A stretch of DNA of 64,000 nucleotides, taken from positions 62,001-126,000 of the forward strand of contig CANPWZ010000003.1 of the NCBI GenBank assembly GCA_947585425.1, given 5' to 3'. The stretch is from an uncultured Oscillospiraceae bacterium (lineage in GTDB: Bacteria > Bacillota > Clostridia > Oscillospirales > Oscillospiraceae). Position 1 is the stretch's first letter, and each line of letters opens with the position of its first letter. Position numbers and translations under genes: made by a program. The notes below the pieces were generated by a model, which worked only from the letters and a program-made list of their open reading frames with translations, was not told the origin of the DNA and searched no databases. Positions 1-64,000 of the stretch are shown piece by piece.

Positions 1-458
1 TCCAGACCCTCCCCCGTCGCGTCGGCGGCGATCTCCTGGGCGCCCTCCTCATAGGCCGCGGCCCACAGGGACAACTGGCACCTGGTCAGCAGCTTTCTGG
101 GATTGACGGTCCTGGCGTCCGCTGTGGAGAGGGTCACCTCCGCCAGCACCGGGTCGCCAGGGCGGAGCCTGGGGTCGTCACGGCCGCACTGGAAGGGGAT
201 GGTCACCTCCAACGGCCTGGGCGCGTCCTCCCCTTCGGGGATGTACAGCACCGTCACCCTGGCCTCGCCTGTGAGCCGGAGCATCCCCTCCCCCAGCTCG
301 CAGTCCTTCACATAGGCGGCGCCCCGGGCCGCCACGATGCGCTCCACGTCGGGCATGGCGTCGGGTACGATGCTCTCCAGCGTCTCCTCCTGTGTAAAAC
401 TGGTATGATAGATGGGCCGGTAGCCCTCCAGGGTGACCCGCTGCAGTTCCATATCCAT
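1..458 (-). CDS. SPOCS (DUF3794) domain protein, SipL-like, C-terminus cut by window edge
   Basis: The 152 residues visible read from an ATG with a GAGGAG ribosome site nine bases upstream. The segment has the SPOCS/DUF3794 pattern: an N-terminal strand followed by a 'VPDAMPDVERIVAARG' stretch and then a beta-rich 'LTGEARVTVLYIP' stretch. SPOCS proteins such as clostridial SipL bind SpoIVA at the forespore surface and help build the coat; those proteins usually end in a LysM domain, which here would lie outside the window. A sigma-E-like promoter lies just upstream and spoVM is the preceding gene, so a sporulation role is well supported. Whether it is SipL itself or a paralogue cannot be decided from one partial domain. 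Confidence 0.8.
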   Translation of the reverse strand, partial: MDMELQRVTLEGYRPIYHTSFTQEETLESIVPDAMPDVERIVAARGAAYVKDCELGEGMLRLTGEARVTVLYIPEGEDAPRPLEVTIPFQCGRDDPRLRPGDPVLAEVTLSTADARTVNPRKLLTRCQLSLWAAAYEEGAQEIAADATGEGL

Positions 459-492
459 AAGCTGTCCACTCCTCGTACAGAATTCTATGAGG

Positions 493-521
493 ACTATATG
501 AGGAGGATCGCCGGGATATGC
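493..521 (-). promoter_or_regulatory. sigma-E-like promoter for the SPOCS gene
   Basis: On the minus strand GCATATC (515-521) is followed after exactly 14 bases by CATATAGT (493-500). Compared with the Bacillus sigma-E consensus (KMATATT, about 14 bases, CATACAHT) this is 6 of 7 and 6 of 8 matches. The expected start would leave a leader of roughly 30 bases before the SPOCS start codon. The assignment is by eye only, but the downstream gene is of a mother-cell coat family, which fits. Confidence 0.5.
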
Positions 522-527
522 CTTGGT

Positions 528-608
528 CTACTTCTCACCATCCATGTGGAACAGCTTGCGCAGCAGCCCGCAGATCATCTTCGGAAATTTCACCACCACG
601 ATCCGCAT
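528..608 (-). CDS. spoVM: SpoVM, stage V sporulation protein M (26 residues)
   Basis: A 26-codon gene with the same length as Bacillus subtilis SpoVM and the same register of key residues: Lys7, Pro9, Lys10, Gly14 and Arg17, in a short amphipathic helix. SpoVM sits on the convex forespore membrane and anchors the SpoIVA coat basement layer; Pro9 is known to be important for its localisation. It lies downstream of rsgA, matching the Bacillus prpC-prkC-rsgA-...-spoVM neighbourhood, and next to a SPOCS gene whose family binds SpoIVA. The ATG at 608 is chosen because AAAGGGGG lies eight bases upstream; an in-frame ATG further upstream overlaps that site. It is short enough to be missed by automatic annotation. 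Confidence 0.88.
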   Translation of the reverse strand: MRIVVVKFPKMICGLLRKLFHMDGEK

Positions 609-612
609 GAAA

Positions 613-662
613 ACAGCCCCCTTTCTCATGGCTTTACTCCAGCATATGAGAAAGAGGGCTGT
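613..662 (-). promoter_or_regulatory. 17-bp hairpin covering the spoVM ribosome-binding site
   Basis: Arms 613-629 and 646-662 are complementary over 17 bases with one G.U pair on the minus strand and a 16-base loop. The 3' arm contains the AAAGGGGG ribosome site of spoVM, so readthrough RNA from rsgA should hide it. After the hairpin the RNA reads UUUC, a poor terminator tract. A CATATGCT sequence in the loop resembles a sporulation -10 element; a transcript starting there would lack the 5' arm and leave the site free. The hairpin is seen directly; the control role is inferred. Confidence 0.6.
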
Positions 663-669
663 CAAGTGA

Positions 670-1551
670 TTATTTTTTTGTCTCCCAGGGTTTGATCTCC
701 GCGGCCTGCTCGCAGAGGCGGACATAGCTCCTGTGCCGGCTGGGAGCTATCTCCCCGGCCCTGACGGCCTCCCGGACGGCGCAGCCCCGCTCCTTCATGT
801 GGGCGCAGCCCTGGAACCGGCATCGGTCCAGATAGGGACGGAACTCTCGAAAGGCGGCGGCCAGTTCCTCCTTTGGGATGGGCTCGGACTCGTCCGCGTC
901 GAAGGAGGAAAAACCCGGCGTGTCGGCCACCAGCCCGTCCCCCACGGGGAACAGCTCCACATGGCGGGTGGTATGGCGGCCCCGGCCCAGCTTTTCGCTG
1001 ATCTCACCCGTCCGCAGGGCGAATCCCGGCTGGATGGCGTTGAGGATGCTGGACTTGCCCACGCCGGTATTCCCTGTAAAGGCAGATACCTTCTCAGACA
1101 GGATGACAGCAAGTTCCGGGATGCCCTCGCCCGTCTCGGCGCTGACCTTCAAGGTCTGGAATCCGGCGGCGCGGTAGAGCTCCACCAGATCCTCCGCCTG
1201 GGCCAGATCCCACTTGTTGAAGCAGATGACAGGCTCGCAGCCCTTCCACTCCGCCGCCGCCGTCATGCGGTCGATGAGGAACGGATCGGTGACCGGGACA
1301 GCCCCGGAGGCCACGATCACCAACTGGTCGATGTTGGCCACCATGGGCCGCCGGAACTGATTTTTACGGGGCAGGATGGCGTCCACCATCCCGCTGCCGT
1401 CATTCAGAGCGGTGATCTCCACCCGGTCGCCCACCAGGGGCGTGATCTTCTGATGCCGGAGCTTTCCCCGTCCCCGGCAGGGGACGGGCTCCCCCGCCCC
1501 GGTGTCCACATAGTAGAAGCCGCTGAGCGCTTTGACGATCCTGCCCGTCAT
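670..1551 (-). CDS. rsgA: ribosome small subunit-dependent GTPase RsgA
   Basis: Late 30S assembly GTPase (YjeQ/YloQ family, 293 residues, normal length). An OB-fold occupies about residues 1-65. The GTPase domain is circularly permuted, with NKWD at 112-115 preceding the P-loop GNTGVGKSS at 160-168 and DTPG at 210-213. The C-terminal zinc finger has Cys244, Cys249, His251 and Cys257. Its start codon lies one base beyond the prkC stop, so the two are translationally linked. Phosphorylation of this GTPase by PrkC is known in Bacillus, which fits the shared operon. Confidence 0.96.
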   Translation of the reverse strand: MTGRIVKALSGFYYVDTGAGEPVPCRGRGKLRHQKITPLVGDRVEITALNDGSGMVDAILPRKNQFRRPMVANIDQLVIVASGAVPVTDPFLIDRMTAAAEWKGCEPVICFNKWDLAQAEDLVELYRAAGFQTLKVSAETGEGIPELAVILSEKVSAFTGNTGVGKSSILNAIQPGFALRTGEISEKLGRGRHTTRHVELFPVGDGLVADTPGFSSFDADESEPIPKEELAAAFREFRPYLDRCRFQGCAHMKERGCAVREAVRAGEIAPSRHRSYVRLCEQAAEIKPWETKK

Positions 1552-1552
1552 A

Positions 1553-3490
1553 TCACTGGCCGTCCCCGTTCAAAGGAGGCTGCTGCTCGCTGGGAAGGGG
1601 TTCGGTAGCCGGCAGGGACTCTGTGGGCAGGGCCTCGCTGGGCTCCGCCGTGGGCTGCTCAGGCGTTGGCGTTGGGGTGGGCTCCGGCGTGGGTGTAGGC
1701 GTCGAGGTCGGCGTGGGAGTGGGCGTCGGGGTGGGCTCCGGGCCGGTGGATACCCACAGGACGATCCCGTCTCCCTTGAAGGCCTGCTCAGTGGGCTGGA
1801 TGCTCTGCCAGGTCACGATCCCGGCCGCGTATTCATTGCTGGGGTACTGTTTGACCTCGGTCACGACCAGACCCATTTCCTTGATCTGCCGTTCGGCCTC
1901 TGAAAGGCTCATCCCCACCCATCGGATCACCGACACGGGAATACGCTCCGGGCCTTGACTGACCACAAGGGTGACGGTCTGGCCCTCTTCCAGGACGGCG
2001 CCCTCCTCGGGATCGGAGGAGATCACATAGTCCTGGGTGATGTCCTGGGAATAATCCTGCTCGATCCGCACCTCCAGCCCCATATCCCGAAGGGACTGCT
2101 CGGCGCGGCGGTACTCTTGATTGATCACGTAGGGCATGACCAGCTCGTCCTTGCCGCTGTTCACGTTTACCCGGATGGTACGTCTGCCCTCCGTCACCGT
2201 CTCGCCGGCCTCGGGGGACTGGTTGCAGATCTGGCCCTCCTCATAGTCGGCGCTGTAAGTCTCGCTGCCCACCTCATAGGTGAAGCCGTCCAGGATCGAC
2301 GGGTCGGCCTCCAGCTCCTCCAGCGTGTGACCCAGCAGATCTGGGACGGTGTACTCGGTGGGCGCGGGCGGGTCGATCATATCCTTGATGATCACATTCC
2401 ACACGAAAACGCCCATGCCGATGATGAAGATGATGACGGCTGCCACCGCCAGATAGGGAGCAAGGGCGGCGATCCTGCCGCCTCCCGCGTCGTCATACTC
2501 CTCCTCCGGCTCGGCGCGGCGGCTCTGGTACCGGCCGTCCCGGGCGGGAGTCTGCTCCCGCGCCCGGGCAGGGCGGGACGCCGGCTCCTGAGACGAGGAC
2601 ATGATCATGGTGGGTTCATCCACGATCTCCTCCCGGGCGGGTGGGGCCACCACCATACCGGGATTCCTGCGAAACTCCTTCAGATCCTCCAGCATGACCT
2701 CGGCGCTGGGATAGCGCTGGTTCAGGTCGGGAGCCATGGCCTTCAGGGTGATGGCCTCCAGGGCCGGAGGAATATCCGGGTTCAGCTCCCCCGGGGGGAT
2801 GGGGATGGAGTTGATGTGCTGGATGGCCACGTTTACCGGGTTGTCCCCCTCGTAGGGGAGGCGGCCGGTGAGCATCTCGTAGAGGACCACGCCGGCGGAG
2901 TAGATGTCGGTCCGGCAGTCCACGTGACTGCCCTTTGCCTGCTCCGGGGAGATATAGTGCACCGAGCCGATGGCCTCGGCGGTCATGGTGTGCTGGGCGG
3001 CGCTGGCGATGCGGGCGATGCCGAAATCGGTGACCTTCACGCTGCCGTCCCGCAGGATCAGCACGTTCTGGGGCTTGATGTCCCGGTGGATGATGCCCCG
3101 GCTGTGGGCGTGGTCCAGGGCCCGGAGGATCTGGGTGATGAAATGGATGGCCTCCCGCCAGTTCAGAGGGGCGCCCCGCTTGCGCATATACTGTTTGAGG
3201 GTCATCCCGTCGATGAGCTCCATGACGATGTAGTCCAGCCCGTCGGACTGGCTCACGTCGTACACTGAGACGATGTTGGTGTGGGACAGCATGGCGACCG
3301 CCTGGGATTCGTCGTGGAAGCGGCGGCGGAAGTCGGCGTCGTCGGCAAGCTCGGGCTTCAGGATCTTCACCGCCACCAGCCGGTTCAGCCGGTGATCCCT
3401 GGCCTTGAAGACCACGGCCATGCCCCCGTTGCCGATGCGCTCCAGGATCTCGTATCGGTTATCGAGCATTTTACCTATGTACTGATCCAT
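1553..3490 (-). CDS. prkC: PASTA-domain Ser/Thr protein kinase PrkC
   Basis: Membrane eukaryotic-type kinase, 645 residues. The kinase domain covers about 13-275 with the ATP lysine Lys43, HRD at 135-137 and DFG at 155-157. One membrane helix lies at about 341-365. Three extracytoplasmic PASTA repeats (about 379-445, 448-512, 515-583) are expected to sense muropeptides or lipid II. A Thr-Pro rich tail (584-645) ends the protein. The start at 3490 follows a strong AGGAGGA site; the open frame continues 32 codons upstream without a better site. Its cognate phosphatase prpC lies immediately upstream and rsgA immediately downstream. In Firmicutes this pair tunes cell-wall growth, germination and stationary-phase translation. 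Confidence 0.96.
   Translation of the reverse strand: MDQYIGKMLDNRYEILERIGNGGMAVVFKARDHRLNRLVAVKILKPELADDADFRRRFHDESQAVAMLSHTNIVSVYDVSQSDGLDYIVMELIDGMTLKQYMRKRGAPLNWREAIHFITQILRALDHAHSRGIIHRDIKPQNVLILRDGSVKVTDFGIARIASAAQHTMTAEAIGSVHYISPEQAKGSHVDCRTDIYSAGVVLYEMLTGRLPYEGDNPVNVAIQHINSIPIPPGELNPDIPPALEAITLKAMAPDLNQRYPSAEVMLEDLKEFRRNPGMVVAPPAREEIVDEPTMIMSSSQEPASRPARAREQTPARDGRYQSRRAEPEEEYDDAGGGRIAALAPYLAVAAVIIFIIGMGVFVWNVIIKDMIDPPAPTEYTVPDLLGHTLEELEADPSILDGFTYEVGSETYSADYEEGQICNQSPEAGETVTEGRRTIRVNVNSGKDELVMPYVINQEYRRAEQSLRDMGLEVRIEQDYSQDITQDYVISSDPEEGAVLEEGQTVTLVVSQGPERIPVSVIRWVGMSLSEAERQIKEMGLVVTEVKQYPSNEYAAGIVTWQSIQPTEQAFKGDGIVLWVSTGPEPTPTPTPTPTSTPTPTPEPTPTPTPEQPTAEPSEALPTESLPATEPLPSEQQPPLNGDGQ
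1655..1738 (-). repeat. short tandem repeat encoding the Thr-Pro tail of PrkC
   Basis: Degenerate hexamer repeats (about 14 units) encode alternating Thr and Pro, PrkC residues 585-612. The third positions vary (ACG/ACC, CCC/CCG), so selection appears to act on the peptide, an extended wall-spanning spacer, rather than on the DNA. Such tracts are prone to length change between strains. Confidence 0.8.
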
Positions 3491-3507
3491 AGTGTAAATC
3501 CTCCTCG

Positions 3508-4245
3508 TCAAATCTCGGCCAGGACCACGGTGACGTTGTCGGGGGCGCCCCGGTCCAGCGTCATCTCCAGCAGGGCGCGGGCGCACCGCTCCGGGTCGTC
3601 CTCCGCGGCGGACACCTCCGCCAGCACAGCGTCATCCAGCACATTGGTAAGCCCGTCTGAACACAGCAGCAGCCGGTCGCCGGGACAGGTATCCAGCCGC
3701 AGAATGTCGCAGCCCACCTCGCTGTCCACGCCGACGGCCCGCGTGATCACGTTCCGCCGGGGGTGGCGGCGGGCCTCCTCCGGGGTGAGCTCCCCCCGGT
3801 TCACCAGCACCTGCACATAGGAGTGGTCGGTAGTCAGCTGCCTCGCCGCTCCATCCCGAAGGAGATAGCAGCGGCTGTCCCCCACGTTGACGATATACGC
3901 CTCGCTGGACAGCACCAGGGCGCCCACCAGAGTGGTGCCCATGCCCTCGCACTCGATGTTCTGCTGGGCCATGTCGTACACCTGCCGGTTGGCGGCCGCC
4001 GCGGCCTGGATGAGGATCCGCTCCCGGCCCTCCGGCTCATTGGGCACCCCGCCGGCGCAGAGTTCCTCCACGGCAGCGGAAAAGGCCTCTACCGCCACGG
4101 CGCTGGCCACGCTGCCGCCCCGGGCGCCGCCCATGCCGTCGCACACCACAAGGACAGCCGCTTCGTCGTTCATCCGGCGAAAGGCATAGCTGTCCTGATT
4201 TTCTCTCCGCACACGGCCCACATCGGTCATACCGCACAGCTTCAT
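3508..4245 (-). CDS. prpC: PP2C-family protein phosphatase PrpC/Stp
   Basis: Mn2+-dependent Ser/Thr phosphatase of 245 residues, the antagonist of PrkC. The PP2C metal motifs are present in order: the RENQDSY segment near residues 14-20, CDGMGG at 35-40 (Asp36), NVGDSRCYLL, LCSDGLTNV and the final GAPDNVTVV. No membrane segment is present, so it acts in the cytoplasm on PrkC and its substrates. The gene ends 17 bases before prkC and begins four bases after rlmN, the standard Firmicutes rlmN-prpC-prkC-rsgA order. Confidence 0.96.
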   Translation of the reverse strand: MKLCGMTDVGRVRRENQDSYAFRRMNDEAAVLVVCDGMGGARGGSVASAVAVEAFSAAVEELCAGGVPNEPEGRERILIQAAAAANRQVYDMAQQNIECEGMGTTLVGALVLSSEAYIVNVGDSRCYLLRDGAARQLTTDHSYVQVLVNRGELTPEEARRHPRRNVITRAVGVDSEVGCDILRLDTCPGDRLLLCSDGLTNVLDDAVLAEVSAAEDDPERCARALLEMTLDRGAPDNVTVVLAEI

Positions 4246-4249
4246 ACCG

Positions 4250-5275
4250 TTACCTCCCTGCCTCCATCTGCCTCCGGCGAAGCTGGCCGCAGGAGGCGTC
4301 GATGTCGCTTCCCAGCTTCCGGCGCACCGTAACGGTGACGCCGTGGCTCTCCAGCCGCTTCTGAAACTCCCTCACCCGCCGGCTGGGCTTCAGCGGGGAC
4401 TCGTCGATGTCGTTCAGCGGGATCAGGTTCACGTGGGCCGGCTGGCCCTTCAAGAGGGCAGCCAGGCGGTCCGCCTGCCCGTCGCTGTCGTTGACGCCGT
4501 CGATCATGGCGTATTCATAGGAGATGCGCCGCCCGGTGGTCTCAAAGTACCGGCGGCAGGTCTCCATCAGCGCCTCCACCCCCACGGAGCGGTTCACCGG
4601 CATCAGCCGGGAGCGGGTCTCGTCGTCGGGGGCGTGGAGGGATACGCTGAGCGTTAATTGTAACCCAAGAGAGGCCAGTTTGTCAATTCTCTTCACAAGC
4701 CCGCAGGTGGACAAGGAGATGTGCCGCATCCCGATGTTCAGCCCGTCCGGGCAGTTGACCAGGGTGAGGAACCGCAGCACGTTGTCAAAGTTGTCCAGGG
4801 GCTCGCCGATGCCCATCATCACGATGTTGGACACCGTCTCCCCGCTGTCCTTCTGGGTGAAAATGACCTGATCCAGGATCTCCCCCGCCGTCAGGTCCCG
4901 CACCTTGCCGCCCAGGGTGGAGGCGCAGAACACGCAGCCCATATTGCACCCCGCCTGGCAGGACACGCACACAGTATTCCCATGGCGGTAGCGCATCAAC
5001 ACCGTCTCCACGCAGTTACCGTCCCAAAGCCGCCAGAGGTATTTGGTCGTGCCGTCGATTTTAGACACCTGTTTCCGCTCGACCCGAGGGGCAAACAGGC
5101 GGCACTCCCCCGCCAGCCTTTCCCGCAGATCTTTGGGGAGGTCGGTCATCTCATCAAAGGACTCCGCGCCCTCGTTCAGCCAGCGGAACACCTGTTTCGC
5201 CCGGAACGCGGGCTGGCCCAGCTCCTTGAAAAAGGCGGCCAGCTCCTCGGTCGTCATGGATCTCAGGTCTGTCAA
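4250..5275 (-). CDS. rlmN: 23S rRNA (adenine-2503-C2)-methyltransferase RlmN
   Basis: Radical-SAM enzyme that methylates A2503 of 23S rRNA and A37 of some tRNAs. The iron-sulfur motif CxxxCxxC is Cys110, Cys114 and Cys117. The resolving cysteine in the conserved SDIDASCGQL context is Cys329. The best-supported start is a TTG at 5275 preceded by GAGGGTGAG; the first in-frame ATG is six codons later and lacks a ribosome site. It sits six bases downstream of rsmB, making a pair of rRNA methyltransferases. Confidence 0.94.
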   Translation of the reverse strand: MTDLRSMTTEELAAFFKELGQPAFRAKQVFRWLNEGAESFDEMTDLPKDLRERLAGECRLFAPRVERKQVSKIDGTTKYLWRLWDGNCVETVLMRYRHGNTVCVSCQAGCNMGCVFCASTLGGKVRDLTAGEILDQVIFTQKDSGETVSNIVMMGIGEPLDNFDNVLRFLTLVNCPDGLNIGMRHISLSTCGLVKRIDKLASLGLQLTLSVSLHAPDDETRSRLMPVNRSVGVEALMETCRRYFETTGRRISYEYAMIDGVNDSDGQADRLAALLKGQPAHVNLIPLNDIDESPLKPSRRVREFQKRLESHGVTVTVRRKLGSDIDASCGQLRRRQMEAGR

Positions 5276-5281
5276 GGGGGC

Positions 5282-6619
5282 TCACCCTCTCTTTCGCAGC
5301 TTTGCCACAAAGAAGCCGTCGGTGTGGTGGATGTGGGGCCAGAAGGTCATCATTCCGGGTTGCCTGCCGAACGCGGGCAGTGTGAACGGCTCCAACAAAA
5401 AATCGGAACAGCCCGCCAGAAAGCCGTCCACCACGCCCTGGTTCTCCCGCTCCAGCAGGGTGCAGGTGGAGTAGAGCAGCGTTCCGCCGGGTTTGACGTA
5501 TCGGGCGCAGTTGTCCAAAATGGCCTGCTGGAGGGCTGGCAGCCGCTCCATGGGCTTGGGGTCCTTGTAGCGGATGTCCGGCTTTTTGCGGATGACCCCC
5601 AGGCCGGAGCAGGGCACGTCGGTGATCACGGCGTCGAAAGCGCCCTCCCACTCCGGGCGGAACTCCGCAGCGCTCTGGAGGGCGGGCGTTATGATGGACA
5701 GGCCCAGCCGGTCCCGGCCCGCCTCCAGCAGCCCGATCTTGTGGGAATGGATGTCGCAGGAGATGATCTCTCCCCGGTCCTCCATGTCGATGGCGGCGGC
5801 AAAGGACTTGCCGCCTGGGGCGGCGCAGGCGTCCAGCACCCGCATCCCGGGTCGCAGGCCGGCGGCGGTCACCGCCAGACGGGCCGCCGGGTCCTGGATA
5901 TAGAACAGGCCCTCCCGGTAGGAGGACAGCCGCTCCAGATCGCCGGGATTCTTCAAGATCAGGCAGCCCGGCAGCCAGGGATGGGGCTCCGTCTCCACTC
6001 CGCCGGCGGAGAGGGCGGAGACGGCCTCCGCCGGCGTGGCCCGCGTCGTATTCACCTGAGCGGCGATCGGCGGTTGGTCGTTGTCTGCGGAGAGCAGCCG
6101 CTCCGCGCCGTCCTCGCCCAGGCGGGCGATGAACTCCTCCGTCAGCCACCGGGGATGGCTGTACCGCAGCGACAGGGTCTCCGCCCGGTCAGCGCCCGTG
6201 GGCTCAGGTAAATCGCCCGCCCGCAGCATGGCCCGGAGCACCCCGTTCACCATCCCCGCCGCCCGGGGGTTCCTGCAGTATTTCCGGGTCAGCTCCACCG
6301 CCTCGTTGACGGCGGCGCCGGCGGGGATCTTGTCCAGGAACAGGAGCTGATAGGCGGCGATCCGCAGGGCACACAGCACATTGAGCTCCAGCCGGTCCAG
6401 CCTGATCTTGCAGAAACGGGCCAGATGCCAGTCCAGCAGCATCCTGTTCTGGAGGACGCCGAAGCACAGCCGGGTGGCCAGAGCCGCCTCCCGCCGGTCC
6501 AGCCCGCCCTCCCGAAGGGCCTTTTTCAAAAAGCCGTCCGACCAGGCCCCCTGCCGCTCACAGGCGGCCAGGGTGAACAGCGCCGCCTCCCGGGCGGACA
6601 TGGGGCGTTTTTCGCTCAT
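5282..6619 (-). CDS. rsmB: 16S rRNA (cytosine-967-C5)-methyltransferase RsmB
   Basis: RsmB/Sun family enzyme, 445 residues. The N-terminal half resembles the NusB-like RNA-binding domain. The C-terminal Rossmann domain has the SAM motif DACAAPGGKS, the catalytic-Cys motif TDVPCSGLGV and the second Cys motif YSTCTLLERENQ, as expected for m5C methyltransferases with two cysteines. The ATG overlaps the fmt stop codon by four bases (ATGA), so translation is coupled. The order def-fmt-rsmB is widely conserved. Confidence 0.94.
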   Translation of the reverse strand: MSEKRPMSAREAALFTLAACERQGAWSDGFLKKALREGGLDRREAALATRLCFGVLQNRMLLDWHLARFCKIRLDRLELNVLCALRIAAYQLLFLDKIPAGAAVNEAVELTRKYCRNPRAAGMVNGVLRAMLRAGDLPEPTGADRAETLSLRYSHPRWLTEEFIARLGEDGAERLLSADNDQPPIAAQVNTTRATPAEAVSALSAGGVETEPHPWLPGCLILKNPGDLERLSSYREGLFYIQDPAARLAVTAAGLRPGMRVLDACAAPGGKSFAAAIDMEDRGEIISCDIHSHKIGLLEAGRDRLGLSIITPALQSAAEFRPEWEGAFDAVITDVPCSGLGVIRKKPDIRYKDPKPMERLPALQQAILDNCARYVKPGGTLLYSTCTLLERENQGVVDGFLAGCSDFLLEPFTLPAFGRQPGMMTFWPHIHHTDGFFVAKLRKRG

Positions 6620-7542
6620 AGCGGCCCCTTCACCGGGTGGCCCATGAGAAAGGCGGCGGCGGACATGGGCTTTTTGCCGTCGGGCTGCAATTCTAAAATC
6701 TCAAGGATATTACCGTCCCCGCAGACGATTTTCAAGCCTTTTTTGTCGGCCTGGGCCACTGAGCCGGCGGGTTTCCCGGATGACTCTCCCGTCAGTCTTG
6801 CGCGCAATACCTTGCAGCGAACGCCGTCCAGCGCCGTCACCGCCGCCGGCCAGGGGTACAGCCCCCGGACCTGATCGTGGACGCGTCGGGCGGTCTGCCC
6901 CCAGTCGATGGGGGACAGCTCTTTGGACAGCATAGGAGCGTAACAGGACTTTGCGTCGTCCTGGGGAACGGCCGAAACGGTCCCGGCGGCGATGTCCGCC
7001 ACCGTTTTCACCAGCAGCTCTGCGCCCAGCTCAGCCAGACGGGCAGTGAGCTCCTGGGCGTTCTCATCGATGCCGATGGCGGTCTCCCCTTGGGTCAGGA
7101 TGTCGCCGGTGTCCAGTCCCTCGGCCATATACATGATGGTGACGCCGGTTTTCTCCTCCCCATTCAGGATGGCCCAGTTGATGGGGGCCGCCCCACGGTA
7201 TCTCGGCAACAGGGACGAGTGGACGTTGACACAGCCGAATTTGGGCAGCGCCAAAATATCCGGCGGCAGGATCTTTCCATAGGCCGCCACGGCAATGAGC
7301 TCCGGGGACAGCTCTTTCAGGATGGACAGCGCCTCTCCGTCCCGCAGCTTTTCCGGCTGATACACGGGAATATCAACCGACAGGGCGTATTCCTTTACAG
7401 GGCATGGCTGGAGCTTGTTCTGGTGCCGTCCCACCGGCTTGTCCGGCTGGGTGAACACGCCGGCGACCTCATGGCCGGCCTCAACCAGCGCCCGCAGGGA
7501 GGGCACCGCGAATTCCGGGGTGCCCATGAACACGATCCTCAT
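6616..7542 (-). CDS. fmt: methionyl-tRNA formyltransferase
   Basis: Formylates initiator Met-tRNA using 10-formyl-tetrahydrofolate. The 308-residue protein starts MRIVFMGTPEFAVPSL. It carries the HSSLLPRYRGAAPINWAI substrate/cofactor motif with the catalytic Asn-His-Asp triad context (NVHSS and DTGDIL). The start at 7542 follows a GGAGG site and overlaps the def stop by four bases. The open frame extends 47 codons upstream through def, but that extension has no ribosome site and is not homologous. It is paired with deformylase, which removes the group it adds. Confidence 0.95.
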   Translation of the reverse strand: MRIVFMGTPEFAVPSLRALVEAGHEVAGVFTQPDKPVGRHQNKLQPCPVKEYALSVDIPVYQPEKLRDGEALSILKELSPELIAVAAYGKILPPDILALPKFGCVNVHSSLLPRYRGAAPINWAILNGEEKTGVTIMYMAEGLDTGDILTQGETAIGIDENAQELTARLAELGAELLVKTVADIAAGTVSAVPQDDAKSCYAPMLSKELSPIDWGQTARRVHDQVRGLYPWPAAVTALDGVRCKVLRARLTGESSGKPAGSVAQADKKGLKIVCGDGNILEILELQPDGKKPMSAAAFLMGHPVKGPL

Positions 7543-8075
7543 GCGTCGCCCTCCGGCTCTTCCTTTGCGCCTTTCTCCTGATGGGCGGCCCGGTAGGCGT
7601 CCATCTCCTCGGGGGTGTACAGCCGATCCGTGTGCTCCACGAACAAATGGCCGTCCAGATGCTCCAGCTCGTGGCAGAAGCACCGGGCCACGATCTCCTC
7701 CCCGGTGGCCTCGAACCAGTTGCCGTCCCGATCCTGGGCCCGGACGGTGACCTTATAAGGCCGGGTGACGATGCCGTACTGCCCGGGAACGCTGAGACAG
7801 CCCTCAAAGTCGGTCTGCTCCCCCTCCTGAGAGATGATCTCGGGGTTGACCAGCTCCAGGATGTGCTCGTTCCCCTCCTCCATCACGTCCATGACCACCA
7901 CCACCCGGCGGAGGATGCCCACCTGGGGGGCGGCAAGGCCCACGCCGTTGGAGATCAGCAGGGTCTCTTTCATGTCGTCGATGAGGGTGTGGAGCCGCTG
8001 GTCGAATTTCACCACCGGGCGGCACTTCTTCTCCAGGGCGGGGTCGCCCCGGGTGATGATGATACGTTCAGCCAT
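7539..8075 (-). CDS. def: peptide deformylase
   Basis: Metallo-hydrolase that removes the N-formyl group from nascent proteins; 178 residues. All three family motifs are visible: GVGLAAPQ (motif I), EGCLSVPG (motif II with the metal-binding Cys) and CHELEHLDG (HExxH motif III). The start at 8075 is preceded by GGAGGAA. The gene follows priA by 16 bases and is coupled to fmt by an ATGA overlap. Confidence 0.95.
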   Translation of the reverse strand: MAERIIITRGDPALEKKCRPVVKFDQRLHTLIDDMKETLLISNGVGLAAPQVGILRRVVVVMDVMEEGNEHILELVNPEIISQEGEQTDFEGCLSVPGQYGIVTRPYKVTVRAQDRDGNWFEATGEEIVARCFCHELEHLDGHLFVEHTDRLYTPEEMDAYRAAHQEKGAKEEPEGDA

Positions 8076-8091
8076 CTTTGGTTCCTCCTTG

Positions 8092-10560
8092 TCAGTCCAG
8101 CGGGTCCACGTCGGCAAAGACGGTCACTCCGCGGTTCAGCTTGTCCGCCTGGGCCTGCCGCAGCAGATGGGCCACCAGAAGGCGGATGTCTTTCGTGTTT
8201 TTGGTATTCAGGATCAGCCGGTAGCGGTAGCGGTTGTTCACCTTGGCCACCGCCGCGGGGGCGGGCCCCAGAAGCTGCCAGGTCTGGCAGGAATATGGCT
8301 CCTGACGCAGCGCCCCGCTGAGGGCGTCCCGAAGCCGGAGGCAGGTCCGCAGCACCGCCGTCTCCTCCACGCCGGAGGCGGACAGCACGAACAGGTCGCT
8401 GAAGGGCGGCAGGCACCGGGCCCTGCGGATACCGATCTCCTGCTCATAAAAGCTGTCATAGTCCTGTCTGGCGGCGCAGCGGATGACCTCGTTGTCCGGG
8501 GTGTAGGTCTGGATGACCGCCCGGCCCTCCTTGCCGCCCCGGCCCGCTCTCCCCACCACCTGGGTGAGGAGGGAAAAGGTGCGCTCCCCCGCGTGGATGT
8601 CCCCGCTGTACAGGGACTGGTCGGCGCTTACCGCCCCCACCAGGGTGACGTTCTCAAAGTCCAGCCCCTTGGCCACCATCTGTGTCCCCAGCAGGATGGG
8701 CACCCGGCGGCGGCGAAACTCCTCCAGAATGGCCTCATGGCTGTGGGTGGCGGACACCGAGTCGGCGTCCATGCGGAGGCTCTCAGAGCCGGGGAACAGG
8801 TCCCGCAGCTCCTCCTGGAGCTTCTGGGTGCCTGTCCCCACAAAGTTCAGGATGCCGCCGCAGGAGGGACACTCCTCCGGCAGAGGCTCCGAGTGGCCGC
8901 AGTAGTGGCACATGAGCCGCCGGTTGGCGGAGTGATAGGTCAGGCTCACCGAACAGCGGGGACAGGTGGGGGTCTCCCCGCACTCGCCGCAGGTGACCAT
9001 CCGATGGGCTCCCCGGCGGTTGAGGAACAGGATGGCCTGTTCACCTCGGTCCATGGTCTCTCCCAGCTCTTTTGCCAGCAGGCCGCTGACACTGTTCCCG
9101 TTGCCCTGGCGGAGCTCCTCCTTCATGTCCACGATTTCCACCCGGGGCAAGGCCCTCTCGTTGAACCGATGATCCAACTGGAACAAGTGGTAATCGCCCT
9201 TCTTCGCGTGGTACATGGTCTCCACGGAGGGGGTGGCGGAGCCCAGCACCAGCAGGGCGTTCTCCTTGAAGCAGCGGTATTTGGCCACCTCCCGGGCGTG
9301 ATAGCGGGGGGTCTGCTCCGATTTATAGGTGGGCTCCTGCTCCTCATCGATGACGATGACCCCCAGATCGGGCAGGGGCGCGAACACGGCGGAACGGGTG
9401 CCCACCACCACCCGGGCCTCTCCCCGTTTGGAACGCTTCCACTCGTCGTACCGCTCGCCTGCGGAGAGGGAGCTGTGGAGGATGGCAACCTCCCGGCCAA
9501 AATGGGAGGTGAAGATCCGCATGAGCTGGGGAGTCAGGGCGATCTCCGGCACCAGCACCAGGGCGGTCTTTCCCTGGTCCAGCAGGGTGTGGATCAATTG
9601 AAGATAGACCTGGGTCTTGCCGCTGCCGGTGACGCCGTAGAGCAGCGCCGCGGCGGGCCTGCCGCCCTCCGCCAGCGCCAGCAGGCCCCGGCATGCCGCC
9701 TCCTGCTGCTCATTGAGGACGATGGGGGCCGCCTGGGGCAGCTCGGGCAGATCGGGCCGGCGGTAGACCTCCCGCTTGGAGAGGGTCAGTATCCCCCGCT
9801 TTTCCAGCGCCCGGAGGGTAGTCATGGACGCGCCGGTGAAGTAGCACAGCTCTTTGGCGGACACCTCGCCGATGGCGCACAGGGCCTCGGCCGCGGCGTA
9901 TTGCAGGGGCGCCCTGCCCCGCTTCGGCGCCACCAGCGCCATGGCGTCGGCCGGCGGCATGGCCAGGGCGGCGATCAGCTCCGACTTGTCCCCCACGTTT
10001 CGGGCGGTCTGGGTCTCTTTGACAATGATCCCCTTCTCAGCCAGCGCCCTGATGGCGGGGGTGGGATCGGCGGTGCCAAAGGCCATCCGTATCCTGCCCA
10101 GCTCCGCCGCCCCGCCGTTGGCAAAGAGCAGCTCCACCAGCCGGTTGGCGTTGGAGGAGCGGCCCGCCGCCTCATAGGCGGCCTCCCGGTCCACGCCGGG
10201 GGCGATCCTCCAGCAGTCCATCAGGGAGAACCACAGCCCCGCCGGCAGCATGATCCGCAGCGCGTCGTACACGGTACAGAAATATCGCTCCCGCATCCAC
10301 AGGGCCAGCCGGAGGGAGCGCTCGTCCAGCACCGGCTGCTCGTCCAGCAGGGCCTGGATGGATTTCAGCTTTGCAGTGTCCTCCCGCTCCCCCAGGGAGA
10401 GGACCACCCCGTCCGTCCCCCGGTTGCCCGCGCCGAAGGGCACCGCCACCCGCATACCGGGCAGGACCAGGCCGTCCAGCTCCGAGGGGATGAGGTAGTC
10501 ATAGGGCCGGTCGATGGCGTAGGGAGCCGCCGACACCACGATCTTCGCGATATTGGCCAT
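8092..10560 (-). CDS. priA: primosomal replication-restart helicase PriA
   Basis: Superfamily 2 helicase that reloads the replisome at collapsed forks; about 822 residues. The N-terminal 3'-end-binding region contains the typical DYLIP and PFG segments. It has Walker A (GVTGSGKT), a DEEQE box, and a zinc-binding insert with four CxxC pairs (CGEC, CPRC, CHYC, CPSC). The helicase C-terminal lobe has GTQMVAKGLDF. The ATG at 10560 is preferred over a GTG nine bases upstream, which overlaps the GGGAGGTGGGG ribosome site. It lies between rpoZ and def; coaBC, often found between rpoZ and priA, is not present here. Confidence 0.95.
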   Translation of the reverse strand: MANIAKIVVSAAPYAIDRPYDYLIPSELDGLVLPGMRVAVPFGAGNRGTDGVVLSLGEREDTAKLKSIQALLDEQPVLDERSLRLALWMRERYFCTVYDALRIMLPAGLWFSLMDCWRIAPGVDREAAYEAAGRSSNANRLVELLFANGGAAELGRIRMAFGTADPTPAIRALAEKGIIVKETQTARNVGDKSELIAALAMPPADAMALVAPKRGRAPLQYAAAEALCAIGEVSAKELCYFTGASMTTLRALEKRGILTLSKREVYRRPDLPELPQAAPIVLNEQQEAACRGLLALAEGGRPAAALLYGVTGSGKTQVYLQLIHTLLDQGKTALVLVPEIALTPQLMRIFTSHFGREVAILHSSLSAGERYDEWKRSKRGEARVVVGTRSAVFAPLPDLGVIVIDEEQEPTYKSEQTPRYHAREVAKYRCFKENALLVLGSATPSVETMYHAKKGDYHLFQLDHRFNERALPRVEIVDMKEELRQGNGNSVSGLLAKELGETMDRGEQAILFLNRRGAHRMVTCGECGETPTCPRCSVSLTYHSANRRLMCHYCGHSEPLPEECPSCGGILNFVGTGTQKLQEELRDLFPGSESLRMDADSVSATHSHEAILEEFRRRRVPILLGTQMVAKGLDFENVTLVGAVSADQSLYSGDIHAGERTFSLLTQVVGRAGRGGKEGRAVIQTYTPDNEVIRCAARQDYDSFYEQEIGIRRARCLPPFSDLFVLSASGVEETAVLRTCLRLRDALSGALRQEPYSCQTWQLLGPAPAAVAKVNNRYRYRLILNTKNTKDIRLLVAHLLRQAQADKLNRGVTVFADVDPLD

Positions 10561-10592
10561 GCTCCCCACCTCCCTGACGAAAAACGGCCAAA

Positions 10593-10619
10593 GGGCAAGC
10601 AGGTCATCCCTGCTTGCCC
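10593..10619 (-). terminator. hairpin between rpoZ and priA, weak terminator
   Basis: Perfect 11-bp arms (10593-10603 and 10609-10619) with a five-base loop, followed on the minus strand by TTTGG and later TTTTT. It may act as an intrinsic terminator or attenuator, dividing the long operon into cdaA-to-rpoZ and priA-to-rsgA parts. No clear promoter was found between it and priA, so readthrough is assumed. Confidence 0.55.
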
Positions 10620-10631
10620 CGTCTCGGATGA

Positions 10632-10859
10632 TTACTCCCCAGTCTCCTCCGGCTGCTCGCCCTGTTCGGCAGACTCGATGGTCAGCGCGCCGCTGGCCAC
10701 CTCGTTGATGGCCATGGACACCGCCTTCTCCTGGAGGGGCTCCCCCTCCTTCTCCGCCTCGCTGGACAGCTTTCTGGCCCGGTTGGCCACCATGTTCACC
10801 AGCATATAGCGGCTGGGGACCTTGTCAAGCAGGTCCCGAATGGCAGGATACAGTAACAT
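10632..10859 (-). CDS. rpoZ: RNA polymerase omega subunit
   Basis: Small polymerase subunit that helps fold and hold beta-prime. The conserved segment PSRYMLVNMVANRARKL matches the family's ...SRY.LV...A.RAR pattern, followed by KAVSMAINEVASG. The tail is acidic (Glu/Gln-rich). Two ATGs six bases apart are possible; the inner one at 10859 has AGGAGG at the better eight-base spacing, giving 75 residues. It is next to gmk, as in most Firmicutes. Confidence 0.92.
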   Translation of the reverse strand: MLLYPAIRDLLDKVPSRYMLVNMVANRARKLSSEAEKEGEPLQEKAVSMAINEVASGALTIESAEQGEQPEETGE

Positions 10860-10893
10860 TTTCATTTCCTCCTATTGATGCGCTGACGCAAAA

Positions 10894-11523
10894 TCAGTTG
10901 GTTTTTGGATCGATAAAACCGGCGGCCAGATGAAGGCGCTTATGGGTCCGGCACCCCTCCGCCTCCAGGATGGACTGGATCTGACGGGCGGCGGACACCA
11001 CCGTGTCGTTCACCACCAGATAATCGTACCGGGGGCACTCCCGGCACTCCTCCCGGGCCTTTTCCAGCCGCAGGGCGATGACGTCCTCCCCATCGGTGTT
11101 GCGGCCACGGAGCCGGCGGGACAGCTCCTCGATGGAGGGCGGGATCAGGAAGATGAGCACCGCCTCCGGGCACTTTTCCTTTACGTGGGCGGCCCCCTGG
11201 ACCTCGATATCCAGCAGCACGTCCACCCCCCGGTCCAGCTGCTCCCGGATGACCTTGAGGGAGGTGCCGTAGTAGTTGCCCACATACTCGGCGTACTCCA
11301 GCAGTTCCCCGTCCCGGATCATCCGCTCAAATTCCCGGCGGGAGACGAAGTTGTAGTTGACGCCGTCCTGCTCCCCCGTCCGGGGAGCCCGGGTGGTAAA
11401 GGACACCGAGAAGTGGATGTCCGGCCGGACGCTCAAAAGCTCGGCGATCACCGTGCTCTTGCCCACCCCGGAAGGGCCGGACAGCACGATCAGCTCCCCC
11501 CGTCTGTTCTTAAGTTCACTCAT
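10894..11523 (-). CDS. gmk: guanylate kinase
   Basis: Phosphorylates GMP to GDP; 209 residues with P-loop GPSGVGKST and GMP-binding segments including [17 protein letters not shown] and the [13 protein letters not shown] stretch. The innermost of two close ATGs (11523) has the best spacing to GGAGG. The start overlaps the end of remA by eight bases. The remA-gmk-rpoZ order is a Firmicutes hallmark. Confidence 0.95.
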
Positions 11524-11776
11524 GGGCATCTTCCTCCGTATCGCCGCCGTCAAACCGGGCGGACAGCTGCTCGCAGGTCAGGGACGACCAGATCACATGG
11601 CCGCTGTCCGTCACCAGCACGGCCCGGGTCTTGCGGCCGAAGCTGGCGTCGATGAGCACGCCCCGCTCCCTGGCCTCCTGCCCCAGCCGCTTCACCGGGG
11701 CGGAGTCCGGGCTGACCACGGCCACCACCCGTCGGGGATTGACCAGGTTGCCGAACCCGATGTTCACCAGTTTCAT
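11516..11776 (-). CDS. remA: RemA/DUF370 family DNA-binding regulator
   Basis: An 86-residue protein starting [10 protein letters not shown] and containing [10 protein letters not shown] and [15 protein letters not shown], diagnostic for RemA. In Bacillus RemA forms a DNA-wrapping ring and activates biofilm matrix and osmoprotection genes. A GGGAGGA site precedes the ATG at 11776. It overlaps gmk by eight bases. The role in this organism may differ, since the family is conserved in many clostridia. Confidence 0.92.
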
Positions 11777-11791
11777 CAAAAGTCCTCCCGG

Positions 11792-12703
11792 TCATTCCAG
11801 GTTCTGGATCTGCTCTCGTATCTTCTCGATCTCCGCCTTGATGTCCACCACCGTGCGGGTGATGTCCAGATCGGAGCATTTGGAGCCGATGGTGTTGGCC
11901 TCCCGGTTGAACTCCTGGATGAGGAAGTCCAGCTTGCGGCCCACGGCCCCGCCCTTGTCCAGCAGCTCCCGGAGCTGGGCGATGTGACTGCGGAGGCGCA
12001 CCGTCTCCTCGTCCACCGCCACCTTGTCGGCAAAAATGGCCGCCTCGGTGAGGATGCGGGCGGGGTCGATCTGGGTGTTTTGCAGCACCTCGTTCATGCG
12101 GGCCTCCAGCTTGGCACGGTACTCGGACACCGTCTGGGGAGAGCGCTCCTCCACCCTGCCAACCAGCGTCTCGATGGCGGCCGCACGGTTCAGGATGTCC
12201 TCGGCCAGCCGGGCGCCCTCCCTCTCCCGCATGGCGTTGAAGTCGGCGATCGCCAGATCCAGGGCGGCCAGCAGCCGCTCCTTCATCTGCTCCGGGTCCT
12301 CCTCCTTCTTCTCCACGGTGAGCACGTCGGGGAAGCGGGCCAGATCGATGACAGAGCACTCTCCCTTGACCAGGATGCCGCCGCCGCTCTCCTTCAGCTG
12401 CTCCCAGGCGGCCTCGTGGACCTGTTTCATGGCAGCGGCATAACTTTTCGCCAGCGCCTCGTTGACGGTGACGGCCAGATCGTCCCCGCCGGCGCGGGCG
12501 ATGGTGACGAACACGTCCACCTTGCCCCGGCTGATGCCCGCCTGGACCCTGGATTTCATAGCGTCCTCAGCAAAGATGTAGCTCCGGGGCATTTTGACGG
12601 CGCAGTCCAGGTAGCGGTTGTTCACCGAGCGCAGCTCTACGGTGACGGTCATGTCCTCGTAGGCCTGATCTCCGCGGCCATAGCCGGTCATACTTCTAAC
12701 CAT
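11792..12703 (-). CDS. YicC/YloC family endoribonuclease
   Basis: 303 residues starting MVRSMTGYGRG, the family signature, with the N-terminal YicC_N domain and a C-terminal DUF1732 domain ending in EIEKIREQIQNLE. Members cleave RNA, and E. coli YicC is linked to small-RNA turnover. It stands directly before remA, the standard yloC-remA-gmk-rpoZ arrangement, separated by 15 bases. Confidence 0.92.
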   Translation of the reverse strand: MVRSMTGYGRGDQAYEDMTVTVELRSVNNRYLDCAVKMPRSYIFAEDAMKSRVQAGISRGKVDVFVTIARAGGDDLAVTVNEALAKSYAAAMKQVHEAAWEQLKESGGGILVKGECSVIDLARFPDVLTVEKKEEDPEQMKERLLAALDLAIADFNAMREREGARLAEDILNRAAAIETLVGRVEERSPQTVSEYRAKLEARMNEVLQNTQIDPARILTEAAIFADKVAVDEETVRLRSHIAQLRELLDKGGAVGRKLDFLIQEFNREANTIGSKCSDLDITRTVVDIKAEIEKIREQIQNLE

Positions 12704-12733
12704 TTGAGTTCCCTCTCATTCATCAGGGTCGAT

Positions 12734-13258
12734 TCAGCGCAGATTTTTATCCACCCGCGCGATATACAGGGCGATGAGCTCGCTGAAGCCGAAGTCATAG
12801 AGCAGAAAAACGATGTTGCCGACGAGATATACGATCCACCAGCCCCTTGACATGAACTCCGGCAGTGAGGCCAGCAGGGCGGCCCCCATGGTCAGCCACA
12901 GCACCGTCAGAGCGGCGTTGAAAAACACCAGCTTGACGGCATATTCCAGGGGCTTGGGCCACCGGCGGGCCTCCACGATGGACTTCACCATGGGATAGAG
13001 GCCGAACAGCACGGCGAACATCAGGGCGCAGAGCTTATCGGGCACCAGCAGAAAGGCCAGGATGGACACGGCGGTCCAGCAGAGGAATCCCGCACGGAGG
13101 CTGACGGAGATTACCGCCCCCGCCATGAGCACCCCCGCCGCCGCTACGATGCCGATGTTCCCTCTCGGCGCGATGGAGCCCAGATACACCAGCACCAGCG
13201 CCAAAGCCGCCAGAATGGCCGGATAGGCCACCTTGGCCGCGGAGCTTTTCCGTCTCAT
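12734..13258 (-). CDS. conserved membrane protein, five or so helices
   Basis: 174 residues with hydrophobic segments at about 10-30, 35-55, 58-90, 105-130 and 140-160, and a basic N-terminus (MRRKSSAAK). No catalytic motif is recognised. It is packed one base from the J-domain gene upstream and 30 bases from yicC downstream, so it belongs to the same transcript. The function is unknown; a small integral membrane protein of the cell-envelope cluster is all that can be said. Confidence 0.75.
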   Translation of the reverse strand: MRRKSSAAKVAYPAILAALALVLVYLGSIAPRGNIGIVAAAGVLMAGAVISVSLRAGFLCWTAVSILAFLLVPDKLCALMFAVLFGLYPMVKSIVEARRWPKPLEYAVKLVFFNAALTVLWLTMGAALLASLPEFMSRGWWIVYLVGNIVFLLYDFGFSELIALYIARVDKNLR

Positions 13259-13259
13259 A

Positions 13260-13877
13260 TCACCGGCAGCTCCCGCAGAGGCAGTTCATGCACATCATGG
13301 TGGTGCAGCAGTCCAGGCTGTCGCACTGGGCCCCCGTCATGCCGGCGGGCTGATAGGAGTAGCCCCCCTGCTGCATCATGGCCAGCGCCTGGCGGTACTC
13401 CATGTTCCCCGGCTCCATCTGCACGGCGATTTGGAAATTCTGCCGCGCCTCGTCCAGCCAGCCCCGGCGGTAGGCGATGCTCCCCATCAGGAAGTACCAC
13501 TCCCCCGACTTGCCGCCGGCCCCCTGAAGAGTCTGCTCCGCGCCGTCCAGGTCGCCGGCGTTGATCTGCTGGCGGGCCTGGGCGTAGGCAGAGTCGGTGG
13601 ACTGCTGGTAGGAGCCGCTCCCATATCCCTGCTGATAGGCGGAACTGCCATACCCGCCGGAGTAGCCGGAGGAGTATCCGCCCGAGCCGCTCCGCCCCTT
13701 GGTGATGGCGTCGTAGGCCTCGTTGATCTCCTTCATCTTCTCCTCGGCCAGGTCGGCCAGGGGGTTGTTCTGATAGTTGTCGGGATGGTACTTCCGGGCC
13801 AGCTCCCGGTAGGCCTTTTTGACCTCCTCGTCGCTGGCGCCCTGGCTGACGCCCAGCACCTCATAGGGATCGCGCAT
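13260..13877 (-). CDS. J-domain protein with low-complexity linker and Cys-rich tail
   Basis: A DnaJ domain covers about residues 3-62 with HPD at 31-33, so it should stimulate DnaK-type chaperones. A Gly/Ser/Tyr-rich linker (about 63-100) follows, then a helical repeat region (about 105-170) resembling TPR-type segments. The last 20 residues carry seven cysteines (CC, C..C.C..C spacing), possibly a metal or redox site. It lacks the zinc-finger and substrate domains of true DnaJ. It overlaps the upstream gene by 17 bases, an arrangement that suggests the two proteins work together. Confidence 0.85.
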
Positions 13878-14751
13878 GGGGGTCCCTCCTTGTCTTTGTC
13901 TTTTGTAGTTCCCTCCACCGGCCCTCCAGCACGGCCTTCTGCACCGTGGGCAGGCCCAGGTAGATCACGTTTTCCACGATGGGAGCCCACTCCCCCAGGA
14001 GCATCAGATTGGCCGCCGAGGCCGCCAGACGCGCCGAATGGGTGACAGTGGTCTCAAAGTAGTCCCGCTGTTCCCGCACATCGGCCCCAAAGCGGGCGGT
14101 CAGGGGATTGTAGCGGCCCTTTTCCTCGTCCTCCTCCAGGTCGTCCCAGGCGTCCACCAGGTAGATCCACCGGCCCAGATGATAGAGCAGCTGCTCCATG
14201 GGCCGCCGGTTGGGATGGTCGTCCGGCAGGCTGTCCGCCGCGGCGGACAACAGCGCGGCGAACACGTCGGCCACCCGGTCCAGTTCGGGGGAACGGGCCT
14301 TTTCCATGGCGCCCAGGCGCTCCAGCTCCTCGCGGACACGGCGGTCAAAGGCTGGACGGGCGGCCACCGCTTTGCGGTAGGCCTTTCGGAACACCAGCCG
14401 CAGGAGGCGGGCGGGCAGGCCGGCAAAGAAGCCGTGGTCGGCCACATCGTCACACAGCTTGTGCCAGGTGAGGATCATACTCTCGTCGGCGGCCAGGTCC
14501 AGGGCGTCCCCTTTCACGCAGGGGCGGGGCTTGCGGATGGGGTGGGCGGGGCACCGCCTGCACTCCGTCTCACAGGGCCCGCCCGCCATCAACAGTATGG
14601 CGAGAAAGGTGAAATCGTATTGCAGGGTGAACCGGGACCAGAAGCCGCAGCGCCGCCCAAGGGCATGGCACAGGCCGCAGTAGGCGGACTGATAGGCCTC
14701 TCGCTGCTCCTCGCTCAGCCGGTCCAGGGCAGGGCGCACATAGCCGAACAT
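13861..14751 (-). CDS. DUF5685 family protein
   Basis: 296 residues starting [16 protein letters not shown]. The N-terminal part is rich in cysteine ([30 protein letters not shown]), suggesting a bound metal. The remainder is helical and contains [18 protein letters not shown], reminiscent of an all-alpha metal-binding or prenyl-transferase-like fold, which is a weak analogy. The ATG shares one base with the cdaR stop (TGATG) and has no ribosome site, so it probably depends on translational coupling. Its function is unknown. Confidence 0.8.
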
Positions 14752-16055
14752 CAGCCCGCGGGCGTGGGGATGGCCATCCGCGACGCGTCTCCCTCCGTCA
14801 GGTTGAGGGCGATGCGGTAGTCCCCGCTGAGCACCCCCACCTCCGCGGCGGAGGGCGCGATATTCAGATAGACGTGGACGGTGGCGGTATACCCGCCGGC
14901 GGCGGGGGTCACGTCCTGGAGGTCGGCCACCGCCAACAGGCTGTCGTCGGTGATCTCGTCCAGCAGATCGGGCTTGCCGCGGACGGTGACGGAGATCTCC
15001 TGGGTGATGACTTCCGCCGTCCAGCCCTCCGGGACATTGATGCAATGGATGTTGCTGACCTTAAAGGCCCGCTCCTCCAGCTGCTTGTTGAAGCGGACCG
15101 TCACCGTCACCTCGGTGACGCCGGTGAGATTGTCCAGCTCGTCGGCCAGAGGCACGGGGAACGTCAAAGTCTCCCCGTCGCTGACGGCGGACAGATCGAT
15201 GGTGGCCAGATTGATGGATCCAGCCGCCTTGACCGCCTCCACAGCCTCGGTGTCTCCGGCCACGGTGATCGACTCGGTGGAGAGCGTCGCGGAGGCCTGA
15301 TCGGCGCCCACGCCGCCGCCGTCCACAAAGGTAACGGTCAGGGGGATCTCCGCGGTGGCCTGGATGGGGAAGGTGACGTTCACTGTCCGCACATCGCACG
15401 TCACGCTCAGATCGGTCAGCTCATTGCCGGCCCGGTCCAGCAGCCGGAAGGGGAATTCCCCGTTGACCGTCTCGGTGAGCCCTTCGTCATCCACGGTGAC
15501 CACCGCGCGGGCCACCTGGTTCACCTCGTCCAGGCGGCCGCTGACCACCACAGTCTTGGGGGAGAAGACAAAGTCCTCTTTGTCCCCCGCCAGATAGCCC
15601 TCGGCAACGCTGCCGGTGAACTCTCCCTCAACGGGCACTTCCTGGCTGCTGTACCGGGCCACCTCAACGGTGATCACGTTGCCATTGACGCCGCTGACCA
15701 CGGTAAACTGGTTCGTGGACACCCCGGCGGGCGGCACCACGGTATAGCTCACCGTGTGGGTCCCCTCCTCGGCAATGCCGGAGACATTGGCGGTCACCTT
15801 CACTGTCTGATTGGTCAGAGACGTCAGCACCGTGTTGGTGGCCTGTACCGTCACCGAGGCGGTATAGGGCCCGTTCACCAGCATCAGGCCGCGCTCTTCC
15901 AAAATCTCCTCCCCGGTAAAGGTGACGGGGACCCCGCGGATGGTGTTGCTGTGCGGCGTCTCGTCATTGGCGGCGACATAGAGCCACAGGCCGATGGCGA
16001 TGAGGATGGACAGCACGATGTACAGAAAACGGCTGTCAAGAATCTTCTTTCCCAT
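14751..16055 (-). CDS. cdaR: YbbR-domain protein CdaR, regulator of CdaA
   Basis: 434 residues: one N-terminal membrane helix (about 10-27), then extracytoplasmic YbbR repeats (roughly four, each of about 80-90 residues with alternating beta strands). CdaR partners and modulates the diadenylate cyclase CdaA. The ATG at 16055 has AGGGGAG at the right distance and overlaps the end of cdaA by 20 bases, strong evidence for a two-protein complex. Confidence 0.93.
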   Translation of the reverse strand: MGKKILDSRFLYIVLSILIAIGLWLYVAANDETPHSNTIRGVPVTFTGEEILEERGLMLVNGPYTASVTVQATNTVLTSLTNQTVKVTANVSGIAEEGTHTVSYTVVPPAGVSTNQFTVVSGVNGNVITVEVARYSSQEVPVEGEFTGSVAEGYLAGDKEDFVFSPKTVVVSGRLDEVNQVARAVVTVDDEGLTETVNGEFPFRLLDRAGNELTDLSVTCDVRTVNVTFPIQATAEIPLTVTFVDGGGVGADQASATLSTESITVAGDTEAVEAVKAAGSINLATIDLSAVSDGETLTFPVPLADELDNLTGVTEVTVTVRFNKQLEERAFKVSNIHCINVPEGWTAEVITQEISVTVRGKPDLLDEITDDSLLAVADLQDVTPAAGGYTATVHVYLNIAPSAAEVGVLSGDYRIALNLTEGDASRMAIPTPAG

Positions 16056-16926
16056 TTGCACTGTCTCCCCTAAAGCCCTTGAATACGCTGGTGAGTTTGG
16101 CGGCGGAGTTGACGATCTTTCCGCCCTCCTCCTCCGGGATCAGTTCCGCCCGGAGGAGTTCCTCCAGCTCGATGCGGTCCAGGCCCCGCTGGAGCGTCCC
16201 GTTGATGGCCAACGAGATGGAGCCCGTCTCCTCGGACACCACGGCCACCACCGCGTCGGAATTCTCGCTGGCGCCGATGGCCGCCCGGTGGCGCATCCCA
16301 AGATTGTGGTCCAGATTGACATTGCCCGACAGGGGGAGCATACAGCCCGCCCCCACGATCCGTCCCGCCCGGACGATGACCGCCCCGTCGTGGAGGGGGG
16401 CCTTGTTCCAGAACAGGTTTTTCAAAAGCTGAGCGGATACCGCCGCGTCCAGCGGGGTGCCGGTCTTGAGCATATCGTCCAGGATGGTCTTGCGCTCGAA
16501 TACCATCAGAGCGCCCACCTTTTCAGCGGACATATCCGCATAGGCGGCCGCCGTCTCGGTGATGGCCCGCTCCAGATCATCCCCGCCGCTCTCCGATACG
16601 AACAGCTCCTTGATCCGGCCGCTGCCCATCTGCTCCAGGAACCGGCGAAGCTCCGGCTGGAACAGGATGATCAGGGCGATGAAACCCAGCTCTACCGTGC
16701 GGTTGAGCACATAGCTCACCACACGCAGCCGCAGCAGATTGGCCAGCACCATGGCGGCGATGATGAGCACCACCGCCCGGACCACCTGCCCCGAGCGGCT
16801 CTTCCGGGCGAAACGGAACAGATGATAGACGCCAAAGGCGATCAGCGCCATGTCCAATACGTCAAAGGGTCCAATGAGTTTGAGATATTCCGGCAGCTGC
16901 CGCAAAAATTGCAGGATGGCCTCCAT
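16036..16926 (-). CDS. cdaA: diadenylate cyclase CdaA
   Basis: Makes cyclic di-AMP from two ATP. Three membrane helices (about 21-38, 48-66, 75-90) precede the DAC domain. Asp180-Gly181-Ala182 (DGA) and Arg212-His213-Arg214 (RHR), the two catalytic motifs, are intact. 296 residues is the usual length. It is the first gene of the long operon, with its own promoter at 17001-17030. In most Firmicutes cdaA-cdaR is followed by glmM; here DUF5685 and a J-domain gene follow instead. Confidence 0.96.
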   Translation of the reverse strand: MEAILQFLRQLPEYLKLIGPFDVLDMALIAFGVYHLFRFARKSRSGQVVRAVVLIIAAMVLANLLRLRVVSYVLNRTVELGFIALIILFQPELRRFLEQMGSGRIKELFVSESGGDDLERAITETAAAYADMSAEKVGALMVFERKTILDDMLKTGTPLDAAVSAQLLKNLFWNKAPLHDGAVIVRAGRIVGAGCMLPLSGNVNLDHNLGMRHRAAIGASENSDAVVAVVSEETGSISLAINGTLQRGLDRIELEELLRAELIPEEEGGKIVNSAAKLTSVFKGFRGDSANGKEDS

Positions 16927-17000
16927 TTCTCTCCCCTCTTTCCCCGAAAAATCGACTGAGACAGCCTGTCCGCAGACAGGTTCGCAAAATCATTCAGGGT

Positions 17001-17030
17001 ATTATACCACATATGGGCCGCGGATGGCAA
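17001..17030 (-). promoter_or_regulatory. sigma-A promoter of the cdaA operon
   Basis: TTGCCA (17025-17030), an 18-base spacer and a perfect TATAAT (17001-17006) on the minus strand, about 75 bases before the cdaA start codon. It lies just after the terminator of the cysteine desulfurase gene and could drive up to 17 downstream genes. Confidence 0.7.
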
Positions 17031-17073
17031 GGGAAACCGCGAAATTTCAGGGGCAAATTCCTAAAAGAAACGC

Positions 17074-17098
17074 AAAAAGGCGCGGCCTTCACCGCGCC
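17074..17098 (-). terminator. intrinsic terminator of the cysteine desulfurase gene
   Basis: Seven-bp GC stem (17079-17085 with 17092-17098) followed on the minus strand by TTTTT. The stop codon of the desulfurase gene lies inside the loop. Confidence 0.8.
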
Positions 17099-18219
17099 CC
17101 TTTGCCCTGTGTTACGATCTGACGGACGATCTCCGCCGCCCGGTCCATCTGCCAGGCGGTGTTGAACGCCGAAACGCTGAACCGCACGGTGCCGCTCTCC
17201 TCCGTGCCCGCCGTGCGGTGGGCCAGGGGCGAGCAGTGAAGCCCCGCCCGGACGGCCACCCCGCGCCTCCCAAGGGCGGCCCCCACCTCCTCGCAGTCCA
17301 TTCGGTCTACGGTGACGGAACACACCCCGCTCTGATCCGCGCCCCGGTATACGGTGACGCCGGGGATGGCCGACAACCGATCCATCAGCCGTCCCGCCAG
17401 CCTGATCTCATAGGCGTGGATCCGGCCGATCCCTTTCTCTTTGACAAAGCGCATCCCGGCCAGCAGGCCGACGGCCCCGCACACGTTCTGTGTCCCCGCC
17501 TCAAGCCGGTCCGGGAGGAAGTCGGGCATCTCCTGCCGCCGGGACTGGCTGCCGGTGCCGCCGCAGAGCAGCGGCCTGGTCTCTGCCCCGCAGAGCAGCA
17601 GGCCGGTCCCCTGGGGACCGTACAGTCCCTTGTGCCCCGGCATGGCCACGAAGGCCGCCCCCCACTGCTTCATATCCACCGGCAGCACTCCGGCGGACTG
17701 GGATGCGTCCACGATCAGCGGCACTCCCCGCTCCTTGCAGAGGGCGGCGATGCGCTCCACCGGCTGGACAAAACCGAACACGTTGGACACGTGATTGCAG
17801 ATGACCACGTCCACCTCCGCCGTCAGCTCCCGGCGGAAGACCTCATAGACCCCATCCCCGTCGAACAGGGGGCCGGCGGCGATCTTGACTTTCACATCCG
17901 GGCGGGCGTACAGCGGCCGGGTGACGGCGTTGTGCTCATAGCCGGAGATCAGCACCGCAGCCCCCGGCCTCACCAGCGAGTGGATGGCGATGTTCAGGCC
18001 GTGGGTGGCGTTGGAGGTCAGGATCACCTGCTCAGGATCGTCCACGCCGAACAGCTCCGCCGCCAGCTCCCGGCAGCGGTACATGGTGTCGGCGGCCAGG
18101 ACGCTGGCGGGATGGCCTCCCCGCCCGGGGCTGGCCATGCGGGTCATGGCCCAGGCGGCCGCCGCGGGCACGCTGCGGGGCTTCTCCAGCGTGGTGGCCG
18201 CGCTGTCCAGATAGATCAT
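17089..18219 (-). CDS. cysteine desulfurase-like PLP enzyme (class V aminotransferase, Csd type)
   Basis: 376 residues starting MIYLDSAATT. The PLP lysine is Lys197 in MPGHKGLYGPQGTG. The cofactor Asp is in the IVDASQSAG stretch (Asp171), and the Cys in GLHCSPLAH near residue 331 is the likely persulfide carrier. It overlaps the DUF3343 gene by four bases (ATGA). DUF3343 proteins are described as putative Se/S carriers, so this desulfurase probably passes sulfur or selenium to its neighbour rather than to IscU, which is not present. The start at 18219 is set by homology and the overlap. Confidence 0.9.
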   Translation of the reverse strand: MIYLDSAATTLEKPRSVPAAAAWAMTRMASPGRGGHPASVLAADTMYRCRELAAELFGVDDPEQVILTSNATHGLNIAIHSLVRPGAAVLISGYEHNAVTRPLYARPDVKVKIAAGPLFDGDGVYEVFRRELTAEVDVVICNHVSNVFGFVQPVERIAALCKERGVPLIVDASQSAGVLPVDMKQWGAAFVAMPGHKGLYGPQGTGLLLCGAETRPLLCGGTGSQSRRQEMPDFLPDRLEAGTQNVCGAVGLLAGMRFVKEKGIGRIHAYEIRLAGRLMDRLSAIPGVTVYRGADQSGVCSVTVDRMDCEEVGAALGRRGVAVRAGLHCSPLAHRTAGTEESGTVRFSVSAFNTAWQMDRAAEIVRQIVTQGKGAR

Positions 18220-18470
18220 GCGGGCACCTCGCTGTATACCCCCTCGGCCGACTGGAGGAACACCTGCCGGGGCGCCATCCCCTCCCGGCGGAGTACCATC
18301 AGCGCGTCGGTGAGTTTCCGCTCCGCCACCCGGACGCAGTAGCCGCAGCCCTCTTTGGAGATGACCTTGGGGGCGCGGATCACAGAGCCGGCGATGCCCG
18401 CCCGCTCCAACAGATGGGCGGTGCGTTGGGCGTGGGTCAGCGAGCGGCAAACGATCAGATAGTGAACCAT
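18216..18470 (-). CDS. DUF3343 putative Se/S carrier-like protein
   Basis: 84 residues, with a predicted ferredoxin-like fold. The cysteine motif EGCGYCVRV lies in the centre and is suited to carrying a persulfide or selenide. It is translationally coupled to a cysteine desulfurase, a pairing known from clostridia that handle selenium. No selD or selA is in the window, so the acceptor is unknown. The ATG at 18470 has AAAGGA about 11 bases upstream. Confidence 0.85.
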   Translation of the reverse strand: MVHYLIVCRSLTHAQRTAHLLERAGIAGSVIRAPKVISKEGCGYCVRVAERKLTDALMVLRREGMAPRQVFLQSAEGVYSEVPA

Positions 18471-18505
18471 CGGCCCATCATTCCTTTCCTGAATCGAGGG
18501 GCGCG

Positions 18506-18549
18506 AAAACGCTCCCCACAAGGCATTGTATGCCCTGGGGGGAGCGTTT
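18506..18549 (-). terminator. intrinsic terminator after ispF
   Basis: Outer arms 18507-18517 and 18539-18549 (AAACGCTCCCC and its complement, 11 bp) enclose a second small stem. On the minus strand the stem ends in TTTTCG. It separates ispDF from the DUF3343-desulfurase pair. Confidence 0.75.
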
Positions 18550-18560
18550 GTGAGCTGTGT

Positions 18561-19037
18561 TCACTTGTCCGTGATCAGGGCCGCCGCGTGGGCGGCGATC
18601 CCCTCCCCGGCCCCGGTGAAGCCCAGGCCCTCCTCGGTGGTGGCCTTCACGTTCACCCGGTCGGCGGGGATCTGCATGACCGCGGCCAGCCGCTCCCTCA
18701 TCTCCGGGATGAAAGGGGACAGCTTGGGCCGCTGGGCGATGACGGTGGCGTCCACATTGCCCACGGCATAGCCCCTCTCCGCCAGCATCTCCATGACACG
18801 CTCCAGCAGGACCAGGCTGGAGATGCCCGCATAGGCCGGGTCGCTGTCCGGGAAGGCGTGGCCGATGTCCCAAAGGCCCGCCGCCCCCAGCAGGGCGTCC
18901 ATCACCGCGTGGGTGAGCACGTCCGCGTCGGAATGGCCCAGCAGGCCCTTTTCATAGGGGACCTCCACCCCGCCCAGGACCAGCCTCCGCCCCGGCACCA
19001 GTTTATGTACGTCGTATCCGTGTCCAACGCGTATCAT
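18561..19037 (-). CDS. ispF: 2-C-methyl-D-erythritol 2,4-cyclodiphosphate synthase
   Basis: MEP-pathway enzyme, 158 residues. The zinc ligands are in GHGYDVHKL at the N-terminus, and [21 protein letters not shown] is the family signature. It ends with the [15 protein letters not shown] stretch. It overlaps ispD by four bases. Together they perform two non-consecutive steps of isoprenoid precursor synthesis and are often neighbours or fused. Confidence 0.95.
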
Positions 19038-19762
19038 TGGGCGTATTCCTCCATCAGCGTCCTGGCGACCGCCAGGTCTACGGGAGTGGTGAGCTTGATG
19101 TTCCGCTCGTCCCCGGGGATCAGGGTCACCTTCATGCCCAGCCGCTCCACGGCGGCGCAGTCGTCGGTGAGCTCCGCGCCGTCGTCCAAGGCCTTTTGCA
19201 GGGCGGCCCGGATCAGGTCCCCGTCGAACACCTGGGGGGTCTGGACGGCCCACAGCGTGGAGCGGTCTGGAGTCTCACACACAAGACCGTCCTCCCCTAC
19301 CCGCTTGACGGTGTCCTTCACCGGCAGGGCCGGGGCCGCGGCGCCGCAGACAGCGGCCTGGGCGATGGCGTCCTCGATGACCTCCACGGTGACGAAGGGC
19401 CGGGCCCCGTCGTGGATGGCGATGAGCTTTGCCTTGCGCTGCACCTCCAAGGTGCCCAGCCGGGCGGACCGGGTGCGGGTCTCCCCTCCCCGGATGACCT
19501 TGGTCACCTTGGTGAGGCCGGCCTCCTTGACGAGCCGCGCCGCCTCCCCCAGGGCGTCCTCCCGGACCACCACCACGATCTCATCCACAGAGGGCGCGGC
19601 CTGGAAGGCCCGCAGACAGCGGATCAGCGCGGGCTCGCCGCCCACGTCGGTAAGGACCTTGTCAAAGCCCATCCGGGTGGAGCTGCCCGCCGCCACCACC
19701 ACAGCGGAGCATTGGAGCGGATCCTTTTTCCCCGTCAGCTTTTGCAGCAGTTGTTTCAGCAT
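19034..19762 (-). CDS. ispD: 2-C-methyl-D-erythritol 4-phosphate cytidylyltransferase
   Basis: Nucleotidyltransferase of 242 residues with the CTP loop [14 protein letters not shown] near the N-terminus, HDGARPFV in the middle and [14 protein letters not shown] towards the C-terminus, as in IspD. It has a 17-residue basic N-terminal extension ([17 protein letters not shown]). It is coupled to ispF by ATGA and lies downstream of carD with a terminator between. Confidence 0.94.
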
Positions 19763-19782
19763 ATCGTAGTCCTCCTTACGCG

Positions 19783-19806
19783 AAAAAGGAGCCCTCCCGG
19801 CTCCTT
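19783..19806 (-). terminator. intrinsic terminator after carD
   Basis: Eight to nine-bp stem (AAGGAGCC...GGCTCCTT) with a short loop followed by TTTCGCG on the minus strand, between the carD stop and ispD. It probably gives partial readthrough into ispDF. Confidence 0.7.
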
Positions 19807-19814
19807 CCGCTCGA

Positions 19815-20294
19815 TCACTGACGCAGTACGCTGTCCACGCTGGCCTCCACCGTCTCGTACGGCAGGCTCTGAGCCAGGACCAGCTCAGAGATGAGGATCT
19901 GCTTGGCCATGTGGAGCATCTTCCGCTCCCCGTTGGAGAGCCCCCGCTGGCTCTCGCGGGCCATCAGGCCCTTGATCACCCTGGCGACCTCCAGCAGATC
20001 GCCGCTCTTCAGCCGCACCATGTTCTCACGGTAACGGCGGTTCCAGTTCTGCGTCATGTCCACCTCCAGGTGTTCCATGGCGCTGAGGATGTCCTCCGCC
20101 TGATCGACCGTCACCACCGGCCTGACGCCGATCTCTTCGGTGCTTCCGGTGGGGATCATGACCATCATGCTTCCGGCGGAGAGTTTCAGCAGGTAGTAGT
20201 CCTGGGTCTGCCCGGCCACCTTGCGTTGGACGATGGAATCGATGATCCCGGCGCCGTGCATGGGATGGACCACCTTGTCCCCGACCTGATACAC
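19815..20294 (-). CDS. CarD family transcription factor
   Basis: 159 residues. The N-terminal RNA-polymerase-interacting (TRCF-RID-like) domain begins YQVGDKVVHPMHGAGII, followed by a helical C-terminal DNA-binding domain. CarD proteins stabilise open promoter complexes, and in clostridia they are common general regulators. The start is GTG at 20294 with AAAGGAGG seven bases upstream; the nearby ATG is out of frame. It has its own strong promoter. Confidence 0.92.
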   Translation of the reverse strand: MYQVGDKVVHPMHGAGIIDSIVQRKVAGQTQDYYLLKLSAGSMMVMIPTGSTEEIGVRPVVTVDQAEDILSAMEHLEVDMTQNWNRRYRENMVRLKSGDLLEVARVIKGLMARESQRGLSNGERKMLHMAKQILISELVLAQSLPYETVEASVDSVLRQ

Positions 20295-20335
20295 GTCATC
20301 GCCTCCTTTGTCGGGCCCGCACGGACGGTCAGCGG

Positions 20336-20494
20336 GTCAAACGTGTATAAGAGTCCAAAAACAGTATACATGATATTTGGGACTTTTGCAAGACTTTTTA
20401 TCATTTTTGTTGAAGTTTTTGAAAGTTTCAACGATTTTTCCCGCTATTTTTTCAAGTTTTATTCTATTTTGACAAAAAACGCCACCTCGAAATC
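20336..20494. other. AT-rich intergenic stretch
   Basis: A roughly 160-base region, strikingly AT-rich for this genome, with long T runs on the plus strand. It contains the carD promoter at its lower-coordinate end and no open frame of interest. It may act as an upstream-element (A-tract) region boosting carD expression. Confidence 0.6.
20363..20391 (-). promoter_or_regulatory. sigma-A promoter of carD
   Basis: TTGCAA (20386-20391), 17-base spacer, TATACT (20363-20368) on the minus strand, preceded by A/T tracts that could serve as an UP element. Confidence 0.75.
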
Positions 20495-20535
20495 CAAAAA
20501 TTTCCCCGGCGGAGAGGCTCCTCCGCCGGGGAAAA
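20495..20535 (-). terminator. strong intrinsic terminator after the FAH-family gene
   Basis: 14-bp stem (TTTCCCCGGCGGAG and its complement) with a six-base loop followed by TTTTTGG on the minus strand, immediately after the stop codon at 20540. Confidence 0.85.
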
Positions 20536-20539
20536 CTGC

Positions 20540-21292
20540 TCAAATCACGTGGTTGACCAGCACGCCCACGCCCTCGATGTCCACCTCTACGGTGTCGCCT
20601 GGGACCATGGGGCCGATGCCCGCCGGAGTGCCGGTGGCGATCACGTCCCCAGGCTCCAGGGTCATGGAGGCGGTGATGAACTCCAAAAGCTTTGGCACAT
20701 CGGTGATAAAATCGGCGGTGTTCCCCCGCTGGACGGCCTTACCGTTGAGGCGAGTCTCGACGTTCAGACGGGAGGGATCCACCTCATCGGTGACCCAGGG
20801 GCCCACGGGGCAGAACCCGTCCATGGACTTGCCCCTCGTCCATTGGCCGTCGTGCTGCTGCACGTCCCGGGCGGTGACGTCGTTGAGGCAGGTAAAGCCC
20901 AGCACATAGTCCGCAAAGTCCTTTGCCTTTACATCCTTTGCCCGGCGCTTGATGACCACCGCCAACTCACCCTCGTAGTCCAGCCGCTGGACGAAGGCCG
21001 GCGCGTGGACGGCCCCCTCCGGCCTGTTGAGCGTGTTGGGGCTTTTCAGGAACAGCACCGGGAAGCCGGGGGGTTCAGACCCCATCTCTCGGGCGTGGTC
21101 GGCGTAGTTCTTGCCCACGCAGACGATCTTGGTGGGCTCGCAGGGGGCCAGCAGTCTGCACCCGCTCAAGGGACGGCTGGCTCCGTCGTACTCGATCCCC
21201 TCATAGGGGGCTTTTTTCAGGGTGAGGACGTCCTCCCCCTTCACCACGCCCCAGACGGGGCCATGGATGTCCTCGACGCGCACGTATTTCAC
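20540..21292 (-). CDS. fumarylacetoacetate hydrolase (FAH) family protein
   Basis: 250 residues of the FAH/2-hydroxyhepta-2,4-diene-1,7-dioate isomerase family. KIVCVGKNYADHAREMG opens the catalytic domain; the metal-binding acidic residues lie in DYEGELAVVIKR and in the following CLNDVTARDVQ segment, and GTPAGIGPM closes the site. Members act as acylpyruvases, oxaloacetate decarboxylases or isomerases, and the substrate cannot be told from sequence. The start is GTG at 21292 after GGAGGGAA, overlapping engB by four bases (GTGA). Confidence 0.9.
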   Translation of the reverse strand: MKYVRVEDIHGPVWGVVKGEDVLTLKKAPYEGIEYDGASRPLSGCRLLAPCEPTKIVCVGKNYADHAREMGSEPPGFPVLFLKSPNTLNRPEGAVHAPAFVQRLDYEGELAVVIKRRAKDVKAKDFADYVLGFTCLNDVTARDVQQHDGQWTRGKSMDGFCPVGPWVTDEVDPSRLNVETRLNGKAVQRGNTADFITDVPKLLEFITASMTLEPGDVIATGTPAGIGPMVPGDTVEVDIEGVGVLVNHVI

Positions 21293-21888
21293 AGCGTTCC
21301 CTCCACGTGTTCCAGAATGAGGCCCAGCAGACGGTCCCTGCCCTCCCCCTTTTCAGCGGAAAAGGGCACCAGCGGGACCCGTTCCGGTAGCTCCAGCGTC
21401 TCGCGGATGAGCGCCAGGTTGCCCTCGATCTCGCTCTTTTTCAGCTTGTCCAGCTTATTGGCGGCCACCACATAGGACTGGCCGGTACTCAAAAACAGGT
21501 CGGACATGGTGCGGTCATCGGCGGTGGGCCTGTGCCGGGCGTCTACCACCAGGACGCCCAGGGCCATCCGCCCCGCGTCGGCGAACCACTGCTCCATGAG
21601 CCTGCCCCAGCGGTCCCGCTCCGCCTTGGACACCTGGGCGTAGCCGTATCCCGGCAGATCCACCAGGTAGAGTTTTCCGTCGATGCGAAAGTAGTTGATC
21701 TGGGTGGTCTTGCCGGGGGCTGCCCCCACCCGCGCGAAGTTCTTTCGGTTCAGCAGCCGGTTGATGACCGACGACTTGCCCACGTTGGACCGCCCCGCGA
21801 ACACCGCCTGGGGCAGCCCGTCCCGGATGAAATCTGCGGGCTTCGCCGCTGAGCGGACAAACTCCGCCCTGTTCCAATTCACCGCCAT
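21289..21888 (-). CDS. engB: ribosome biogenesis GTP-binding protein EngB/YsxC
   Basis: GTPase needed for 50S assembly, 199 residues. G1 is GRSNVGKSS at 32-40, G3 is DLPGYGYA, and the G4 motif NKLD is present. It lies seven bases after lon, the conserved lon-ysxC order of Firmicutes, and couples to the FAH-family gene downstream. Confidence 0.94.
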   Translation of the reverse strand: MAVNWNRAEFVRSAAKPADFIRDGLPQAVFAGRSNVGKSSVINRLLNRKNFARVGAAPGKTTQINYFRIDGKLYLVDLPGYGYAQVSKAERDRWGRLMEQWFADAGRMALGVLVVDARHRPTADDRTMSDLFLSTGQSYVVAANKLDKLKKSEIEGNLALIRETLELPERVPLVPFSAEKGEGRDRLLGLILEHVEGTL

Positions 21889-21895
21889 AGGGACC

Positions 21896-24292
21896 TCACT
21901 GGCACAGGCCGATGGCGTCCCCGGCGGGATGGGGCTGATCTGCCACCACGGCGGACTGCCCCCTGGGCGCGGCGGGCATTCCGGCCAACGCCTCTGCCAG
22001 GGCCTCGTCCGCCCGGCGGATGGGCACGAATCTCAGCGCCGCCCGGACGGTCTGGTCGATGTCGTCCAGATCCTTCATGTTGTCGGCGGGGATGAGCACG
22101 GTGGTGATGTGATTGCGCAGGGCGGCCATGGTCTTCTCCCGCAGGCCGCCGATGGCCAGCACACGCCCTCGGAGGGTGATCTCCCCCGTCATGGCCACGT
22201 CCCGGCGGACGGGCACGCCCGCCAGCGCGGACACCATGGCCGTGGCGATGGCCACTCCGGCGGAGGGGCCGTCCTTGGGCACCGCGCCCTCCGGGAAGTG
22301 GACGTGGATGTCCTTCGTCTTGTAGAACTCCTCCGCCACGCCCAGGCTGTCCGCGTGGGCCCGGATGAAGGACAGGGCCGCCTGGGCGGACTCCTTCATC
22401 ACGTCCCCCAGGTTGCCGGTGAGGTTGATCTTACCGGAGCCCGGGACCACGTTGACCTCCACCTCCAAAATCTCGCCCCCCGCGGAGGTCCAGGCCAGGC
22501 CGTTGACCACCCCCACCAGGGGCTCCCGCTCCGGGGTCTCGTCCAGATAGCGCCGGGGGCCCAGCAGCTCCTGCAAGTCCCCCGCGGTGACGGCGATCCG
22601 CTTCTCCCCATCCCGGACGATGCCCACCGCCGCCTTCCGGCAGAGGGCGGCCAGGCGCCGCTCCAGCAGGCGCACCCCCGACTCCCGGGTATACCCGGCG
22701 ATGATGGCCAGGATGGCCTCGTCGGTGATCTTCAATTTGGCCTTGGTGAGGCCGTGGCGCTTCAGCTCCCGGGGCAGCAGGTGGCGCTTGGCGATCTCCA
22801 GCTTCTCCCGGTCGGTATAGCTGGGCAGCTCGATGACCTCCATGCGGTCCAGCAGGGGCTTTGGGATGGTGTCGGTGGTGTTGGCGGTGGTGATGAACAT
22901 CACGTCGGACAGGTCGAAGGGCAGCTCCAGATAGTGGTCCCGGAAGGTAGAATTCTGCTCCCCGTCCAGCACCTCCAGCAGGGCGGCCGCCGGGTCCCCC
23001 CGGTGATCGGCCCCCACCTTGTCGATCTCGTCCAGCAGCAGCACCGGGTTGGAGCTGCCCGCCTGCCGGATGCCGGCGATGATCCGCCCCGGCATGGCGC
23101 CGATATAGGTCTTGCGGTGGCCGCGGATGTCCGCCTCGTCCCGGATGCCGCCCAGTGAGATGCGGGCCAGCTTGCGGTTCATGGCCCGGGCCACGCTCAT
23201 GGCGATGGAGGTCTTGCCCACGCCGGGAGGTCCCACCAGGCAGATGATCTGCCCTTTCAGGTCCGGGGAGAGCTGCTTGACCGCCACGAACTCCAAAATG
23301 CGCTCCTTCACCTTGTCCAGGCCGTAGTGGTCGGCGTCCAGGGTTTTGGAAACAGCGGCCACGCTCACCCGCTCCCGGGTCTTTTTGTTCCATGGCAGCT
23401 CCAGGCAGGTGTCCAGATACCCCCGGATCACCGCCCCCTCGGCGGAGCCGAAGGGCTGCTTTTCCAGGTGTCTGATCTCCATCTCCAGCTTTTCGCGGAC
23501 CAAATCGGGCAGATCGGCCTCAGCCACACGTTTACGATACTCGCCGATCTCGTCCTGCTCGCCGTCCTCGCCCAGCTCCCGCTGGATCACCCGCAGCTGC
23601 TCCCGCAGGAAATAGTCCCGTTGGCTGGAGGCCACCTGCTCGTGGACCTTGGCGGCAAGCTCCGCCTCCGCCTCCAGGATCTCCACCTCCCGGCCCAGGA
23701 TGCGGCACAGCAGGCCGATCCGCCGGGCGGGGCGCAACTCCTCCAGCACCGCCTGCTTGTCCTCGAACCGCAGGGGGAGGTTCTGGGCGGCGTAGTCGGA
23801 GATATAGGCCGGATCGTCGCTGGCCAGCATCTTCAGATAGACCTCCGGCGGCACCCGGTCAGACAGCTCGGTGTACCGCTCCATGTGGGCATAGACCTGA
23901 CGGATGGCAGCCTCGGTGCGGGAGGAATTGCCCCGGAGAGTCTTTGGCGCGGGCAGATATTCCACCTCCGCGGTCAGATAGGGCTCGGTGGCCACCAGGC
24001 TCGTCATTCGGCCCCGGCTGCGGCCCTCCACCATCACCCGGACGCTATTCTCCGGCAGCCGGAGGATCTGCTTCACGTCGGCGATAGTGCCGACGGTGTA
24101 AAGGTCTTTCCCTTCCGGGTTTTCCACGGTCACGTCCCGCTGGGTCACCAGGAAGATGCCCCGGTTCTCCGCCATGGACGCCTCCAGCGCCTTGATGGAC
24201 GCCTCCCGCCCCACGTCGAAGTGCAGGGTCAGCTGGGGGAACACGGTCAGTCCCCGCAGCGCCAGCGCGGGCATCACGATACAGTCGCTCAT
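21896..24292 (-). CDS. lon: ATP-dependent protease Lon (LonA)
   Basis: 798 residues. The N-terminal substrate-recognition domain spans about 1-200, and a coiled region follows. The AAA+ module has Walker [10 protein letters not shown]. The C-terminal protease domain has the Ser677-Lys720 dyad in [11 protein letters not shown] and LREKTMAAL. The last 20 residues extend slightly past the usual end. It degrades misfolded and regulatory proteins in the cytoplasm and stands in a cluster with clpX, clpP and tig. Confidence 0.96.
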
Positions 24293-24311
24293 ACGATTCC
24301 TCCTCTATGGG

Positions 24312-24341
24312 AAAAGAGGGGCGGACAGACGCCCGCCCCTC
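24312..24341 (-). terminator. intrinsic terminator after clpX
   Basis: Nine-bp stem (GAGGGGCGG and its complement) with an eight-base loop followed by TTTTCCC on the minus strand, between the clpX stop and lon. Confidence 0.75.
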
Positions 24342-24347
24342 AGCGTG

Positions 24348-25661
<1,314 letters not shown>

Positions 25662-25689
25662 AAGAATCTTCCTTTCGGGTCAAACGGGC

Positions 25690-25714
25690 AAAGAGCGGAG
25701 GCCTCCTCCGCTCT
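25690..25714 (-). terminator. hairpin between clpP and clpX
   Basis: Perfect 10-bp arms (25692-25701 and 25705-25714) with a three-base loop, followed only by TT then GCCC. The weak T tract suggests attenuation or an RNA-processing site that sets the clpP to clpX ratio rather than a full stop. Confidence 0.5.
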
Positions 25715-25727
25715 CTCCCCTGTCCGT

Positions 25728-26309
25728 TCAGCGATTGGTGATGATCTTGTCGATGAGGCCGAACTCCCTGGCCTCCTCGGCGGACATGAAGTTGTCCCGC
25801 TCGCAGGCGGCGGTGACCTCCTCCACGCTCTTGCCGGTGTTGGCGGCCAGGATCTCGTTCATCCGCTTTTTGATGGTCTCCAGCCGCTTCAGGTGGATGG
25901 CCATATCGGTGATCTGGCCCTGGGTGCCGGCGGAGGGCTGGTGGATCATGATCTCCGCATTGGGCAGGGCGATGCGCTTGCCCTTGGCGCCGGCGGACAG
26001 CAGGAAGGCCGCCATGGAGGCGCACATGCCGACGCAGATGGTGGACACGTCGCACTTGATGTACTGCATCGTGTCGTAGATGGCCATGCCGTCAGTGACC
26101 GAGCCGCCGGGGCTGTTGATATAGAACTGGATGTCCTTGTCCGGGTCCTGGGCCTCCAGATACAACAGCTGGGCGACCACCAGGGCGGCGGTGGTGGCGT
26201 TGACCTCCTCGCCCAGGAAGATGATCCGGTCGTTCAGCAGCCGGGAGAAGATGTCATAGGACCGCTCGCCCCGGCTGGTCTGCTCCACTACATAGGGTAC
26301 CAAGCTCAT
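25728..26309 (-). CDS. clpP: ClpP protease subunit
   Basis: Serine protease of 193 residues forming the tetradecameric barrel. The catalytic triad is Ser98 (GMCASMAAF), His123 (MIHQPS) and Asp172 (ERDNFMS). INSPGGSV is the substrate-binding loop. It is preceded by tig, giving tig-clpP-clpX-lon, and starts with AAAGGAG upstream of the ATG. Confidence 0.97.
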
Positions 26310-26344
26310 GTGAAAAACTCCTTTCGATGGGAAATGGCGGGGTC

Positions 26345-26350
26345 ATTATA
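26345..26350 (-). promoter_or_regulatory. possible -10 element for clpP
   Basis: A perfect TATAAT lies 36 bases upstream of the clpP ATG in the tig-clpP gap, but no convincing -35 sits 16-18 bases further up. It could be activator-dependent or chance. Confidence 0.3.
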
Positions 26351-26394
26351 CCCCTGTTCTGTCAGGACCTATTCCCACTCTCTCAAAAAGGCGC

Positions 26395-27855
26395 TTACTC
26401 CGCCTTGTCCTCGGCCTTCTTCTTCGTAGCGCGCTTCTTGGGCTTCTCCTCGCCCTCTTCGGCCTTGTCCTCGGCCTTTGCGGGCTTCTTCGCCGCCTTT
26501 TTGGTCTCCTTGTCGGCGTCCTTGGTCTCCTTCTTCTCCTCTTTCTCCCCGGCCTTCTCCGTCTTCTTGGCGGCCTTTTTGGCGGCGGGCTTCTTCACGG
26601 AGCCCTTCACCAGCTCAAAGGCCTTCTGGGCGGCCAGATCCTTCTTCACGTCCTCGGCGGGGACGGCGGCCTTCACCTGATCGGCCTCCATCTTGTACTG
26701 CTCGGCCAGGCGGGCGTACTCGGCGTCCAGATCGGCGTCGGTGATCTCGATCTTCTCCGCGGCGGCCACGGCCTCCAGAGCCAGTTCCCGGCGGACAGCA
26801 CGTCCGGCGGCGGCCTTGGCCTGGGCACGCATGGTGTCCATGGTCATGCCCATCATCTGGAGGTACTGGTCGAACTTGATGCCCTGGGACTCGATGCGGC
26901 CCGCGTAGTCTTCCAGCAGCTTCTCCGCCCGGTAGTCCACCATGGCGTCGGGCACGTCGCACTCCAGCTTGCCGATGAGGGCGTCGGTGACGGCCTCGTC
27001 AAAGTCCCGCTCGGCCTGGTCGGCGCGGCGCTTGGCCAGCTTGTCGGCCAGGTCCTTTTTGAACTCGTCCAGGGTGTCGAAGTCGGATACGTCCTTGGCG
27101 AACTCGTCGTCCACCTCGGGGGCCTCCTTCTCCTTCACCTCGTTGACCTTCACATGGAACACCACGGCGGCGCCGGCCAGCTCGGGGGTGTAGTTTTCGG
27201 GGAAGGTGATGTCGATGTCCTTCTCCTCGCCGGCCTTCATGCCGATCACCTGATCCTCAAAGCCGGGGACGAAGCTGCCGGAGCCCAACTCCAGGCTGTA
27301 GTTCTCGCCCTTGCCGCCGTCGAAAGGCGCGCCGTCCTTGAAGCCCTCGAAGTCGATGACCGCCACGTCGCCCTTCTTGGCCTTGCGCTTCACGCTGACC
27401 AGCCGGGAGGCCCGGTCGATGTACGGCTTCAGTTCCCGCTCGACGTCCGCGTCGGTGACCTTGGTATCGGGCTTGGCCACGGGCAGACCCTTGTAGTCCT
27501 TGACGGAGGCCTCGGGCTGGACGGTGACGGTGGCCTTGAAGGTGAAGCCGTCCTTGCTGACGTCCAGCACCTCCAGCTGGGGATAGGCCACGGGCTCGAT
27601 GCCGGCCTCCTTCAGCGCTGCCTCATAGGCGGCGGGATAGGCCTCGGAGATGGCGTCCTCAAAAAACACGTTCTCGCCGTAGAACTTTTCCACCATCCTG
27701 CGGGGCACCTTGCCCTTGCGGAAGCCGGGGATGGAGATGCTCTTCTTCTGCCGGTTGTACACCTTGTCGATGGCGGCCTGGAACTCGGCGGCCCCCACCT
27801 CGATGACCAGCTCATAGGCGCTGTTCTCTTTCTTCTCGTTGCTCTTGATGTTCAT
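26395..27855 (-). CDS. tig: trigger factor with long Lys/Glu-rich tail
   Basis: Ribosome-bound chaperone and peptidyl-prolyl isomerase, 486 residues. The ribosome-docking loop is GFRKGKVP near residues 45-55. The PPIase domain has GDVAVIDFEG and the SFVPGFEDQVIGM segment. The helical substrate-binding domain runs to about residue 415. The last 70 residues are almost only Lys, Ala, Glu and Asp, an extension absent from the common form. The start at 27855 follows GGGAGGAA; the frame runs 44 codons further upstream, but those codons cover the promoter and lack homology. Confidence 0.94.
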   Translation of the reverse strand: MNIKSNEKKENSAYELVIEVGAAEFQAAIDKVYNRQKKSISIPGFRKGKVPRRMVEKFYGENVFFEDAISEAYPAAYEAALKEAGIEPVAYPQLEVLDVSKDGFTFKATVTVQPEASVKDYKGLPVAKPDTKVTDADVERELKPYIDRASRLVSVKRKAKKGDVAVIDFEGFKDGAPFDGGKGENYSLELGSGSFVPGFEDQVIGMKAGEEKDIDITFPENYTPELAGAAVVFHVKVNEVKEKEAPEVDDEFAKDVSDFDTLDEFKKDLADKLAKRRADQAERDFDEAVTDALIGKLECDVPDAMVDYRAEKLLEDYAGRIESQGIKFDQYLQMMGMTMDTMRAQAKAAAGRAVRRELALEAVAAAEKIEITDADLDAEYARLAEQYKMEADQVKAAVPAEDVKKDLAAQKAFELVKGSVKKPAAKKAAKKTEKAGEKEEKKETKDADKETKKAAKKPAKAEDKAEEGEEKPKKRATKKKAEDKAE

Positions 27856-27911
27856 GTTTGGTTTCCTCCCAAATCGGCCCTCGCAGAGCCTTCTTTCTAA
27901 ATCGCCAAGAT

Positions 27912-27940
27912 ATTTTATCAGATACCCGGATAAATTTCCA
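27912..27940 (-). promoter_or_regulatory. promoter of tig
   Basis: TGGAAA (27935-27940), 17-base spacer, TAAAAT (27912-27917) on the minus strand, in a 97-base AT-richer gap upstream of tig. The -35 match is moderate. Confidence 0.5.
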
Positions 27941-27952
27941 CTGTTTTTTTCA

Positions 27953-28642
27953 CTAATCCAGGATTTTTTTCGGACGGAATCCGACATAATCCGCCGAAAC
28001 GAGCCGGTAGTCCACCCCGTTCTGCTCCCCCTCCACCGCCAGACGGTGGCTGGGGCCGTGGAGATGGCCGTAGCAGCAGGCCCTCACGCCATACCGCTCC
28101 AGCAGAGCGATGATCTCCTCGCACCGATAGCCCTTGTACAGGGGCGGATAATGGAGGAAGCACAGCTTGTCCGCCTCTCCCGCCGCCTTGAGGGAGGCCT
28201 CCAGCCGGATGAGCTCCCGGTTGAACACCTTTTCCCACTGGGGGGCGCCGTTCTCCTCAAAGAACCAGCCCCGGGTGCCGCAGAGGGCGGTCTCCCCGTA
28301 AAAGGCGCAGTTGTTGTGGAGGATGCGGAGTTTCGTGAAGCCGTTGGCGGCGAAAAAGGCGTTCATCTTGGCGGCGGTGTTCCACCAGTAGTCGTGATTG
28401 CCCTTCACCAACCACTTCTCCCCCGGCAGGCTGTCCAGAAAGGCAAAGTCCTCCCTGGCCTCCTCCAGATTCATCCCCCAGGAGAGATCCCCGCACAGCA
28501 CCACCGTGTCGGCCTCCCCCACCTGGGAAAAGCCCTCCCGGAGCCGGTCCACGTAGTCTGTCCAGCCCGCGCCGAACACCTCCATGGACTTGCCCGGCGT
28601 GCCCAGGGACAGATGGGTGTCGCCGATCGCGAACAGCGCCAT
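27953..28642 (-). CDS. metallophosphoesterase (calcineurin-like)
   Basis: 229 residues with all family metal motifs: GDTHLS near residue 7, CGDLSWG, KGNHDYWW, the HYPP segment and GHLHG. No signal peptide is seen, so it is cytoplasmic. It resembles uncharacterised phosphohydrolases; the substrate could be a nucleotide or phosphodiester. It lies 23 bases after thrC and is probably co-transcribed with it. Confidence 0.88.
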   Translation of the reverse strand: MALFAIGDTHLSLGTPGKSMEVFGAGWTDYVDRLREGFSQVGEADTVVLCGDLSWGMNLEEAREDFAFLDSLPGEKWLVKGNHDYWWNTAAKMNAFFAANGFTKLRILHNNCAFYGETALCGTRGWFFEENGAPQWEKVFNRELIRLEASLKAAGEADKLCFLHYPPLYKGYRCEEIIALLERYGVRACCYGHLHGPSHRLAVEGEQNGVDYRLVSADYVGFRPKKILD

Positions 28643-28665
28643 ACGATCACCTCACAAACGCGGCG

Positions 28666-30153
28666 TTACGGCAGGAATGCCTGCACGGGGGCCTCCATGT
28701 CCTTCTTCTCCACCAGGTCGGTGAACCGGGGCCGGCGGCCCTTCAGGCGGGTCAGCGCGACGGGGGCCGCCACGCCGGTGAACTCGGACAACTGAGCCAG
28801 CCCGTCCAGGCCGCTCCTGCGCTCCTTCACGCCCAAGGCCTCCAGCACGCTGTCGCAGAACTTGAAGGGGCTGGCGGTGGACACCACCACGGCGGGAGCG
28901 TCGTCCCCGGTGTCGGCCCGGTACTGGTCCAGCACATGGAAGGCCACGGCGGTGTGGGGGTCGATGAGGTACTTGCGCTCCTCCCACAGCCTGGCGATGG
29001 TGGCCCTGGTCTGGTCCTCGTCGGTGCAGCCGGCGTAAAACAGCTTCTGCATCTTGTCCCGGATGAAAGACTCCACCCGGTAGCTCCCGAACTCGCTGAG
29101 CTGGGTCATGTAGTCCCGCACCAGCTTATCGTCCCGGCCGGACAGCTCGAAGAGCATCCGCTCCAGATTGCTGGAGATGAGGATGTCCATAGAGGGAGAG
29201 ATGGTGTTGTAGAAGGTGCGGTTGCGGTCATACACGCCGGTATTGATGAAGTCGGTGAGCACATTGTTGGAGTTTGAGGCGCAGATCAGCTTTTTGATGG
29301 GCACCCCCATGCACTTGGCGTAGTAGCCCGCCAGGATGTTGCCGAAGTTGCCGGTGGGCACGCAGAAGTCGATCTCCTGGCCTGGGGCGATGGCCCCGGT
29401 CTTCAGCAGGTCGCAGTAGGCGGAGGCGTAGTAGACGATCTGAGGCAGCACCCGGCCCCAGTTGATGGAGTTGGCGGAGGACAAAAACCAGCCCCGCTCC
29501 GCAAGGTCCGCCGCCAGCCGCTCGTCGGAAAACAGCTTCTTCACGCCGGTCTGGGCGTCGTCAAAGTTGCCCACCACGGCGCAGACCCCCACGTTGCCCC
29601 CCTCCTGGGTGACCATCTGGAGCTCCTGGATCTCGGACACGCCGTCCTTGGGGTAGAACACCAGGATCCGGGTCTTGTCCACGTCCCGGAAGCCCTCCAG
29701 GGCGGCCTTGCCCGTGTCGCCAGAGGTGGCCACCAGGATGCAGGCCGACTTCTTCTCGTCGCTCTTGCCCAGGGAGGCGGACAGCAGATGGGGCAGCATC
29801 TGCAGCGCCATGTCCTTGAAGGCGCAGGTGGGGCCGTGCCACAGCTCCAGGCAGTGGGTGTTGTCGTCCAGCCGGGTCACGGGGGCCACGTCGGGGTGGC
29901 TGAACTTGCCTCCCCCGTAGGCGGATGCGGCGTAGCTCGTCAGCTCCGAGCTGGAGAAGCCCTCCAGGAAGCTGTTGAGGATATACACCACCCGCTGCCG
30001 GTAGGACATGTCCCGCATGGTCTCCATGGCCCGGGCGGGCAGGCGAGGGATCACGGCGGGGGTCATCAGGCCGCCGTCGGGGGCCAGCCCCTTGACGATG
30101 GCCTGGGCGGGGGTCATCCGCAGTTCCTTGTTCCGTGTGCTCAGATAATTCAT
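28666..30153 (-). CDS. thrC: threonine synthase
   Basis: PLP enzyme converting O-phosphohomoserine to threonine, 495 residues (long bacterial class). The PLP lysine is Lys113 in HGPTCAFKDMALQ. The N-terminal segment MNYLSTRNKELRMTPAQAI is typical. It overlaps the dipeptidase stop codon by four bases. No hom or thrB is in the window. Confidence 0.95.
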   Translation of the reverse strand: MNYLSTRNKELRMTPAQAIVKGLAPDGGLMTPAVIPRLPARAMETMRDMSYRQRVVYILNSFLEGFSSSELTSYAASAYGGGKFSHPDVAPVTRLDDNTHCLELWHGPTCAFKDMALQMLPHLLSASLGKSDEKKSACILVATSGDTGKAALEGFRDVDKTRILVFYPKDGVSEIQELQMVTQEGGNVGVCAVVGNFDDAQTGVKKLFSDERLAADLAERGWFLSSANSINWGRVLPQIVYYASAYCDLLKTGAIAPGQEIDFCVPTGNFGNILAGYYAKCMGVPIKKLICASNSNNVLTDFINTGVYDRNRTFYNTISPSMDILISSNLERMLFELSGRDDKLVRDYMTQLSEFGSYRVESFIRDKMQKLFYAGCTDEDQTRATIARLWEERKYLIDPHTAVAFHVLDQYRADTGDDAPAVVVSTASPFKFCDSVLEALGVKERRSGLDGLAQLSEFTGVAAPVALTRLKGRRPRFTDLVEKKDMEAPVQAFLP

Positions 30154-31070
30154 CGCGCGGTCACCACTCTCATCAGATTGTTGTAAAAAATATCTTGTAC
30201 AAGGGTCTCAGAGTACCCATGGCACAGCAGATGCTCGTATAGCCTGGGCAGCGCGTCAACGGCGGGCAGGGCCGGGATGGTGTCGCACCCGTCCCAGTCG
30301 CCGCCCAGGGCCAGGGTTTTCTCCCCGCCCAGGGCCAGGATGTGATCCGCGTGGGCCCGGACCGCGTCCAGGTCCAGGCTGCCGCCCACAAATTCCGTGT
30401 AGAAGTTGAGGCCGATCACGCCCTGATTGTTTATTATCGCAGTTATTTGCCCATCCGTCAAGTTCCTTGTGTGGTCCCAGACGGATTTTGCGTTGGAATG
30501 GCTGGCAAGGAAGGGCCTGCGGGCCTGTTCCGCCACGTCCCAGAACCCGGGCTCGGACAGATGGGACACGTCGATGAGGATATGTAAGTCCTCCATTTTG
30601 GCGGCAAACTGTTTTCCCAGGGGGGTCAGCCCCCGCTCCGGGTGGTCACAGTGTGAGCCGCCGAGGGCGTTGGCGTGGTTCCAGGTCAGATTGATCGCCA
30701 CCACGCCGGCCTCCGCCGCCTGATCCAGACGGGCGGGGTCGCAGCCCAGCAGCTCCGCCCCCTCCACCGACAGGAAGGCCGCCGCTTTGCCCTGGGCGTG
30801 GGCGCATTTCACGTCCTTCGCCGTCCGGCACTGGACGATATGGCCGCTGTTCCGGGCCATCTGCTCCTGAAAGCATCCCAGCAGCGCCCGATACTGCTCC
30901 TCCACGCCCTCTCCCGTGGCGAACAGGGCGAAAAGCTGGCAGTAGCGGTCAAAGGCGGGCGCCGTCCGGGCCAGGGCCACCATGCCCCCATTGGCGGCCA
31001 GACCCTCCCCCGTGCGCAGGCAGCGGGAGATAGTGTCGCAATGGGCGTCGAATACCGATATTTTTCCCAT
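30150..31070 (-). CDS. membrane dipeptidase family protein (peptidase M19)
   Basis: 306 residues of the renal-dipeptidase-like family. Zinc ligands are in DAHCDTI near residue 9, the bridging Glu in SVEGAE, the second-site His in DVSHLSEPGFWD and the following ASHSNAKSV. GGDWDGCDT closes the active site. No signal sequence is present, so it is cytoplasmic. It hydrolyses dipeptides, including some D-residue substrates. It is coupled to thrC downstream. Confidence 0.9.
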   Translation of the reverse strand: MGKISVFDAHCDTISRCLRTGEGLAANGGMVALARTAPAFDRYCQLFALFATGEGVEEQYRALLGCFQEQMARNSGHIVQCRTAKDVKCAHAQGKAAAFLSVEGAELLGCDPARLDQAAEAGVVAINLTWNHANALGGSHCDHPERGLTPLGKQFAAKMEDLHILIDVSHLSEPGFWDVAEQARRPFLASHSNAKSVWDHTRNLTDGQITAIINNQGVIGLNFYTEFVGGSLDLDAVRAHADHILALGGEKTLALGGDWDGCDTIPALPAVDALPRLYEHLLCHGYSETLVQDIFYNNLMRVVTAR

Positions 31071-31082
31071 CCTGGTCCCCTC

Positions 31083-31472
31083 CTAAAAGGCGTTCTGCCA
31101 ATAGCGTATGACGGGATCGGCGGTCTTGGCCCCGTCGGGGGCGTAGACCTCCGCCACGTCGAACCGGGGCTGGAGCGCGGTGGGATGGGTCGTCAGGTAC
31201 CACTCCGCCGTGGCCTTCAGCTTCCGCTGCTTGTCCCGGGTCACAAACTCCCGGGCAGCGGCGAAACGGGCGCTTTTGCGGAGCTTGACCTCCACGAAGA
31301 TGATGTGCTCTTTGCCGGCGGCGATCAGATCGATCTCTCCGAAACGGCTGTGGAAGTTCCGCTCCAGGACGGTCCAGTGGTTTTTCTCCAGGGCCTCGGC
31401 CACCAGCCGCTCCCCGTAGTCTCCCTTGACCCTGGCCTGGGCGCCGCCGGTCTCTCTCCTCTCTCCGCTCAT
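31083..31472 (-). CDS. YraN family (UPF0102) nuclease-like protein
   Basis: 129 residues. The restriction-endonuclease-like core is seen in GDYGERLVAEALEK and FGEIDLIAAGKEHIIFVEVK, with the Glu-Asp...Glu-x-Lys pattern. The family is suspected to act on Holliday junctions or damaged DNA. It overlaps rnhB by four bases, the common rnhB-yraN pairing. Confidence 0.9.
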   Translation of the reverse strand: MSGERRETGGAQARVKGDYGERLVAEALEKNHWTVLERNFHSRFGEIDLIAAGKEHIIFVEVKLRKSARFAAAREFVTRDKQRKLKATAEWYLTTHPTALQPRFDVAEVYAPDGAKTADPVIRYWQNAF

Positions 31473-32074
31473 AGGTTTTTCAGAAAGGTCCGGCGGTGGA
31501 TGGGACAGGGCCCATACTGCCGGAGCCGCTCATAGTGGAGGGCGGTGCCGTAGCCCTTGTGCCGCTCGAACCCATATTGGGGATAGAGAGCGGCCATCTC
31601 CAGCATATAGCGATCCCGGCTCACCTTGGCCAGCACCGACGCCGCCGCGATGGATACTGACAGGGAATCTCCCTTTACAATACACTCATGGGGCGTGGTG
31701 ATGGCGTATCTGCCGCCGTGGTCCCGGTTGCCGTCGATGAGGGCCCAGTCCGCCCGGGGCTCCAGGGAGTCCATGGCCAGCTGCATGGCCTTCATCCGGG
31801 CGCTCAGGATGTCGGTCTCGTCGATCTCCTCCGCCTCCACATAGGCCACCGACCAGGCCAGGGCCCGCTCCCGGATGACGGGGAACAGGGCCTCCCGTTT
31901 CTTCTCCGTGAGCTTTTTGGAGTCGTCAAGGCCGGGGATGTCCAGGTCCTCCGGCAGGATGACGGCGGCGGCGTACACCCGCCCCGCCAGGGGCCCCGCC
32001 CCCGCCTCGTCGCAGCCGCAGACCAGGGCAAAGCCCCGCTCCCGCGCCGCCTTTTCCAGTGATCGATCGGGCAT
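31469..32074 (-). CDS. rnhB: ribonuclease HII
   Basis: 201 residues. Removes ribonucleotides from DNA. The conserved CGCDEAGAGPLAGRVYAAAV carries the first two acidic residues, and DDSKKLTEKKRE is the second signature. The gene lies between rbgA and yraN, the conserved rplS-rbgA-rnhB-yraN order of Firmicutes. Confidence 0.95.
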   Translation of the reverse strand: MPDRSLEKAARERGFALVCGCDEAGAGPLAGRVYAAAVILPEDLDIPGLDDSKKLTEKKREALFPVIRERALAWSVAYVEAEEIDETDILSARMKAMQLAMDSLEPRADWALIDGNRDHGGRYAITTPHECIVKGDSLSVSIAAASVLAKVSRDRYMLEMAALYPQYGFERHKGYGTALHYERLRQYGPCPIHRRTFLKNL

Positions 32075-32086
32075 TGGACTCCCTCC

Positions 32087-32962
32087 TCAGCTTTCCGGCG
32101 CCTCCAGGGTAAAGCGGCCCAGCTTGCCGGAGCGGAACTCGTCCAGCAGCACCCTGGCCATCCGCCCGGTGTCGGCCTCCCCGCCGGAGATCTTCATGCC
32201 GCGCCGGACGGCGGCGGCCTCCAGCAGGCGATAGCCCCAGGCCACGTCGTTCTCCCCATCCTCCCGGGCGGGCAGCTCCTTCAGCTTATAGCCCTCCAGC
32301 AGTGCCCCGGGATAGCGCTCCCCCAGCAGGGCCATCAGGTGGCAGCCCAGAGTCTCGGTGTCCATGATCTCATCCCTCACCGCGCCGGTGAAGGCCAGAT
32401 GGAGGCCGGTCGCCTCGTCCTCGAACTTGGGCCACAAAATGCCGGGGGTGTCCAGCAGCTCCAGCCCGCTGTCGACGGTCACCCACTGCTTTCCCCGGGT
32501 GACGCCGGGCCGATCGCCGGTGACGGCGGTCTTTCGCCCCGCCGCCTTGTTGATGAAGGTGGACTTGCCCACGTTGGGGATCCCCGCCACCATGACCCGG
32601 ATGGGCCGGCCCACTTGGCCCTTGGCCCTCCAACCCTCGATCTTATCTTTCAGCGCGGCGCGGACGGCGGCGGGGAATTGGCTCACCCCTCTGCCCTGCT
32701 TCGCGTCGGTCTCCAGCACGCCGAAGCCCCTGGCCTGATAAAAGGCGATCCATCTGGCCGTCATGGCCGGATCGGCCTGGTCCGCCCGGTTGAAGATGAT
32801 GAGCCGGGGCTTGTCCCCCGCCAAGGTGTCGATGTCCGGGTTCCGGCTGGAGACGGGGATGCGGGCGTCCACCACCTCGCACAGCAGATCGATCAGCTTC
32901 AGATCTTCCTGCATCTTCCGGCGGGTGCGGGTCATGTGGCCGGGATACCATTGGATGTTCAC
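32087..32962 (-). CDS. rbgA: ribosome biogenesis GTPase RbgA/YlqF
   Basis: Circularly permuted GTPase required for late 50S assembly, 291 residues. The N-terminus is NIQWYPGHMTRTRRKM. The G4 motif is NRAD instead of the usual NKxD and precedes G1 (GIPNVGKST) and G3 (DTPGILWPK). The start is GTG at 32962 with AAAGGGGGC nine bases upstream. It lies downstream of rplS with a terminator between. Confidence 0.94.
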   Translation of the reverse strand: MNIQWYPGHMTRTRRKMQEDLKLIDLLCEVVDARIPVSSRNPDIDTLAGDKPRLIIFNRADQADPAMTARWIAFYQARGFGVLETDAKQGRGVSQFPAAVRAALKDKIEGWRAKGQVGRPIRVMVAGIPNVGKSTFINKAAGRKTAVTGDRPGVTRGKQWVTVDSGLELLDTPGILWPKFEDEATGLHLAFTGAVRDEIMDTETLGCHLMALLGERYPGALLEGYKLKELPAREDGENDVAWGYRLLEAAAVRRGMKISGGEADTGRMARVLLDEFRSGKLGRFTLEAPES

Positions 32963-32988
32963 AGGCGGACGCCCCCTTTCTGCCCGGT

Positions 32989-32994
32989 ATTATA
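32989..32994 (-). promoter_or_regulatory. possible -10 element for rbgA
   Basis: TATAAT lies 26 bases upstream of the rbgA GTG, after the rplS terminator. The sequence 17 bases upstream (CTGTCT) is a poor -35. Confidence 0.4.
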
Positions 32995-33030
32995 ACACGT
33001 TTTCTCCAAAAAGACAGCCCCGGAACGCAC

Positions 33031-33054
33031 AAAAGGAGCGGAAAACCCGCTCCT
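33031..33054 (-). terminator. intrinsic terminator after rplS
   Basis: Eight-bp stem (AGGAGCGG with CCGCTCCT, five-base loop) followed by TTTTG on the minus strand, 20 bases after the rplS stop. Confidence 0.8.
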
Positions 33055-33074
33055 CCTGTGTTTGAACGCGCTGT

Positions 33075-33416
33075 TTACAGGTCCTCCTTGACCTTGGCGG
33101 CCTTGCCCACGCGGTCCCGCAGGTAATACAACTTGGCCCGGCGGACCTTGCCCTTGCGGACGGTCTCCACCTTCTCGATGGTGGGGGCGTGCAGGGGGAA
33201 CACCTTTTCCACGCCAACGCCGTAGCTGATGCGGCGGACGGTGAAGCTCTCCTCCACGCCGCCATGCTTCTTGGCGATGACGGTGCCCTCAAACACCTGG
33301 ATACGCTCGCGGCTGCCTTCCTTCACGCGGATGTGCACCCGGACGGTGTCGCCCACATTGACCTGCGGGGCCTCGTCCTTGGTGTACTTGTCGCTGAACT
33401 GCTGCAACAGATTCAT
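33075..33416 (-). CDS. rplS: 50S ribosomal protein L19
   Basis: 113 residues with the typical N-terminus [26 protein letters not shown] shortened here to its key points: [27 protein letters not shown] and the [15 protein letters not shown] stretch. L19 sits at the 30S-50S interface. It has a strong own promoter and a leader of about 75 bases that in Bacillus relatives can fold into the L19 leader RNA; that identity is not established here. Confidence 0.96.
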
Positions 33417-33498
33417 GGTCTTTTTCCTCCTAATATCAGGCGTTCATGCGTCCATGCCCTGTGGCCGCGCAGAGGACCGCCCTTACTCAGACTGGGGT

Positions 33499-33527
33499 AG
33501 TATACCATAACGGAAATTGGATTGCAA
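33499..33527 (-). promoter_or_regulatory. sigma-A promoter of rplS
   Basis: TTGCAA (33522-33527), 17-base spacer, TATACT (33499-33504) on the minus strand. The transcript would start near 33492, leaving a leader of about 75 bases that ends in AGGAGG. Confidence 0.78.
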
Positions 33528-33558
33528 GCACTTTTTTCCGAAAAGGATCTTTTTTCGC

Positions 33559-34134
33559 CTAATTTGCCCGAAAGGTCTTGAGCAGCAGCCACAGGGCGGT
33601 GAGCAGCAGGGTCACATTGGCGAATTTCGCGGCGGCCACAGCCCCCATCCCCACCAGAGCCCCCACCACGCACCCCGCCGCCGCCGTGGAGACGCGCTCC
33701 GCCCAGTCGGCGTCCAGCGTCCCCGCCAGCATGTCATAGAGGGCCCGTCCCCCGTCCATGGGCCGCACGGGGAGCAGGTTGAAAGCCCCGATCCCCAGGC
33801 TCAGGGCCGCCGGCAGATACCATCTCATCCCCAGGGCAAAGGCCCCGGTGACCAGATTGACCGCCGGCCCCGCCAGGGCCACCAGGCTGTCCCTGCCGTA
33901 AGACAGGGGCCGCAGATAGTCGAAGGTCAGCTCCGCCCCCACGGCGCTCAGGGCAAAGCGCTCCACCCTCCCCCCGCACAGGCGGGCTGCGGCCATATGG
34001 CCCAGCTCGTGGAGGAGGCAGGCCAGCAGTCCCCAGGGGAGCAGGCCCACCCCCTCGTCCAGCCAGAAGAGGGCGCCCATCAGCAGCAGGAAGCCGGGAG
34101 TGACCTCCACCCTGGGGCGCTCACAGATCCACAT
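33559..34134 (-). CDS. site-2 protease family protein (M50, SpoIVFB-like)
   Basis: Intramembrane metalloprotease, 191 residues with about five helices. HELGH at 42-46 holds the zinc, and Asp127 in NLLPVRPMDGG is the third ligand. SpoIVFB cuts pro-sigma-K in the mother cell. The partner upstream is a membrane LytM protein resembling SpoIVFA, and the two genes overlap by 14 bases, as in the spoIVF operon. Other S2P roles are possible, so the assignment is by synteny plus motif. Confidence 0.82.
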   Translation of the reverse strand: MWICERPRVEVTPGFLLLMGALFWLDEGVGLLPWGLLACLLHELGHMAAARLCGGRVERFALSAVGAELTFDYLRPLSYGRDSLVALAGPAVNLVTGAFALGMRWYLPAALSLGIGAFNLLPVRPMDGGRALYDMLAGTLDADWAERVSTAAAGCVVGALVGMGAVAAAKFANVTLLLTALWLLLKTFRAN

Positions 34135-35128
34135 AGTACGCCGGGTCCAGCCGGATGTCGTCCTTCAGAATGGTCAGATGGAGATGGGGGCCGGTGGCGT
34201 GGCCGGTGTGGCCAGCCAACGCCACCGTCTCCCCGCAGGATACCGTCTGCCCCTTGGTCACCAGCAGCTTGGAGCAGTGGGCGTAAAAGGAGCTTACGTT
34301 GTTGGCGTGGTCGATCATGAAATACAGGCCGAACTCGTCGCTCTGGCCCACATAGCGGACGGTACCGTCGGCAAAGGCGGCGATCTCCGTCCCCTCCGGC
34401 ACGCCGATGTCCAGGGCCAGATGGAACTCGCTGTCGCCGTCGATGGGGTTGTCCCGAAAGCCGAATTTGGAGGTGATCCTACCGTTCACGGGGTTCACCG
34501 TCTTGTCCAGTCCCAGCTCATAGTTCACAAAGCTCACCTTGGAGGGCAGCTTGCGGCCCTGGTCGTCGGTGGCCTGGGCCACGGCCGTCACCACCGCGGG
34601 CGTGGGCTCGGGCGTCGGCTCCGGGGCAGCCGTGGGAGCCGGCTCCGCAGACGGGGAGGGGGCCGGCTCCTCCCCACCCTGAGCGGAGAGGCCGGCCAGC
34701 GCGCCGTGCTCCTCCAGCCAGTCCAGCCCCATGCGTGAGGTCCCGCTCAGAGGGACGATCTCCACATCCTCCGGGACCGGCGCGGGGCCCGGGTCCGGCT
34801 CCTCCTTCTGTCCCCCGAATACCGCGACGCAGAGCTCCTGGAAGGCGTCCCGCACCCGCTCTCCCTCCGACACCTCCCGCCCGAACCGCTGGAACGCCTC
34901 CTGGAAGTCCACATCGGAGGTAAGGGCGTTCCGCCACGCCTCCACCTGGCCGGGGAACACCCCCCGGCCGATGTACACCAGCAGGAAGAGCGCAAGGCTC
35001 ACCGCCAGCCGAAGCAGGCGGCGGCCTGTCCGGCCGCTCTCATCCCGGGTCGGAGTGCGTCTCTTTCCGGGGGCGGGCCGCCGGCTCCCCCTTCGGCTAT
35101 GACTGCGGGATGCGTTCTCCACGTCCAT
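34121..35128 (-). CDS. M23/LytM-domain membrane protein (SpoIVFA-like)
   Basis: 335 residues: a basic cytoplasmic N-terminus, one membrane helix at about 40-57, an extracytoplasmic region with a Pro/Glu/Ala-rich linker and a C-terminal LytM domain. The zinc ligands appear intact: His236, Asp240, His315 and His317 (HLALD and HLH), with His284 as an extra catalytic-type residue. In Bacillus SpoIVFA the domain lacks these and acts as an inhibitor of SpoIVFB. Here it may keep hydrolase activity. The ATG at 35128 follows AAGGAGGG closely. Confidence 0.8.
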   Translation of the reverse strand: MDVENASRSHSRRGSRRPAPGKRRTPTRDESGRTGRRLLRLAVSLALFLLVYIGRGVFPGQVEAWRNALTSDVDFQEAFQRFGREVSEGERVRDAFQELCVAVFGGQKEEPDPGPAPVPEDVEIVPLSGTSRMGLDWLEEHGALAGLSAQGGEEPAPSPSAEPAPTAAPEPTPEPTPAVVTAVAQATDDQGRKLPSKVSFVNYELGLDKTVNPVNGRITSKFGFRDNPIDGDSEFHLALDIGVPEGTEIAAFADGTVRYVGQSDEFGLYFMIDHANNVSSFYAHCSKLLVTKGQTVSCGETVALAGHTGHATGPHLHLTILKDDIRLDPAYYVDL

Positions 35129-35192
35129 CCCCTCCTTGTCCAATCGTCCACGCACTACTGTATGTGGCCGGACAAGGATTTATGCGCGGGCC

Positions 35193-35221
35193 TTGACGCC
35201 AGGGTGCTCCTCTGGTAAGAT
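35193..35221 (+). promoter_or_regulatory. promoter of the DUF3842 gene
   Basis: TTGACG (35193-35198), 17-base spacer, TAAGAT (35216-35221), 29 bases before the ATG. The -35 is strong and the -10 is moderate. Confidence 0.55.
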
Positions 35222-35250
35222 ACAATAAAAGTACGGCAGGAGGAGAGGAT

Positions 35251-35661
35251 ATGAACATTCTCGTCATCGACGGCCAGGGCGGCGGCATGGGCCGGCAGCT
35301 GGTGTCGGCGCTCAGGCAGGCGCTGCCGGACGCCGATCTCGTCGCCGTAGGCACCAACAGCGCCGCCGCCTCCGCCATGCTGAAGGCGGGCGCGGACCGG
35401 GCGGCCACCGGGGAGAACGCCGTGATCGTCAACGCCCGCCGGGCGGACGTCATCACCGGGCCCGTCGGCATCGTGGTGGCCGACGCCCTCATGGGGGAGA
35501 TCACCCCCGCCATGGCCGCCGCTGTGGGCGCCAGCGGCGCGGTCCGGGTGCTGGTGCCGGTGAGCCACTGCGCCACCGTGGTGGCCGGCGTGCCCGACCT
35601 GCCGCTGTCCGCCCTGATCCAGAGCGCGGTGGAGCGCATCGCCGCCATCGTCAGGGGATAA
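35251..35661 (+). CDS. DUF3842 family protein
   Basis: 136 residues starting MNILVIDGQGGGMG, a Gly-rich nucleotide-binding-like loop, followed by alternating strands and helices (AVGTNSAAASAMLKAG, VIVNARRADVITGP). It looks like a small Rossmann-type protein. The family is confined mainly to clostridia and has no known function. It is one of only two genes on this strand, with its own promoter and terminator, preceded by AGGAGGAGAGG. Confidence 0.85.
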   Translation: MNILVIDGQGGGMGRQLVSALRQALPDADLVAVGTNSAAASAMLKAGADRAATGENAVIVNARRADVITGPVGIVVADALMGEITPAMAAAVGASGAVRVLVPVSHCATVVAGVPDLPLSALIQSAVERIAAIVRG

Positions 35662-35688
35662 GCGGCCCCCCGCCCTGACACATGAAAA

Positions 35689-35711
35689 GGGCCTGCCAAA
35701 TCGGCAGGCCC
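35689..35711. terminator. bidirectional terminator between DUF3842 and the ABC operon
   Basis: Perfect nine-bp stem (GGGCCTGCC/GGCAGGCCC) with loop AAATC, followed by TCTTATT on the plus strand and TTTTC on the minus strand. It serves both convergent genes. Confidence 0.85.
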
Positions 35712-35727
35712 TCTTATTATGCCGTTT

Positions 35728-36522
35728 TCAGCCCAGCAGGAGCTTGTCGTCTGCCTCGTCGGAGCCGGTGGCCTGGCCGAATTTGGCCAGCAGGTCCTCC
35801 ACGGTGAGCTTTTTCTTATCCTCGCCGGAGATGTCCAGCACGATCTGCCCATCGTACATCATGATGAGCCGGTTGCCGTGGATGATGGCGTCCTTCATGT
35901 TGTGGGTGATCATCAGGGTGGTGAGCTTATCCTTGTTCACGATGCGCTCGGTGGCGTCCAGCACCTTGGCCGCCGTCTTAGGGTCCAGGGCGGCGGTGTG
36001 CTCGTCCAGCAGGAGCAGGTCGGGCCGCTGGAGGGTGGCCATCAGCAGGGTCAGCGCCTGGCGCTGGCCGCCGGACAAAAGGCCCACCTTGGTGGTCAGC
36101 CGGTCCTCCAGACCCAGGTCCAGGATCTTCAGCAGCTCCCGGTAGTTTTCCCGCTCCTCCCGCGCGATGCCCCGGCGGAGGGTGCGGCCCTTCCCCCGGC
36201 GGGCGGCCAGGGCCAGGTTCTCCTCGATCTGCATGGTGGCGGCGGTGCCCATCATGGGGTCCTGGAACACCCGGCCGATATACTTTGCCCGCTTGTGCTC
36301 CGGCAGATGGGTCACATCCACCCCGCCGATGGAGATGGAGCCCTCGTCCACCAGCCAGGTGCCGGCCACGGCGTTGAGCAGGGTGGATTTGCCCGCCCCG
36401 TTGCCGCCGATAACGGTGACGAAGTCCCCGTCCTCCAGGTGGAGGGAGACCCCCCGCAGAGCGGTCTTTTCGTTGACCGTGCCGGGGTTGAAGGTCTTGT
36501 AGATGTTCTTTACGTCAAGCAT
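35728..36522 (-). CDS. ABC transporter ATP-binding protein (partner of an ABC_sub_bind importer)
   Basis: 264 residues. Walker A is GGNGAGKST, the signature is LSGGQRQAL, Walker B is LLLLDEHTA and the switch His is in MITHN. It powers uptake by the permease and substrate-binding protein encoded upstream and overlaps the permease gene by eight bases. The family is the type seen with TrpX-like binding proteins for aromatic amino acids or related compounds; the substrate is not certain. Confidence 0.93.
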   Translation of the reverse strand: MLDVKNIYKTFNPGTVNEKTALRGVSLHLEDGDFVTVIGGNGAGKSTLLNAVAGTWLVDEGSISIGGVDVTHLPEHKRAKYIGRVFQDPMMGTAATMQIEENLALAARRGKGRTLRRGIAREERENYRELLKILDLGLEDRLTTKVGLLSGGQRQALTLLMATLQRPDLLLLDEHTAALDPKTAAKVLDATERIVNKDKLTTLMITHNMKDAIIHGNRLIMMYDGQIVLDISGEDKKKLTVEDLLAKFGQATGSDEADDKLLLG

Positions 36523-37468
36523 TTGCGGCCCCTCCCCTCTTTACCGGCTTGGAGAAAAATCTGCCCTTCCAGTAGGGTACGGTCAGGAAGATGGCCACGA
36601 TAGCGGCGGAGATCAGCTTCAAATAGTTGGTGTTGATGTCGCTGAGGCTGATGACCGCCTGGATGACGACGTAATAGATGATGGCGCCGAAGGACACGGC
36701 CAGCAGGTTCAGCGCGAAGTTGCGGAACAGCCTGGAGAACACCACCTCGCCGATGATGACGGCGGCCAGACCGATGACGATGGCGCCCCGGCCCATGCTG
36801 GCATCCGCGAAGCTCTGATACTGGCTGAGCAGCGCCCCGGACAGAGCCACCAGCCCGTTGGAGATCATCAGGCCCAGCACCTTGGTCACATTGGTGTTGA
36901 TGCCCTGGGCCCGGGCCATGTTGCCGTTGGCGCCGGTGGCCCGGAGGGCGGAGCCCAGCTCGGTGCCGAAGAACCAGTACAGCACCGCGATGACGGCGAT
37001 GGTGAACACGCCCACCACTACGATGGGATGCCGGTAGAAGGGCATCTTTCCATCGGCCACCGAGCTGACGAACCGCAGGGACACCCACAGCCTGTTCAAA
37101 TTGGCCTCGTCGTTCACGTTGATGGACACATTGGCCTTCATCCCCATGATGGCCAGGTTTACCGACCACAGGCCCAGCTGGGTCAAAATGCCGGACAGGA
37201 TGGCCGGGATGCCGCAGAAGGTGTGCAGCAGACCGGTGGCCAGCCCCGCCAGAAGGCCCGCGCCAAAGGCGGCAAGCAGGGCCACAGGCACCGGGACCTG
37301 CGCCGCAAACAGCATGACGAATACGGCGCCGCCGGTGCAGAAGGAGCCGTCCACCGTCAGATCGGCCACGTCCAAAATCTTATAGGTGATGTACACGCCG
37401 ATGGCCATGATGCCCCAGATCAAGCCCTGGGACACAGCTCCCGGCAGTGCGCCGATAAAACTGCCCAT
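36515..37468 (-). CDS. ABC transporter permease (BPD_transp_2 type)
   Basis: 317 residues with about eight to nine helices. The segment LTVDGSFCTGGAVFV near the N-terminus and RATGANGNMARAQGI in the coupling loop are typical of LivH/RbsC-type permeases. It occupies the middle place of a three-gene importer and follows a strong terminator that will lower its expression relative to the binding protein. Confidence 0.92.
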   Translation of the reverse strand: MGSFIGALPGAVSQGLIWGIMAIGVYITYKILDVADLTVDGSFCTGGAVFVMLFAAQVPVPVALLAAFGAGLLAGLATGLLHTFCGIPAILSGILTQLGLWSVNLAIMGMKANVSINVNDEANLNRLWVSLRFVSSVADGKMPFYRHPIVVVGVFTIAVIAVLYWFFGTELGSALRATGANGNMARAQGINTNVTKVLGLMISNGLVALSGALLSQYQSFADASMGRGAIVIGLAAVIIGEVVFSRLFRNFALNLLAVSFGAIIYYVVIQAVISLSDINTNYLKLISAAIVAIFLTVPYWKGRFFSKPVKRGGAANA

Positions 37469-37530
37469 TTCGATTCCCCCTGGTCTGCTCGCGGGTATTC
37501 CGCAAAGCGTATTTATTGTTAGAGTCTATC

Positions 37531-37571
37531 AAAAAACAGCGGAAAAGGGAAGCCCTTTCCCGCTGTTTTTT
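37531..37571. terminator. strong hairpin between binding protein and permease genes
   Basis: Arms 37531-37549 and 37553-37571 form a 19-bp stem with one mismatch and loop AAG, ending in A/T tracts that act on either strand. It should stop most transcripts after the binding-protein gene, so that this protein exceeds the membrane parts. Confidence 0.85.
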
Positions 37572-37590
37572 TTCGTTTAACTGAAATTAC

Positions 37591-38643
37591 TCAGCCGATG
37601 GCCTCGTAGCCCTCGGGGGCGGTGAGGCCCAGCGCCTCGCACATGGTGGGATTGTACTTGGGGGTAAAATCGGGGGCGTAGCCGATGGGAGTGGTGGCGA
37701 TGTCGGCCTCGCCGGTCAGGATCTTGGCTGCCATCTCGCCGGTGGCGTAGCCCAGGTCATAGTAGCTGATCGTCAGAGAAGCCACGCCGCAGCCCTTGCA
37801 GATGCTCTCCTCACCGGCGAAGACGGGGATCTTGCCGTGGCAGATGTTGTCCACGATGGTGGTGTTGGACGCGGCGGTGTTGTCAGTGGGGATGTAGATC
37901 ACGTCGCTGTTGTCAGCGGCGGTCTGGCAAACGGCGGCCATATCGTTGGAGTCGGAGAAGGCGTACTGGGCGCAGGTGTAGCCCATGCCCTCCAGATAAC
38001 CCTGGACGGTATCCACCTGGTACTGGCTGTTGGGCTCGTTGGAGCAGTACAGCAGGCCAACATTCTTGGCGTCGGGGCACCACTCCTTGATCATAGCGGC
38101 CTGCTGGTCCAGGGGGGCCAGGTCGGAGGTGCCGGAGATGTTGCCGCCCACGGTGCCGGAGAAGTTCTCAATGCCCAGGGCCACGCCGTACTCGGTGACG
38201 GAGGTGCCCAGGATGGGGATGTCGGCGGTGGCGGCCGCGGCGGCCTGGAGAGCCGCGGTGGCGTTGGCCATGATCAGATCCACACCGTCGGCCACGAAGG
38301 CGTTGGCGATGGTGGAGCAGGTGTTGGAGTCATTGGCGGCGTTCTGATAGTCGAACTCCACCTGACCGGGCAGCAGCGCGTTCAGAGCGTCCTGGAAGCC
38401 CTGGGTGGCCAAATCCAGCGCGTCGTGGGTGACCAGCTGGGAGATGCCGACCTTATAGGTCTTGGCAGTGGGGGCCTCGCTGGGCTCCTCGCCGGACTGA
38501 GAGGGCTCGCCGCCGCTCTGGGATGCGGGGGTCTCGGAGTTGTTGGGGTTCTGGGCGGGGCCGGGGCCGGTCACGGTGTCCCCGCAGGCGCACAGGGCGA
38601 AGGCCATGACCAGGGCCAGCAGGAGCGCGATATACTTCTTCAT
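37591..38643 (-). CDS. ABC transporter substrate-binding lipoprotein (ABC_sub_bind family)
   Basis: 350 residues. A signal peptide ends in the lipobox LCAC with Cys20. A Ser/Glu/Pro linker runs to about residue 50, then the periplasmic-binding fold begins KTYKVGISQLVTHDALD. This PF04392-type family includes tryptophan-binding TrpX. The fold contains GLLYCSNEPNSQYQVD and IPVFAGEESICKG. The start at 38643 follows GGAGGAA; the gene has a near-consensus promoter. Confidence 0.92.
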   Translation of the reverse strand: MKKYIALLLALVMAFALCACGDTVTGPGPAQNPNNSETPASQSGGEPSQSGEEPSEAPTAKTYKVGISQLVTHDALDLATQGFQDALNALLPGQVEFDYQNAANDSNTCSTIANAFVADGVDLIMANATAALQAAAAATADIPILGTSVTEYGVALGIENFSGTVGGNISGTSDLAPLDQQAAMIKEWCPDAKNVGLLYCSNEPNSQYQVDTVQGYLEGMGYTCAQYAFSDSNDMAAVCQTAADNSDVIYIPTDNTAASNTTIVDNICHGKIPVFAGEESICKGCGVASLTISYYDLGYATGEMAAKILTGEADIATTPIGYAPDFTPKYNPTMCEALGLTAPEGYEAIG

Positions 38644-38708
38644 TTCGGTTTCCTCCAATTTCATGCAGTCTTTATCGCTTTGTGCTGTAAAAGCATCAAC
38701 ACTTGTGC

Positions 38709-38737
38709 AGTATATTCCATCAAAGCGCCGCTGTCAA
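38709..38737 (-). promoter_or_regulatory. sigma-A promoter of the ABC importer operon
   Basis: Perfect TTGACA (38732-38737), 17-base spacer, TATACT (38709-38714) on the minus strand; leader of about 60 bases. No riboswitch or T-box motif was recognised in the leader. Confidence 0.85.
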
Positions 38738-38803
38738 TATAAATCGTCACATTTTTTCCCGGAAAACCCTCCAAAATTCCGTCGTTTTCCCGGATTCCCG
38801 GTG

Positions 38804-38832
38804 TTGCAATCCGAAAAGAATCCCATTATAAT
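38804..38832 (+). promoter_or_regulatory. sigma-A promoter of typA
   Basis: TTGCAA (38804-38809), 17-base spacer, perfect TATAAT (38827-38832), 40 bases before the typA ATG. It is divergent from the ABC importer promoter, with about 70 bases between their -35 elements. Confidence 0.82.
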
Positions 38833-38872
38833 AAGTAGCTGTGACTTTTAACAAGATTTGCGAGGAATCCTT

Positions 38873-40705
38873 ATGAAGAACGAGAAATTGCGCAACGTCG
38901 CCATCATCGCCCACGTGGACCACGGCAAGACCACCCTGGTGGATGAGATGCTCAAGCAGGGCGGCATTTACCGGGAGAACCAGGCCACCGTGGAGCGGGT
39001 CATGGACTCCAACGACCTGGAGCGGGAGCGGGGCATCACCATCCTGGCCAAGAACACCGCCGTCCACTACAAGGACGTGAAGATCAACATCGTGGACACC
39101 CCGGGCCACGCCGACTTCGGCGGCGAGGTGGAGCGCATTTTGAAGATGGTCAACGGGGTCATCCTGCTGGTGGACGCCGCCGAGGGCCCCATGCCCCAGA
39201 CCCGCTTCGTGCTGTCCCGGGCCCTGGAGCTGGGCCACCGGGTCATCGTGGTGCTGAACAAGATCGACCGGCCCGACCAGCGGGTCCACGAGGTCATCGA
39301 CGAGTGCCTGGAGCTGCTGCTGGACCTGGACGCCACCGACGAGCAGCTTGACTCCCCCATGCTGTTCTGCTCCGGCCGGCAGGGCACCGCCTCCTACTCC
39401 CCCGAGGCGGCCGGCACCGACCTGGTCCCCCTGTTCGAGACCATCCTGGACTATATCCCCGCCCCTGAGTGCGACCCCGAGGCCCCCTTCCAGATGCTGG
39501 TGTCCTCCATCGACTATAATGAGTTCGTGGGCCGCATCGCCATCGGCCGCATCGAGCGGGGGACCATCAAACAGAACCAGGAGATCGCGGTGTGCAACTA
39601 CCACTCCCCCGACGTGCCGCCCCGCAAGGCGAAAGCGGTCTCCCTTTACACCTTTGACGGGCTCAACCGCACCCCCGTCACCGAGGCCGCCGCCGGCGAG
39701 ATCATCGCCATGAGCGGCATCGGGGACATCACCATCGGCGACACCATCTGCGCCCCCGCCGCCCCGGAGCCCATCGAGTTCGTGAAGATCTCCGCGCCCA
39801 CCATGGAGATGACCTTCTCGGTGAACGACTCCCCCTTCGCCGGCCGGGAGGGCAAATACGTCACCTCCCGCCAGATCCGGGACCGGCTGTTCCGGGAGAC
39901 CCTGAAGGACGTCTCCCTTCGGGTGACCGAGGTGGAGGGCTCCACCGACGCCTTCAACGTGGCCGGCCGGGGCGAGATGTCCCTGTCCATCCTAATCGAG
40001 ACCATGCGCCGGGAGGGCTATGAGTTCCAGGTCTCCCCGCCCCGCGTCCTCTACCAGGAGGTGGACGGCAAAAAGTGCGAGCCCGTGGAGCGGGTGGTCA
40101 TCGACGTGCCCGCTGACAATGTGGGCGCGGTCATGGAGAAGCTGGGCGCCCGCAAGGGGGAGTTTCTCTCCATGAACCCCATCGGCAGCCGCACCAAGCT
40201 GGAGTTCCTGGTACCCTCCCGGGGGCTGTTCGGCTACCGCAACGAGTTCTTGACCGACACCAAGGGCGAGGGCATCATGGCCTCTGTCTTTGAGAAATAC
40301 GCCCCCTACAAGGGGGACATCCAGCGGCGGAACACCGGCTCCCTGGTGGCCTACGAGACCGGCGAGTCGGTGACCTATGGCCTGTACTTCGCCCAGGAGC
40401 GCGGGGCCCTGTTCATCGGCGCCGGCGTCCCCGTGTACGAGGGCATGGTGGTAGGCGTCTGCCCCAAGCTGGAGGACATCACCGTCAACGTGTGCCGGAA
40501 GAAGCAGCTCACCAATATGCGGGCCTCCGGCTCCGACGAGGCCCTGCGGCTGGTCCCGCCCAGGCAGATGTCCCTGGAGCAGTGCCTGGAATTCCTGGCG
40601 GACGACGAGCTGCTGGAGGTCACGCCCGAAAACCTGCGCCTCCGCAAGCGAATCCTGAACCACGACAAGCGGATGAAGGCCCTCATGCGGGGCAAGAACG
40701 GCTGA
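38873..40705 (+). CDS. typA: translational GTPase TypA/BipA
   Basis: 610 residues. G1 AHVDHGKTT, G3 DTPGHADFGGE and G4 NKIDRP are followed by EF-G-like domains and the BipA-specific C-terminal domain. It binds ribosomes and helps assembly under cold or other stress. The ATG at 38873 has GAGGAA six bases upstream. The gene is monocistronic, bounded by its own promoter and terminator. Confidence 0.96.
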   Translation: MKNEKLRNVAIIAHVDHGKTTLVDEMLKQGGIYRENQATVERVMDSNDLERERGITILAKNTAVHYKDVKINIVDTPGHADFGGEVERILKMVNGVILLVDAAEGPMPQTRFVLSRALELGHRVIVVLNKIDRPDQRVHEVIDECLELLLDLDATDEQLDSPMLFCSGRQGTASYSPEAAGTDLVPLFETILDYIPAPECDPEAPFQMLVSSIDYNEFVGRIAIGRIERGTIKQNQEIAVCNYHSPDVPPRKAKAVSLYTFDGLNRTPVTEAAAGEIIAMSGIGDITIGDTICAPAAPEPIEFVKISAPTMEMTFSVNDSPFAGREGKYVTSRQIRDRLFRETLKDVSLRVTEVEGSTDAFNVAGRGEMSLSILIETMRREGYEFQVSPPRVLYQEVDGKKCEPVERVVIDVPADNVGAVMEKLGARKGEFLSMNPIGSRTKLEFLVPSRGLFGYRNEFLTDTKGEGIMASVFEKYAPYKGDIQRRNTGSLVAYETGESVTYGLYFAQERGALFIGAGVPVYEGMVVGVCPKLEDITVNVCRKKQLTNMRASGSDEALRLVPPRQMSLEQCLEFLADDELLEVTPENLRLRKRILNHDKRMKALMRGKNG

Positions 40706-40721
40706 ACAAAATACAGACAGA

Positions 40722-40751
40722 GAGGGCGTCCCGAGCGGGACGCCCTCTTTT
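40722..40751 (+). terminator. intrinsic terminator after typA
   Basis: Perfect 11-bp stem (GAGGGCGTCCC/GGGACGCCCTC, loop GAGC) followed by TTTTC, 16 bases after the stop codon. Confidence 0.88.
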
Positions 40752-40789
40752 CACGCTTTCCAGTTTTCGCCCCAAAGGCGGTCAGCCCG

Positions 40790-41380
40790 TCAGTAATCGA
40801 ACAGGCAGTGCCCGCAGGCGTTGATGACGGTGGTCCCTCCCAGCCGGGTGAGCTGGGGGACGTGGATCCCGTAATTTTTGTGGATGTGGCCGTGGATGAA
40901 GTATTTGGGATGATACCGCTCCACCAGCCCGCCGAAGCACTCGAACCCCCGGTGGGCCAGGGTGTCGAAGTCGTTGACGTGGCGGGCGGGGGCATGGGTG
41001 AGCAGGATGTCGATCCCCCCGCTCCTCCACAGGGCCGGCTTCAGCCGCCAGAGCCTGCGGCGCATCTGTTCCTCGGTGTACATATGCTTCCCGTCCCGGT
41101 AGCGGAAGGACCCTCCCAGCCCCAGGATGCGGACGCCATCGTGGACATAGAGCTGGCCGTCCACACAGACACAGCCCTCCGGCGGCGCCGTGTCGAACCG
41201 CTCATCGTGGTTGCCGTGGACGTACAGCAGCGGGCAGTGGCTCATGGTCACCAGAAACTCCAGATACTCCCGCCGCAGGTCCCCGCAGGACAGGATGAGA
41301 TCCACCCCGTCCAGCATACCCGGCGTGTAATAGTCGTAATACTGCTTGGATACCTCATCGGAGACGGCCAGGATCTTCAT
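40790..41380 (-). CDS. metallophosphoesterase with atypical first motif
   Basis: 196 residues. The motifs CGDLRREYL, HGNHDERF, THAPARH and GHIHKNYG are present. Motif I reads SDEVSKQYYD, lacking the usual Asp-x-His, a variant common to a clostridial subgroup in which the His is replaced. The protein is cytoplasmic with unknown substrate. It overlaps the BMP-domain gene by four bases (ATGA), so the two are coupled. Confidence 0.85.
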   Translation of the reverse strand: MKILAVSDEVSKQYYDYYTPGMLDGVDLILSCGDLRREYLEFLVTMSHCPLLYVHGNHDERFDTAPPEGCVCVDGQLYVHDGVRILGLGGSFRYRDGKHMYTEEQMRRRLWRLKPALWRSGGIDILLTHAPARHVNDFDTLAHRGFECFGGLVERYHPKYFIHGHIHKNYGIHVPQLTRLGGTTVINACGHCLFDY

Positions 41381-43302
41381 GCCTGTCCCTTCCTGTCTTT
41401 TGCGGCGGGCTTGACGCCCACCTGATCCACGGTGGCTTTGCCCACATCGGTGAGCTGGTCATAGCTGGGGATGGAGCCCTCCACGTTCTCCATCAGCCAG
41501 TCCATGGTGATGATCTGCTCCGTGGTGAGATCCCCGCTCATCTCTCTGCCGCCCTGGGCGTAGAGGGTGCCCCGGAAGGGCCGGCAGAGATCGGCGCGGA
41601 TGCTCCGCTTGAGCAGCTCCGCCAGCTTACGGGTGATGGGAGGCACCTTGTCCGAGCAGGCAAGATCCACCACGCCGGCGGACATGCCCCAGTAGTAGTT
41701 GACGGCCCGTTCGGTCTCCTCATACTCCGCCCGGAAGGATTTGTCCTTGATGCGGCGGAGCATCTCCTCATAGTAGACGCCCCAGTTCCACACAGGCACC
41801 GCCAGGTTCACCCGGCCGCCCTCGGTGACCAGGGACAGGCCGAAGCTGGCCCAGCTTTCCTCCCCCTTGCGGGTCAGATCCTGAGAGGACATCAGGCGGA
41901 TGCCCCGGTCGGTGAGGCGCTTCATGGCCGCCCCGGCCCCGTCCACCGAGGTCCACTCCAGATAGACCTTGGCGGTGGGGTTGACCATCTGGACCCCCAG
42001 GGCAAAGGCGTTCACCCCGGCGATCTGGCCGTAAATGGGGTAGTCACAGAGATAGCCCACGTCGTCCCGGCCGGCCAGGGCCCCGGCGATGGCCCCCACC
42101 ACGAATTTCGCCTCGTAGATCCGGGCGTAATAGGTACGGATATACCGATGGGACTGGTTCAGGGAGCAGTTGAGGATGGATACCTCCGGGTGCTCCACCG
42201 CCGCCCGCAGGGAGGCGGGCAGCAGCCGGGGAGATGTGGTAAAGAGGATGGTGTTCCCGTCTGCGATAGCCTTTTCGATGACCTCATAGGGGTCGCCCTC
42301 CAGGGCGTTGAAATAGGGCGTCGTGTCGATCCTGCCCTCGAACACCCGCTGGACATGGAGCCGCCCCTGTTCATGGCCCCGGGTCCAGGCGGCGGAGGCG
42401 GGGTCCTTGTCGTGGATGAAGGCCACCTTGCGGCCCCTGCCCTCCCCGGGGGTGAGCACCTTGGTGATGAGGCCGGGCTTCTTTTCCTCCGGGGCCAGCT
42501 TCACGTCGATGGGGGCCTCCTCCTGTTGGAGGGCGATCTCCTCCCACACCTTGGAGAGCATCTTCCTGATCTCCCCCTCGGTGGAACTGCGCAGGGTCTG
42601 CCAGCCGTATACCCGCAGGAAGGCCAGGAGGGCGTCCCCCAGAGTGGAGGACAGCTTCGCGCCGCCGCTGGCCTCATAGGCCCGGCGGAAGTAATAGCAG
42701 GCGGAGGTGAAAGAGGCCCGCTCCTCCTCGCTCCACATCACATCCGGGTCCCTGCCGAGCAGGGTCAGCAGCTCTGCGGCGCTCCCCTGCCTGGAGAACT
42801 CGATGGAGTTGGTGCCGCTGAGCTTGTAGAAGTCCAGCAGCTCATAATACCGCTCCACCTCGGGGGAGCCGTTGCGCTCAGGCAGCACCCGGATCACGTG
42901 GGCGTAGACCGTCTCCGCGCCAAAATACTTCAGCACGGAGACCCGCTTGTTCCCCTCCTCCACATAATAGCGGTTCATGTACTCATAGCACTTGATGGCG
43001 TCCCGGATGCCCTCCTCCAGGTGGGAGACGCACAGAGCGGTCCACTTGGCGGCAAACTCGCTGTTCACATCGATGATGGGCATGAAATTGCGGGCAAAGG
43101 CGCTGGTGCGTCCGCCGGTCAACGTGCCCGCCACAAAGCTCATCGGGATCTGCATGACGCCCACATCCACCCCGCGGTTGAGCCGCTCGGCAGGGACAAA
43201 GTCGGACAGGGCGGGCAGGCAGGGATACTCTCCTCTGGCGGTACAGGCGCGGAACTCCCTCTGGCCCAGCTTCAGCGCCTCTTTGTAGTCAGCGTTCGGC
43301 AT
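41377..43302 (-). CDS. cytoplasmic BMP-domain protein with ParB-like N-terminal region
   Basis: 641 residues with no signal peptide or lipobox. The N-terminal half contains VEEGNKRVSVLKYFG (about 114-128), like the nucleic-acid/nucleotide-binding core of ParB-type domains. The C-terminal half, from GRKVAFIHDKDP near 296, is a basic-membrane-protein (PnrA-type nucleoside-binding) fold with a conserved AGALAGRDDVGYLCDYPIYG. Such proteins normally bind nucleosides outside the cell; this one should bind a ligand inside, so it may be a regulator (compare Bacillus Med). A phosphoesterase gene is coupled downstream. Confidence 0.75.
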   Translation of the reverse strand: MPNADYKEALKLGQREFRACTARGEYPCLPALSDFVPAERLNRGVDVGVMQIPMSFVAGTLTGGRTSAFARNFMPIIDVNSEFAAKWTALCVSHLEEGIRDAIKCYEYMNRYYVEEGNKRVSVLKYFGAETVYAHVIRVLPERNGSPEVERYYELLDFYKLSGTNSIEFSRQGSAAELLTLLGRDPDVMWSEEERASFTSACYYFRRAYEASGGAKLSSTLGDALLAFLRVYGWQTLRSSTEGEIRKMLSKVWEEIALQQEEAPIDVKLAPEEKKPGLITKVLTPGEGRGRKVAFIHDKDPASAAWTRGHEQGRLHVQRVFEGRIDTTPYFNALEGDPYEVIEKAIADGNTILFTTSPRLLPASLRAAVEHPEVSILNCSLNQSHRYIRTYYARIYEAKFVVGAIAGALAGRDDVGYLCDYPIYGQIAGVNAFALGVQMVNPTAKVYLEWTSVDGAGAAMKRLTDRGIRLMSSQDLTRKGEESWASFGLSLVTEGGRVNLAVPVWNWGVYYEEMLRRIKDKSFRAEYEETERAVNYYWGMSAGVVDLACSDKVPPITRKLAELLKRSIRADLCRPFRGTLYAQGGREMSGDLTTEQIITMDWLMENVEGSIPSYDQLTDVGKATVDQVGVKPAAKDRKGQA

Positions 43303-43403
43303 AAATGATCCTCCTCCGGATCGTCACAAAAGGGTTGAAAAACACTCTGAAACCGATGTGATAATACCACGGCGAGGCCGGACGTGCCAGTGTCACCTTG
43401 GAC

Positions 43404-43455
43404 AAAAAGCGGCCCGTCCCTCCCCCGCCGGCGGGCGGTTTTGACGGGGCGGGCC
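43404..43455 (-). terminator. terminator after the MATE gene
   Basis: Outer 10-bp arms (43411-43420 and 43446-43455; one C.A mismatch on the minus strand) with an inner GC stem, followed by GCTTTTT. Confidence 0.6.
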
Positions 43456-44834
43456 TCACTGGTCCGCCACCAGATTGTTCACCCAGCGGCGGCTCCTCAC
43501 CAGCCAGAAGCCGATGGCCGCCTTGACCAGATTCAGTCCCTCCACCACGGCGTACATGGGCACCACCGGCAGGGCGGTGAACCGGGATAGCACAAAGGCC
43601 ACGGGGATGCTCAGCACCCAGAGGAAGCAGCAGTCGAAGATGAAGGTGATGACCGTCTTGCCCCCGGAGCGGAGCGTAAAGTACGCGGAGTTGACAAAGG
43701 CGTTCAGCGGCATCATGGCGGCGGCCACCAGCAGCAGCCGGACGGCCAGTGTCTTGACGGCGGCAGTGGTGTTGTAGATCTGGGGGATCAGCGGGGACAG
43801 CAGCGCCATCGCCGCCCCGACGGCCACGCTGAGCGCCACCGAGAAGGCGATGAGCTTCCGGTCCTCGTCCACGGCGCGCTCGGTCTCCCCCGCTCCCAGC
43901 AGCTTGCCCACGATGATGGCCACGGCGTCCCCCATGGCCAAAAAGGCGCAGAAGAACAGGTTGGACACGGTGGTGGAGATGTTGAAGGCGGACACCACCT
44001 CCAGCCCCCGCATGGAATAGCACTGGTTCAGCGTCGCCATGCCGCCGGCCCACAGCACCTCGTTGGCCAGCAGGGGCGCGCCCAGGATCAGCACCTGCCG
44101 CAACAGCTCCCCCGGCACCCGCAGGGAGCGCCAGGCCCCCGCGATGTAGGGCGGTGCAGATGGGTCCACAGCACCACGATGAGGCACTCCACGCACCGCG
44201 CCATGACGGTGGCCGCGGCCGCCCCCACCACGCCAAGGGCGGGAAAGCCGAATTTGCCGAAGATGAGGATGTAGTTGAAGCACACGTTGACCAGCACCGC
44301 CGCCACGCCGGCCGCCATGGGCACCACCGTCTCCCCTGTGCTGCGCAGGGTGCCGGCGTACATCTGGGTCACGGCGAAGGGGATCATCTGCCACAGCATC
44401 ACGTGCAGGTAGTCCATCCCGTGACCCAGCGTGGCGGCCAGGTCCAGATCCTCCTCTCCCTGGTGGAGGAACAGGGAGATCAGCTCCTCCCCGCAGGCGA
44501 GGAACAGGGCCAGGAACACCGCCACCGAGGCCATGGCGATGAACAGCTTGATCCGCAGGGTGTCCCGGATGCCCTTGTCGTCCCCCTTGCCGTAGAACTG
44601 GGCGGTGAAGATGCCCGGGCCGGCCAGCCCTCCGAAGATACACAGGTTGAAGATGAACAGCAGCTGGTTGACGATGGCCACGCCCGACATGGGCTCGGTC
44701 CCCACCTGGCCCACCATCACGTTGTCCAGCAGGCTGACGAAGTTGGTGATCACATTTTGCAGCAGGATCGGAGCCATGACGGCCAGCAGACGCCGGTAAA
44801 AAGCCCGGTCGCCGATGAATTTACACAGGACCAT
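43456..44834 (-). pseudogene. MATE family multidrug efflux gene, frameshifted
   Basis: The N-terminal half (from ATG 44834) reads a normal MATE protein through VVLWTHLHRP and then runs into nonsense, stopping at 44088. The C-terminal half continues in another frame from PYIAGAWRSLRVPGELL to the stop at 43456. Adding one C to the CCC run at 44149-44151 (plus strand GGG) restores a continuous 459-residue, 12-helix protein. All else looks intact, including a promoter and ribosome site. The break may be a real recent mutation, phase variation or a sequence error. Family members export cationic drugs with Na+ or H+ antiport. Confidence 0.85.
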
Positions 44835-44876
44835 GGAAACACCTCACGGGGATCAGATCGGCAAAGCCGATGTTTG

Positions 44877-44905
44877 ATTGTATCGGAATCCGGCGGAAAA
44901 TGCAA
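44877..44905 (-). promoter_or_regulatory. promoter of the MATE gene
   Basis: TTGCAT (44900-44905), 17-base spacer, TACAAT (44877-44882) on the minus strand, about 45 bases before the ATG. Confidence 0.7.
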
Positions 44906-44916
44906 CCCCCCGCGTG

Positions 44917-44944
44917 AAAAAGCCGCTGCCACCGGCAGCGGCTC
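44917..44944. terminator. terminator after degV
   Basis: Perfect 10-bp stem (44921-44930 with 44934-44943), three-base loop, followed by TTTTC on the minus strand and by CTTTTCT on the plus strand. Confidence 0.85.
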
Positions 44945-44954
44945 TTTTCTGATT

Positions 44955-45827
44955 TCAGGGGTCGGTGCGCACCGCCCCGCACCCCAGGGCCCCCGGCCCC
45001 GTGTGGGTGGCGATGGAGAGGGTCAGCGGTTCGCCGGTGACGTCCGGGAAATCAGGAAACGCGGCGTGGACCTGAGAGCGCCAGTCCTCCAGCAGCTCTT
45101 TGGACACCTGGCTGCACGCGATCTTGATGGCCAGACGGCCCGCGTCCTTCAGGGGCCTGAGCCGGCCCTCCACATCGGAGCGCAGCCGGCGGAGCATATC
45201 CTCCCGGGCGGCCTTCATGCCCCGGACCTTGCCCACGGCGTTGAGCTTCTCCCCGTAGATCTCCAGCACCGGCTTGATGTTCAGCATGGTCCCGGCGATG
45301 GCCTCCACCCCGGACACCCGCCCCCCCTTGCGGAGGTACTTCAGGTTGTCCACCGTGATATAGATGGCGGCGTCGTAGGCCTGCTCCTCAAGCGTTTTGC
45401 GGATGGATGCGGCGTCCTGTCCAGCCTCCGCCAGCTTCAAAGCGTCCATCACCGAGTGCCGCTGGGTCACCGAGATGCGCCGGTTGTCGGCCACCTCCAC
45501 CCTGCCGTCATAGTCCTGGGCCAGGATGCAGGCGGTGGCGTAGGAGTTGCTGAGGCCCGCCGTCATGGGGATGTAGACCAGCTGGTCGCTGCTCTCCAGC
45601 ACCCGGTCCCACAGGGCGGTGATGTCGCCGGGAGCGGGCTGGGAGGTAAAAATATCCGCCCCGGCCTGCTGCTGGCCGTAGAAGAACTCCTGAGTCAGGC
45701 CGTCGCCCTCATAGTAGATCTTCCCGTTGATATGCACCGGCATGGGCACCACCGCGACGCCCAGAGCCTTGCCCTCGGCCACAGAGATACCGCTGTTGCT
45801 GTCGGTCACGATCGCAGTTTTCGCCAT
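44955..45827 (-). CDS. DegV family fatty-acid-binding protein
   Basis: 290 residues. The N-terminus TAIVTDSNSGIS and the middle IPMTAGLSNSYATA and NLKYLRKGGRVSG are family signatures; the last two contact the fatty acid. FakB-type DegV proteins present fatty acids to the kinase FakA, which is not in this window. It lies 31 bases downstream of the phosphorylase gene and may share its transcript. Confidence 0.92.
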   Translation of the reverse strand: MAKTAIVTDSNSGISVAEGKALGVAVVPMPVHINGKIYYEGDGLTQEFFYGQQQAGADIFTSQPAPGDITALWDRVLESSDQLVYIPMTAGLSNSYATACILAQDYDGRVEVADNRRISVTQRHSVMDALKLAEAGQDAASIRKTLEEQAYDAAIYITVDNLKYLRKGGRVSGVEAIAGTMLNIKPVLEIYGEKLNAVGKVRGMKAAREDMLRRLRSDVEGRLRPLKDAGRLAIKIACSQVSKELLEDWRSQVHAAFPDFPDVTGEPLTLSIATHTGPGALGCGAVRTDP

Positions 45828-45858
45828 AATAGCGTGCCCTCTCTCTGTTGATGTCAGA

Positions 45859-46623
45859 TCAGCCTCTGTCCCGCCGGATGAGCAGCTTCAGCGCCTCGAT
45901 CCCCACCCGGATGGCGCTCCCGGTATCCTCGTCTCGGATCTGGTCCAGGCCGGCGGCGTTGCGCTCCTGGTTCCAGATCACATGGAACACCGAGCCGCAC
46001 CGGACGCCCCGGCGGGCCGCCACGGTGAACAGGGCGGCCGACTCCATCTCGGAGGCCAGCACCCCAAGGCGCTTCCAGGCCTCCCACTTGTTTTGCAGTT
46101 CATATGACACCGGCATAACTTCCGGGGAGTGCTGCCCGTAAAAGGAGTCCTTGCACTGGACCACGCCGGCGTGCCAGCGCATTTCCAGCATCTTTGCGGC
46201 GTCCACCAGCGCATTGGTCACCGACAGGTCGGCCACCGCCGGGAATTCGATGGGGGCGTACTCCCGGCTGGTCCCCTCCATGCGCACCGCCCCGGTGGCG
46301 ATGACCACGTCGCCGCTGGTCACGTCCAGCCGGATGCCGCCGCAGGTGCCCACCCGGATAAAGGTGTCCGCCCCCAGATTGCACAGCTCCTCCATGGCGA
46401 TGGCCGCCGACGGCCCGCCGATGCCGGTGGAGGTGACGGTGACCCTCTCCCCCAGGAGCGTCCCCGTCCAGGTGCAGAACTCCCGGTTGGTGCGGACGTG
46501 GACAGGTGAATCAAGGTATCCGGCGATGGCCTCGCACCGGCCGGGGTCGCCGGGGAGGATACAATAGCGCCCCACGTCGCCGGGGACGCAGTCGATGTGG
46601 AATTGCCGCTCACTGGCGATCAT
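45859..46623 (-). CDS. nucleoside phosphorylase, uridine phosphorylase-like
   Basis: 254 residues of the PNP/UDP family. [10 protein letters not shown] binds phosphate, RVGTCGGI is the family core and [15 protein letters not shown] binds the ribose. The order and spacing fit Udp better than purine-specific PNP. It acts in pyrimidine salvage. The ATG at 46623 is preferred, with AAAGGGTGGG upstream. The promoter overlaps an AT-rich hairpin. Confidence 0.88.
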
Positions 46624-46651
46624 ACCATCACCCACCCTTTCTCCTCGGAGT

Positions 46652-46680
46652 ATTATACCCCTTGTAAAAATAAAAAGCAA
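46652..46680 (-). promoter_or_regulatory. promoter of the phosphorylase gene
   Basis: TTGCTT (46675-46680), 17-base spacer, perfect TATAAT (46652-46657) on the minus strand. The -35 lies within the arm of the neighbouring terminator hairpin. Confidence 0.62.
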
Positions 46681-46712
46681 GACATAAACCCAAGTTTATG
46701 TCTTGCTTTTTA
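46671..46712 (-). terminator. 19-bp AT-rich palindromic terminator after the MscS operon
   Basis: Perfect 19-bp arms (46671-46689 and 46694-46712) with loop CCAA, followed on the minus strand by a second T-rich run. It is the only AT-rich terminator in the window and is followed on its upstream side by about 80 AT-rich bases (46713-46790) that hold no gene. Confidence 0.8.
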
Positions 46713-46804
46713 ATAATTATGTTGAAAATTATAGAGAATTGTGTTTTAAAAATTCCTATATCTTATCTTATGATATTGAAAACCATTTCGCCCGGTCCAC
46801 CCGG

Positions 46805-47131
46805 TCAGCCGGACCGATCCCGCCGCTCCTCCGGGGTCAGGGTGCCCTCCCGGGTGTGGTTCTCATAGTGGACGAACTCCCTGGGCTTCTCCTTCTCCTC
46901 GCTCACCTTCTTGCGTACAAAGGTGTAGGCCCCGGCGCCGATCAGCACCGCGGTCCCGCCGCCGGCGGCCGCCCCGGCGAGCAAGCCGCCGCCCTCCGTC
47001 TCCGATCCGGCGGAGACGGGCGGCTCCCCCTGCTCCGGGACCGGGGAGGGCGCCGCGGCAAGGGCGGGACAGATCAGCAGCAGAGCCATACCACACGCGG
47101 CGAACAGGATCTCAGGTCTTATCCTCGTCAT
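46805..47131 (-). CDS. small membrane protein coupled to the MscS-like channel
   Basis: 108 residues. A hydrophobic signal-like segment (about 7-27, ending LAAAP) is followed by a short Pro/Glu/Gly-rich outer part. A second helix follows (about 50-70, GGLLAGAAAGGGTAVLIGAGAYTF). A charged cytoplasmic tail (VRKKVSEEKEKPREF) ends it. No family is recognised. The ATG at 47131 has GAGGAAGAGGAAG upstream and lies inside the channel gene, a 20-base overlap that argues for a shared complex or stoichiometric expression. Confidence 0.65.
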   Translation of the reverse strand: MTRIRPEILFAACGMALLLICPALAAAPSPVPEQGEPPVSAGSETEGGGLLAGAAAGGGTAVLIGAGAYTFVRKKVSEEKEKPREFVHYENHTREGTLTPEERRDRSG

Positions 47132-50100
47132 CTTCCTCTTCCTCATCCTCGGAGAGCTTTTCCAGCGTACGGTCCACTTCATTGGGCTTCGCCTCTTCCT
47201 GCCTGGGCTTTTCGTCCTCTTTGAGATAGCTGACGGTGATCTGGGGGAAGGGCACGTTGATGTCGTGCTTGTTGAAGATCAGGTAGACCGCCCGGTACAG
47301 ATCGCGGCAGAGCTGGATGCGGTCGCCCTCCTTACACAGGGCGGTGATCTTCAGATCCACGCTGTTCTGGCCCAGGGCGGACACGCCCTTGTAGAAGGGG
47401 CCGTCCAGGATGGCGGGCAGGCGGTTCTTCACCTCGGGCAGCTCGGCGGCCAGCACCGCCTCCACCCGCTCCAGGGACTCGCCGTACTCGATGCTCACGT
47501 CCACGGCGGCGTAGGAGGCCTCCTTGGTCATGTTGATGATGCCGGACAGGTTGGAGTTGTTGAACACCTTGATGTTCTTGGTCGGGTCCTCGATCTTGGT
47601 GGTGCGCAGGCCGATCTCCAGCACATTGCCCCGAAAATCGCCCACGGTGACGATGTCGCCCACCCGGAACTCGCCCTCGAACACGATGAACAGACCGGCC
47701 AGGATGTCCTGGATCATGCTCTGGGCGCCAAGGCCGACGATCAGGGACAGGATGCCGGCGGATGCAATGAGGCTGCCGGTGTCCAGGCCGAACAGGTACA
47801 GGGCGTAAAAGATGGAGACCAGGGCCGAGCCGTAGCGCACCACGGAGGACAGCAGGTGCCCCAGCGTCTCCGCCCGGCTGCCGATGTTGGCGGTGGCGGA
47901 CTCGATGATGAACTCCACCAGCCTGGCCCCCACCAGCATCAGCAGGAGGGTGATGATACAGCGGGTCAGGGCGAAGATGTTGAGCCCCCTGGACCACACG
48001 CCGTCATACACATAGTTGACCGCCTCGATCTTGACCAGCCCCAGCAGGGAGGCCACGATGCACAGGAACACGAAGATGGCGAAGGCGCTCAGCACCCCCT
48101 TGGCCACGGCGCCGAACTTCTGGTCCGGCGTCATGTCCCGCCAGGCCACCTCCTCCGCGTCCCAGCGGGCGGCGGCGGAGCGCACCCGGCGGGTCTTGCC
48201 GGAGGGCATGGTCAGCAGGAAGGGCTCCTGCTCGTTGCGGACGCGGCTGTGGTCCACGCCCTCGTTGTCCCGGTACATCTGCTCCTCCCCCGCGCCGAAC
48301 AGGCACATATAGAGGGACACTACCAGCAGGGCGACGACGGTCACCTCCACCACCACCGGCAGGAAGGAATCGCCGGTGGAGAACACCGTGGAGGTGGGCA
48401 CGGCGGCGCCGATGAAGTGCTCCCCCTTCAGCTTGGAGGTGAGCAGATATTCGGTGCCGTTGACGGTGACGATGCCGTTGAACATCTCGCCCAGCTCATT
48501 GAACGCCTCGGCGGAGTAGCCGATGCTCAGGGCGGAGCGGCCGATGTCGTTGGGGTCCGGGGAATAAATGCAGATGTGCTCGGGGCTGGTGTCGCAGATC
48601 AGGATGCTGCCCGTGCCGTGGACGGTGGTGTGGCTGGCCACATAGGTCAGGGTGGCGGTCTCCATCACGGAGCGCAGCCGTTCCGGCACGATGCTGATCT
48701 GGAGCAGGCCCCGGTGCTTCAGGATGGGTCCGCCGGCCCAGCGGCCAGCCAATTGAGCCGCGTAATCCTCTTTGGTCACATAGCGGGTGGAGCCGTCCTC
48801 ATCCTGGATGGTGTAGTAGTGAAAAGCGGTGCCGATGTACTGGGAGAAGCCTCCCTCGCCGTCCCCGGCGTAGTCCTGGGCGGTGGTGTCCCGGTGCTCG
48901 GCCAGGATCTCCCAGAAGGGATAGGACTGGTCCTCGGGATCGCCGGTGATGGTGAAGTACCAGTCCTCCTGGTTGGTGGCCATGATCCGCCCGTACTCGT
49001 CAAAGACGGCGATGCGCTCGATGGCGTTGTTTTCACACAGGTTGATCAGGAACTCCTGCTCACTCACCGACCAGCACGGGTTGCCGTACACGTCCAGCCC
49101 CGAGACGATCTCGCCTGCCTCGTTCCGCTCCACCGGCTGGGGGTGGACGTTGTCCGCCTCCGTGTCAAACTCCATAATGTACTGGGGATTCTCCTCCAGC
49201 ATCCGGGCGATCTGCACGCACTTGTCCAAAAACAGCGCCTTGTACTCGGTATTCAGGGTCTCGGCGTCCTCGGTGTTGCGCTCCAGCTTGTTGCCGATCT
49301 CGTCGGTGGCCCAGTTGGCCTCGTAGGCGATGGCGGACAGGGAGTTCAGGGTCTGGATGTAGAATCCGATCAGCACCACCGCCAAAATGCCCATGACCAT
49401 GATGGGCAGCACCTTTTGGGCCACTGTCAGATTGAAATTCAGCAGATTCTTCCGCCTGCCGTCGCTGTCCTTCCCCTTCAGCAGGGTGATGAACCGGGGC
49501 ATCGTGCCCATGCGCACGTTATCGATGTTGATGATGACCCCGTAGGCGGTGACCAGGCCCACACAGATGATCAGCACAACGGCGATCAGGAAGATGAGCA
49601 GGGAATCGTTGGACAGGTTGGTGTCGGCCTTCGTCATGACGAACACCATGGCGTTGTTCCACTGCTTGCCCACGGCGCACCAGGTCTCGCCGCCGAAGGT
49701 GAGCTCGCCCTCATAGGTCTCCCGGAGGCACTCGATGGGCACGCCGTTCTGCAGGGCGTATTTGCCGGTGAGGTCGTCGATGGGGTTGTAGAGGAAGGTG
49801 TAGTCGTTCAGGGAGATGGCGATGGACACCGTGTCCACGCTGACCATCCCCCGCAGCACCGCCTCCCAGGAGGTCATCCGCTCGATGTTGGCCTTGACCT
49901 CCGTCCAGTCCTCCACGAAGACCAGCACCCGGTCCGTGCCCACCTGCAGACCAAAAAACCGCTTGACCCCGTCCTCATACTCGATGCTGAAGGGCTGAGC
50001 GGTGGCGCCCGGGACGGATGCACAGGCCCGGAGCATATTGAACCGCTTTAATGTGAAGTCATAGGGGCACTGCCAGGAGGCGTACACCTTCCCGTCACCG

Positions 50101-50507
50101 TCGATGATGGCGGCGGACTCCACGTCGGCGTACGCACAGATGTCCCTGAACATGGCGTCATCCACATCATTGGCACTCACGCGGCTGTAGTGATAGTCGG
50201 TGTTGATCAGCTTGGCGATGTAGATCTTGTCGTACTCCTCGTTGAGGGTGTCCTGCTCCACCACGCCGTCGCCCAGGCCGGCCAGCACCGTGTCGATCCG
50301 AACCCAGTTGGTGTCGTACAGGTGCCGCTCGGTGCTGCGCAGCCGCACTCCGGCGATCACCAGTATGGCCAGGGTCACCGCCGCCAGAGCGATGGCCATC
50401 ACCAGGATGAATCGGAACCGAACATGCCACTTCTGCTTCTTGTCGTCCAGGAGGGACCAGAACAGGCTTTTCTTCTTCGTATTCGTCTCCACCGTCAGTT
50501 CCTCCAT
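47112..50507 (-). CDS. large sensor-fused MscS-type mechanosensitive channel
   Basis: 1131 residues, several times the size of E. coli MscS. Helices are predicted at about 33-55, 303-326, 366-388, 714-738, 802-825, 844-868, 888-907 and 909-935. Two extracytoplasmic domains of about 245 and 325 residues (57-301 and 389-713) look like paired Cache/PAS-type sensors; each is framed by helices as in chemoreceptors. The MscS pore helix is ASAGILSLIVGLGAQSMIQD (about 915-934), followed by the MscS beta domain (VGDIVTVGDFRGNVLEI) and an acidic tail. The gene overlaps a solute-binding lipoprotein gene by 13 bases and has no good ribosome site of its own, implying coupling. The sensor identity is inferred from topology. 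Confidence 0.85.
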   Translation of the reverse strand: MEELTVETNTKKKSLFWSLLDDKKQKWHVRFRFILVMAIALAAVTLAILVIAGVRLRSTERHLYDTNWVRIDTVLAGLGDGVVEQDTLNEEYDKIYIAKLINTDYHYSRVSANDVDDAMFRDICAYADVESAAIIDGDGKVYASWQCPYDFTLKRFNMLRACASVPGATAQPFSIEYEDGVKRFFGLQVGTDRVLVFVEDWTEVKANIERMTSWEAVLRGMVSVDTVSIAISLNDYTFLYNPIDDLTGKYALQNGVPIECLRETYEGELTFGGETWCAVGKQWNNAMVFVMTKADTNLSNDSLLIFLIAVVLIICVGLVTAYGVIINIDNVRMGTMPRFITLLKGKDSDGRRKNLLNFNLTVAQKVLPIMVMGILAVVLIGFYIQTLNSLSAIAYEANWATDEIGNKLERNTEDAETLNTEYKALFLDKCVQIARMLEENPQYIMEFDTEADNVHPQPVERNEAGEIVSGLDVYGNPCWSVSEQEFLINLCENNAIERIAVFDEYGRIMATNQEDWYFTITGDPEDQSYPFWEILAEHRDTTAQDYAGDGEGGFSQYIGTAFHYYTIQDEDGSTRYVTKEDYAAQLAGRWAGGPILKHRGLLQISIVPERLRSVMETATLTYVASHTTVHGTGSILICDTSPEHICIYSPDPNDIGRSALSIGYSAEAFNELGEMFNGIVTVNGTEYLLTSKLKGEHFIGAAVPTSTVFSTGDSFLPVVVEVTVVALLVVSLYMCLFGAGEEQMYRDNEGVDHSRVRNEQEPFLLTMPSGKTRRVRSAAARWDAEEVAWRDMTPDQKFGAVAKGVLSAFAIFVFLCIVASLLGLVKIEAVNYVYDGVWSRGLNIFALTRCIITLLLMLVGARLVEFIIESATANIGSRAETLGHLLSSVVRYGSALVSIFYALYLFGLDTGSLIASAGILSLIVGLGAQSMIQDILAGLFIVFEGEFRVGDIVTVGDFRGNVLEIGLRTTKIEDPTKNIKVFNNSNLSGIINMTKEASYAAVDVSIEYGESLERVEAVLAAELPEVKNRLPAILDGPFYKGVSALGQNSVDLKITALCKEGDRIQLCRDLYRAVYLIFNKHDINVPFPQITVSYLKEDEKPRQEEAKPNEVDRTLEKLSEDEEEEDDEDKT

Positions 50508-51292
50508 TTCTGGATCAGCTCATCCATCGTCCCGTCGGACAGGATGGTCTGGACTGTCTTCTCCACTTTGGCGGAGAGCTGGGAGCCCTTGGGGGTACAC
50601 ACCCCGTACTCCTGGGGAGAGAACTCGTCGGGCAGATAGACACGGCTGTCGTCCATATACACGTTGAGGATGGAGCGGTCCGCCGCGAAGGCATCCACCT
50701 CGCCGTACTCCAGCGCCCGGGAGATGTCGGCGTAGGTCTCGAACTCCACGAAGGTGACGCCGCCGTCGAAGCCAGCGGGGGTAAAGCTGTCCTCGTCAAA
50801 GGCGGGGATAGCCCCCTGCTCCGCCATGTACTGCGCCAGCGTCAGGGCGTTGGTGGAGCCGGACATCACGCCGACGCGGCAGTCCTTCAGCTCGCTCAAA
50901 GAGCCGATCAGAGAGGACTCCTCCACCATGACCCCCACATAGTCGGTGTAGTAGGTGGTGGAGAAATCGTATTTCTCCAGCCGCTCCTCCGTCTTGGAGA
51001 AGGTGGCGATGACCATGTCCACCTCTCCCCGGTCCAGCATCTCCTCGCGGGTGGCGGCGGTGACCGCTACGAATTCCACACCGCCATAGCCAAGTTTCCT
51101 GGCGATGCGGCGGGCCAGGTCGATCTCCATGCCGGAGTACTCCTGGGATTCGGCGCTGTACAGGCTGAAATTGGTGGTGTCATCCTTGACCCCCACCTTG
51201 AGGGTGCCGCCCGTGATCCCCCCGCAGGAGGTCAGCAGACAAAGGGCCAGGGCCGCCAGCAAAATGGCCGCCCACCGTCTTCTCTCTCTCAT
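50495..51292 (-). CDS. amino-acid-type solute-binding lipoprotein (SBP_bac_3)
   Basis: 265 residues with lipobox LTSC (Cys23). The bilobed fold shows LKVGVKDDTTNFSLYS, GMEIDLARRIARKLG, VDMVIATFSKTEER and YFDFSTTYYTDYVGVMV-like segments typical of polar amino acid binding proteins. No permease or ATPase of an ABC importer is next to it. Instead it is translationally joined to the MscS-type channel, so it may deliver a ligand signal to the channel's sensor domains. The start has only a weak ribosome site. Confidence 0.88.
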   Translation of the reverse strand: MRERRRWAAILLAALALCLLTSCGGITGGTLKVGVKDDTTNFSLYSAESQEYSGMEIDLARRIARKLGYGGVEFVAVTAATREEMLDRGEVDMVIATFSKTEERLEKYDFSTTYYTDYVGVMVEESSLIGSLSELKDCRVGVMSGSTNALTLAQYMAEQGAIPAFDEDSFTPAGFDGGVTFVEFETYADISRALEYGEVDAFAADRSILNVYMDDSRVYLPDEFSPQEYGVCTPKGSQLSAKVEKTVQTILSDGTMDELIQKWRN

Positions 51293-51346
51293 GCTATCAC
51301 GCTCGCTTTACGCGGAATACCGGCCCCGCCGGCGACGATACTAACT

Positions 51347-51380
51347 GACATAGTATACCATGTCCCCATCGGTTTTGCAA
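51347..51380 (-). promoter_or_regulatory. promoter of the binding protein-MscS operon with overlapping palindrome
   Basis: TTGCAA (51375-51380), 17-base spacer, TATACT (51352-51357) on the minus strand. An 18-base near-perfect palindrome (51347-51364, GACATRGTA half-sites, one mismatch) is centred on the -10 element and could bind a repressor. Confidence 0.7.
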
Positions 51381-51434
51381 CGGTATTCCGCAAAAAGCGA
51401 CGCCTTCCCAGCGGTTTTCCCGCCGCCTGGGACG

Positions 51435-51476
51435 AAAAACGCCGGGGCGCGGCCTGTGGCCCGCCCCGGCGTTTTT
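51435..51476 (-). terminator. strong intrinsic terminator
   Basis: 15-bp arms (51435-51449 and 51462-51476, AAAAACGCCGGGGCG and its complement) that include the A/T tracts. It ends the transcript of the gene at 51476-52429 and, with its T run, isolates the MscS operon. Confidence 0.85.
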
Positions 51477-52429
51477 CATGTGTCCAGTTCGTAATAGTAC
51501 AGCGTTTTGCTCTCCCGGTCATACACCGCCAGGGCGCAGTTATAGGAGTGTCGGTCCCCGTCAAAGATGTGGCTGCCGTCGGAGGGGTCGGACTGGTTCT
51601 GCTCATCCCGCACCCAATACAGGCCCTCTATGTCAGGCGGGATGGGATACGCGTTATCCTGCGCCATCTGCCGCAGCCGCTCCAGCTCCGGCGGCAGGGG
51701 CAATGGCTCCCAATCGGCCAGCTGTTCCTCCAGGCGGTCGTCCGCGAATCGGATCACCACAAAGGTCTCGCCGTCGTTCCCCATACCGCCGTGGGTGTCC
51801 CGGCTCTCCGTCACCGTCCCGGCGGACAGGTCCAGCCCCAGCGTCCTGTCGATCCCCCGGAGAGGCAGCTCCCCGATGAAAGGGGACTCGCTCTGGGCCA
51901 GAGACCCGCTCCCCCGGACCAGAGGGCCGTGGTACTCATAGATGTGATAGCCGCCGTCCCAGGGGATCCCCGTCTCCACCACCGTCCGGCCCTCGTATTC
52001 CCCCACCCGCTCCACTGAGGGCGCTTTGTGCATCACCCAGAATCCCCCGAGGATGGTGCCCATGAACATGGCGGCGGCGAAGCAGAAGATCGCCAGCCCG
52101 GTGAGGGCGTCTCTGTGCCGCTCCGCCCGGCGGTAGGTGTCAAGGATGGTAAGGATGCCCGCCGCCCAGCCCAGCAGCCAAAGGAGCAGCGCCAGCGTCC
52201 ACAGGGGAATGAACCGCCAGGCCAGGCCGGACAGGCCCAGCAGCCACTCCCCGCCGAACAGCAGAGCCGCCACGGCAAACATCACACAGCCCACCGGCAG
52301 CAGTCCCCGGCGGCGCTCCGGCGGAAGGCGCTTGAGAGCCAGCGCCCACTGGGCTGTCAGAACGACAAGCGGGACGACGAGCAGCAGGAGCAGCTCCAGA
52401 TACAGGGAGATCACTCTCAGGGTCAGCAT
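51476..52429 (-). CDS. membrane protein of unknown function
   Basis: 317 residues. Four or five helices fill the first 135 residues (about 5-28, 45-60, 70-95, 112-132). The rest (about 140-317) is a soluble domain with beta character (VVETGIPWDGGYHIYEYHG, FVVIRFADDRLEEQL, ALAVYDRESKTLYYYELD). No family is recognised. It follows a small lipoprotein gene by three bases, so the two are probably one unit. A GGAGGAGG site precedes the ATG. Confidence 0.75.
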   Translation of the reverse strand: MLTLRVISLYLELLLLLVVPLVVLTAQWALALKRLPPERRRGLLPVGCVMFAVAALLFGGEWLLGLSGLAWRFIPLWTLALLLWLLGWAAGILTILDTYRRAERHRDALTGLAIFCFAAAMFMGTILGGFWVMHKAPSVERVGEYEGRTVVETGIPWDGGYHIYEYHGPLVRGSGSLAQSESPFIGELPLRGIDRTLGLDLSAGTVTESRDTHGGMGNDGETFVVIRFADDRLEEQLADWEPLPLPPELERLRQMAQDNAYPIPPDIEGLYWVRDEQNQSDPSDGSHIFDGDRHSYNCALAVYDRESKTLYYYELDT

Positions 52430-52432
52430 GGG

Positions 52433-52819
52433 TCAGCCCTCCTCCGGCCAGTCCGGGCCGTAGGTCAGCACGCCGTTGCGGAAATACACGAACCACCGCT
52501 CCCCTTCAGCCGGGGCCTCGGGGATGACCAGCGAGGCGATGGGCGCCGCCCCGTCCGCCTCCCGGCAGGCGTTGACCGTCATGGGCCAGCCCGTGTCCCT
52601 GCTCCGAAAGGAGAGGCTGTTCCCCGCCTTCAGCGGCGAGCCATCGGCATTCTGGGCGCCGCCGCCGCCGAGATGGCCCTCCACCACGACGGAGGTCACC
52701 TGTATCCCGTCCGTCTGGACATAGACCACGTCGCCGCCGTCGTCGCAGCCGCAGGCAGACAGGCCGCACACCAGGGCGGCGAGCAGGATCAGGATCGCGG
52801 TTTTCCAAAGCAATTTCAT
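52433..52819 (-). CDS. small putative lipoprotein
   Basis: 128 residues with a signal peptide and lipobox LSAC (Cys23). The mature part is beta-rich (VVYVQTDGIQVTSVVVEGHLG, AAPIASLVIPEAPAEGERW). No family is recognised. The ATG at 52819 has AAGGAGC upstream. It is joined to the membrane protein downstream. Confidence 0.72.
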   Translation of the reverse strand: MKLLWKTAILILLAALVCGLSACGCDDGGDVVYVQTDGIQVTSVVVEGHLGGGGAQNADGSPLKAGNSLSFRSRDTGWPMTVNACREADGAAPIASLVIPEAPAEGERWFVYFRNGVLTYGPDWPEEG

Positions 52820-52853
52820 TTTGACAGCTCCTTTTTTTCGGAAAATTGGCAGC

Positions 52854-52882
52854 AAAAAAGCCGCCCCATGGCCCGGGGCGGC
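52854..52882 (-). terminator. intrinsic terminator after the Xre gene
   Basis: Eight-bp stem (GCCGCCCC/GGGGCGGC, seven-base loop) followed by TTTTTT on the minus strand. Confidence 0.85.
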
Positions 52883-52915
52883 CATGCGGAACCTCCGCTG
52901 TGAAGTTTTTACGCC

Positions 52916-53131
52916 TTACGGCCCGTCGTCGGGCAGGAACTCCAGGATGTCCCCCGGCTGGCAGTCCAGCGCCTTGCAGATGGCGGCCAGCGTGGAGAAC
53001 CGCACCGCCTTGGCCTTGTTGTTCTTCAAAATGGACAGGTTGGCCAGGGTGATGTCCACCCGCTGGGACAGCTCGCTGAGGGACATCTTGCGCTTTGCCA
53101 TCATCACGTCCAGATTCACGATGATCTTCAT
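52916..53131 (-). CDS. Xre-family helix-turn-helix regulator (YozG-like)
   Basis: 71 residues, essentially one HTH domain: MMAKRKMSLSELSQRVDITLANLSILKN contains the first helices, shortened here. The remainder, ALDCQPGDILEFLP, is typical of YozG-type proteins. It is encoded 9 bases after a DUF2975 membrane protein, the usual partner of this family. It probably regulates its own operon or a stress response. Confidence 0.88.
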   Translation of the reverse strand: MKIIVNLDVMMAKRKMSLSELSQRVDITLANLSILKNNKAKAVRFSTLAAICKALDCQPGDILEFLPDDGP

Positions 53132-53140
53132 GCCGCCGCC

Positions 53141-53722
53141 TCAAATGGTCAGGTCGTTCTCGGCCTTCAGCTCCGCCGCCTGCCGGAACAGGGCGGACAT
53201 GACCATGCACAGCAGCCCGCCCACCAGAAACACCGGCACGAACAGGGCGTTGTAGGTGAACAGCGGCAGGGCGTTCCGATAGTACACGAACTCAAAAATC
53301 AGCCTTGCCAGGGCCGCGGCGGAGATCAGCCAGCAGCACACCGCCGCCCGACGGAGACTGGCGGCGTTGGCCACTGTAAAGGGGCTTTCCCTGATGATCG
53401 TGTCGAGCACCCGTTTTGCCTGCCACAGGATGACGGCGGTACACACGCCGCAGGCCAGCAGGGACAGGGTGGTGACGGCGAAGGCTGCGCCCGTCCAGAA
53501 CGGCGGCGTCCAGCACAGGGCAAAGAGGGTCAGCACCCGGAGCGGCAGCTCCCAGGGGCGCTCGTAGGGTGCCAGGTCCCCCAGCGCCTCTCGCAGGCCT
53601 CCCGCCCCATCCGCCGCCGCAAACCCCGGCACGAAGAAAAACGCCAGCAGATTGCACACGAAAATGAGGATCACCAGCACCCGCAGCACCCGTGCCAGCT
53701 TCTGGACTCCAGTCAACTCCAT
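53141..53722 (-). CDS. DUF2975 family membrane protein
   Basis: 193 residues with four helices (about 10-30, 60-90, 118-138, 150-175). The conserved region after the second helix (KRVLDTIIRESPFTVANAASLRR) is the DUF2975 signature. The ATG at 53722 has AGAGGTGG seven bases upstream. It is paired with an Xre gene, as is usual for this family, and may anchor or sequester the regulator. Confidence 0.85.
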   Translation of the reverse strand: MELTGVQKLARVLRVLVILIFVCNLLAFFFVPGFAAADGAGGLREALGDLAPYERPWELPLRVLTLFALCWTPPFWTGAAFAVTTLSLLACGVCTAVILWQAKRVLDTIIRESPFTVANAASLRRAAVCCWLISAAALARLIFEFVYYRNALPLFTYNALFVPVFLVGGLLCMVMSALFRQAAELKAENDLTI

Positions 53723-53743
53723 TTCGACCACCTCTTGGGGACA

Positions 53744-53772
53744 AGGATAGCACGGGCATTATCGTTTGTCAA
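53744..53772 (-). promoter_or_regulatory. promoter of the DUF2975-Xre pair
   Basis: Perfect TTGACA (53767-53772), 17-base spacer, TATCCT (53744-53749) on the minus strand, just before the start codon. TTATCG and CGATAA half-sites flank the -35 and could be operator elements for the Xre protein. Confidence 0.75.
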
Positions 53773-53812
53773 GCATTATTTATTGTTTTTCGATAAATTT
53801 ATAGCTGGGCAA

Positions 53813-53834
53813 AGGCCGCCCTATCGGGCGGCCT
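53813..53834 (-). terminator. terminator after the CPBP gene
   Basis: Nine-bp perfect stem (AGGCCGCCC/GGGCGGCCT, loop of four) with a short T tail (TTGCCC). Confidence 0.6.
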
Positions 53835-53840
53835 CCGCAT

Positions 53841-54818
53841 TCAATCCTCCCATGGATTTTGTTCCGACTCGAAGTCCCGGTAGAGATAGGTCTCCTCCCC
53901 GTCGAACCGCTCCTCCCAGGCCGGCGCCGCGTAAGGGGCGGCGGGGGCGGGAGCGTCCTCCGCGAACACCGGGGCCTCCGGGTGGAAAATGGCCGCGATG
54001 TCCCGCCGGCAGACGAAGATCATCAGCAGGCCGAGGACGAACAGGGCCATCACCACCGGCGCCGCCCACTGTTCCCCCGGGAAGAAATGGCTGAGGGTGG
54101 TGAATACCTGTCCGATCAGGTTAAAAGCAATGTGAGCCAGGATGGACGGCAGGATGGACCGGGCCCGCAGATCCAGCAGGCCGAACGCCGTCCCCAGCAC
54201 AAAGGCATAACAGGCCCAGATGAACTGCCCGTGGCAGGCGCCGAAAATGGCGGCGGACAGGAGCGCCGCCGGCCAGGGGGACATGACCCTGGCCAGCCGG
54301 GTCATGATGAGCCCCCGGAAGATGACCTCCTCCACGATGGGGGACACGATCACCACGAGGAGAAAGGCGGCCACCCCTACCTCGTCCAGGCTGGAGGCGG
54401 CCTCGTTGTAGTCCTCCAACATTCCTTCGGGCAGAAGGGCCATCATCAGGGTCACCAGCATGTACAGGGCCGGGGCCAGCGCCGCGCCCGACCACAGGGC
54501 CGAGCCCCTGACGGGCCGCAGCCAGAGGGCCTCCCCCGGCCGCATATGGCGGACGCCAAAGTAGACGATCGCCACGATGGCCAGGGTCAGCAGGCCGGAC
54601 GCCAGCGTCAGCGGGACGGTGGCGGAGACCACCCGCTCCAGCAAGGCCTCGGCGAGCGCCAGCTCGTCAGTGATCCCCTCCCCCATCAGGCCCATGGTGA
54701 CGTAGACCATATAGACCATGCTTACCAGCACCTGGCTGCCTAAAAACAGGGCCAAATAGGCCGCGCTCTTGCCCAGGGCGATCAGGACGCCGCCCACGTT
54801 CGATCTTCTCTCCGTCAT
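53841..54818 (-). CDS. CPBP (CAAX/Abi) family intramembrane glutamic endopeptidase
   Basis: 325 residues with about eight helices. Motif 1 is EEVIFRGLIMTRL (EExxxR), motif 2 has the His in GACHGQFIWACYAF, and a further conserved His is in LAHIAFNLIGQ. The C-terminus is a cytoplasmic Pro/Ala/Glu-rich tail. Members cut substrates in the membrane, and some protect against bacteriocins. It overlaps the sirtuin gene by four bases. Confidence 0.88.
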   Translation of the reverse strand: MTERRSNVGGVLIALGKSAAYLALFLGSQVLVSMVYMVYVTMGLMGEGITDELALAEALLERVVSATVPLTLASGLLTLAIVAIVYFGVRHMRPGEALWLRPVRGSALWSGAALAPALYMLVTLMMALLPEGMLEDYNEAASSLDEVGVAAFLLVVIVSPIVEEVIFRGLIMTRLARVMSPWPAALLSAAIFGACHGQFIWACYAFVLGTAFGLLDLRARSILPSILAHIAFNLIGQVFTTLSHFFPGEQWAAPVVMALFVLGLLMIFVCRRDIAAIFHPEAPVFAEDAPAPAAPYAAPAWEERFDGEETYLYRDFESEQNPWED

Positions 54819-55537
54819 ACCCGCAGACCTCCCAGCACCCTGCCCAGGGAGTCGTGGATCACCAGGTCGGCCCGTCCGTCATAGGGGGTGGGGTCACGGT
54901 TGATCAGCACAAGCCGCCTCCCCCGGTAGTAGTTGATGAGCCCTGCCGCCGGGTACACCACCAGGGAGGTCCCTCCCACGATGAGCAGATCCGCCCGGCT
55001 GATGGCCAGCACGGCCCCCTCCACGGTGTCCTGGTCCAGCCCCTCCTCGTAGAGGACCACGTCGGGCTTCACCCGGCCGCCGCACACGGGGCACTCGGGG
55101 ACGCCCTCGCCGTCCCGGATGAACTCGGCGGAATAGGCGGCCCCGCACCGCTCACAGTAGTTGCGCAGCACCGAGCCGTGGAGCTCGTACACCAGCCGGC
55201 TGCCCGCCTTCTGGTGGAGCCCGTCGATGTTCTGGGTGACCACCGCCTTCAGCTTCCCGGCCCGCTCCAGCTCCACCAGCTTGAGGTGGGCGGCGTTGGG
55301 CTGTGCCTCCAGGGGCAGCATCTTGTCCCGGTAGAAGCGGAAGAACGCCTCGGGATGGCTCTCATAATAAGTGTGGCTCAGCATGGTCTCGGGGGGCACG
55401 TCGTACTTCTGGTGGTACAGGCCGTCCACGCTCCTGAAGTCCGGGATGCCGCTCTCGGTGGATACCCCCGCCCCGCCGAAAAAGACGATGTTTTCGCTCT
55501 CGTCCACCCATTTCTGGAGCTGTTCCAACTTTGTCAC
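54815..55537 (-). CDS. Sir2-family NAD-dependent protein deacylase
   Basis: 240 residues. GGAGVSTESGIPDFRS and TQNIDGLH bind NAD; His120 is catalytic; the zinc ligands are Cys128, Cys131, Cys149 and Cys152. The start is GTG at 55537 with GGGAGGG upstream; the ATG further upstream is not supported by homology. It deacylates lysines on acetyl-CoA-linked enzymes. It is coupled to a CPBP gene by four bases. Confidence 0.93.
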   Translation of the reverse strand: MTKLEQLQKWVDESENIVFFGGAGVSTESGIPDFRSVDGLYHQKYDVPPETMLSHTYYESHPEAFFRFYRDKMLPLEAQPNAAHLKLVELERAGKLKAVVTQNIDGLHQKAGSRLVYELHGSVLRNYCERCGAAYSAEFIRDGEGVPECPVCGGRVKPDVVLYEEGLDQDTVEGAVLAISRADLLIVGGTSLVVYPAAGLINYYRGRRLVLINRDPTPYDGRADLVIHDSLGRVLGGLRV

Positions 55538-55566
55538 AGCGCATCCCTCCCGGCGTCGTTTTTGCC

Positions 55567-55595
55567 ATTTTAGCACGAATAGCGGGAAAAGTAAA
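55567..55595 (-). promoter_or_regulatory. possible promoter of the sirtuin gene
   Basis: TTTACT (55590-55595), 17-base spacer, TAAAAT (55567-55572) on the minus strand. The -35 overlaps the end of the arg operon terminator. Confidence 0.45.
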
Positions 55596-55618
55596 TCCCC
55601 CCGGGCATGGGGGGATTT
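55587..55618 (-). terminator. terminator of the arg operon
   Basis: Perfect 10-bp stem (AAATCCCCCC/GGGGGGATTT, six-base loop) followed by ACTTTTCC on the minus strand, just after the argF stop. Confidence 0.78.
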
Positions 55619-55626
55619 TGGCAGAT

Positions 55627-56541
55627 TCAGTCCCGCATGAGCAGATAGAGGACGGCCTTCTGGGCGTGGAGGCGGTTCTCGGCCTCCTCGAAGATCTCGT
55701 CGGCGTGGGCTTCAAACACGTCGGCGGCGATCTCCTCCCCCTTGTGGGCGGGGAGGCAGTGCTGCACCATGCAGCCGGGGTGGGCGAGCTTCATCAGATC
55801 CGCGTCCACGCAGTAGCCGGCGAAGGCCTTTTTCCGGGCCTCCCGCTCCCCCTCCTGGCCCATGGAGGCCCACACGTCGGTGATGACCACGTCGGCGTCC
55901 TTAACGGCCTCGGCGGGGGTGCGGACCAACTGGAACTTCGGCCCGGTGACGGTCTTGGCAAAATCCAGCACCCGCCCGTCTGGCTCGTAGCCCTCCGGGC
56001 AGGCCACGGACACGTACATGCCGCACTTGAGGCCGCCCACGATGAGGGAGTTGGCCATGTTGTTTCCATCCCCGATGAAGGCCAGCTTCAGGCCCTCCAG
56101 CCGGGTCATCTTCTCCCGGACGGTCATCAGGTCGGCCAGCACCTGGCAGGGGTGGCAGAAGTCCGTCAAGCCGTTGATCACCGGGATGGTGGAGCATCTG
56201 GCCAGCTCCTCCACCTCCTCCTGGGCGAAGGTGCGGATCATGATGCCGTCGCAGTATCGGGACAGGACCCGGGCGGTGTCCTCCACCGGCTCGCCCCGGC
56301 CGATCTGGCTCTCCTTGCCGGAGAGGAACAGGGCGTGGCCTCCCAGCTGGTACATGCCCACCTCGAAGGACACCCGGGTGCGGGTGGAGTTCTTCTCGAA
56401 GATCATGGCCAGGGTCTTGCCCCGCAGATAGTCGTGGGGGATGCCGTGCTTCTGGCTGTATTTCATCTGGTCGGCCACGTCCAGGATCTCGTTGATCTCC
56501 TGGCCGGTCAGGTCCAGCAGTTTCAGCAAATCTTTTTGCAT
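55627..56541 (-). CDS. argF: ornithine carbamoyltransferase
   Basis: 304 residues. FEKNSTRTRVSFEVG binds carbamoyl phosphate, HPCQVLADLMT is the catalytic-site motif, and HCLPAHKGEEI binds ornithine through its Cys. Makes citrulline; anabolic because it ends a biosynthetic operon. It lies 14 bases after argD and is the last gene before the terminator. Confidence 0.95.
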   Translation of the reverse strand: MQKDLLKLLDLTGQEINEILDVADQMKYSQKHGIPHDYLRGKTLAMIFEKNSTRTRVSFEVGMYQLGGHALFLSGKESQIGRGEPVEDTARVLSRYCDGIMIRTFAQEEVEELARCSTIPVINGLTDFCHPCQVLADLMTVREKMTRLEGLKLAFIGDGNNMANSLIVGGLKCGMYVSVACPEGYEPDGRVLDFAKTVTGPKFQLVRTPAEAVKDADVVITDVWASMGQEGEREARKKAFAGYCVDADLMKLAHPGCMVQHCLPAHKGEEIAADVFEAHADEIFEEAENRLHAQKAVLYLLMRD

Positions 56542-56555
56542 CGTCTTATCTCCTC

Positions 56556-57731
56556 TCAGGAAAGGGCCGCTTTCAGGATGGCGAGGCCCTTGTCCATCTC
56601 CTCACAGGTGATGGTCAGCGGGGGCAGGAACCGAAGCCCCGGCCCCGCCGTCAGGGACAGCAGGCCGGCCCGGTTCAGCCTGGCGCAGAGGTCCTTGTTG
56701 GACCAGCCCTCCGCCACCTCCACGCCGATCATCAGCCCCAGGCCCCGGGTCTTGCCCAGACAGGGCAGGGCCATCTCCTCGATCCTGGAGCGGATGTAGT
56801 TCCCCTTCTCCGTCACCTGGGCGATGGTGTCATCGTCCAGCACATCCAGCACGGCGCAGGCCGCCGCGGCGGAGATGGGGTTGCCCCCAAAGGTGGAGGC
56901 GTGGGTGCCGGCGGTGAGGACGCTCCGGCACTTCTCGTTCACCAAAAAGCCGCCCATGGGCAGGCCCCCGGCGATGCCCTTGGCGAAGGAGGCCGCGTCG
57001 GGCTGGACGCCGTACTGCTGGAAGGCAAACAGGGAGCCGGTGCGGCCCACGCCGGTCTGCACCTCGTCCACCAGGAACAGCCAGTCCCGCTCCGCGCAGA
57101 GCTTTTGCAGGCCGTGGACGAACTCCCTGTCCAGCGGCAGCACGCCGCCCTCCCCCTGGACCAGCTCCACCAGCACGGCGCACACGTCGTACCCGGCGGC
57201 CTCCTCGATGGAGGCCATGTCGGGATCCGCCCGGCGGAAGCCCTCGGTGAAGGGGAAGAAATACTGGTGGAACACATCCTGGCCGGTGGCGGCCAGGGTG
57301 GTGATGGTCCTGCCGTGGAAGGAGCGGTTCAGGGTGAGGATGGTCCCTCTCCCCTCCCCGTACTTGTCAAAGGAGTACTTCCTGGCCAGCTTGATGATCC
57401 CCTCGTTGCCCTCGGCGCCGGAGTTGCCGAAGAAGGCCGCCGCCATGCCGGAGCGGGTGCAGAGCTTCTCGGCCAGCCGGACATAGGGCTCGGAGTAATA
57501 GAGGTTGGAGATGTGGCCCAGCCTGGCCGCCTGGTCCTCAACGGCCTTCTGCCACGCGGGGTTGGCGGTGCCGATGGACAGCACCCCGATGCCGGCGGCG
57601 AAGTCGATGTACTCCTTCCCGTCCGGGTCGTACAGGGTGGCGTTTGAACCGTGGTCGATGGCGATGGGGTTGCGGCCGTAGGTCTGGAGGACGTACTGCC
57701 CGTCCAGGCTTTTCAGTTCCTCAAAGGTCAT
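56556..57731 (-). CDS. argD: acetylornithine aminotransferase
   Basis: 391 residues, class III PLP aminotransferase. LVDEVQTGVGRTG precedes the PLP lysine in SFAKGIAGGLPMG. The N-terminus YGRNPIAIDHGSNATLYDPDG is typical. It converts N-acetylglutamate semialdehyde to acetylornithine. Twelve bases separate it from argB. Confidence 0.95.
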   Translation of the reverse strand: MTFEELKSLDGQYVLQTYGRNPIAIDHGSNATLYDPDGKEYIDFAAGIGVLSIGTANPAWQKAVEDQAARLGHISNLYYSEPYVRLAEKLCTRSGMAAAFFGNSGAEGNEGIIKLARKYSFDKYGEGRGTILTLNRSFHGRTITTLAATGQDVFHQYFFPFTEGFRRADPDMASIEEAAGYDVCAVLVELVQGEGGVLPLDREFVHGLQKLCAERDWLFLVDEVQTGVGRTGSLFAFQQYGVQPDAASFAKGIAGGLPMGGFLVNEKCRSVLTAGTHASTFGGNPISAAAACAVLDVLDDDTIAQVTEKGNYIRSRIEEMALPCLGKTRGLGLMIGVEVAEGWSNKDLCARLNRAGLLSLTAGPGLRFLPPLTITCEEMDKGLAILKAALS

Positions 57732-57743
57732 GTGCTCCCCTCC

Positions 57744-58598
57744 TCAAACGGACAGCATGGTGCCGGCGCCCTGGTCGCTGAGCAGCTCGATGAGCACCGA
57801 GTGGGGGATGCGCCCGTCCAGGATGACGGCGCTGGTCACGCCGGAGCGCACCGCCTCCACGGCGCAGTCGATCTTGGGGATCATGCCCCCCTTGACCACC
57901 CCGTCCTTGATGAGACCGGGGATCTCGGAGGCCCGGACCGACTGGATCAGAGTGGACTCGTCCGCCGGGTCCCGGAGCAGGCCCCGCACGTCGGTGAGCA
58001 GCAGCAGCTTTTCGGCCTTCAGGGCCACGGCCAGCTTGGCGGCGGCAGTGTCGGCGTTGATGTTATAGGCGGGATTGCCGTCGATGCCCATGGCCACGGT
58101 GGACACCACCGGGATGTACCCCAGGTCCAGAGCGTCCACCACGATGTCCGGGTCCACCGCCTTGACCTCCCCCACCAGGCCGTACTTTTCATCCAGCCGC
58201 TCCGCCTGGAACAGGCCGGCGTCCATGCCGCAGAGGCCCAGGGCGCGCCCTCCCTGCCGGTTGATGCGGGCCACCAGGTCCTTGTTCACCTTGCCGCACA
58301 GCACCTGCTGGACCACGTCCATGGTGGCCTCGTCAGTGTATCGGAGGCCGTCCACGAATTTGGAGGGGATGTCCAGCCGGGTCAGCATATCGGTGATCTC
58401 CGGCCCGCCGCCGTGGACCACCGCCACCTGGATGCCGACAAGGGACAGCAGGATCAGGTCGGAGATGACCGCGTCCCGCAGCTCCGGGGATACCATAGCG
58501 TTGCCGCCGTACTTCACCACCACGGTCTTACCGCTGTACTTCTGGATATAGGGCAGGGCCTCGGCCAGCACCTCGGCCCGTTCGATCATAGAGGACAT
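57744..58598 (-). CDS. argB: acetylglutamate kinase
   Basis: 284 residues. VVKYGGNAM and VHGGGPEI are the phosphate- and substrate-binding loops. An N-terminal helix (SSMIERAEVLAEALPYIQKY) is of the type that, in arginine-sensitive hexameric kinases, mediates feedback inhibition, so this enzyme may be arginine-inhibited. The ATG at 58598 has AAGGAAG upstream. Confidence 0.95.
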   Translation of the reverse strand: MSSMIERAEVLAEALPYIQKYSGKTVVVKYGGNAMVSPELRDAVISDLILLSLVGIQVAVVHGGGPEITDMLTRLDIPSKFVDGLRYTDEATMDVVQQVLCGKVNKDLVARINRQGGRALGLCGMDAGLFQAERLDEKYGLVGEVKAVDPDIVVDALDLGYIPVVSTVAMGIDGNPAYNINADTAAAKLAVALKAEKLLLLTDVRGLLRDPADESTLIQSVRASEIPGLIKDGVVKGGMIPKIDCAVEAVRSGVTSAVILDGRIPHSVLIELLSDQGAGTMLSV

Positions 58599-58641
58599 GG
58601 GAAATCAGCTTCCTTCTTTGGAATGTGGTCACAAAACGGTC

Positions 58642-59913
58642 TCAGGAGCGGTAATCTCCGTTTATTTTAACATAGTCGTAAGTTAAATCACAGCCCCAGC
58701 ACGTCGCGGATTCGTCCCCCTCGTGGACGGACACGTCGATGGTCACCGCGTCCTGGGTGAGCACCCGCTTGGCGAAGTCCTCGTCAAAGGGGAGGCCCAC
58801 CCCCTTCTCGCAGACCTTGATCTCCCCCAGAGCGGAGGCGAAGCTGATGTCCACGTACTCGGGCCGGAAGGGGGCCTTGGAGTAGCCCATGGCGCAGATG
58901 ACCCGGCCCCAGTTGGCGTCGGCCCCGTAGAGGGCGGCCTTCACCAGGGAGGAACCCACCACGGCCTTGGCCAGTCGCTCGGCGCTCTCCTCGCTGCGGG
59001 CGTCCCGGACGGTGCAGGTGATGAGCCGGGAGGCCCCCTCGCCGTCGGCGGCGATGGAGCGGGCCAGATGCTCGCACACCTGGTACAGCGCCTGGCAGAA
59101 CAGGGTGTAGCCGTCATCCTTCCACTCGATGAGGGGGTTGCCCGCCATGCCGTTGGCCAGGACCACGCACATGTCGTTGGTGGAGGTGTCGCCGTCCACC
59201 GTCACCCGGTTGAACGTGCGGGGGACGATCTCATGGAGGGCGTCCTGGAGCAGGTCGTGGGCGATGGCGCAGTCGGTGGTGATGAAGCAGAGCATGGTGC
59301 CCATGTTGGGGTGGATCATGCCGGACCCCTTGGCGATGCCGCCGACGGTGACGGTCTTGCCGCCAATGGTGAGGGTGACGGCGATCTCCTTCTTTTTGGT
59401 GTCGGTGGTCATGACGGCGTTTGCCGCCGCGTCGGAGCCGTCCGTGCTGAGCTGCTCCACCAGGGGGCCCATCCCCTTTTCGATGGCGGCGATGTTCAGC
59501 TCCTGGCCGATGACCCCGGTGGACGCCACCACGAAGTCGGTAGGCTTGAGCCCCGTGGCCCCGGCGGCGGCGGCGCACATCCGCTCGGCGTTCTCGTGGC
59601 CGTTGGGGGCGCAGGCGTTGGCGTTTCCGCTGTTGGCCACGATCCCCCGGCACACCCCGTCCTCCAGGTTGCCCATGGTGACATAGAGGGGGGCGGCCTT
59701 CACCCGGTTCATGGTGTACACCGCCGCGGCGGCGCACTCGCAGTCGGACAGGATCATGGCCAGATCGAACTTGCCGCTGAGGTAGTCCTTCATGGAGGGC
59801 ACGATGGGCTGGTTGCCGTCCCCCAGGGACATGCCGCTCTTCACGCCGCAGCGCACCCCGGCGGCCCTGAAGCCCTTGGCGGCGCACACGCCGCCGGAAA
59901 TTTGATTCAGCAT
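58642..59913 (-). CDS. argJ: bifunctional ornithine acetyltransferase/N-acetylglutamate synthase
   Basis: 423 residues. ArgJ is made as one chain and cleaves itself before a Thr that becomes the nucleophile. The site here is HPNMGTML, so cleavage is expected between Gly205 and Thr206; most family members have Ala at the first position. ArgJ transfers the acetyl group from acetylornithine to glutamate, which makes argA and argE unnecessary. The ATG at 59913 has AGGAG upstream; a GTG nine bases earlier is too near the ribosome site. Confidence 0.94.
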   Translation of the reverse strand: MLNQISGGVCAAKGFRAAGVRCGVKSGMSLGDGNQPIVPSMKDYLSGKFDLAMILSDCECAAAAVYTMNRVKAAPLYVTMGNLEDGVCRGIVANSGNANACAPNGHENAERMCAAAAGATGLKPTDFVVASTGVIGQELNIAAIEKGMGPLVEQLSTDGSDAAANAVMTTDTKKKEIAVTLTIGGKTVTVGGIAKGSGMIHPNMGTMLCFITTDCAIAHDLLQDALHEIVPRTFNRVTVDGDTSTNDMCVVLANGMAGNPLIEWKDDGYTLFCQALYQVCEHLARSIAADGEGASRLITCTVRDARSEESAERLAKAVVGSSLVKAALYGADANWGRVICAMGYSKAPFRPEYVDISFASALGEIKVCEKGVGLPFDEDFAKRVLTQDAVTIDVSVHEGDESATCWGCDLTYDYVKINGDYRS

Positions 59914-59929
59914 GGATACCACTCCTATC

Positions 59930-60868
59930 TTACAGGCTGAGCCCGGCGGTCTCGCCGAAGCCCAGCATCAGGTTCATGTTCTGTACCGCGGCCCCGGAGG
60001 CCCCCTTGCCCAAGTTGTCGAACTGGGCGGTAATCAGGGTCTGCCCGTCGTGGCCGGAGACGGTGAGGGTCAGCGTGTCCTTCCCCGCCAGCTCGCTGGC
60101 GTAGAGCCGGGGGCCCTCCCCGCCGAAGGGGGCGACGCGGATCAGCGCCTGATCCTGATAGTAGCCGGTCAGCAGCTCCCAGATGTCCTGGGCGGAGGGC
60201 TGCCCGGTCAGCAGACGGTTGTGGAGCATCACGGTGGTGGCCATGCCCTTGTACACGTCTCCCAGCACAGGGAGGAAGGCGGGGGCATAGGTCAGGCCGG
60301 CCATCTTCTGCATCTCGGGGATGTGCTTGTGCTTCAGGCCCGTGGCGTAGGAGGCCGGGGAGTCCAGCCGGGGGTCCCGGTCCGGGGCCTCGTACTCGGC
60401 GATCATCTTCTTGCCGCCGCCGGAGTAGCCGGTGAGGGACCAGCAGGTCATGGGGTAGTCGGCGGGGAGCACCCCCAGGTGGACCAGAGGGGCCGCGCAG
60501 GACAAAAAGCCGGTGGCGTGGCAGCCGGGATTGGCCACCCGCCTGGCGTATTTGACCCGCTGGCGCTGGCCGGGCAGCAGCTCCGGAAAACCGTACACCC
60601 AGCCCTCCGCCGTCCGATGGGCGGTGGAGGCGTCAATGACCCGGGTGTTGGGATTTTCGATGAGGGACACCGCCTCGATGGCCGCCGCGTCGGGCAGGCA
60701 CAGGAACACCAGGTCGGCGGCGTTCAGGAACTTTTTGCGCTCTGTCAAGTCTTTTCGCTTGTCATCGTCGATGAGGAGCAGTTCGATGTCCTCCCGGCCC
60801 GCCAATCTGTCGTAGATCTGCAGGCCGGTGGTGCCCTCTTTCCCGTCGATATATACCTTGGGCTTCAT
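59930..60868 (-). CDS. argC: N-acetyl-gamma-glutamyl-phosphate reductase (type 2)
   Basis: 312 residues. KVYIDGKEGTTGLQIYDRL binds NADP, and the catalytic Cys is Cys116 in NPGCHATGF. The short form and the GKEGTTG loop match the type 2 ArgC found in proteobacteria and some clostridia. The start at 60868 is preferred over a GTG three codons earlier, but spacing does not decide clearly. It is five bases from argH. Confidence 0.93.
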   Translation of the reverse strand: MKPKVYIDGKEGTTGLQIYDRLAGREDIELLLIDDDKRKDLTERKKFLNAADLVFLCLPDAAAIEAVSLIENPNTRVIDASTAHRTAEGWVYGFPELLPGQRQRVKYARRVANPGCHATGFLSCAAPLVHLGVLPADYPMTCWSLTGYSGGGKKMIAEYEAPDRDPRLDSPASYATGLKHKHIPEMQKMAGLTYAPAFLPVLGDVYKGMATTVMLHNRLLTGQPSAQDIWELLTGYYQDQALIRVAPFGGEGPRLYASELAGKDTLTLTVSGHDGQTLITAQFDNLGKGASGAAVQNMNLMLGFGETAGLSL

Positions 60869-60873
60869 GCGCC

Positions 60874-62253
60874 TCACTGCCTCTCGCTGATAAATGCCTC
60901 GATGAGCTCGATCTGCTTTTTCACGCTCTCCTCCGAGGGCCCGCCGTATACTTTACGCCCATTCACGCAGGTTTTCAACTGCAAAGCGTCGTATACGTCC
61001 TCGTCGAACAGCTCGGAGATGGCCCGGAAGTCCCGGAGCGTTAAGGTGTCCAGGCTCTCCCCCGTCTTGATGCACATGTTCACCAGCCGGCCCACGATCA
61101 TGTAGGCCTCCCGGAAGGGCATCCCCTTCTTGGCCAGGTAGTCGGCGCAGTCGGTGGCGTTGATGAAGCCGCCGGCGGCGGCCTTGGCCATGTTCCTGGG
61201 CTGGACGGTCAGGGTTTTGAGCATGGCGGCGAACACGGGCACGCACATCTCCACGGTGTCGAAGGCGTCGAACACCGGCTCCTTGTCCTCCTGCATGTCC
61301 TTGTTGTAGGCCAGGGGCAGGCCCTTCATCACTGTCAGGAGGGTGACGAGGGAGCCGTACACCCGGCCCGTCTTGCCCCGGACCAGCTCGGCCACGTCGG
61401 GGTTCTTCTTCTGGGGCATGATGGAGGAGCCGGTGGAGTAGGCGTCGTCCAGCTCCACATACTTGAACTCCCAGGAGCACCAGAGGATGATCTCCTCGGA
61501 GAACCGGGACAGGTGCATCATCAGGATAGACAGGGCGGACAGCAGCTCGATGGCGTAGTCCCGGTCGGACACGGCGTCCATGGAGTTGTCCACCGGCTTG
61601 GCAAAGCCCAGGGCCACCGCCGTGGCGAATCGGTCCACCGGGTAGGTGGAGGTGGCCAGGGCGCCCGCCCCCAGGGGGCACTCGTCCATCCGCTCCAGGC
61701 AGTCCTCCAGCCGGGTCACGTCCCGCCGGAGCATGTTGGCGTAGGCCATCATGTAGTGGCCGAAGGTGGTGGGCTGGGCCCGCTGCATGTGGGTATACCC
61801 CGGCATGACGGTGTTTACGTTGGCCTTCGCCTTGTCCACCAGCACCCGCTGCAGGTCCAGGATCTGCCCGATGACCACCGGGATCTCCTCCTTCACGTAC
61901 AGCCGGAAGTCGGTGGCCACCTGGTCGTTCCGGGACCGGGCGGTGTGGAGCCGCTTGCCCGTGTCCCCCACCCGCTCGGTAAGCATGGCCTCGATGTTCA
62001 TGTGGATGTCCTCGTTGTCCAGGGAGAACTCCACCTTATCGTCCTCGATGTCGGCCAAAATGGCCTTCAGCCCCTCGATGATCTTCCCGGCTTCCTCAGG
62101 GTCGATGATGCCCTGTTTGCCCAGCATGGCGGCGTGGGCGATGGAGCCCCGGATGTCCTGCTCGTACAGCCGGGCGTCGAAGCCGATGGAGGAGTTGAAG
62201 TCGTTGACCAGGGTGTCGGTCTCCTTCTGGAAACGGCCGGCCCACAGTTTCAT
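60874..62253 (-). CDS. argH: argininosuccinate lyase
   Basis: 459 residues of the fumarase/aspartase superfamily. MKLWAGRF opens the protein, and GSSIMPQKKNPD is the signature with the catalytic Ser. It releases arginine and fumarate. It is the first arg gene of the argH-C-J-B-D-F series; argG, which makes its substrate, is not found in the window. AAGGAG precedes the ATG. Confidence 0.95.
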   Translation of the reverse strand: MKLWAGRFQKETDTLVNDFNSSIGFDARLYEQDIRGSIAHAAMLGKQGIIDPEEAGKIIEGLKAILADIEDDKVEFSLDNEDIHMNIEAMLTERVGDTGKRLHTARSRNDQVATDFRLYVKEEIPVVIGQILDLQRVLVDKAKANVNTVMPGYTHMQRAQPTTFGHYMMAYANMLRRDVTRLEDCLERMDECPLGAGALATSTYPVDRFATAVALGFAKPVDNSMDAVSDRDYAIELLSALSILMMHLSRFSEEIILWCSWEFKYVELDDAYSTGSSIMPQKKNPDVAELVRGKTGRVYGSLVTLLTVMKGLPLAYNKDMQEDKEPVFDAFDTVEMCVPVFAAMLKTLTVQPRNMAKAAAGGFINATDCADYLAKKGMPFREAYMIVGRLVNMCIKTGESLDTLTLRDFRAISELFDEDVYDALQLKTCVNGRKVYGGPSEESVKKQIELIEAFISERQ

Positions 62254-62277
62254 AATGATCGCTCCTTACTGCTGCCC

Positions 62278-62315
62278 GTCTCCGCCGCGCCGGGGCGTCC
62301 CGGCGCGGCGGAGAC
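62278..62315 (-). other. 17-bp perfect GC hairpin upstream of argH
   Basis: Arms 62278-62294 and 62299-62315 pair perfectly with a four-base loop. On the minus strand no T tract follows (GGGCAGC), and the argH ribosome site lies outside it. It sits between the DUF4358 gene and argH. It may be a processing or stability element or a factor-dependent stop rather than an intrinsic terminator. Confidence 0.7.
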
Positions 62316-62326
62316 TGCAAAATCAA

Positions 62327-62833
62327 CTATTCGTCTTGGAAAAAGCTCTGGAAGGCCCGCTGGGCCAGCCCGTTTTTCCGGGACACGACGAGGGCCACAT
62401 AGCGGCCCTCCCGGGCGACCACCGCGTCGTCCACCAGCGGGACCTGATTCGGATCGTACTCCTGGAAGGAGCCCCGGCGGGCCTCCAGGTGCCGGCGCAG
62501 GGAGTCCATCAGGGCGGCGGCATCCGACTTGTCTTTCAGCCGCACCACCGCCATCTCCTCCGCCGTGCCCGCGTCGGCGCAGGTGTAGCAGTAGGCGTCC
62601 ACCTTCCCGTAGTCCAGATCGGACAGCCAGGTGAAGCTGTCCCTGGCGGCCTCGTCCCCGCTGGAGCGGGTCACCATCTCCGGCAGGGTGGTATCCGCCG
62701 CCGCCATGGCCCGGACCATTTCCACCGGGTCCAGGTCCAGCTCGTCCTCCCCGCCGCCGGCACAGCCGGCCAGGGCCGTCAGCAGCAGGGCCGCCAGCAC
62801 CAGGCCGAGGGCCCGCGTCAAACGCCGCGCCAT
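62327..62833 (-). CDS. DUF4358 lipoprotein
   Basis: 168 residues. The signal peptide ends in lipobox LAGC (Cys24). The mature part is a DUF4358 domain (DPVEMVRAMAAADTTLP, AMAVVRLKD-type segments, AALMDSLRRHLEARRGSFQEYDP), found mostly in Oscillospiraceae and of unknown function. Its ATG shares one base with the stop of the transglutaminase-like gene, so the two are coupled. Confidence 0.85.
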   Translation of the reverse strand: MARRLTRALGLVLAALLLTALAGCAGGGEDELDLDPVEMVRAMAAADTTLPEMVTRSSGDEAARDSFTWLSDLDYGKVDAYCYTCADAGTAEEMAVVRLKDKSDAAALMDSLRRHLEARRGSFQEYDPNQVPLVDDAVVAREGRYVALVVSRKNGLAQRAFQSFFQDE

Positions 62834-63978
62834 CACCAGCCCTCCCCGGTCAGCAGCGCCGGGTCCAGCCCGAACGCCACGGCCACGGCCTCGGCGATCT
62901 CTTGGGCCTCGGGGGACTCATTGTCCAAGCCGGGCTCGTCCTGGGAAGCGTAGCTCTCCAGCGTCAGGCCCAGGATCCAGTCGTCCTCCCCCTCGCCGGG
63001 GTACCAGGACGCCTGGAAGTAATAGCTCTCTCCGTCCTCCAGATACCCGCCGTTCAGCACCGTCTCCAGGAGGCTGGCCATATAGTCCGCCGCCGTCATG
63101 TCCTCGTCGGTCAGCGGCTCCTTGAACTTATAATACAGCACCGCGTCCTTGCCGTCCAGCGCACCGCTCACCGCGGCGGGCACGTCCAGCACCCTGTCCA
63201 GCTCCACGGCCTTCTGCACGGCGGGGGTGTATTTCGCGCTCTTCGCCTCCGGCAGGGCGGACTCGTCCCAGGCGTGGTTGCCCCGGGCCAGGGCGTCGGT
63301 CATGTTGAAGTTGCCGTAGGGCGTCCTGGTGGAGTCGCCGTAAATATCCACGTGGTACCAGTCCCCGTCCAGCTCCACCAGATCCCAGGAGTGGTATTCG
63401 TTGTGGACGATGTGACACTCCAGCCCCAGCATGTTCATGAACAGCCGGAAGGTGGTGGCGTAACCCACGCACACCGCGAAGCGCCCCGCCAGCACGCCGT
63501 GGGGCGTTGTGGCGTCGAAGTCTGTCTCCGGGCGGCTGATGGTGCCGCCGGTGCCCTGGCCGATGTTCTTCACCATCCACAGGTAGACGGCCTCCTCCTT
63601 TTCATAGTCGGTCATGCCGTCCTCTGTGACCTCATCCAGCACGGCGGAGGCCATTTTCAGGGTCTCCCGCTCCTCGCGGCTGAGCTGGCTGTCGTCCCCG
63701 CTCAGGTACGCGTCTGAGATCCGGACGGTGGAGCGGATCTCGTACCGCCCGTCTACCAGGTAGCCGTCCTCGATGTAGGTGTTTTCCTGCTTCTCCTCCT
63801 CGGCGATGCGCTCAAGGATGTAGTCCTCGAACTCCGCCGTCTTTCGGCCGGACACCGCCGCCTGATAGATGTTCAGCCCCAGGCTGGCCAGCAGGCACAG
63901 CGCCAGCGCCCCCGCGCCCACGGCCTTGAGGATGGCAGGCCCTCTGCCCTTTCGCCCGTTCGTCTTTTCCGTATCCAT
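62833..63978 (-). CDS. transglutaminase-like membrane protein
   Basis: 381 residues with one membrane helix (about 16-38) and an extracytoplasmic domain. The transglutaminase-core triad is Cys170 (FAVCVGYATTF), His196 (NEYHSWDLVEL) and Asp211 (WYHVDIYGD). Such domains act as peptidases or cross-linking enzymes at the cell surface. It is coupled to a DUF4358 lipoprotein. Nothing further upstream is visible, as only 22 bases remain. Confidence 0.87.
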   Translation of the reverse strand: MDTEKTNGRKGRGPAILKAVGAGALALCLLASLGLNIYQAAVSGRKTAEFEDYILERIAEEEKQENTYIEDGYLVDGRYEIRSTVRISDAYLSGDDSQLSREERETLKMASAVLDEVTEDGMTDYEKEEAVYLWMVKNIGQGTGGTISRPETDFDATTPHGVLAGRFAVCVGYATTFRLFMNMLGLECHIVHNEYHSWDLVELDGDWYHVDIYGDSTRTPYGNFNMTDALARGNHAWDESALPEAKSAKYTPAVQKAVELDRVLDVPAAVSGALDGKDAVLYYKFKEPLTDEDMTAADYMASLLETVLNGGYLEDGESYYFQASWYPGEGEDDWILGLTLESYASQDEPGLDNESPEAQEIAEAVAVAFGLDPALLTGEGW

Positions 63979-64000
63979 GGTCTTCCCCCCGCGTGATCGT

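Follow-up and report, generated by a model that had tools for sequence, protein, structure and literature searches.

Within a 64-kb stretch of DNA from an uncultured Oscillospiraceae bacterium (hereafter the window), the list of open reading frames (ORFs) places three minus-strand genes head to tail, encoding a solute-binding protein (SBP), a large channel protein and a small protein (Table 1). The SBP and channel ORFs overlap by 13 bases and the channel and small-protein ORFs by 20 bases, and all three were found at the positions given in the original prediction. A promoter-like site precedes the unit, and such sites number six in the region compared with a mean of 1.4 in shuffled sequence. 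The site had been called a strong promoter; it is a consensus match only. Terminator-like sites, including a stem with a T tail at the end of the unit, number four in the region, which is no excess over shuffles (mean 3.1). The unit itself encodes neither an ABC permease nor an ATPase, as had been claimed.

Table 1. Features of the SBP-channel unit, in window coordinates.
Feature	Position	Strand	Remarks
Promoter-like site	51352..51380	-	TTGCAA-17-TATACT, TG before the -10; 9/12 consensus positions
Solute-binding lipoprotein, SBP_bac_3	50495..51292	-	265 aa; lipobox LTSC, Cys23
Channel protein	47112..50507	-	1131 aa; two dCache-like sensors, extra helix, MscS pore and beta domain
Outer sensor 1, dCache fold	49605..50342	-	About residues 56-301; structural matches over residues 56-296
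Outer sensor 2, dCache fold	48375..49355	-	About residues 385-711; structural matches over residues 384-710
MscS pore helices, beta domain and C-terminal domain	47208..48020	-	About residues 830-1100
Small protein	46805..47131	-	108 aa; start codon uncertain
Terminator-like stem at unit end	46671..46712	-	19 pairs and T tail

Two other minus-strand genes lie close to the unit. The protein of the first (41377-43302) has 641 residues; a PnrA-like (Bmp) binding domain starts at residue 293, nothing is annotated in the first half, and inspection by eye shows no signal peptide. A relative at 79% (L059:3077-4996) adjoins the unit in genome G008. The second (43456-44834) resembles, by eye, a MATE transporter that is split across two frames and occurs as one long frame in L059, and the split may reflect either a frameshift or an error in sequencing.

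MscS channels are tension valves of the membrane, and the beta domain and pore helix of the 1131-residue protein place it in the MscS superfamily. The Pfam model MS_channel_2nd (PF00924) matched it with 54.1 bits against a cut-off of 20.2 and was found in all 11 channel members, while MS_channel_1st (PF21088; 17.4 against 23.1) and MS_channel_3rd (PF21082; 17.2 against 21) stayed below their cut-offs in the window protein. A scan of the genome contigs gave a single match, confined to the MscS part, and solved MscK and MscM matched at about residues 842-1096. A hydropathy scan marked seven membrane regions, near residues 42, 312, 375, 727, 813, 859 and 915-923, while the expected MscS TM2 (about residues 885-905) fell under the threshold; the eight helices predicted originally are for this reason plausible only. 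The best match among solved channels was the MscS structure 3udc (7.4e-33), that of TtMscS. TtMscS is reported to be an anion-selective channel (PMC5661003).

The two large outer regions had been proposed to be sensor folds, and structure comparison bore this out. In the predicted model, both matched solved tandem Cache domains (VIA-align on a Foldseek ranking), chemoreceptor entries PctA, Mlp24 and TlpC among them, and both show the hallmark of dCache domains, a double Cache fold preceded by a long helix near the membrane. The two sensors are also duplicates of each other. By sequence, no Pfam dCache model matched the window sensors, and a sensor profile search of solved structures gave no credible relative (best E 0.84), so the dCache assignment rests on the fold and on relatives. 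Among the latter, Pfam dCache_1 (cut-off 45) gave some match in four of 11 members, scoring 45.0 bits in L066, exactly at the cut-off, 42.5 in L064 and 22.6 in L062. A SpoIIE-type phosphatase encoded in another genome (G285, L068:6436-8301) is partly similar to sensor 2.

The protein encoded upstream scored 100.3 bits against SBP_bac_3 (cut-off 26.4), and its fold and amino-acid pocket make it a family-3 SBP. It had been expected to load an amino-acid-like ligand, and the pocket narrows this, as a prediction, to aspartate or glutamate: residues R82, T97, S99, R104, Y187, D205 and Y229 are those predicted for an Asp/Glu receptor, and five pocket residues are kept in 25 of 25 channel-linked SBPs. 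The best NCBIfam model is likewise of the Asp/Glu-binding type, but its 149.3 bits fall below the cut-off of 373, so that the model does not carry the name over. Sequence, fold and pocket are shared with PEB1a-type amino-acid SBPs of ABC transporters, which differ in serving a permease and an ATPase, both missing from this unit. In genus g118, the Asp-type T97 is replaced by Cys (19 of the 25 linked SBPs), and a pattern search found no lipobox in 18 of 19 linked SBPs (loci L064-L066, L081 and L084-L098), which have the look of type-I signal peptides; both ligand and anchoring may therefore differ there. These lipobox-less SBPs look secreted and, if the cell has a single membrane, would need a partner to retain them, which would fit docking on the channel.

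The case that the pair is more than a chance neighbourhood rests mainly on its conservation. An SBP gene lies directly upstream of the channel in eight of 10 relatives with upstream DNA (40-91% identity) and beside it in 16 of 16 further g118 loci, one of them with a channel fragment at a contig end. The total is 24 of 26 loci in four genera (g1, g100, g44 and g118); this count excludes G184, where the channel is cut at a contig end, and G285 with its SpoIIE protein, and leaves out L082 and L083 as the same loci as L064 and L065. An SBP gene is thus conserved beside a receptor with outer sensors, the arrangement of SBP-activated receptors. The 13-base overlap recurs in seven of nine loci examined, with a short gap in its place at most g118 loci. 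When 13 window genes were compared with the relatives (E up to 1e-8), L058 and L059 shared some flanking genes, L057 shared the unit only, and L060-L066 shared only the channel and, where present, the SBP. Chance proximity of unrelated genes was accordingly rejected, since the pair is kept while the flanks are not.

The distribution of the unit is patchy. Sensor matches of any kind occurred in 11 of 400 genomes of the family, and the sensor part was found in four of 42 genomes of the window's own genus (the window's included), 18 of 35 in g118 and one of 34 in g44. Samples of 394 genomes from the order (E up to 1e-10) and 391 from the class (E up to 1e-15) gave partial sensor matches only and no further full-length member; within what was sampled, the unit therefore seems restricted to a single family. 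One locus from these partial matches, L143, looks chemoreceptor-like by eye.

The two loci in which the pair is broken belong to g28 genomes G324 and G172, which carry the sensors and channel with no adjoining SBP and have other SBPs elsewhere in the genome. Their minus-strand sister channels (L062:5987-9919 and L063:5489-9421, respectively) have the same two sensors and about 200 extra C-terminal residues that, by eye, slightly resemble an anti-sigma/HATPase N-box. Such loci would suit a reading in which the dCache domains sense a small ligand of their own, as those of chemoreceptors such as the matched PctA, Mlp24 and TlpC do, with the SBP merely buffering or competing for the amino acid and never docking. 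The SBP beside the channel in all other counted loci speaks against this, and neither window sensor shows, by eye, the RxWY amino-acid motif of the dCache_1AA subfamily. Direct sensing is on this evidence quite unlikely.

Compared with their nearest relatives, L057 and L058, both genes of the pair have dN/dS of 0.19-0.25; against L059-L061 the values are 0.52-0.75, where dS looks low. The pore is the most constrained region of the channel (dN 0.003 against L057 and 0.019 against L058) and sensor 1 the least (0.117 and 0.126 against the same two). This pattern is what a working channel would be expected to show, and it weighs against the idea that SBP and dCache domains act on some output in the cytoplasm, by way of the MscS body or of the small protein, rather than on conduction. 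The extra residues past the MscS part in G324 and G172, which have no convincing Pfam match, and the existence of the small protein as an additional part lend that idea something, and we nevertheless consider it very unlikely.

Inspected by eye, the small protein itself begins like a signal peptide and has a single glycine-rich membrane segment; it carries an ENHTR-type motif, and Pfam gave no match. Its start codon is not conserved, in that L058 has no ATG, GTG or TTG near the aligned start. The third gene is present in five of 10 relative loci, closer relatives only, and its dN/dS is 0.34-0.77, on which grounds it was rejected as a core part. Of the gene order predicted to be conserved, the SBP-channel pair therefore stands, and the third gene was confined, among these 10 loci, to the closer relatives. 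The small protein is an accessory of those relatives, and a role as regulatory subunit could be put forward weakly at most.

A permease encoded elsewhere might have been the true partner of the SBP. The window's genome (98% complete) has SBP_bac_3 in this gene and in two long permease-fused ORFs, three places in all, and it has no matching-family permease (TIGR01726) above the cut-off that is unclaimed; the wider ABC permease family PF00528 gave 19 matches, the two fused ones included. Three more genomes with the pair, G030 (98% complete), G423 (95%) and G024 (78%), also have no TIGR01726 permease above the cut-off. In G008 the one matching-family permease is part of an 891-residue ORF, and the SBP profile matches that ORF too; G347, G353 and G385 have several free ones. 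An HEQRo-type permease and ATPase encoded with the SBP or serving it, as an ABC importer would have, were thus not found, apart from the free permeases of the last three genomes and the SBP-fused ones of the window's genome. On the strength of the window's genome and of G030, G423 and G024, a distant permease was rejected as the true partner there; in G347, G353 and G385 a free permease may be the partner.

The likely origin of the SBP emerges from a tree of 46 SBPs, in which a branch (94/93) has all 25 channel-linked proteins to one side; the bootstrap of this tree had yet to converge, a number of long branches including L120 were flagged, and L126 was dropped as too short. Adjoining the channel-linked group as nearest relative is an SBP of G003, a genome of the same genus without the channel pair, where it belongs to an ATPase-SBP-permease-permease operon (L142, G003:C6:25000-40000, positions 5806-9054). 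Here, too, the best NCBIfam model is of the Asp/Glu-binding type and the score short of its cut-off (216.5 bits against 373). The simplest reading is that the channel gene captured, once, the SBP of an Asp/Glu transporter.

It is also conceivable that the channel works as a common osmotic valve whose outer domains are large, with the SBP, a leftover or scavenger from an Asp/Glu ABC transporter now lost or encoded far away, sharing the operon by chance. The nearness of the window SBP to ABC-type Asp/Glu SBPs, the two relatives without an adjoining SBP and the free permeases of G347, G353 and G385 are in keeping with this. Adjacency across four genera with flanks that are not kept outside the genus, invariance of the five pocket residues in every linked SBP and the three genomes without a matching permease are not, and this account is unlikely. 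Passive uptake, in which the SBP brings its amino acid to the mouth of the channel and the gradient drives entry, would draw on the same three genomes and on the fact that this SBP family feeds ABC permeases. An MscS pore is, however, not known to concentrate a solute, and delivery does not require two sensor domains, which makes passive uptake most improbable.

That SBP, sensors and MscS pore are encoded together suggests instead a channel tuned by an amino acid outside the cell. We favour, at a probability of roughly 0.58, a receptor-channel of two components, in which an Asp/Glu-loaded SBP docks on the dCache domains and thereby controls the tension threshold of the MscS pore. The lipoprotein would bind aspartate or glutamate outside the membrane and, closed and loaded, would dock on one of the two dCache domains in the manner of LuxP and LuxQ. 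The sensors would then relay the change via the membrane helices, raising or lowering the opening tension, and the channel would let out or retain small solutes, anions such as glutamate possibly among them, according to the amino acid outside. Of the sensor-tuned channel with a loading lipoprotein that was first predicted, the sensor folds and the conserved pair are borne out and the ligand is narrowed to Asp/Glu; contact between SBP and channel, gating, its direction and the solute that passes are inferred. Against the receptor-channel speak the two relatives with no adjoining SBP, the altered pocket and anchoring in g118, the free permeases of G347, G353 and G385, the PF00528 matches in the window's genome, the patchy distribution, and the failure of sequence profiles to identify the sensors or to carry the Asp/Glu name.

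Published work offers precedent for several of these steps. SBPs both feed transporters and stimulate transmembrane receptors, and loaded SBPs bind the outer domains of signalling receptors (PMC9602780). MscCG and other MscS-type channels release an acidic amino acid, exporting glutamate, and the opening lines of the abstracts mention no outer sensor or SBP for them (PMC6110860, PMC12541555). Since these exporters exist and TtMscS is anion-selective, the acidic amino acid may, speculatively, be both signal and cargo.

Several known systems share parts of this design. LuxP-LuxQ likewise has a binding-protein gene upstream of a receptor with a double Cache/PAS outer domain, but differs in its histidine kinase output, single sensor domain and ligand. 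MscK, MscM and bCNG channels also join extra domains to an MscS pore; none of these additions is known to be dCache, and they are not known to have a binding protein encoded alongside. In ionotropic glutamate receptors, including prokaryotic GluR0, binding domain and pore form one fused protein, whereas here the binding protein is a separate ORF, a dCache region lies in between and the pore is of the MscS type. The unit is therefore not such a receptor, and that it is a counterpart in separate parts, with an Asp/Glu-binding protein gating an MscS pore in trans via tandem dCache domains, is a tentative proposal at somewhat less than even odds.

GlnH-GlnX-PknG of mycobacteria, which shares the ligand, is a close model in function. 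There too, a lipoprotein that binds Asp/Glu is encoded alongside a membrane protein bearing two outer sensor regions, and a role in signalling rather than in feeding a transporter has been proposed (PMC6069109). The pocket residues lie at the same offsets, read by hand and through PEB1a and 5eyf alignments rather than from a GlnH alignment. GlnX differs in its predicted four-helix-bundle sensors and kinase output, in place of the dCache domains and channel found here (PMC6069109).

In searches of an open-licence library, nothing was found that joins a mechanosensitive channel, an SBP and ligand gating. MscS with Cache domain matched only a stem-cell paper, dCache with mechanosensitive only a review whose passages were unrelated, and MscS with SBP_bac_3 only a genome paper.

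If the proposed reading is true, a mechanosensitive channel becomes an output of SBP signalling by way of dCache domains, and an MscS channel gains a chemical input for which a candidate ligand can be named. Such a role would also bear on what the large outer domains do in relatives of MscS.
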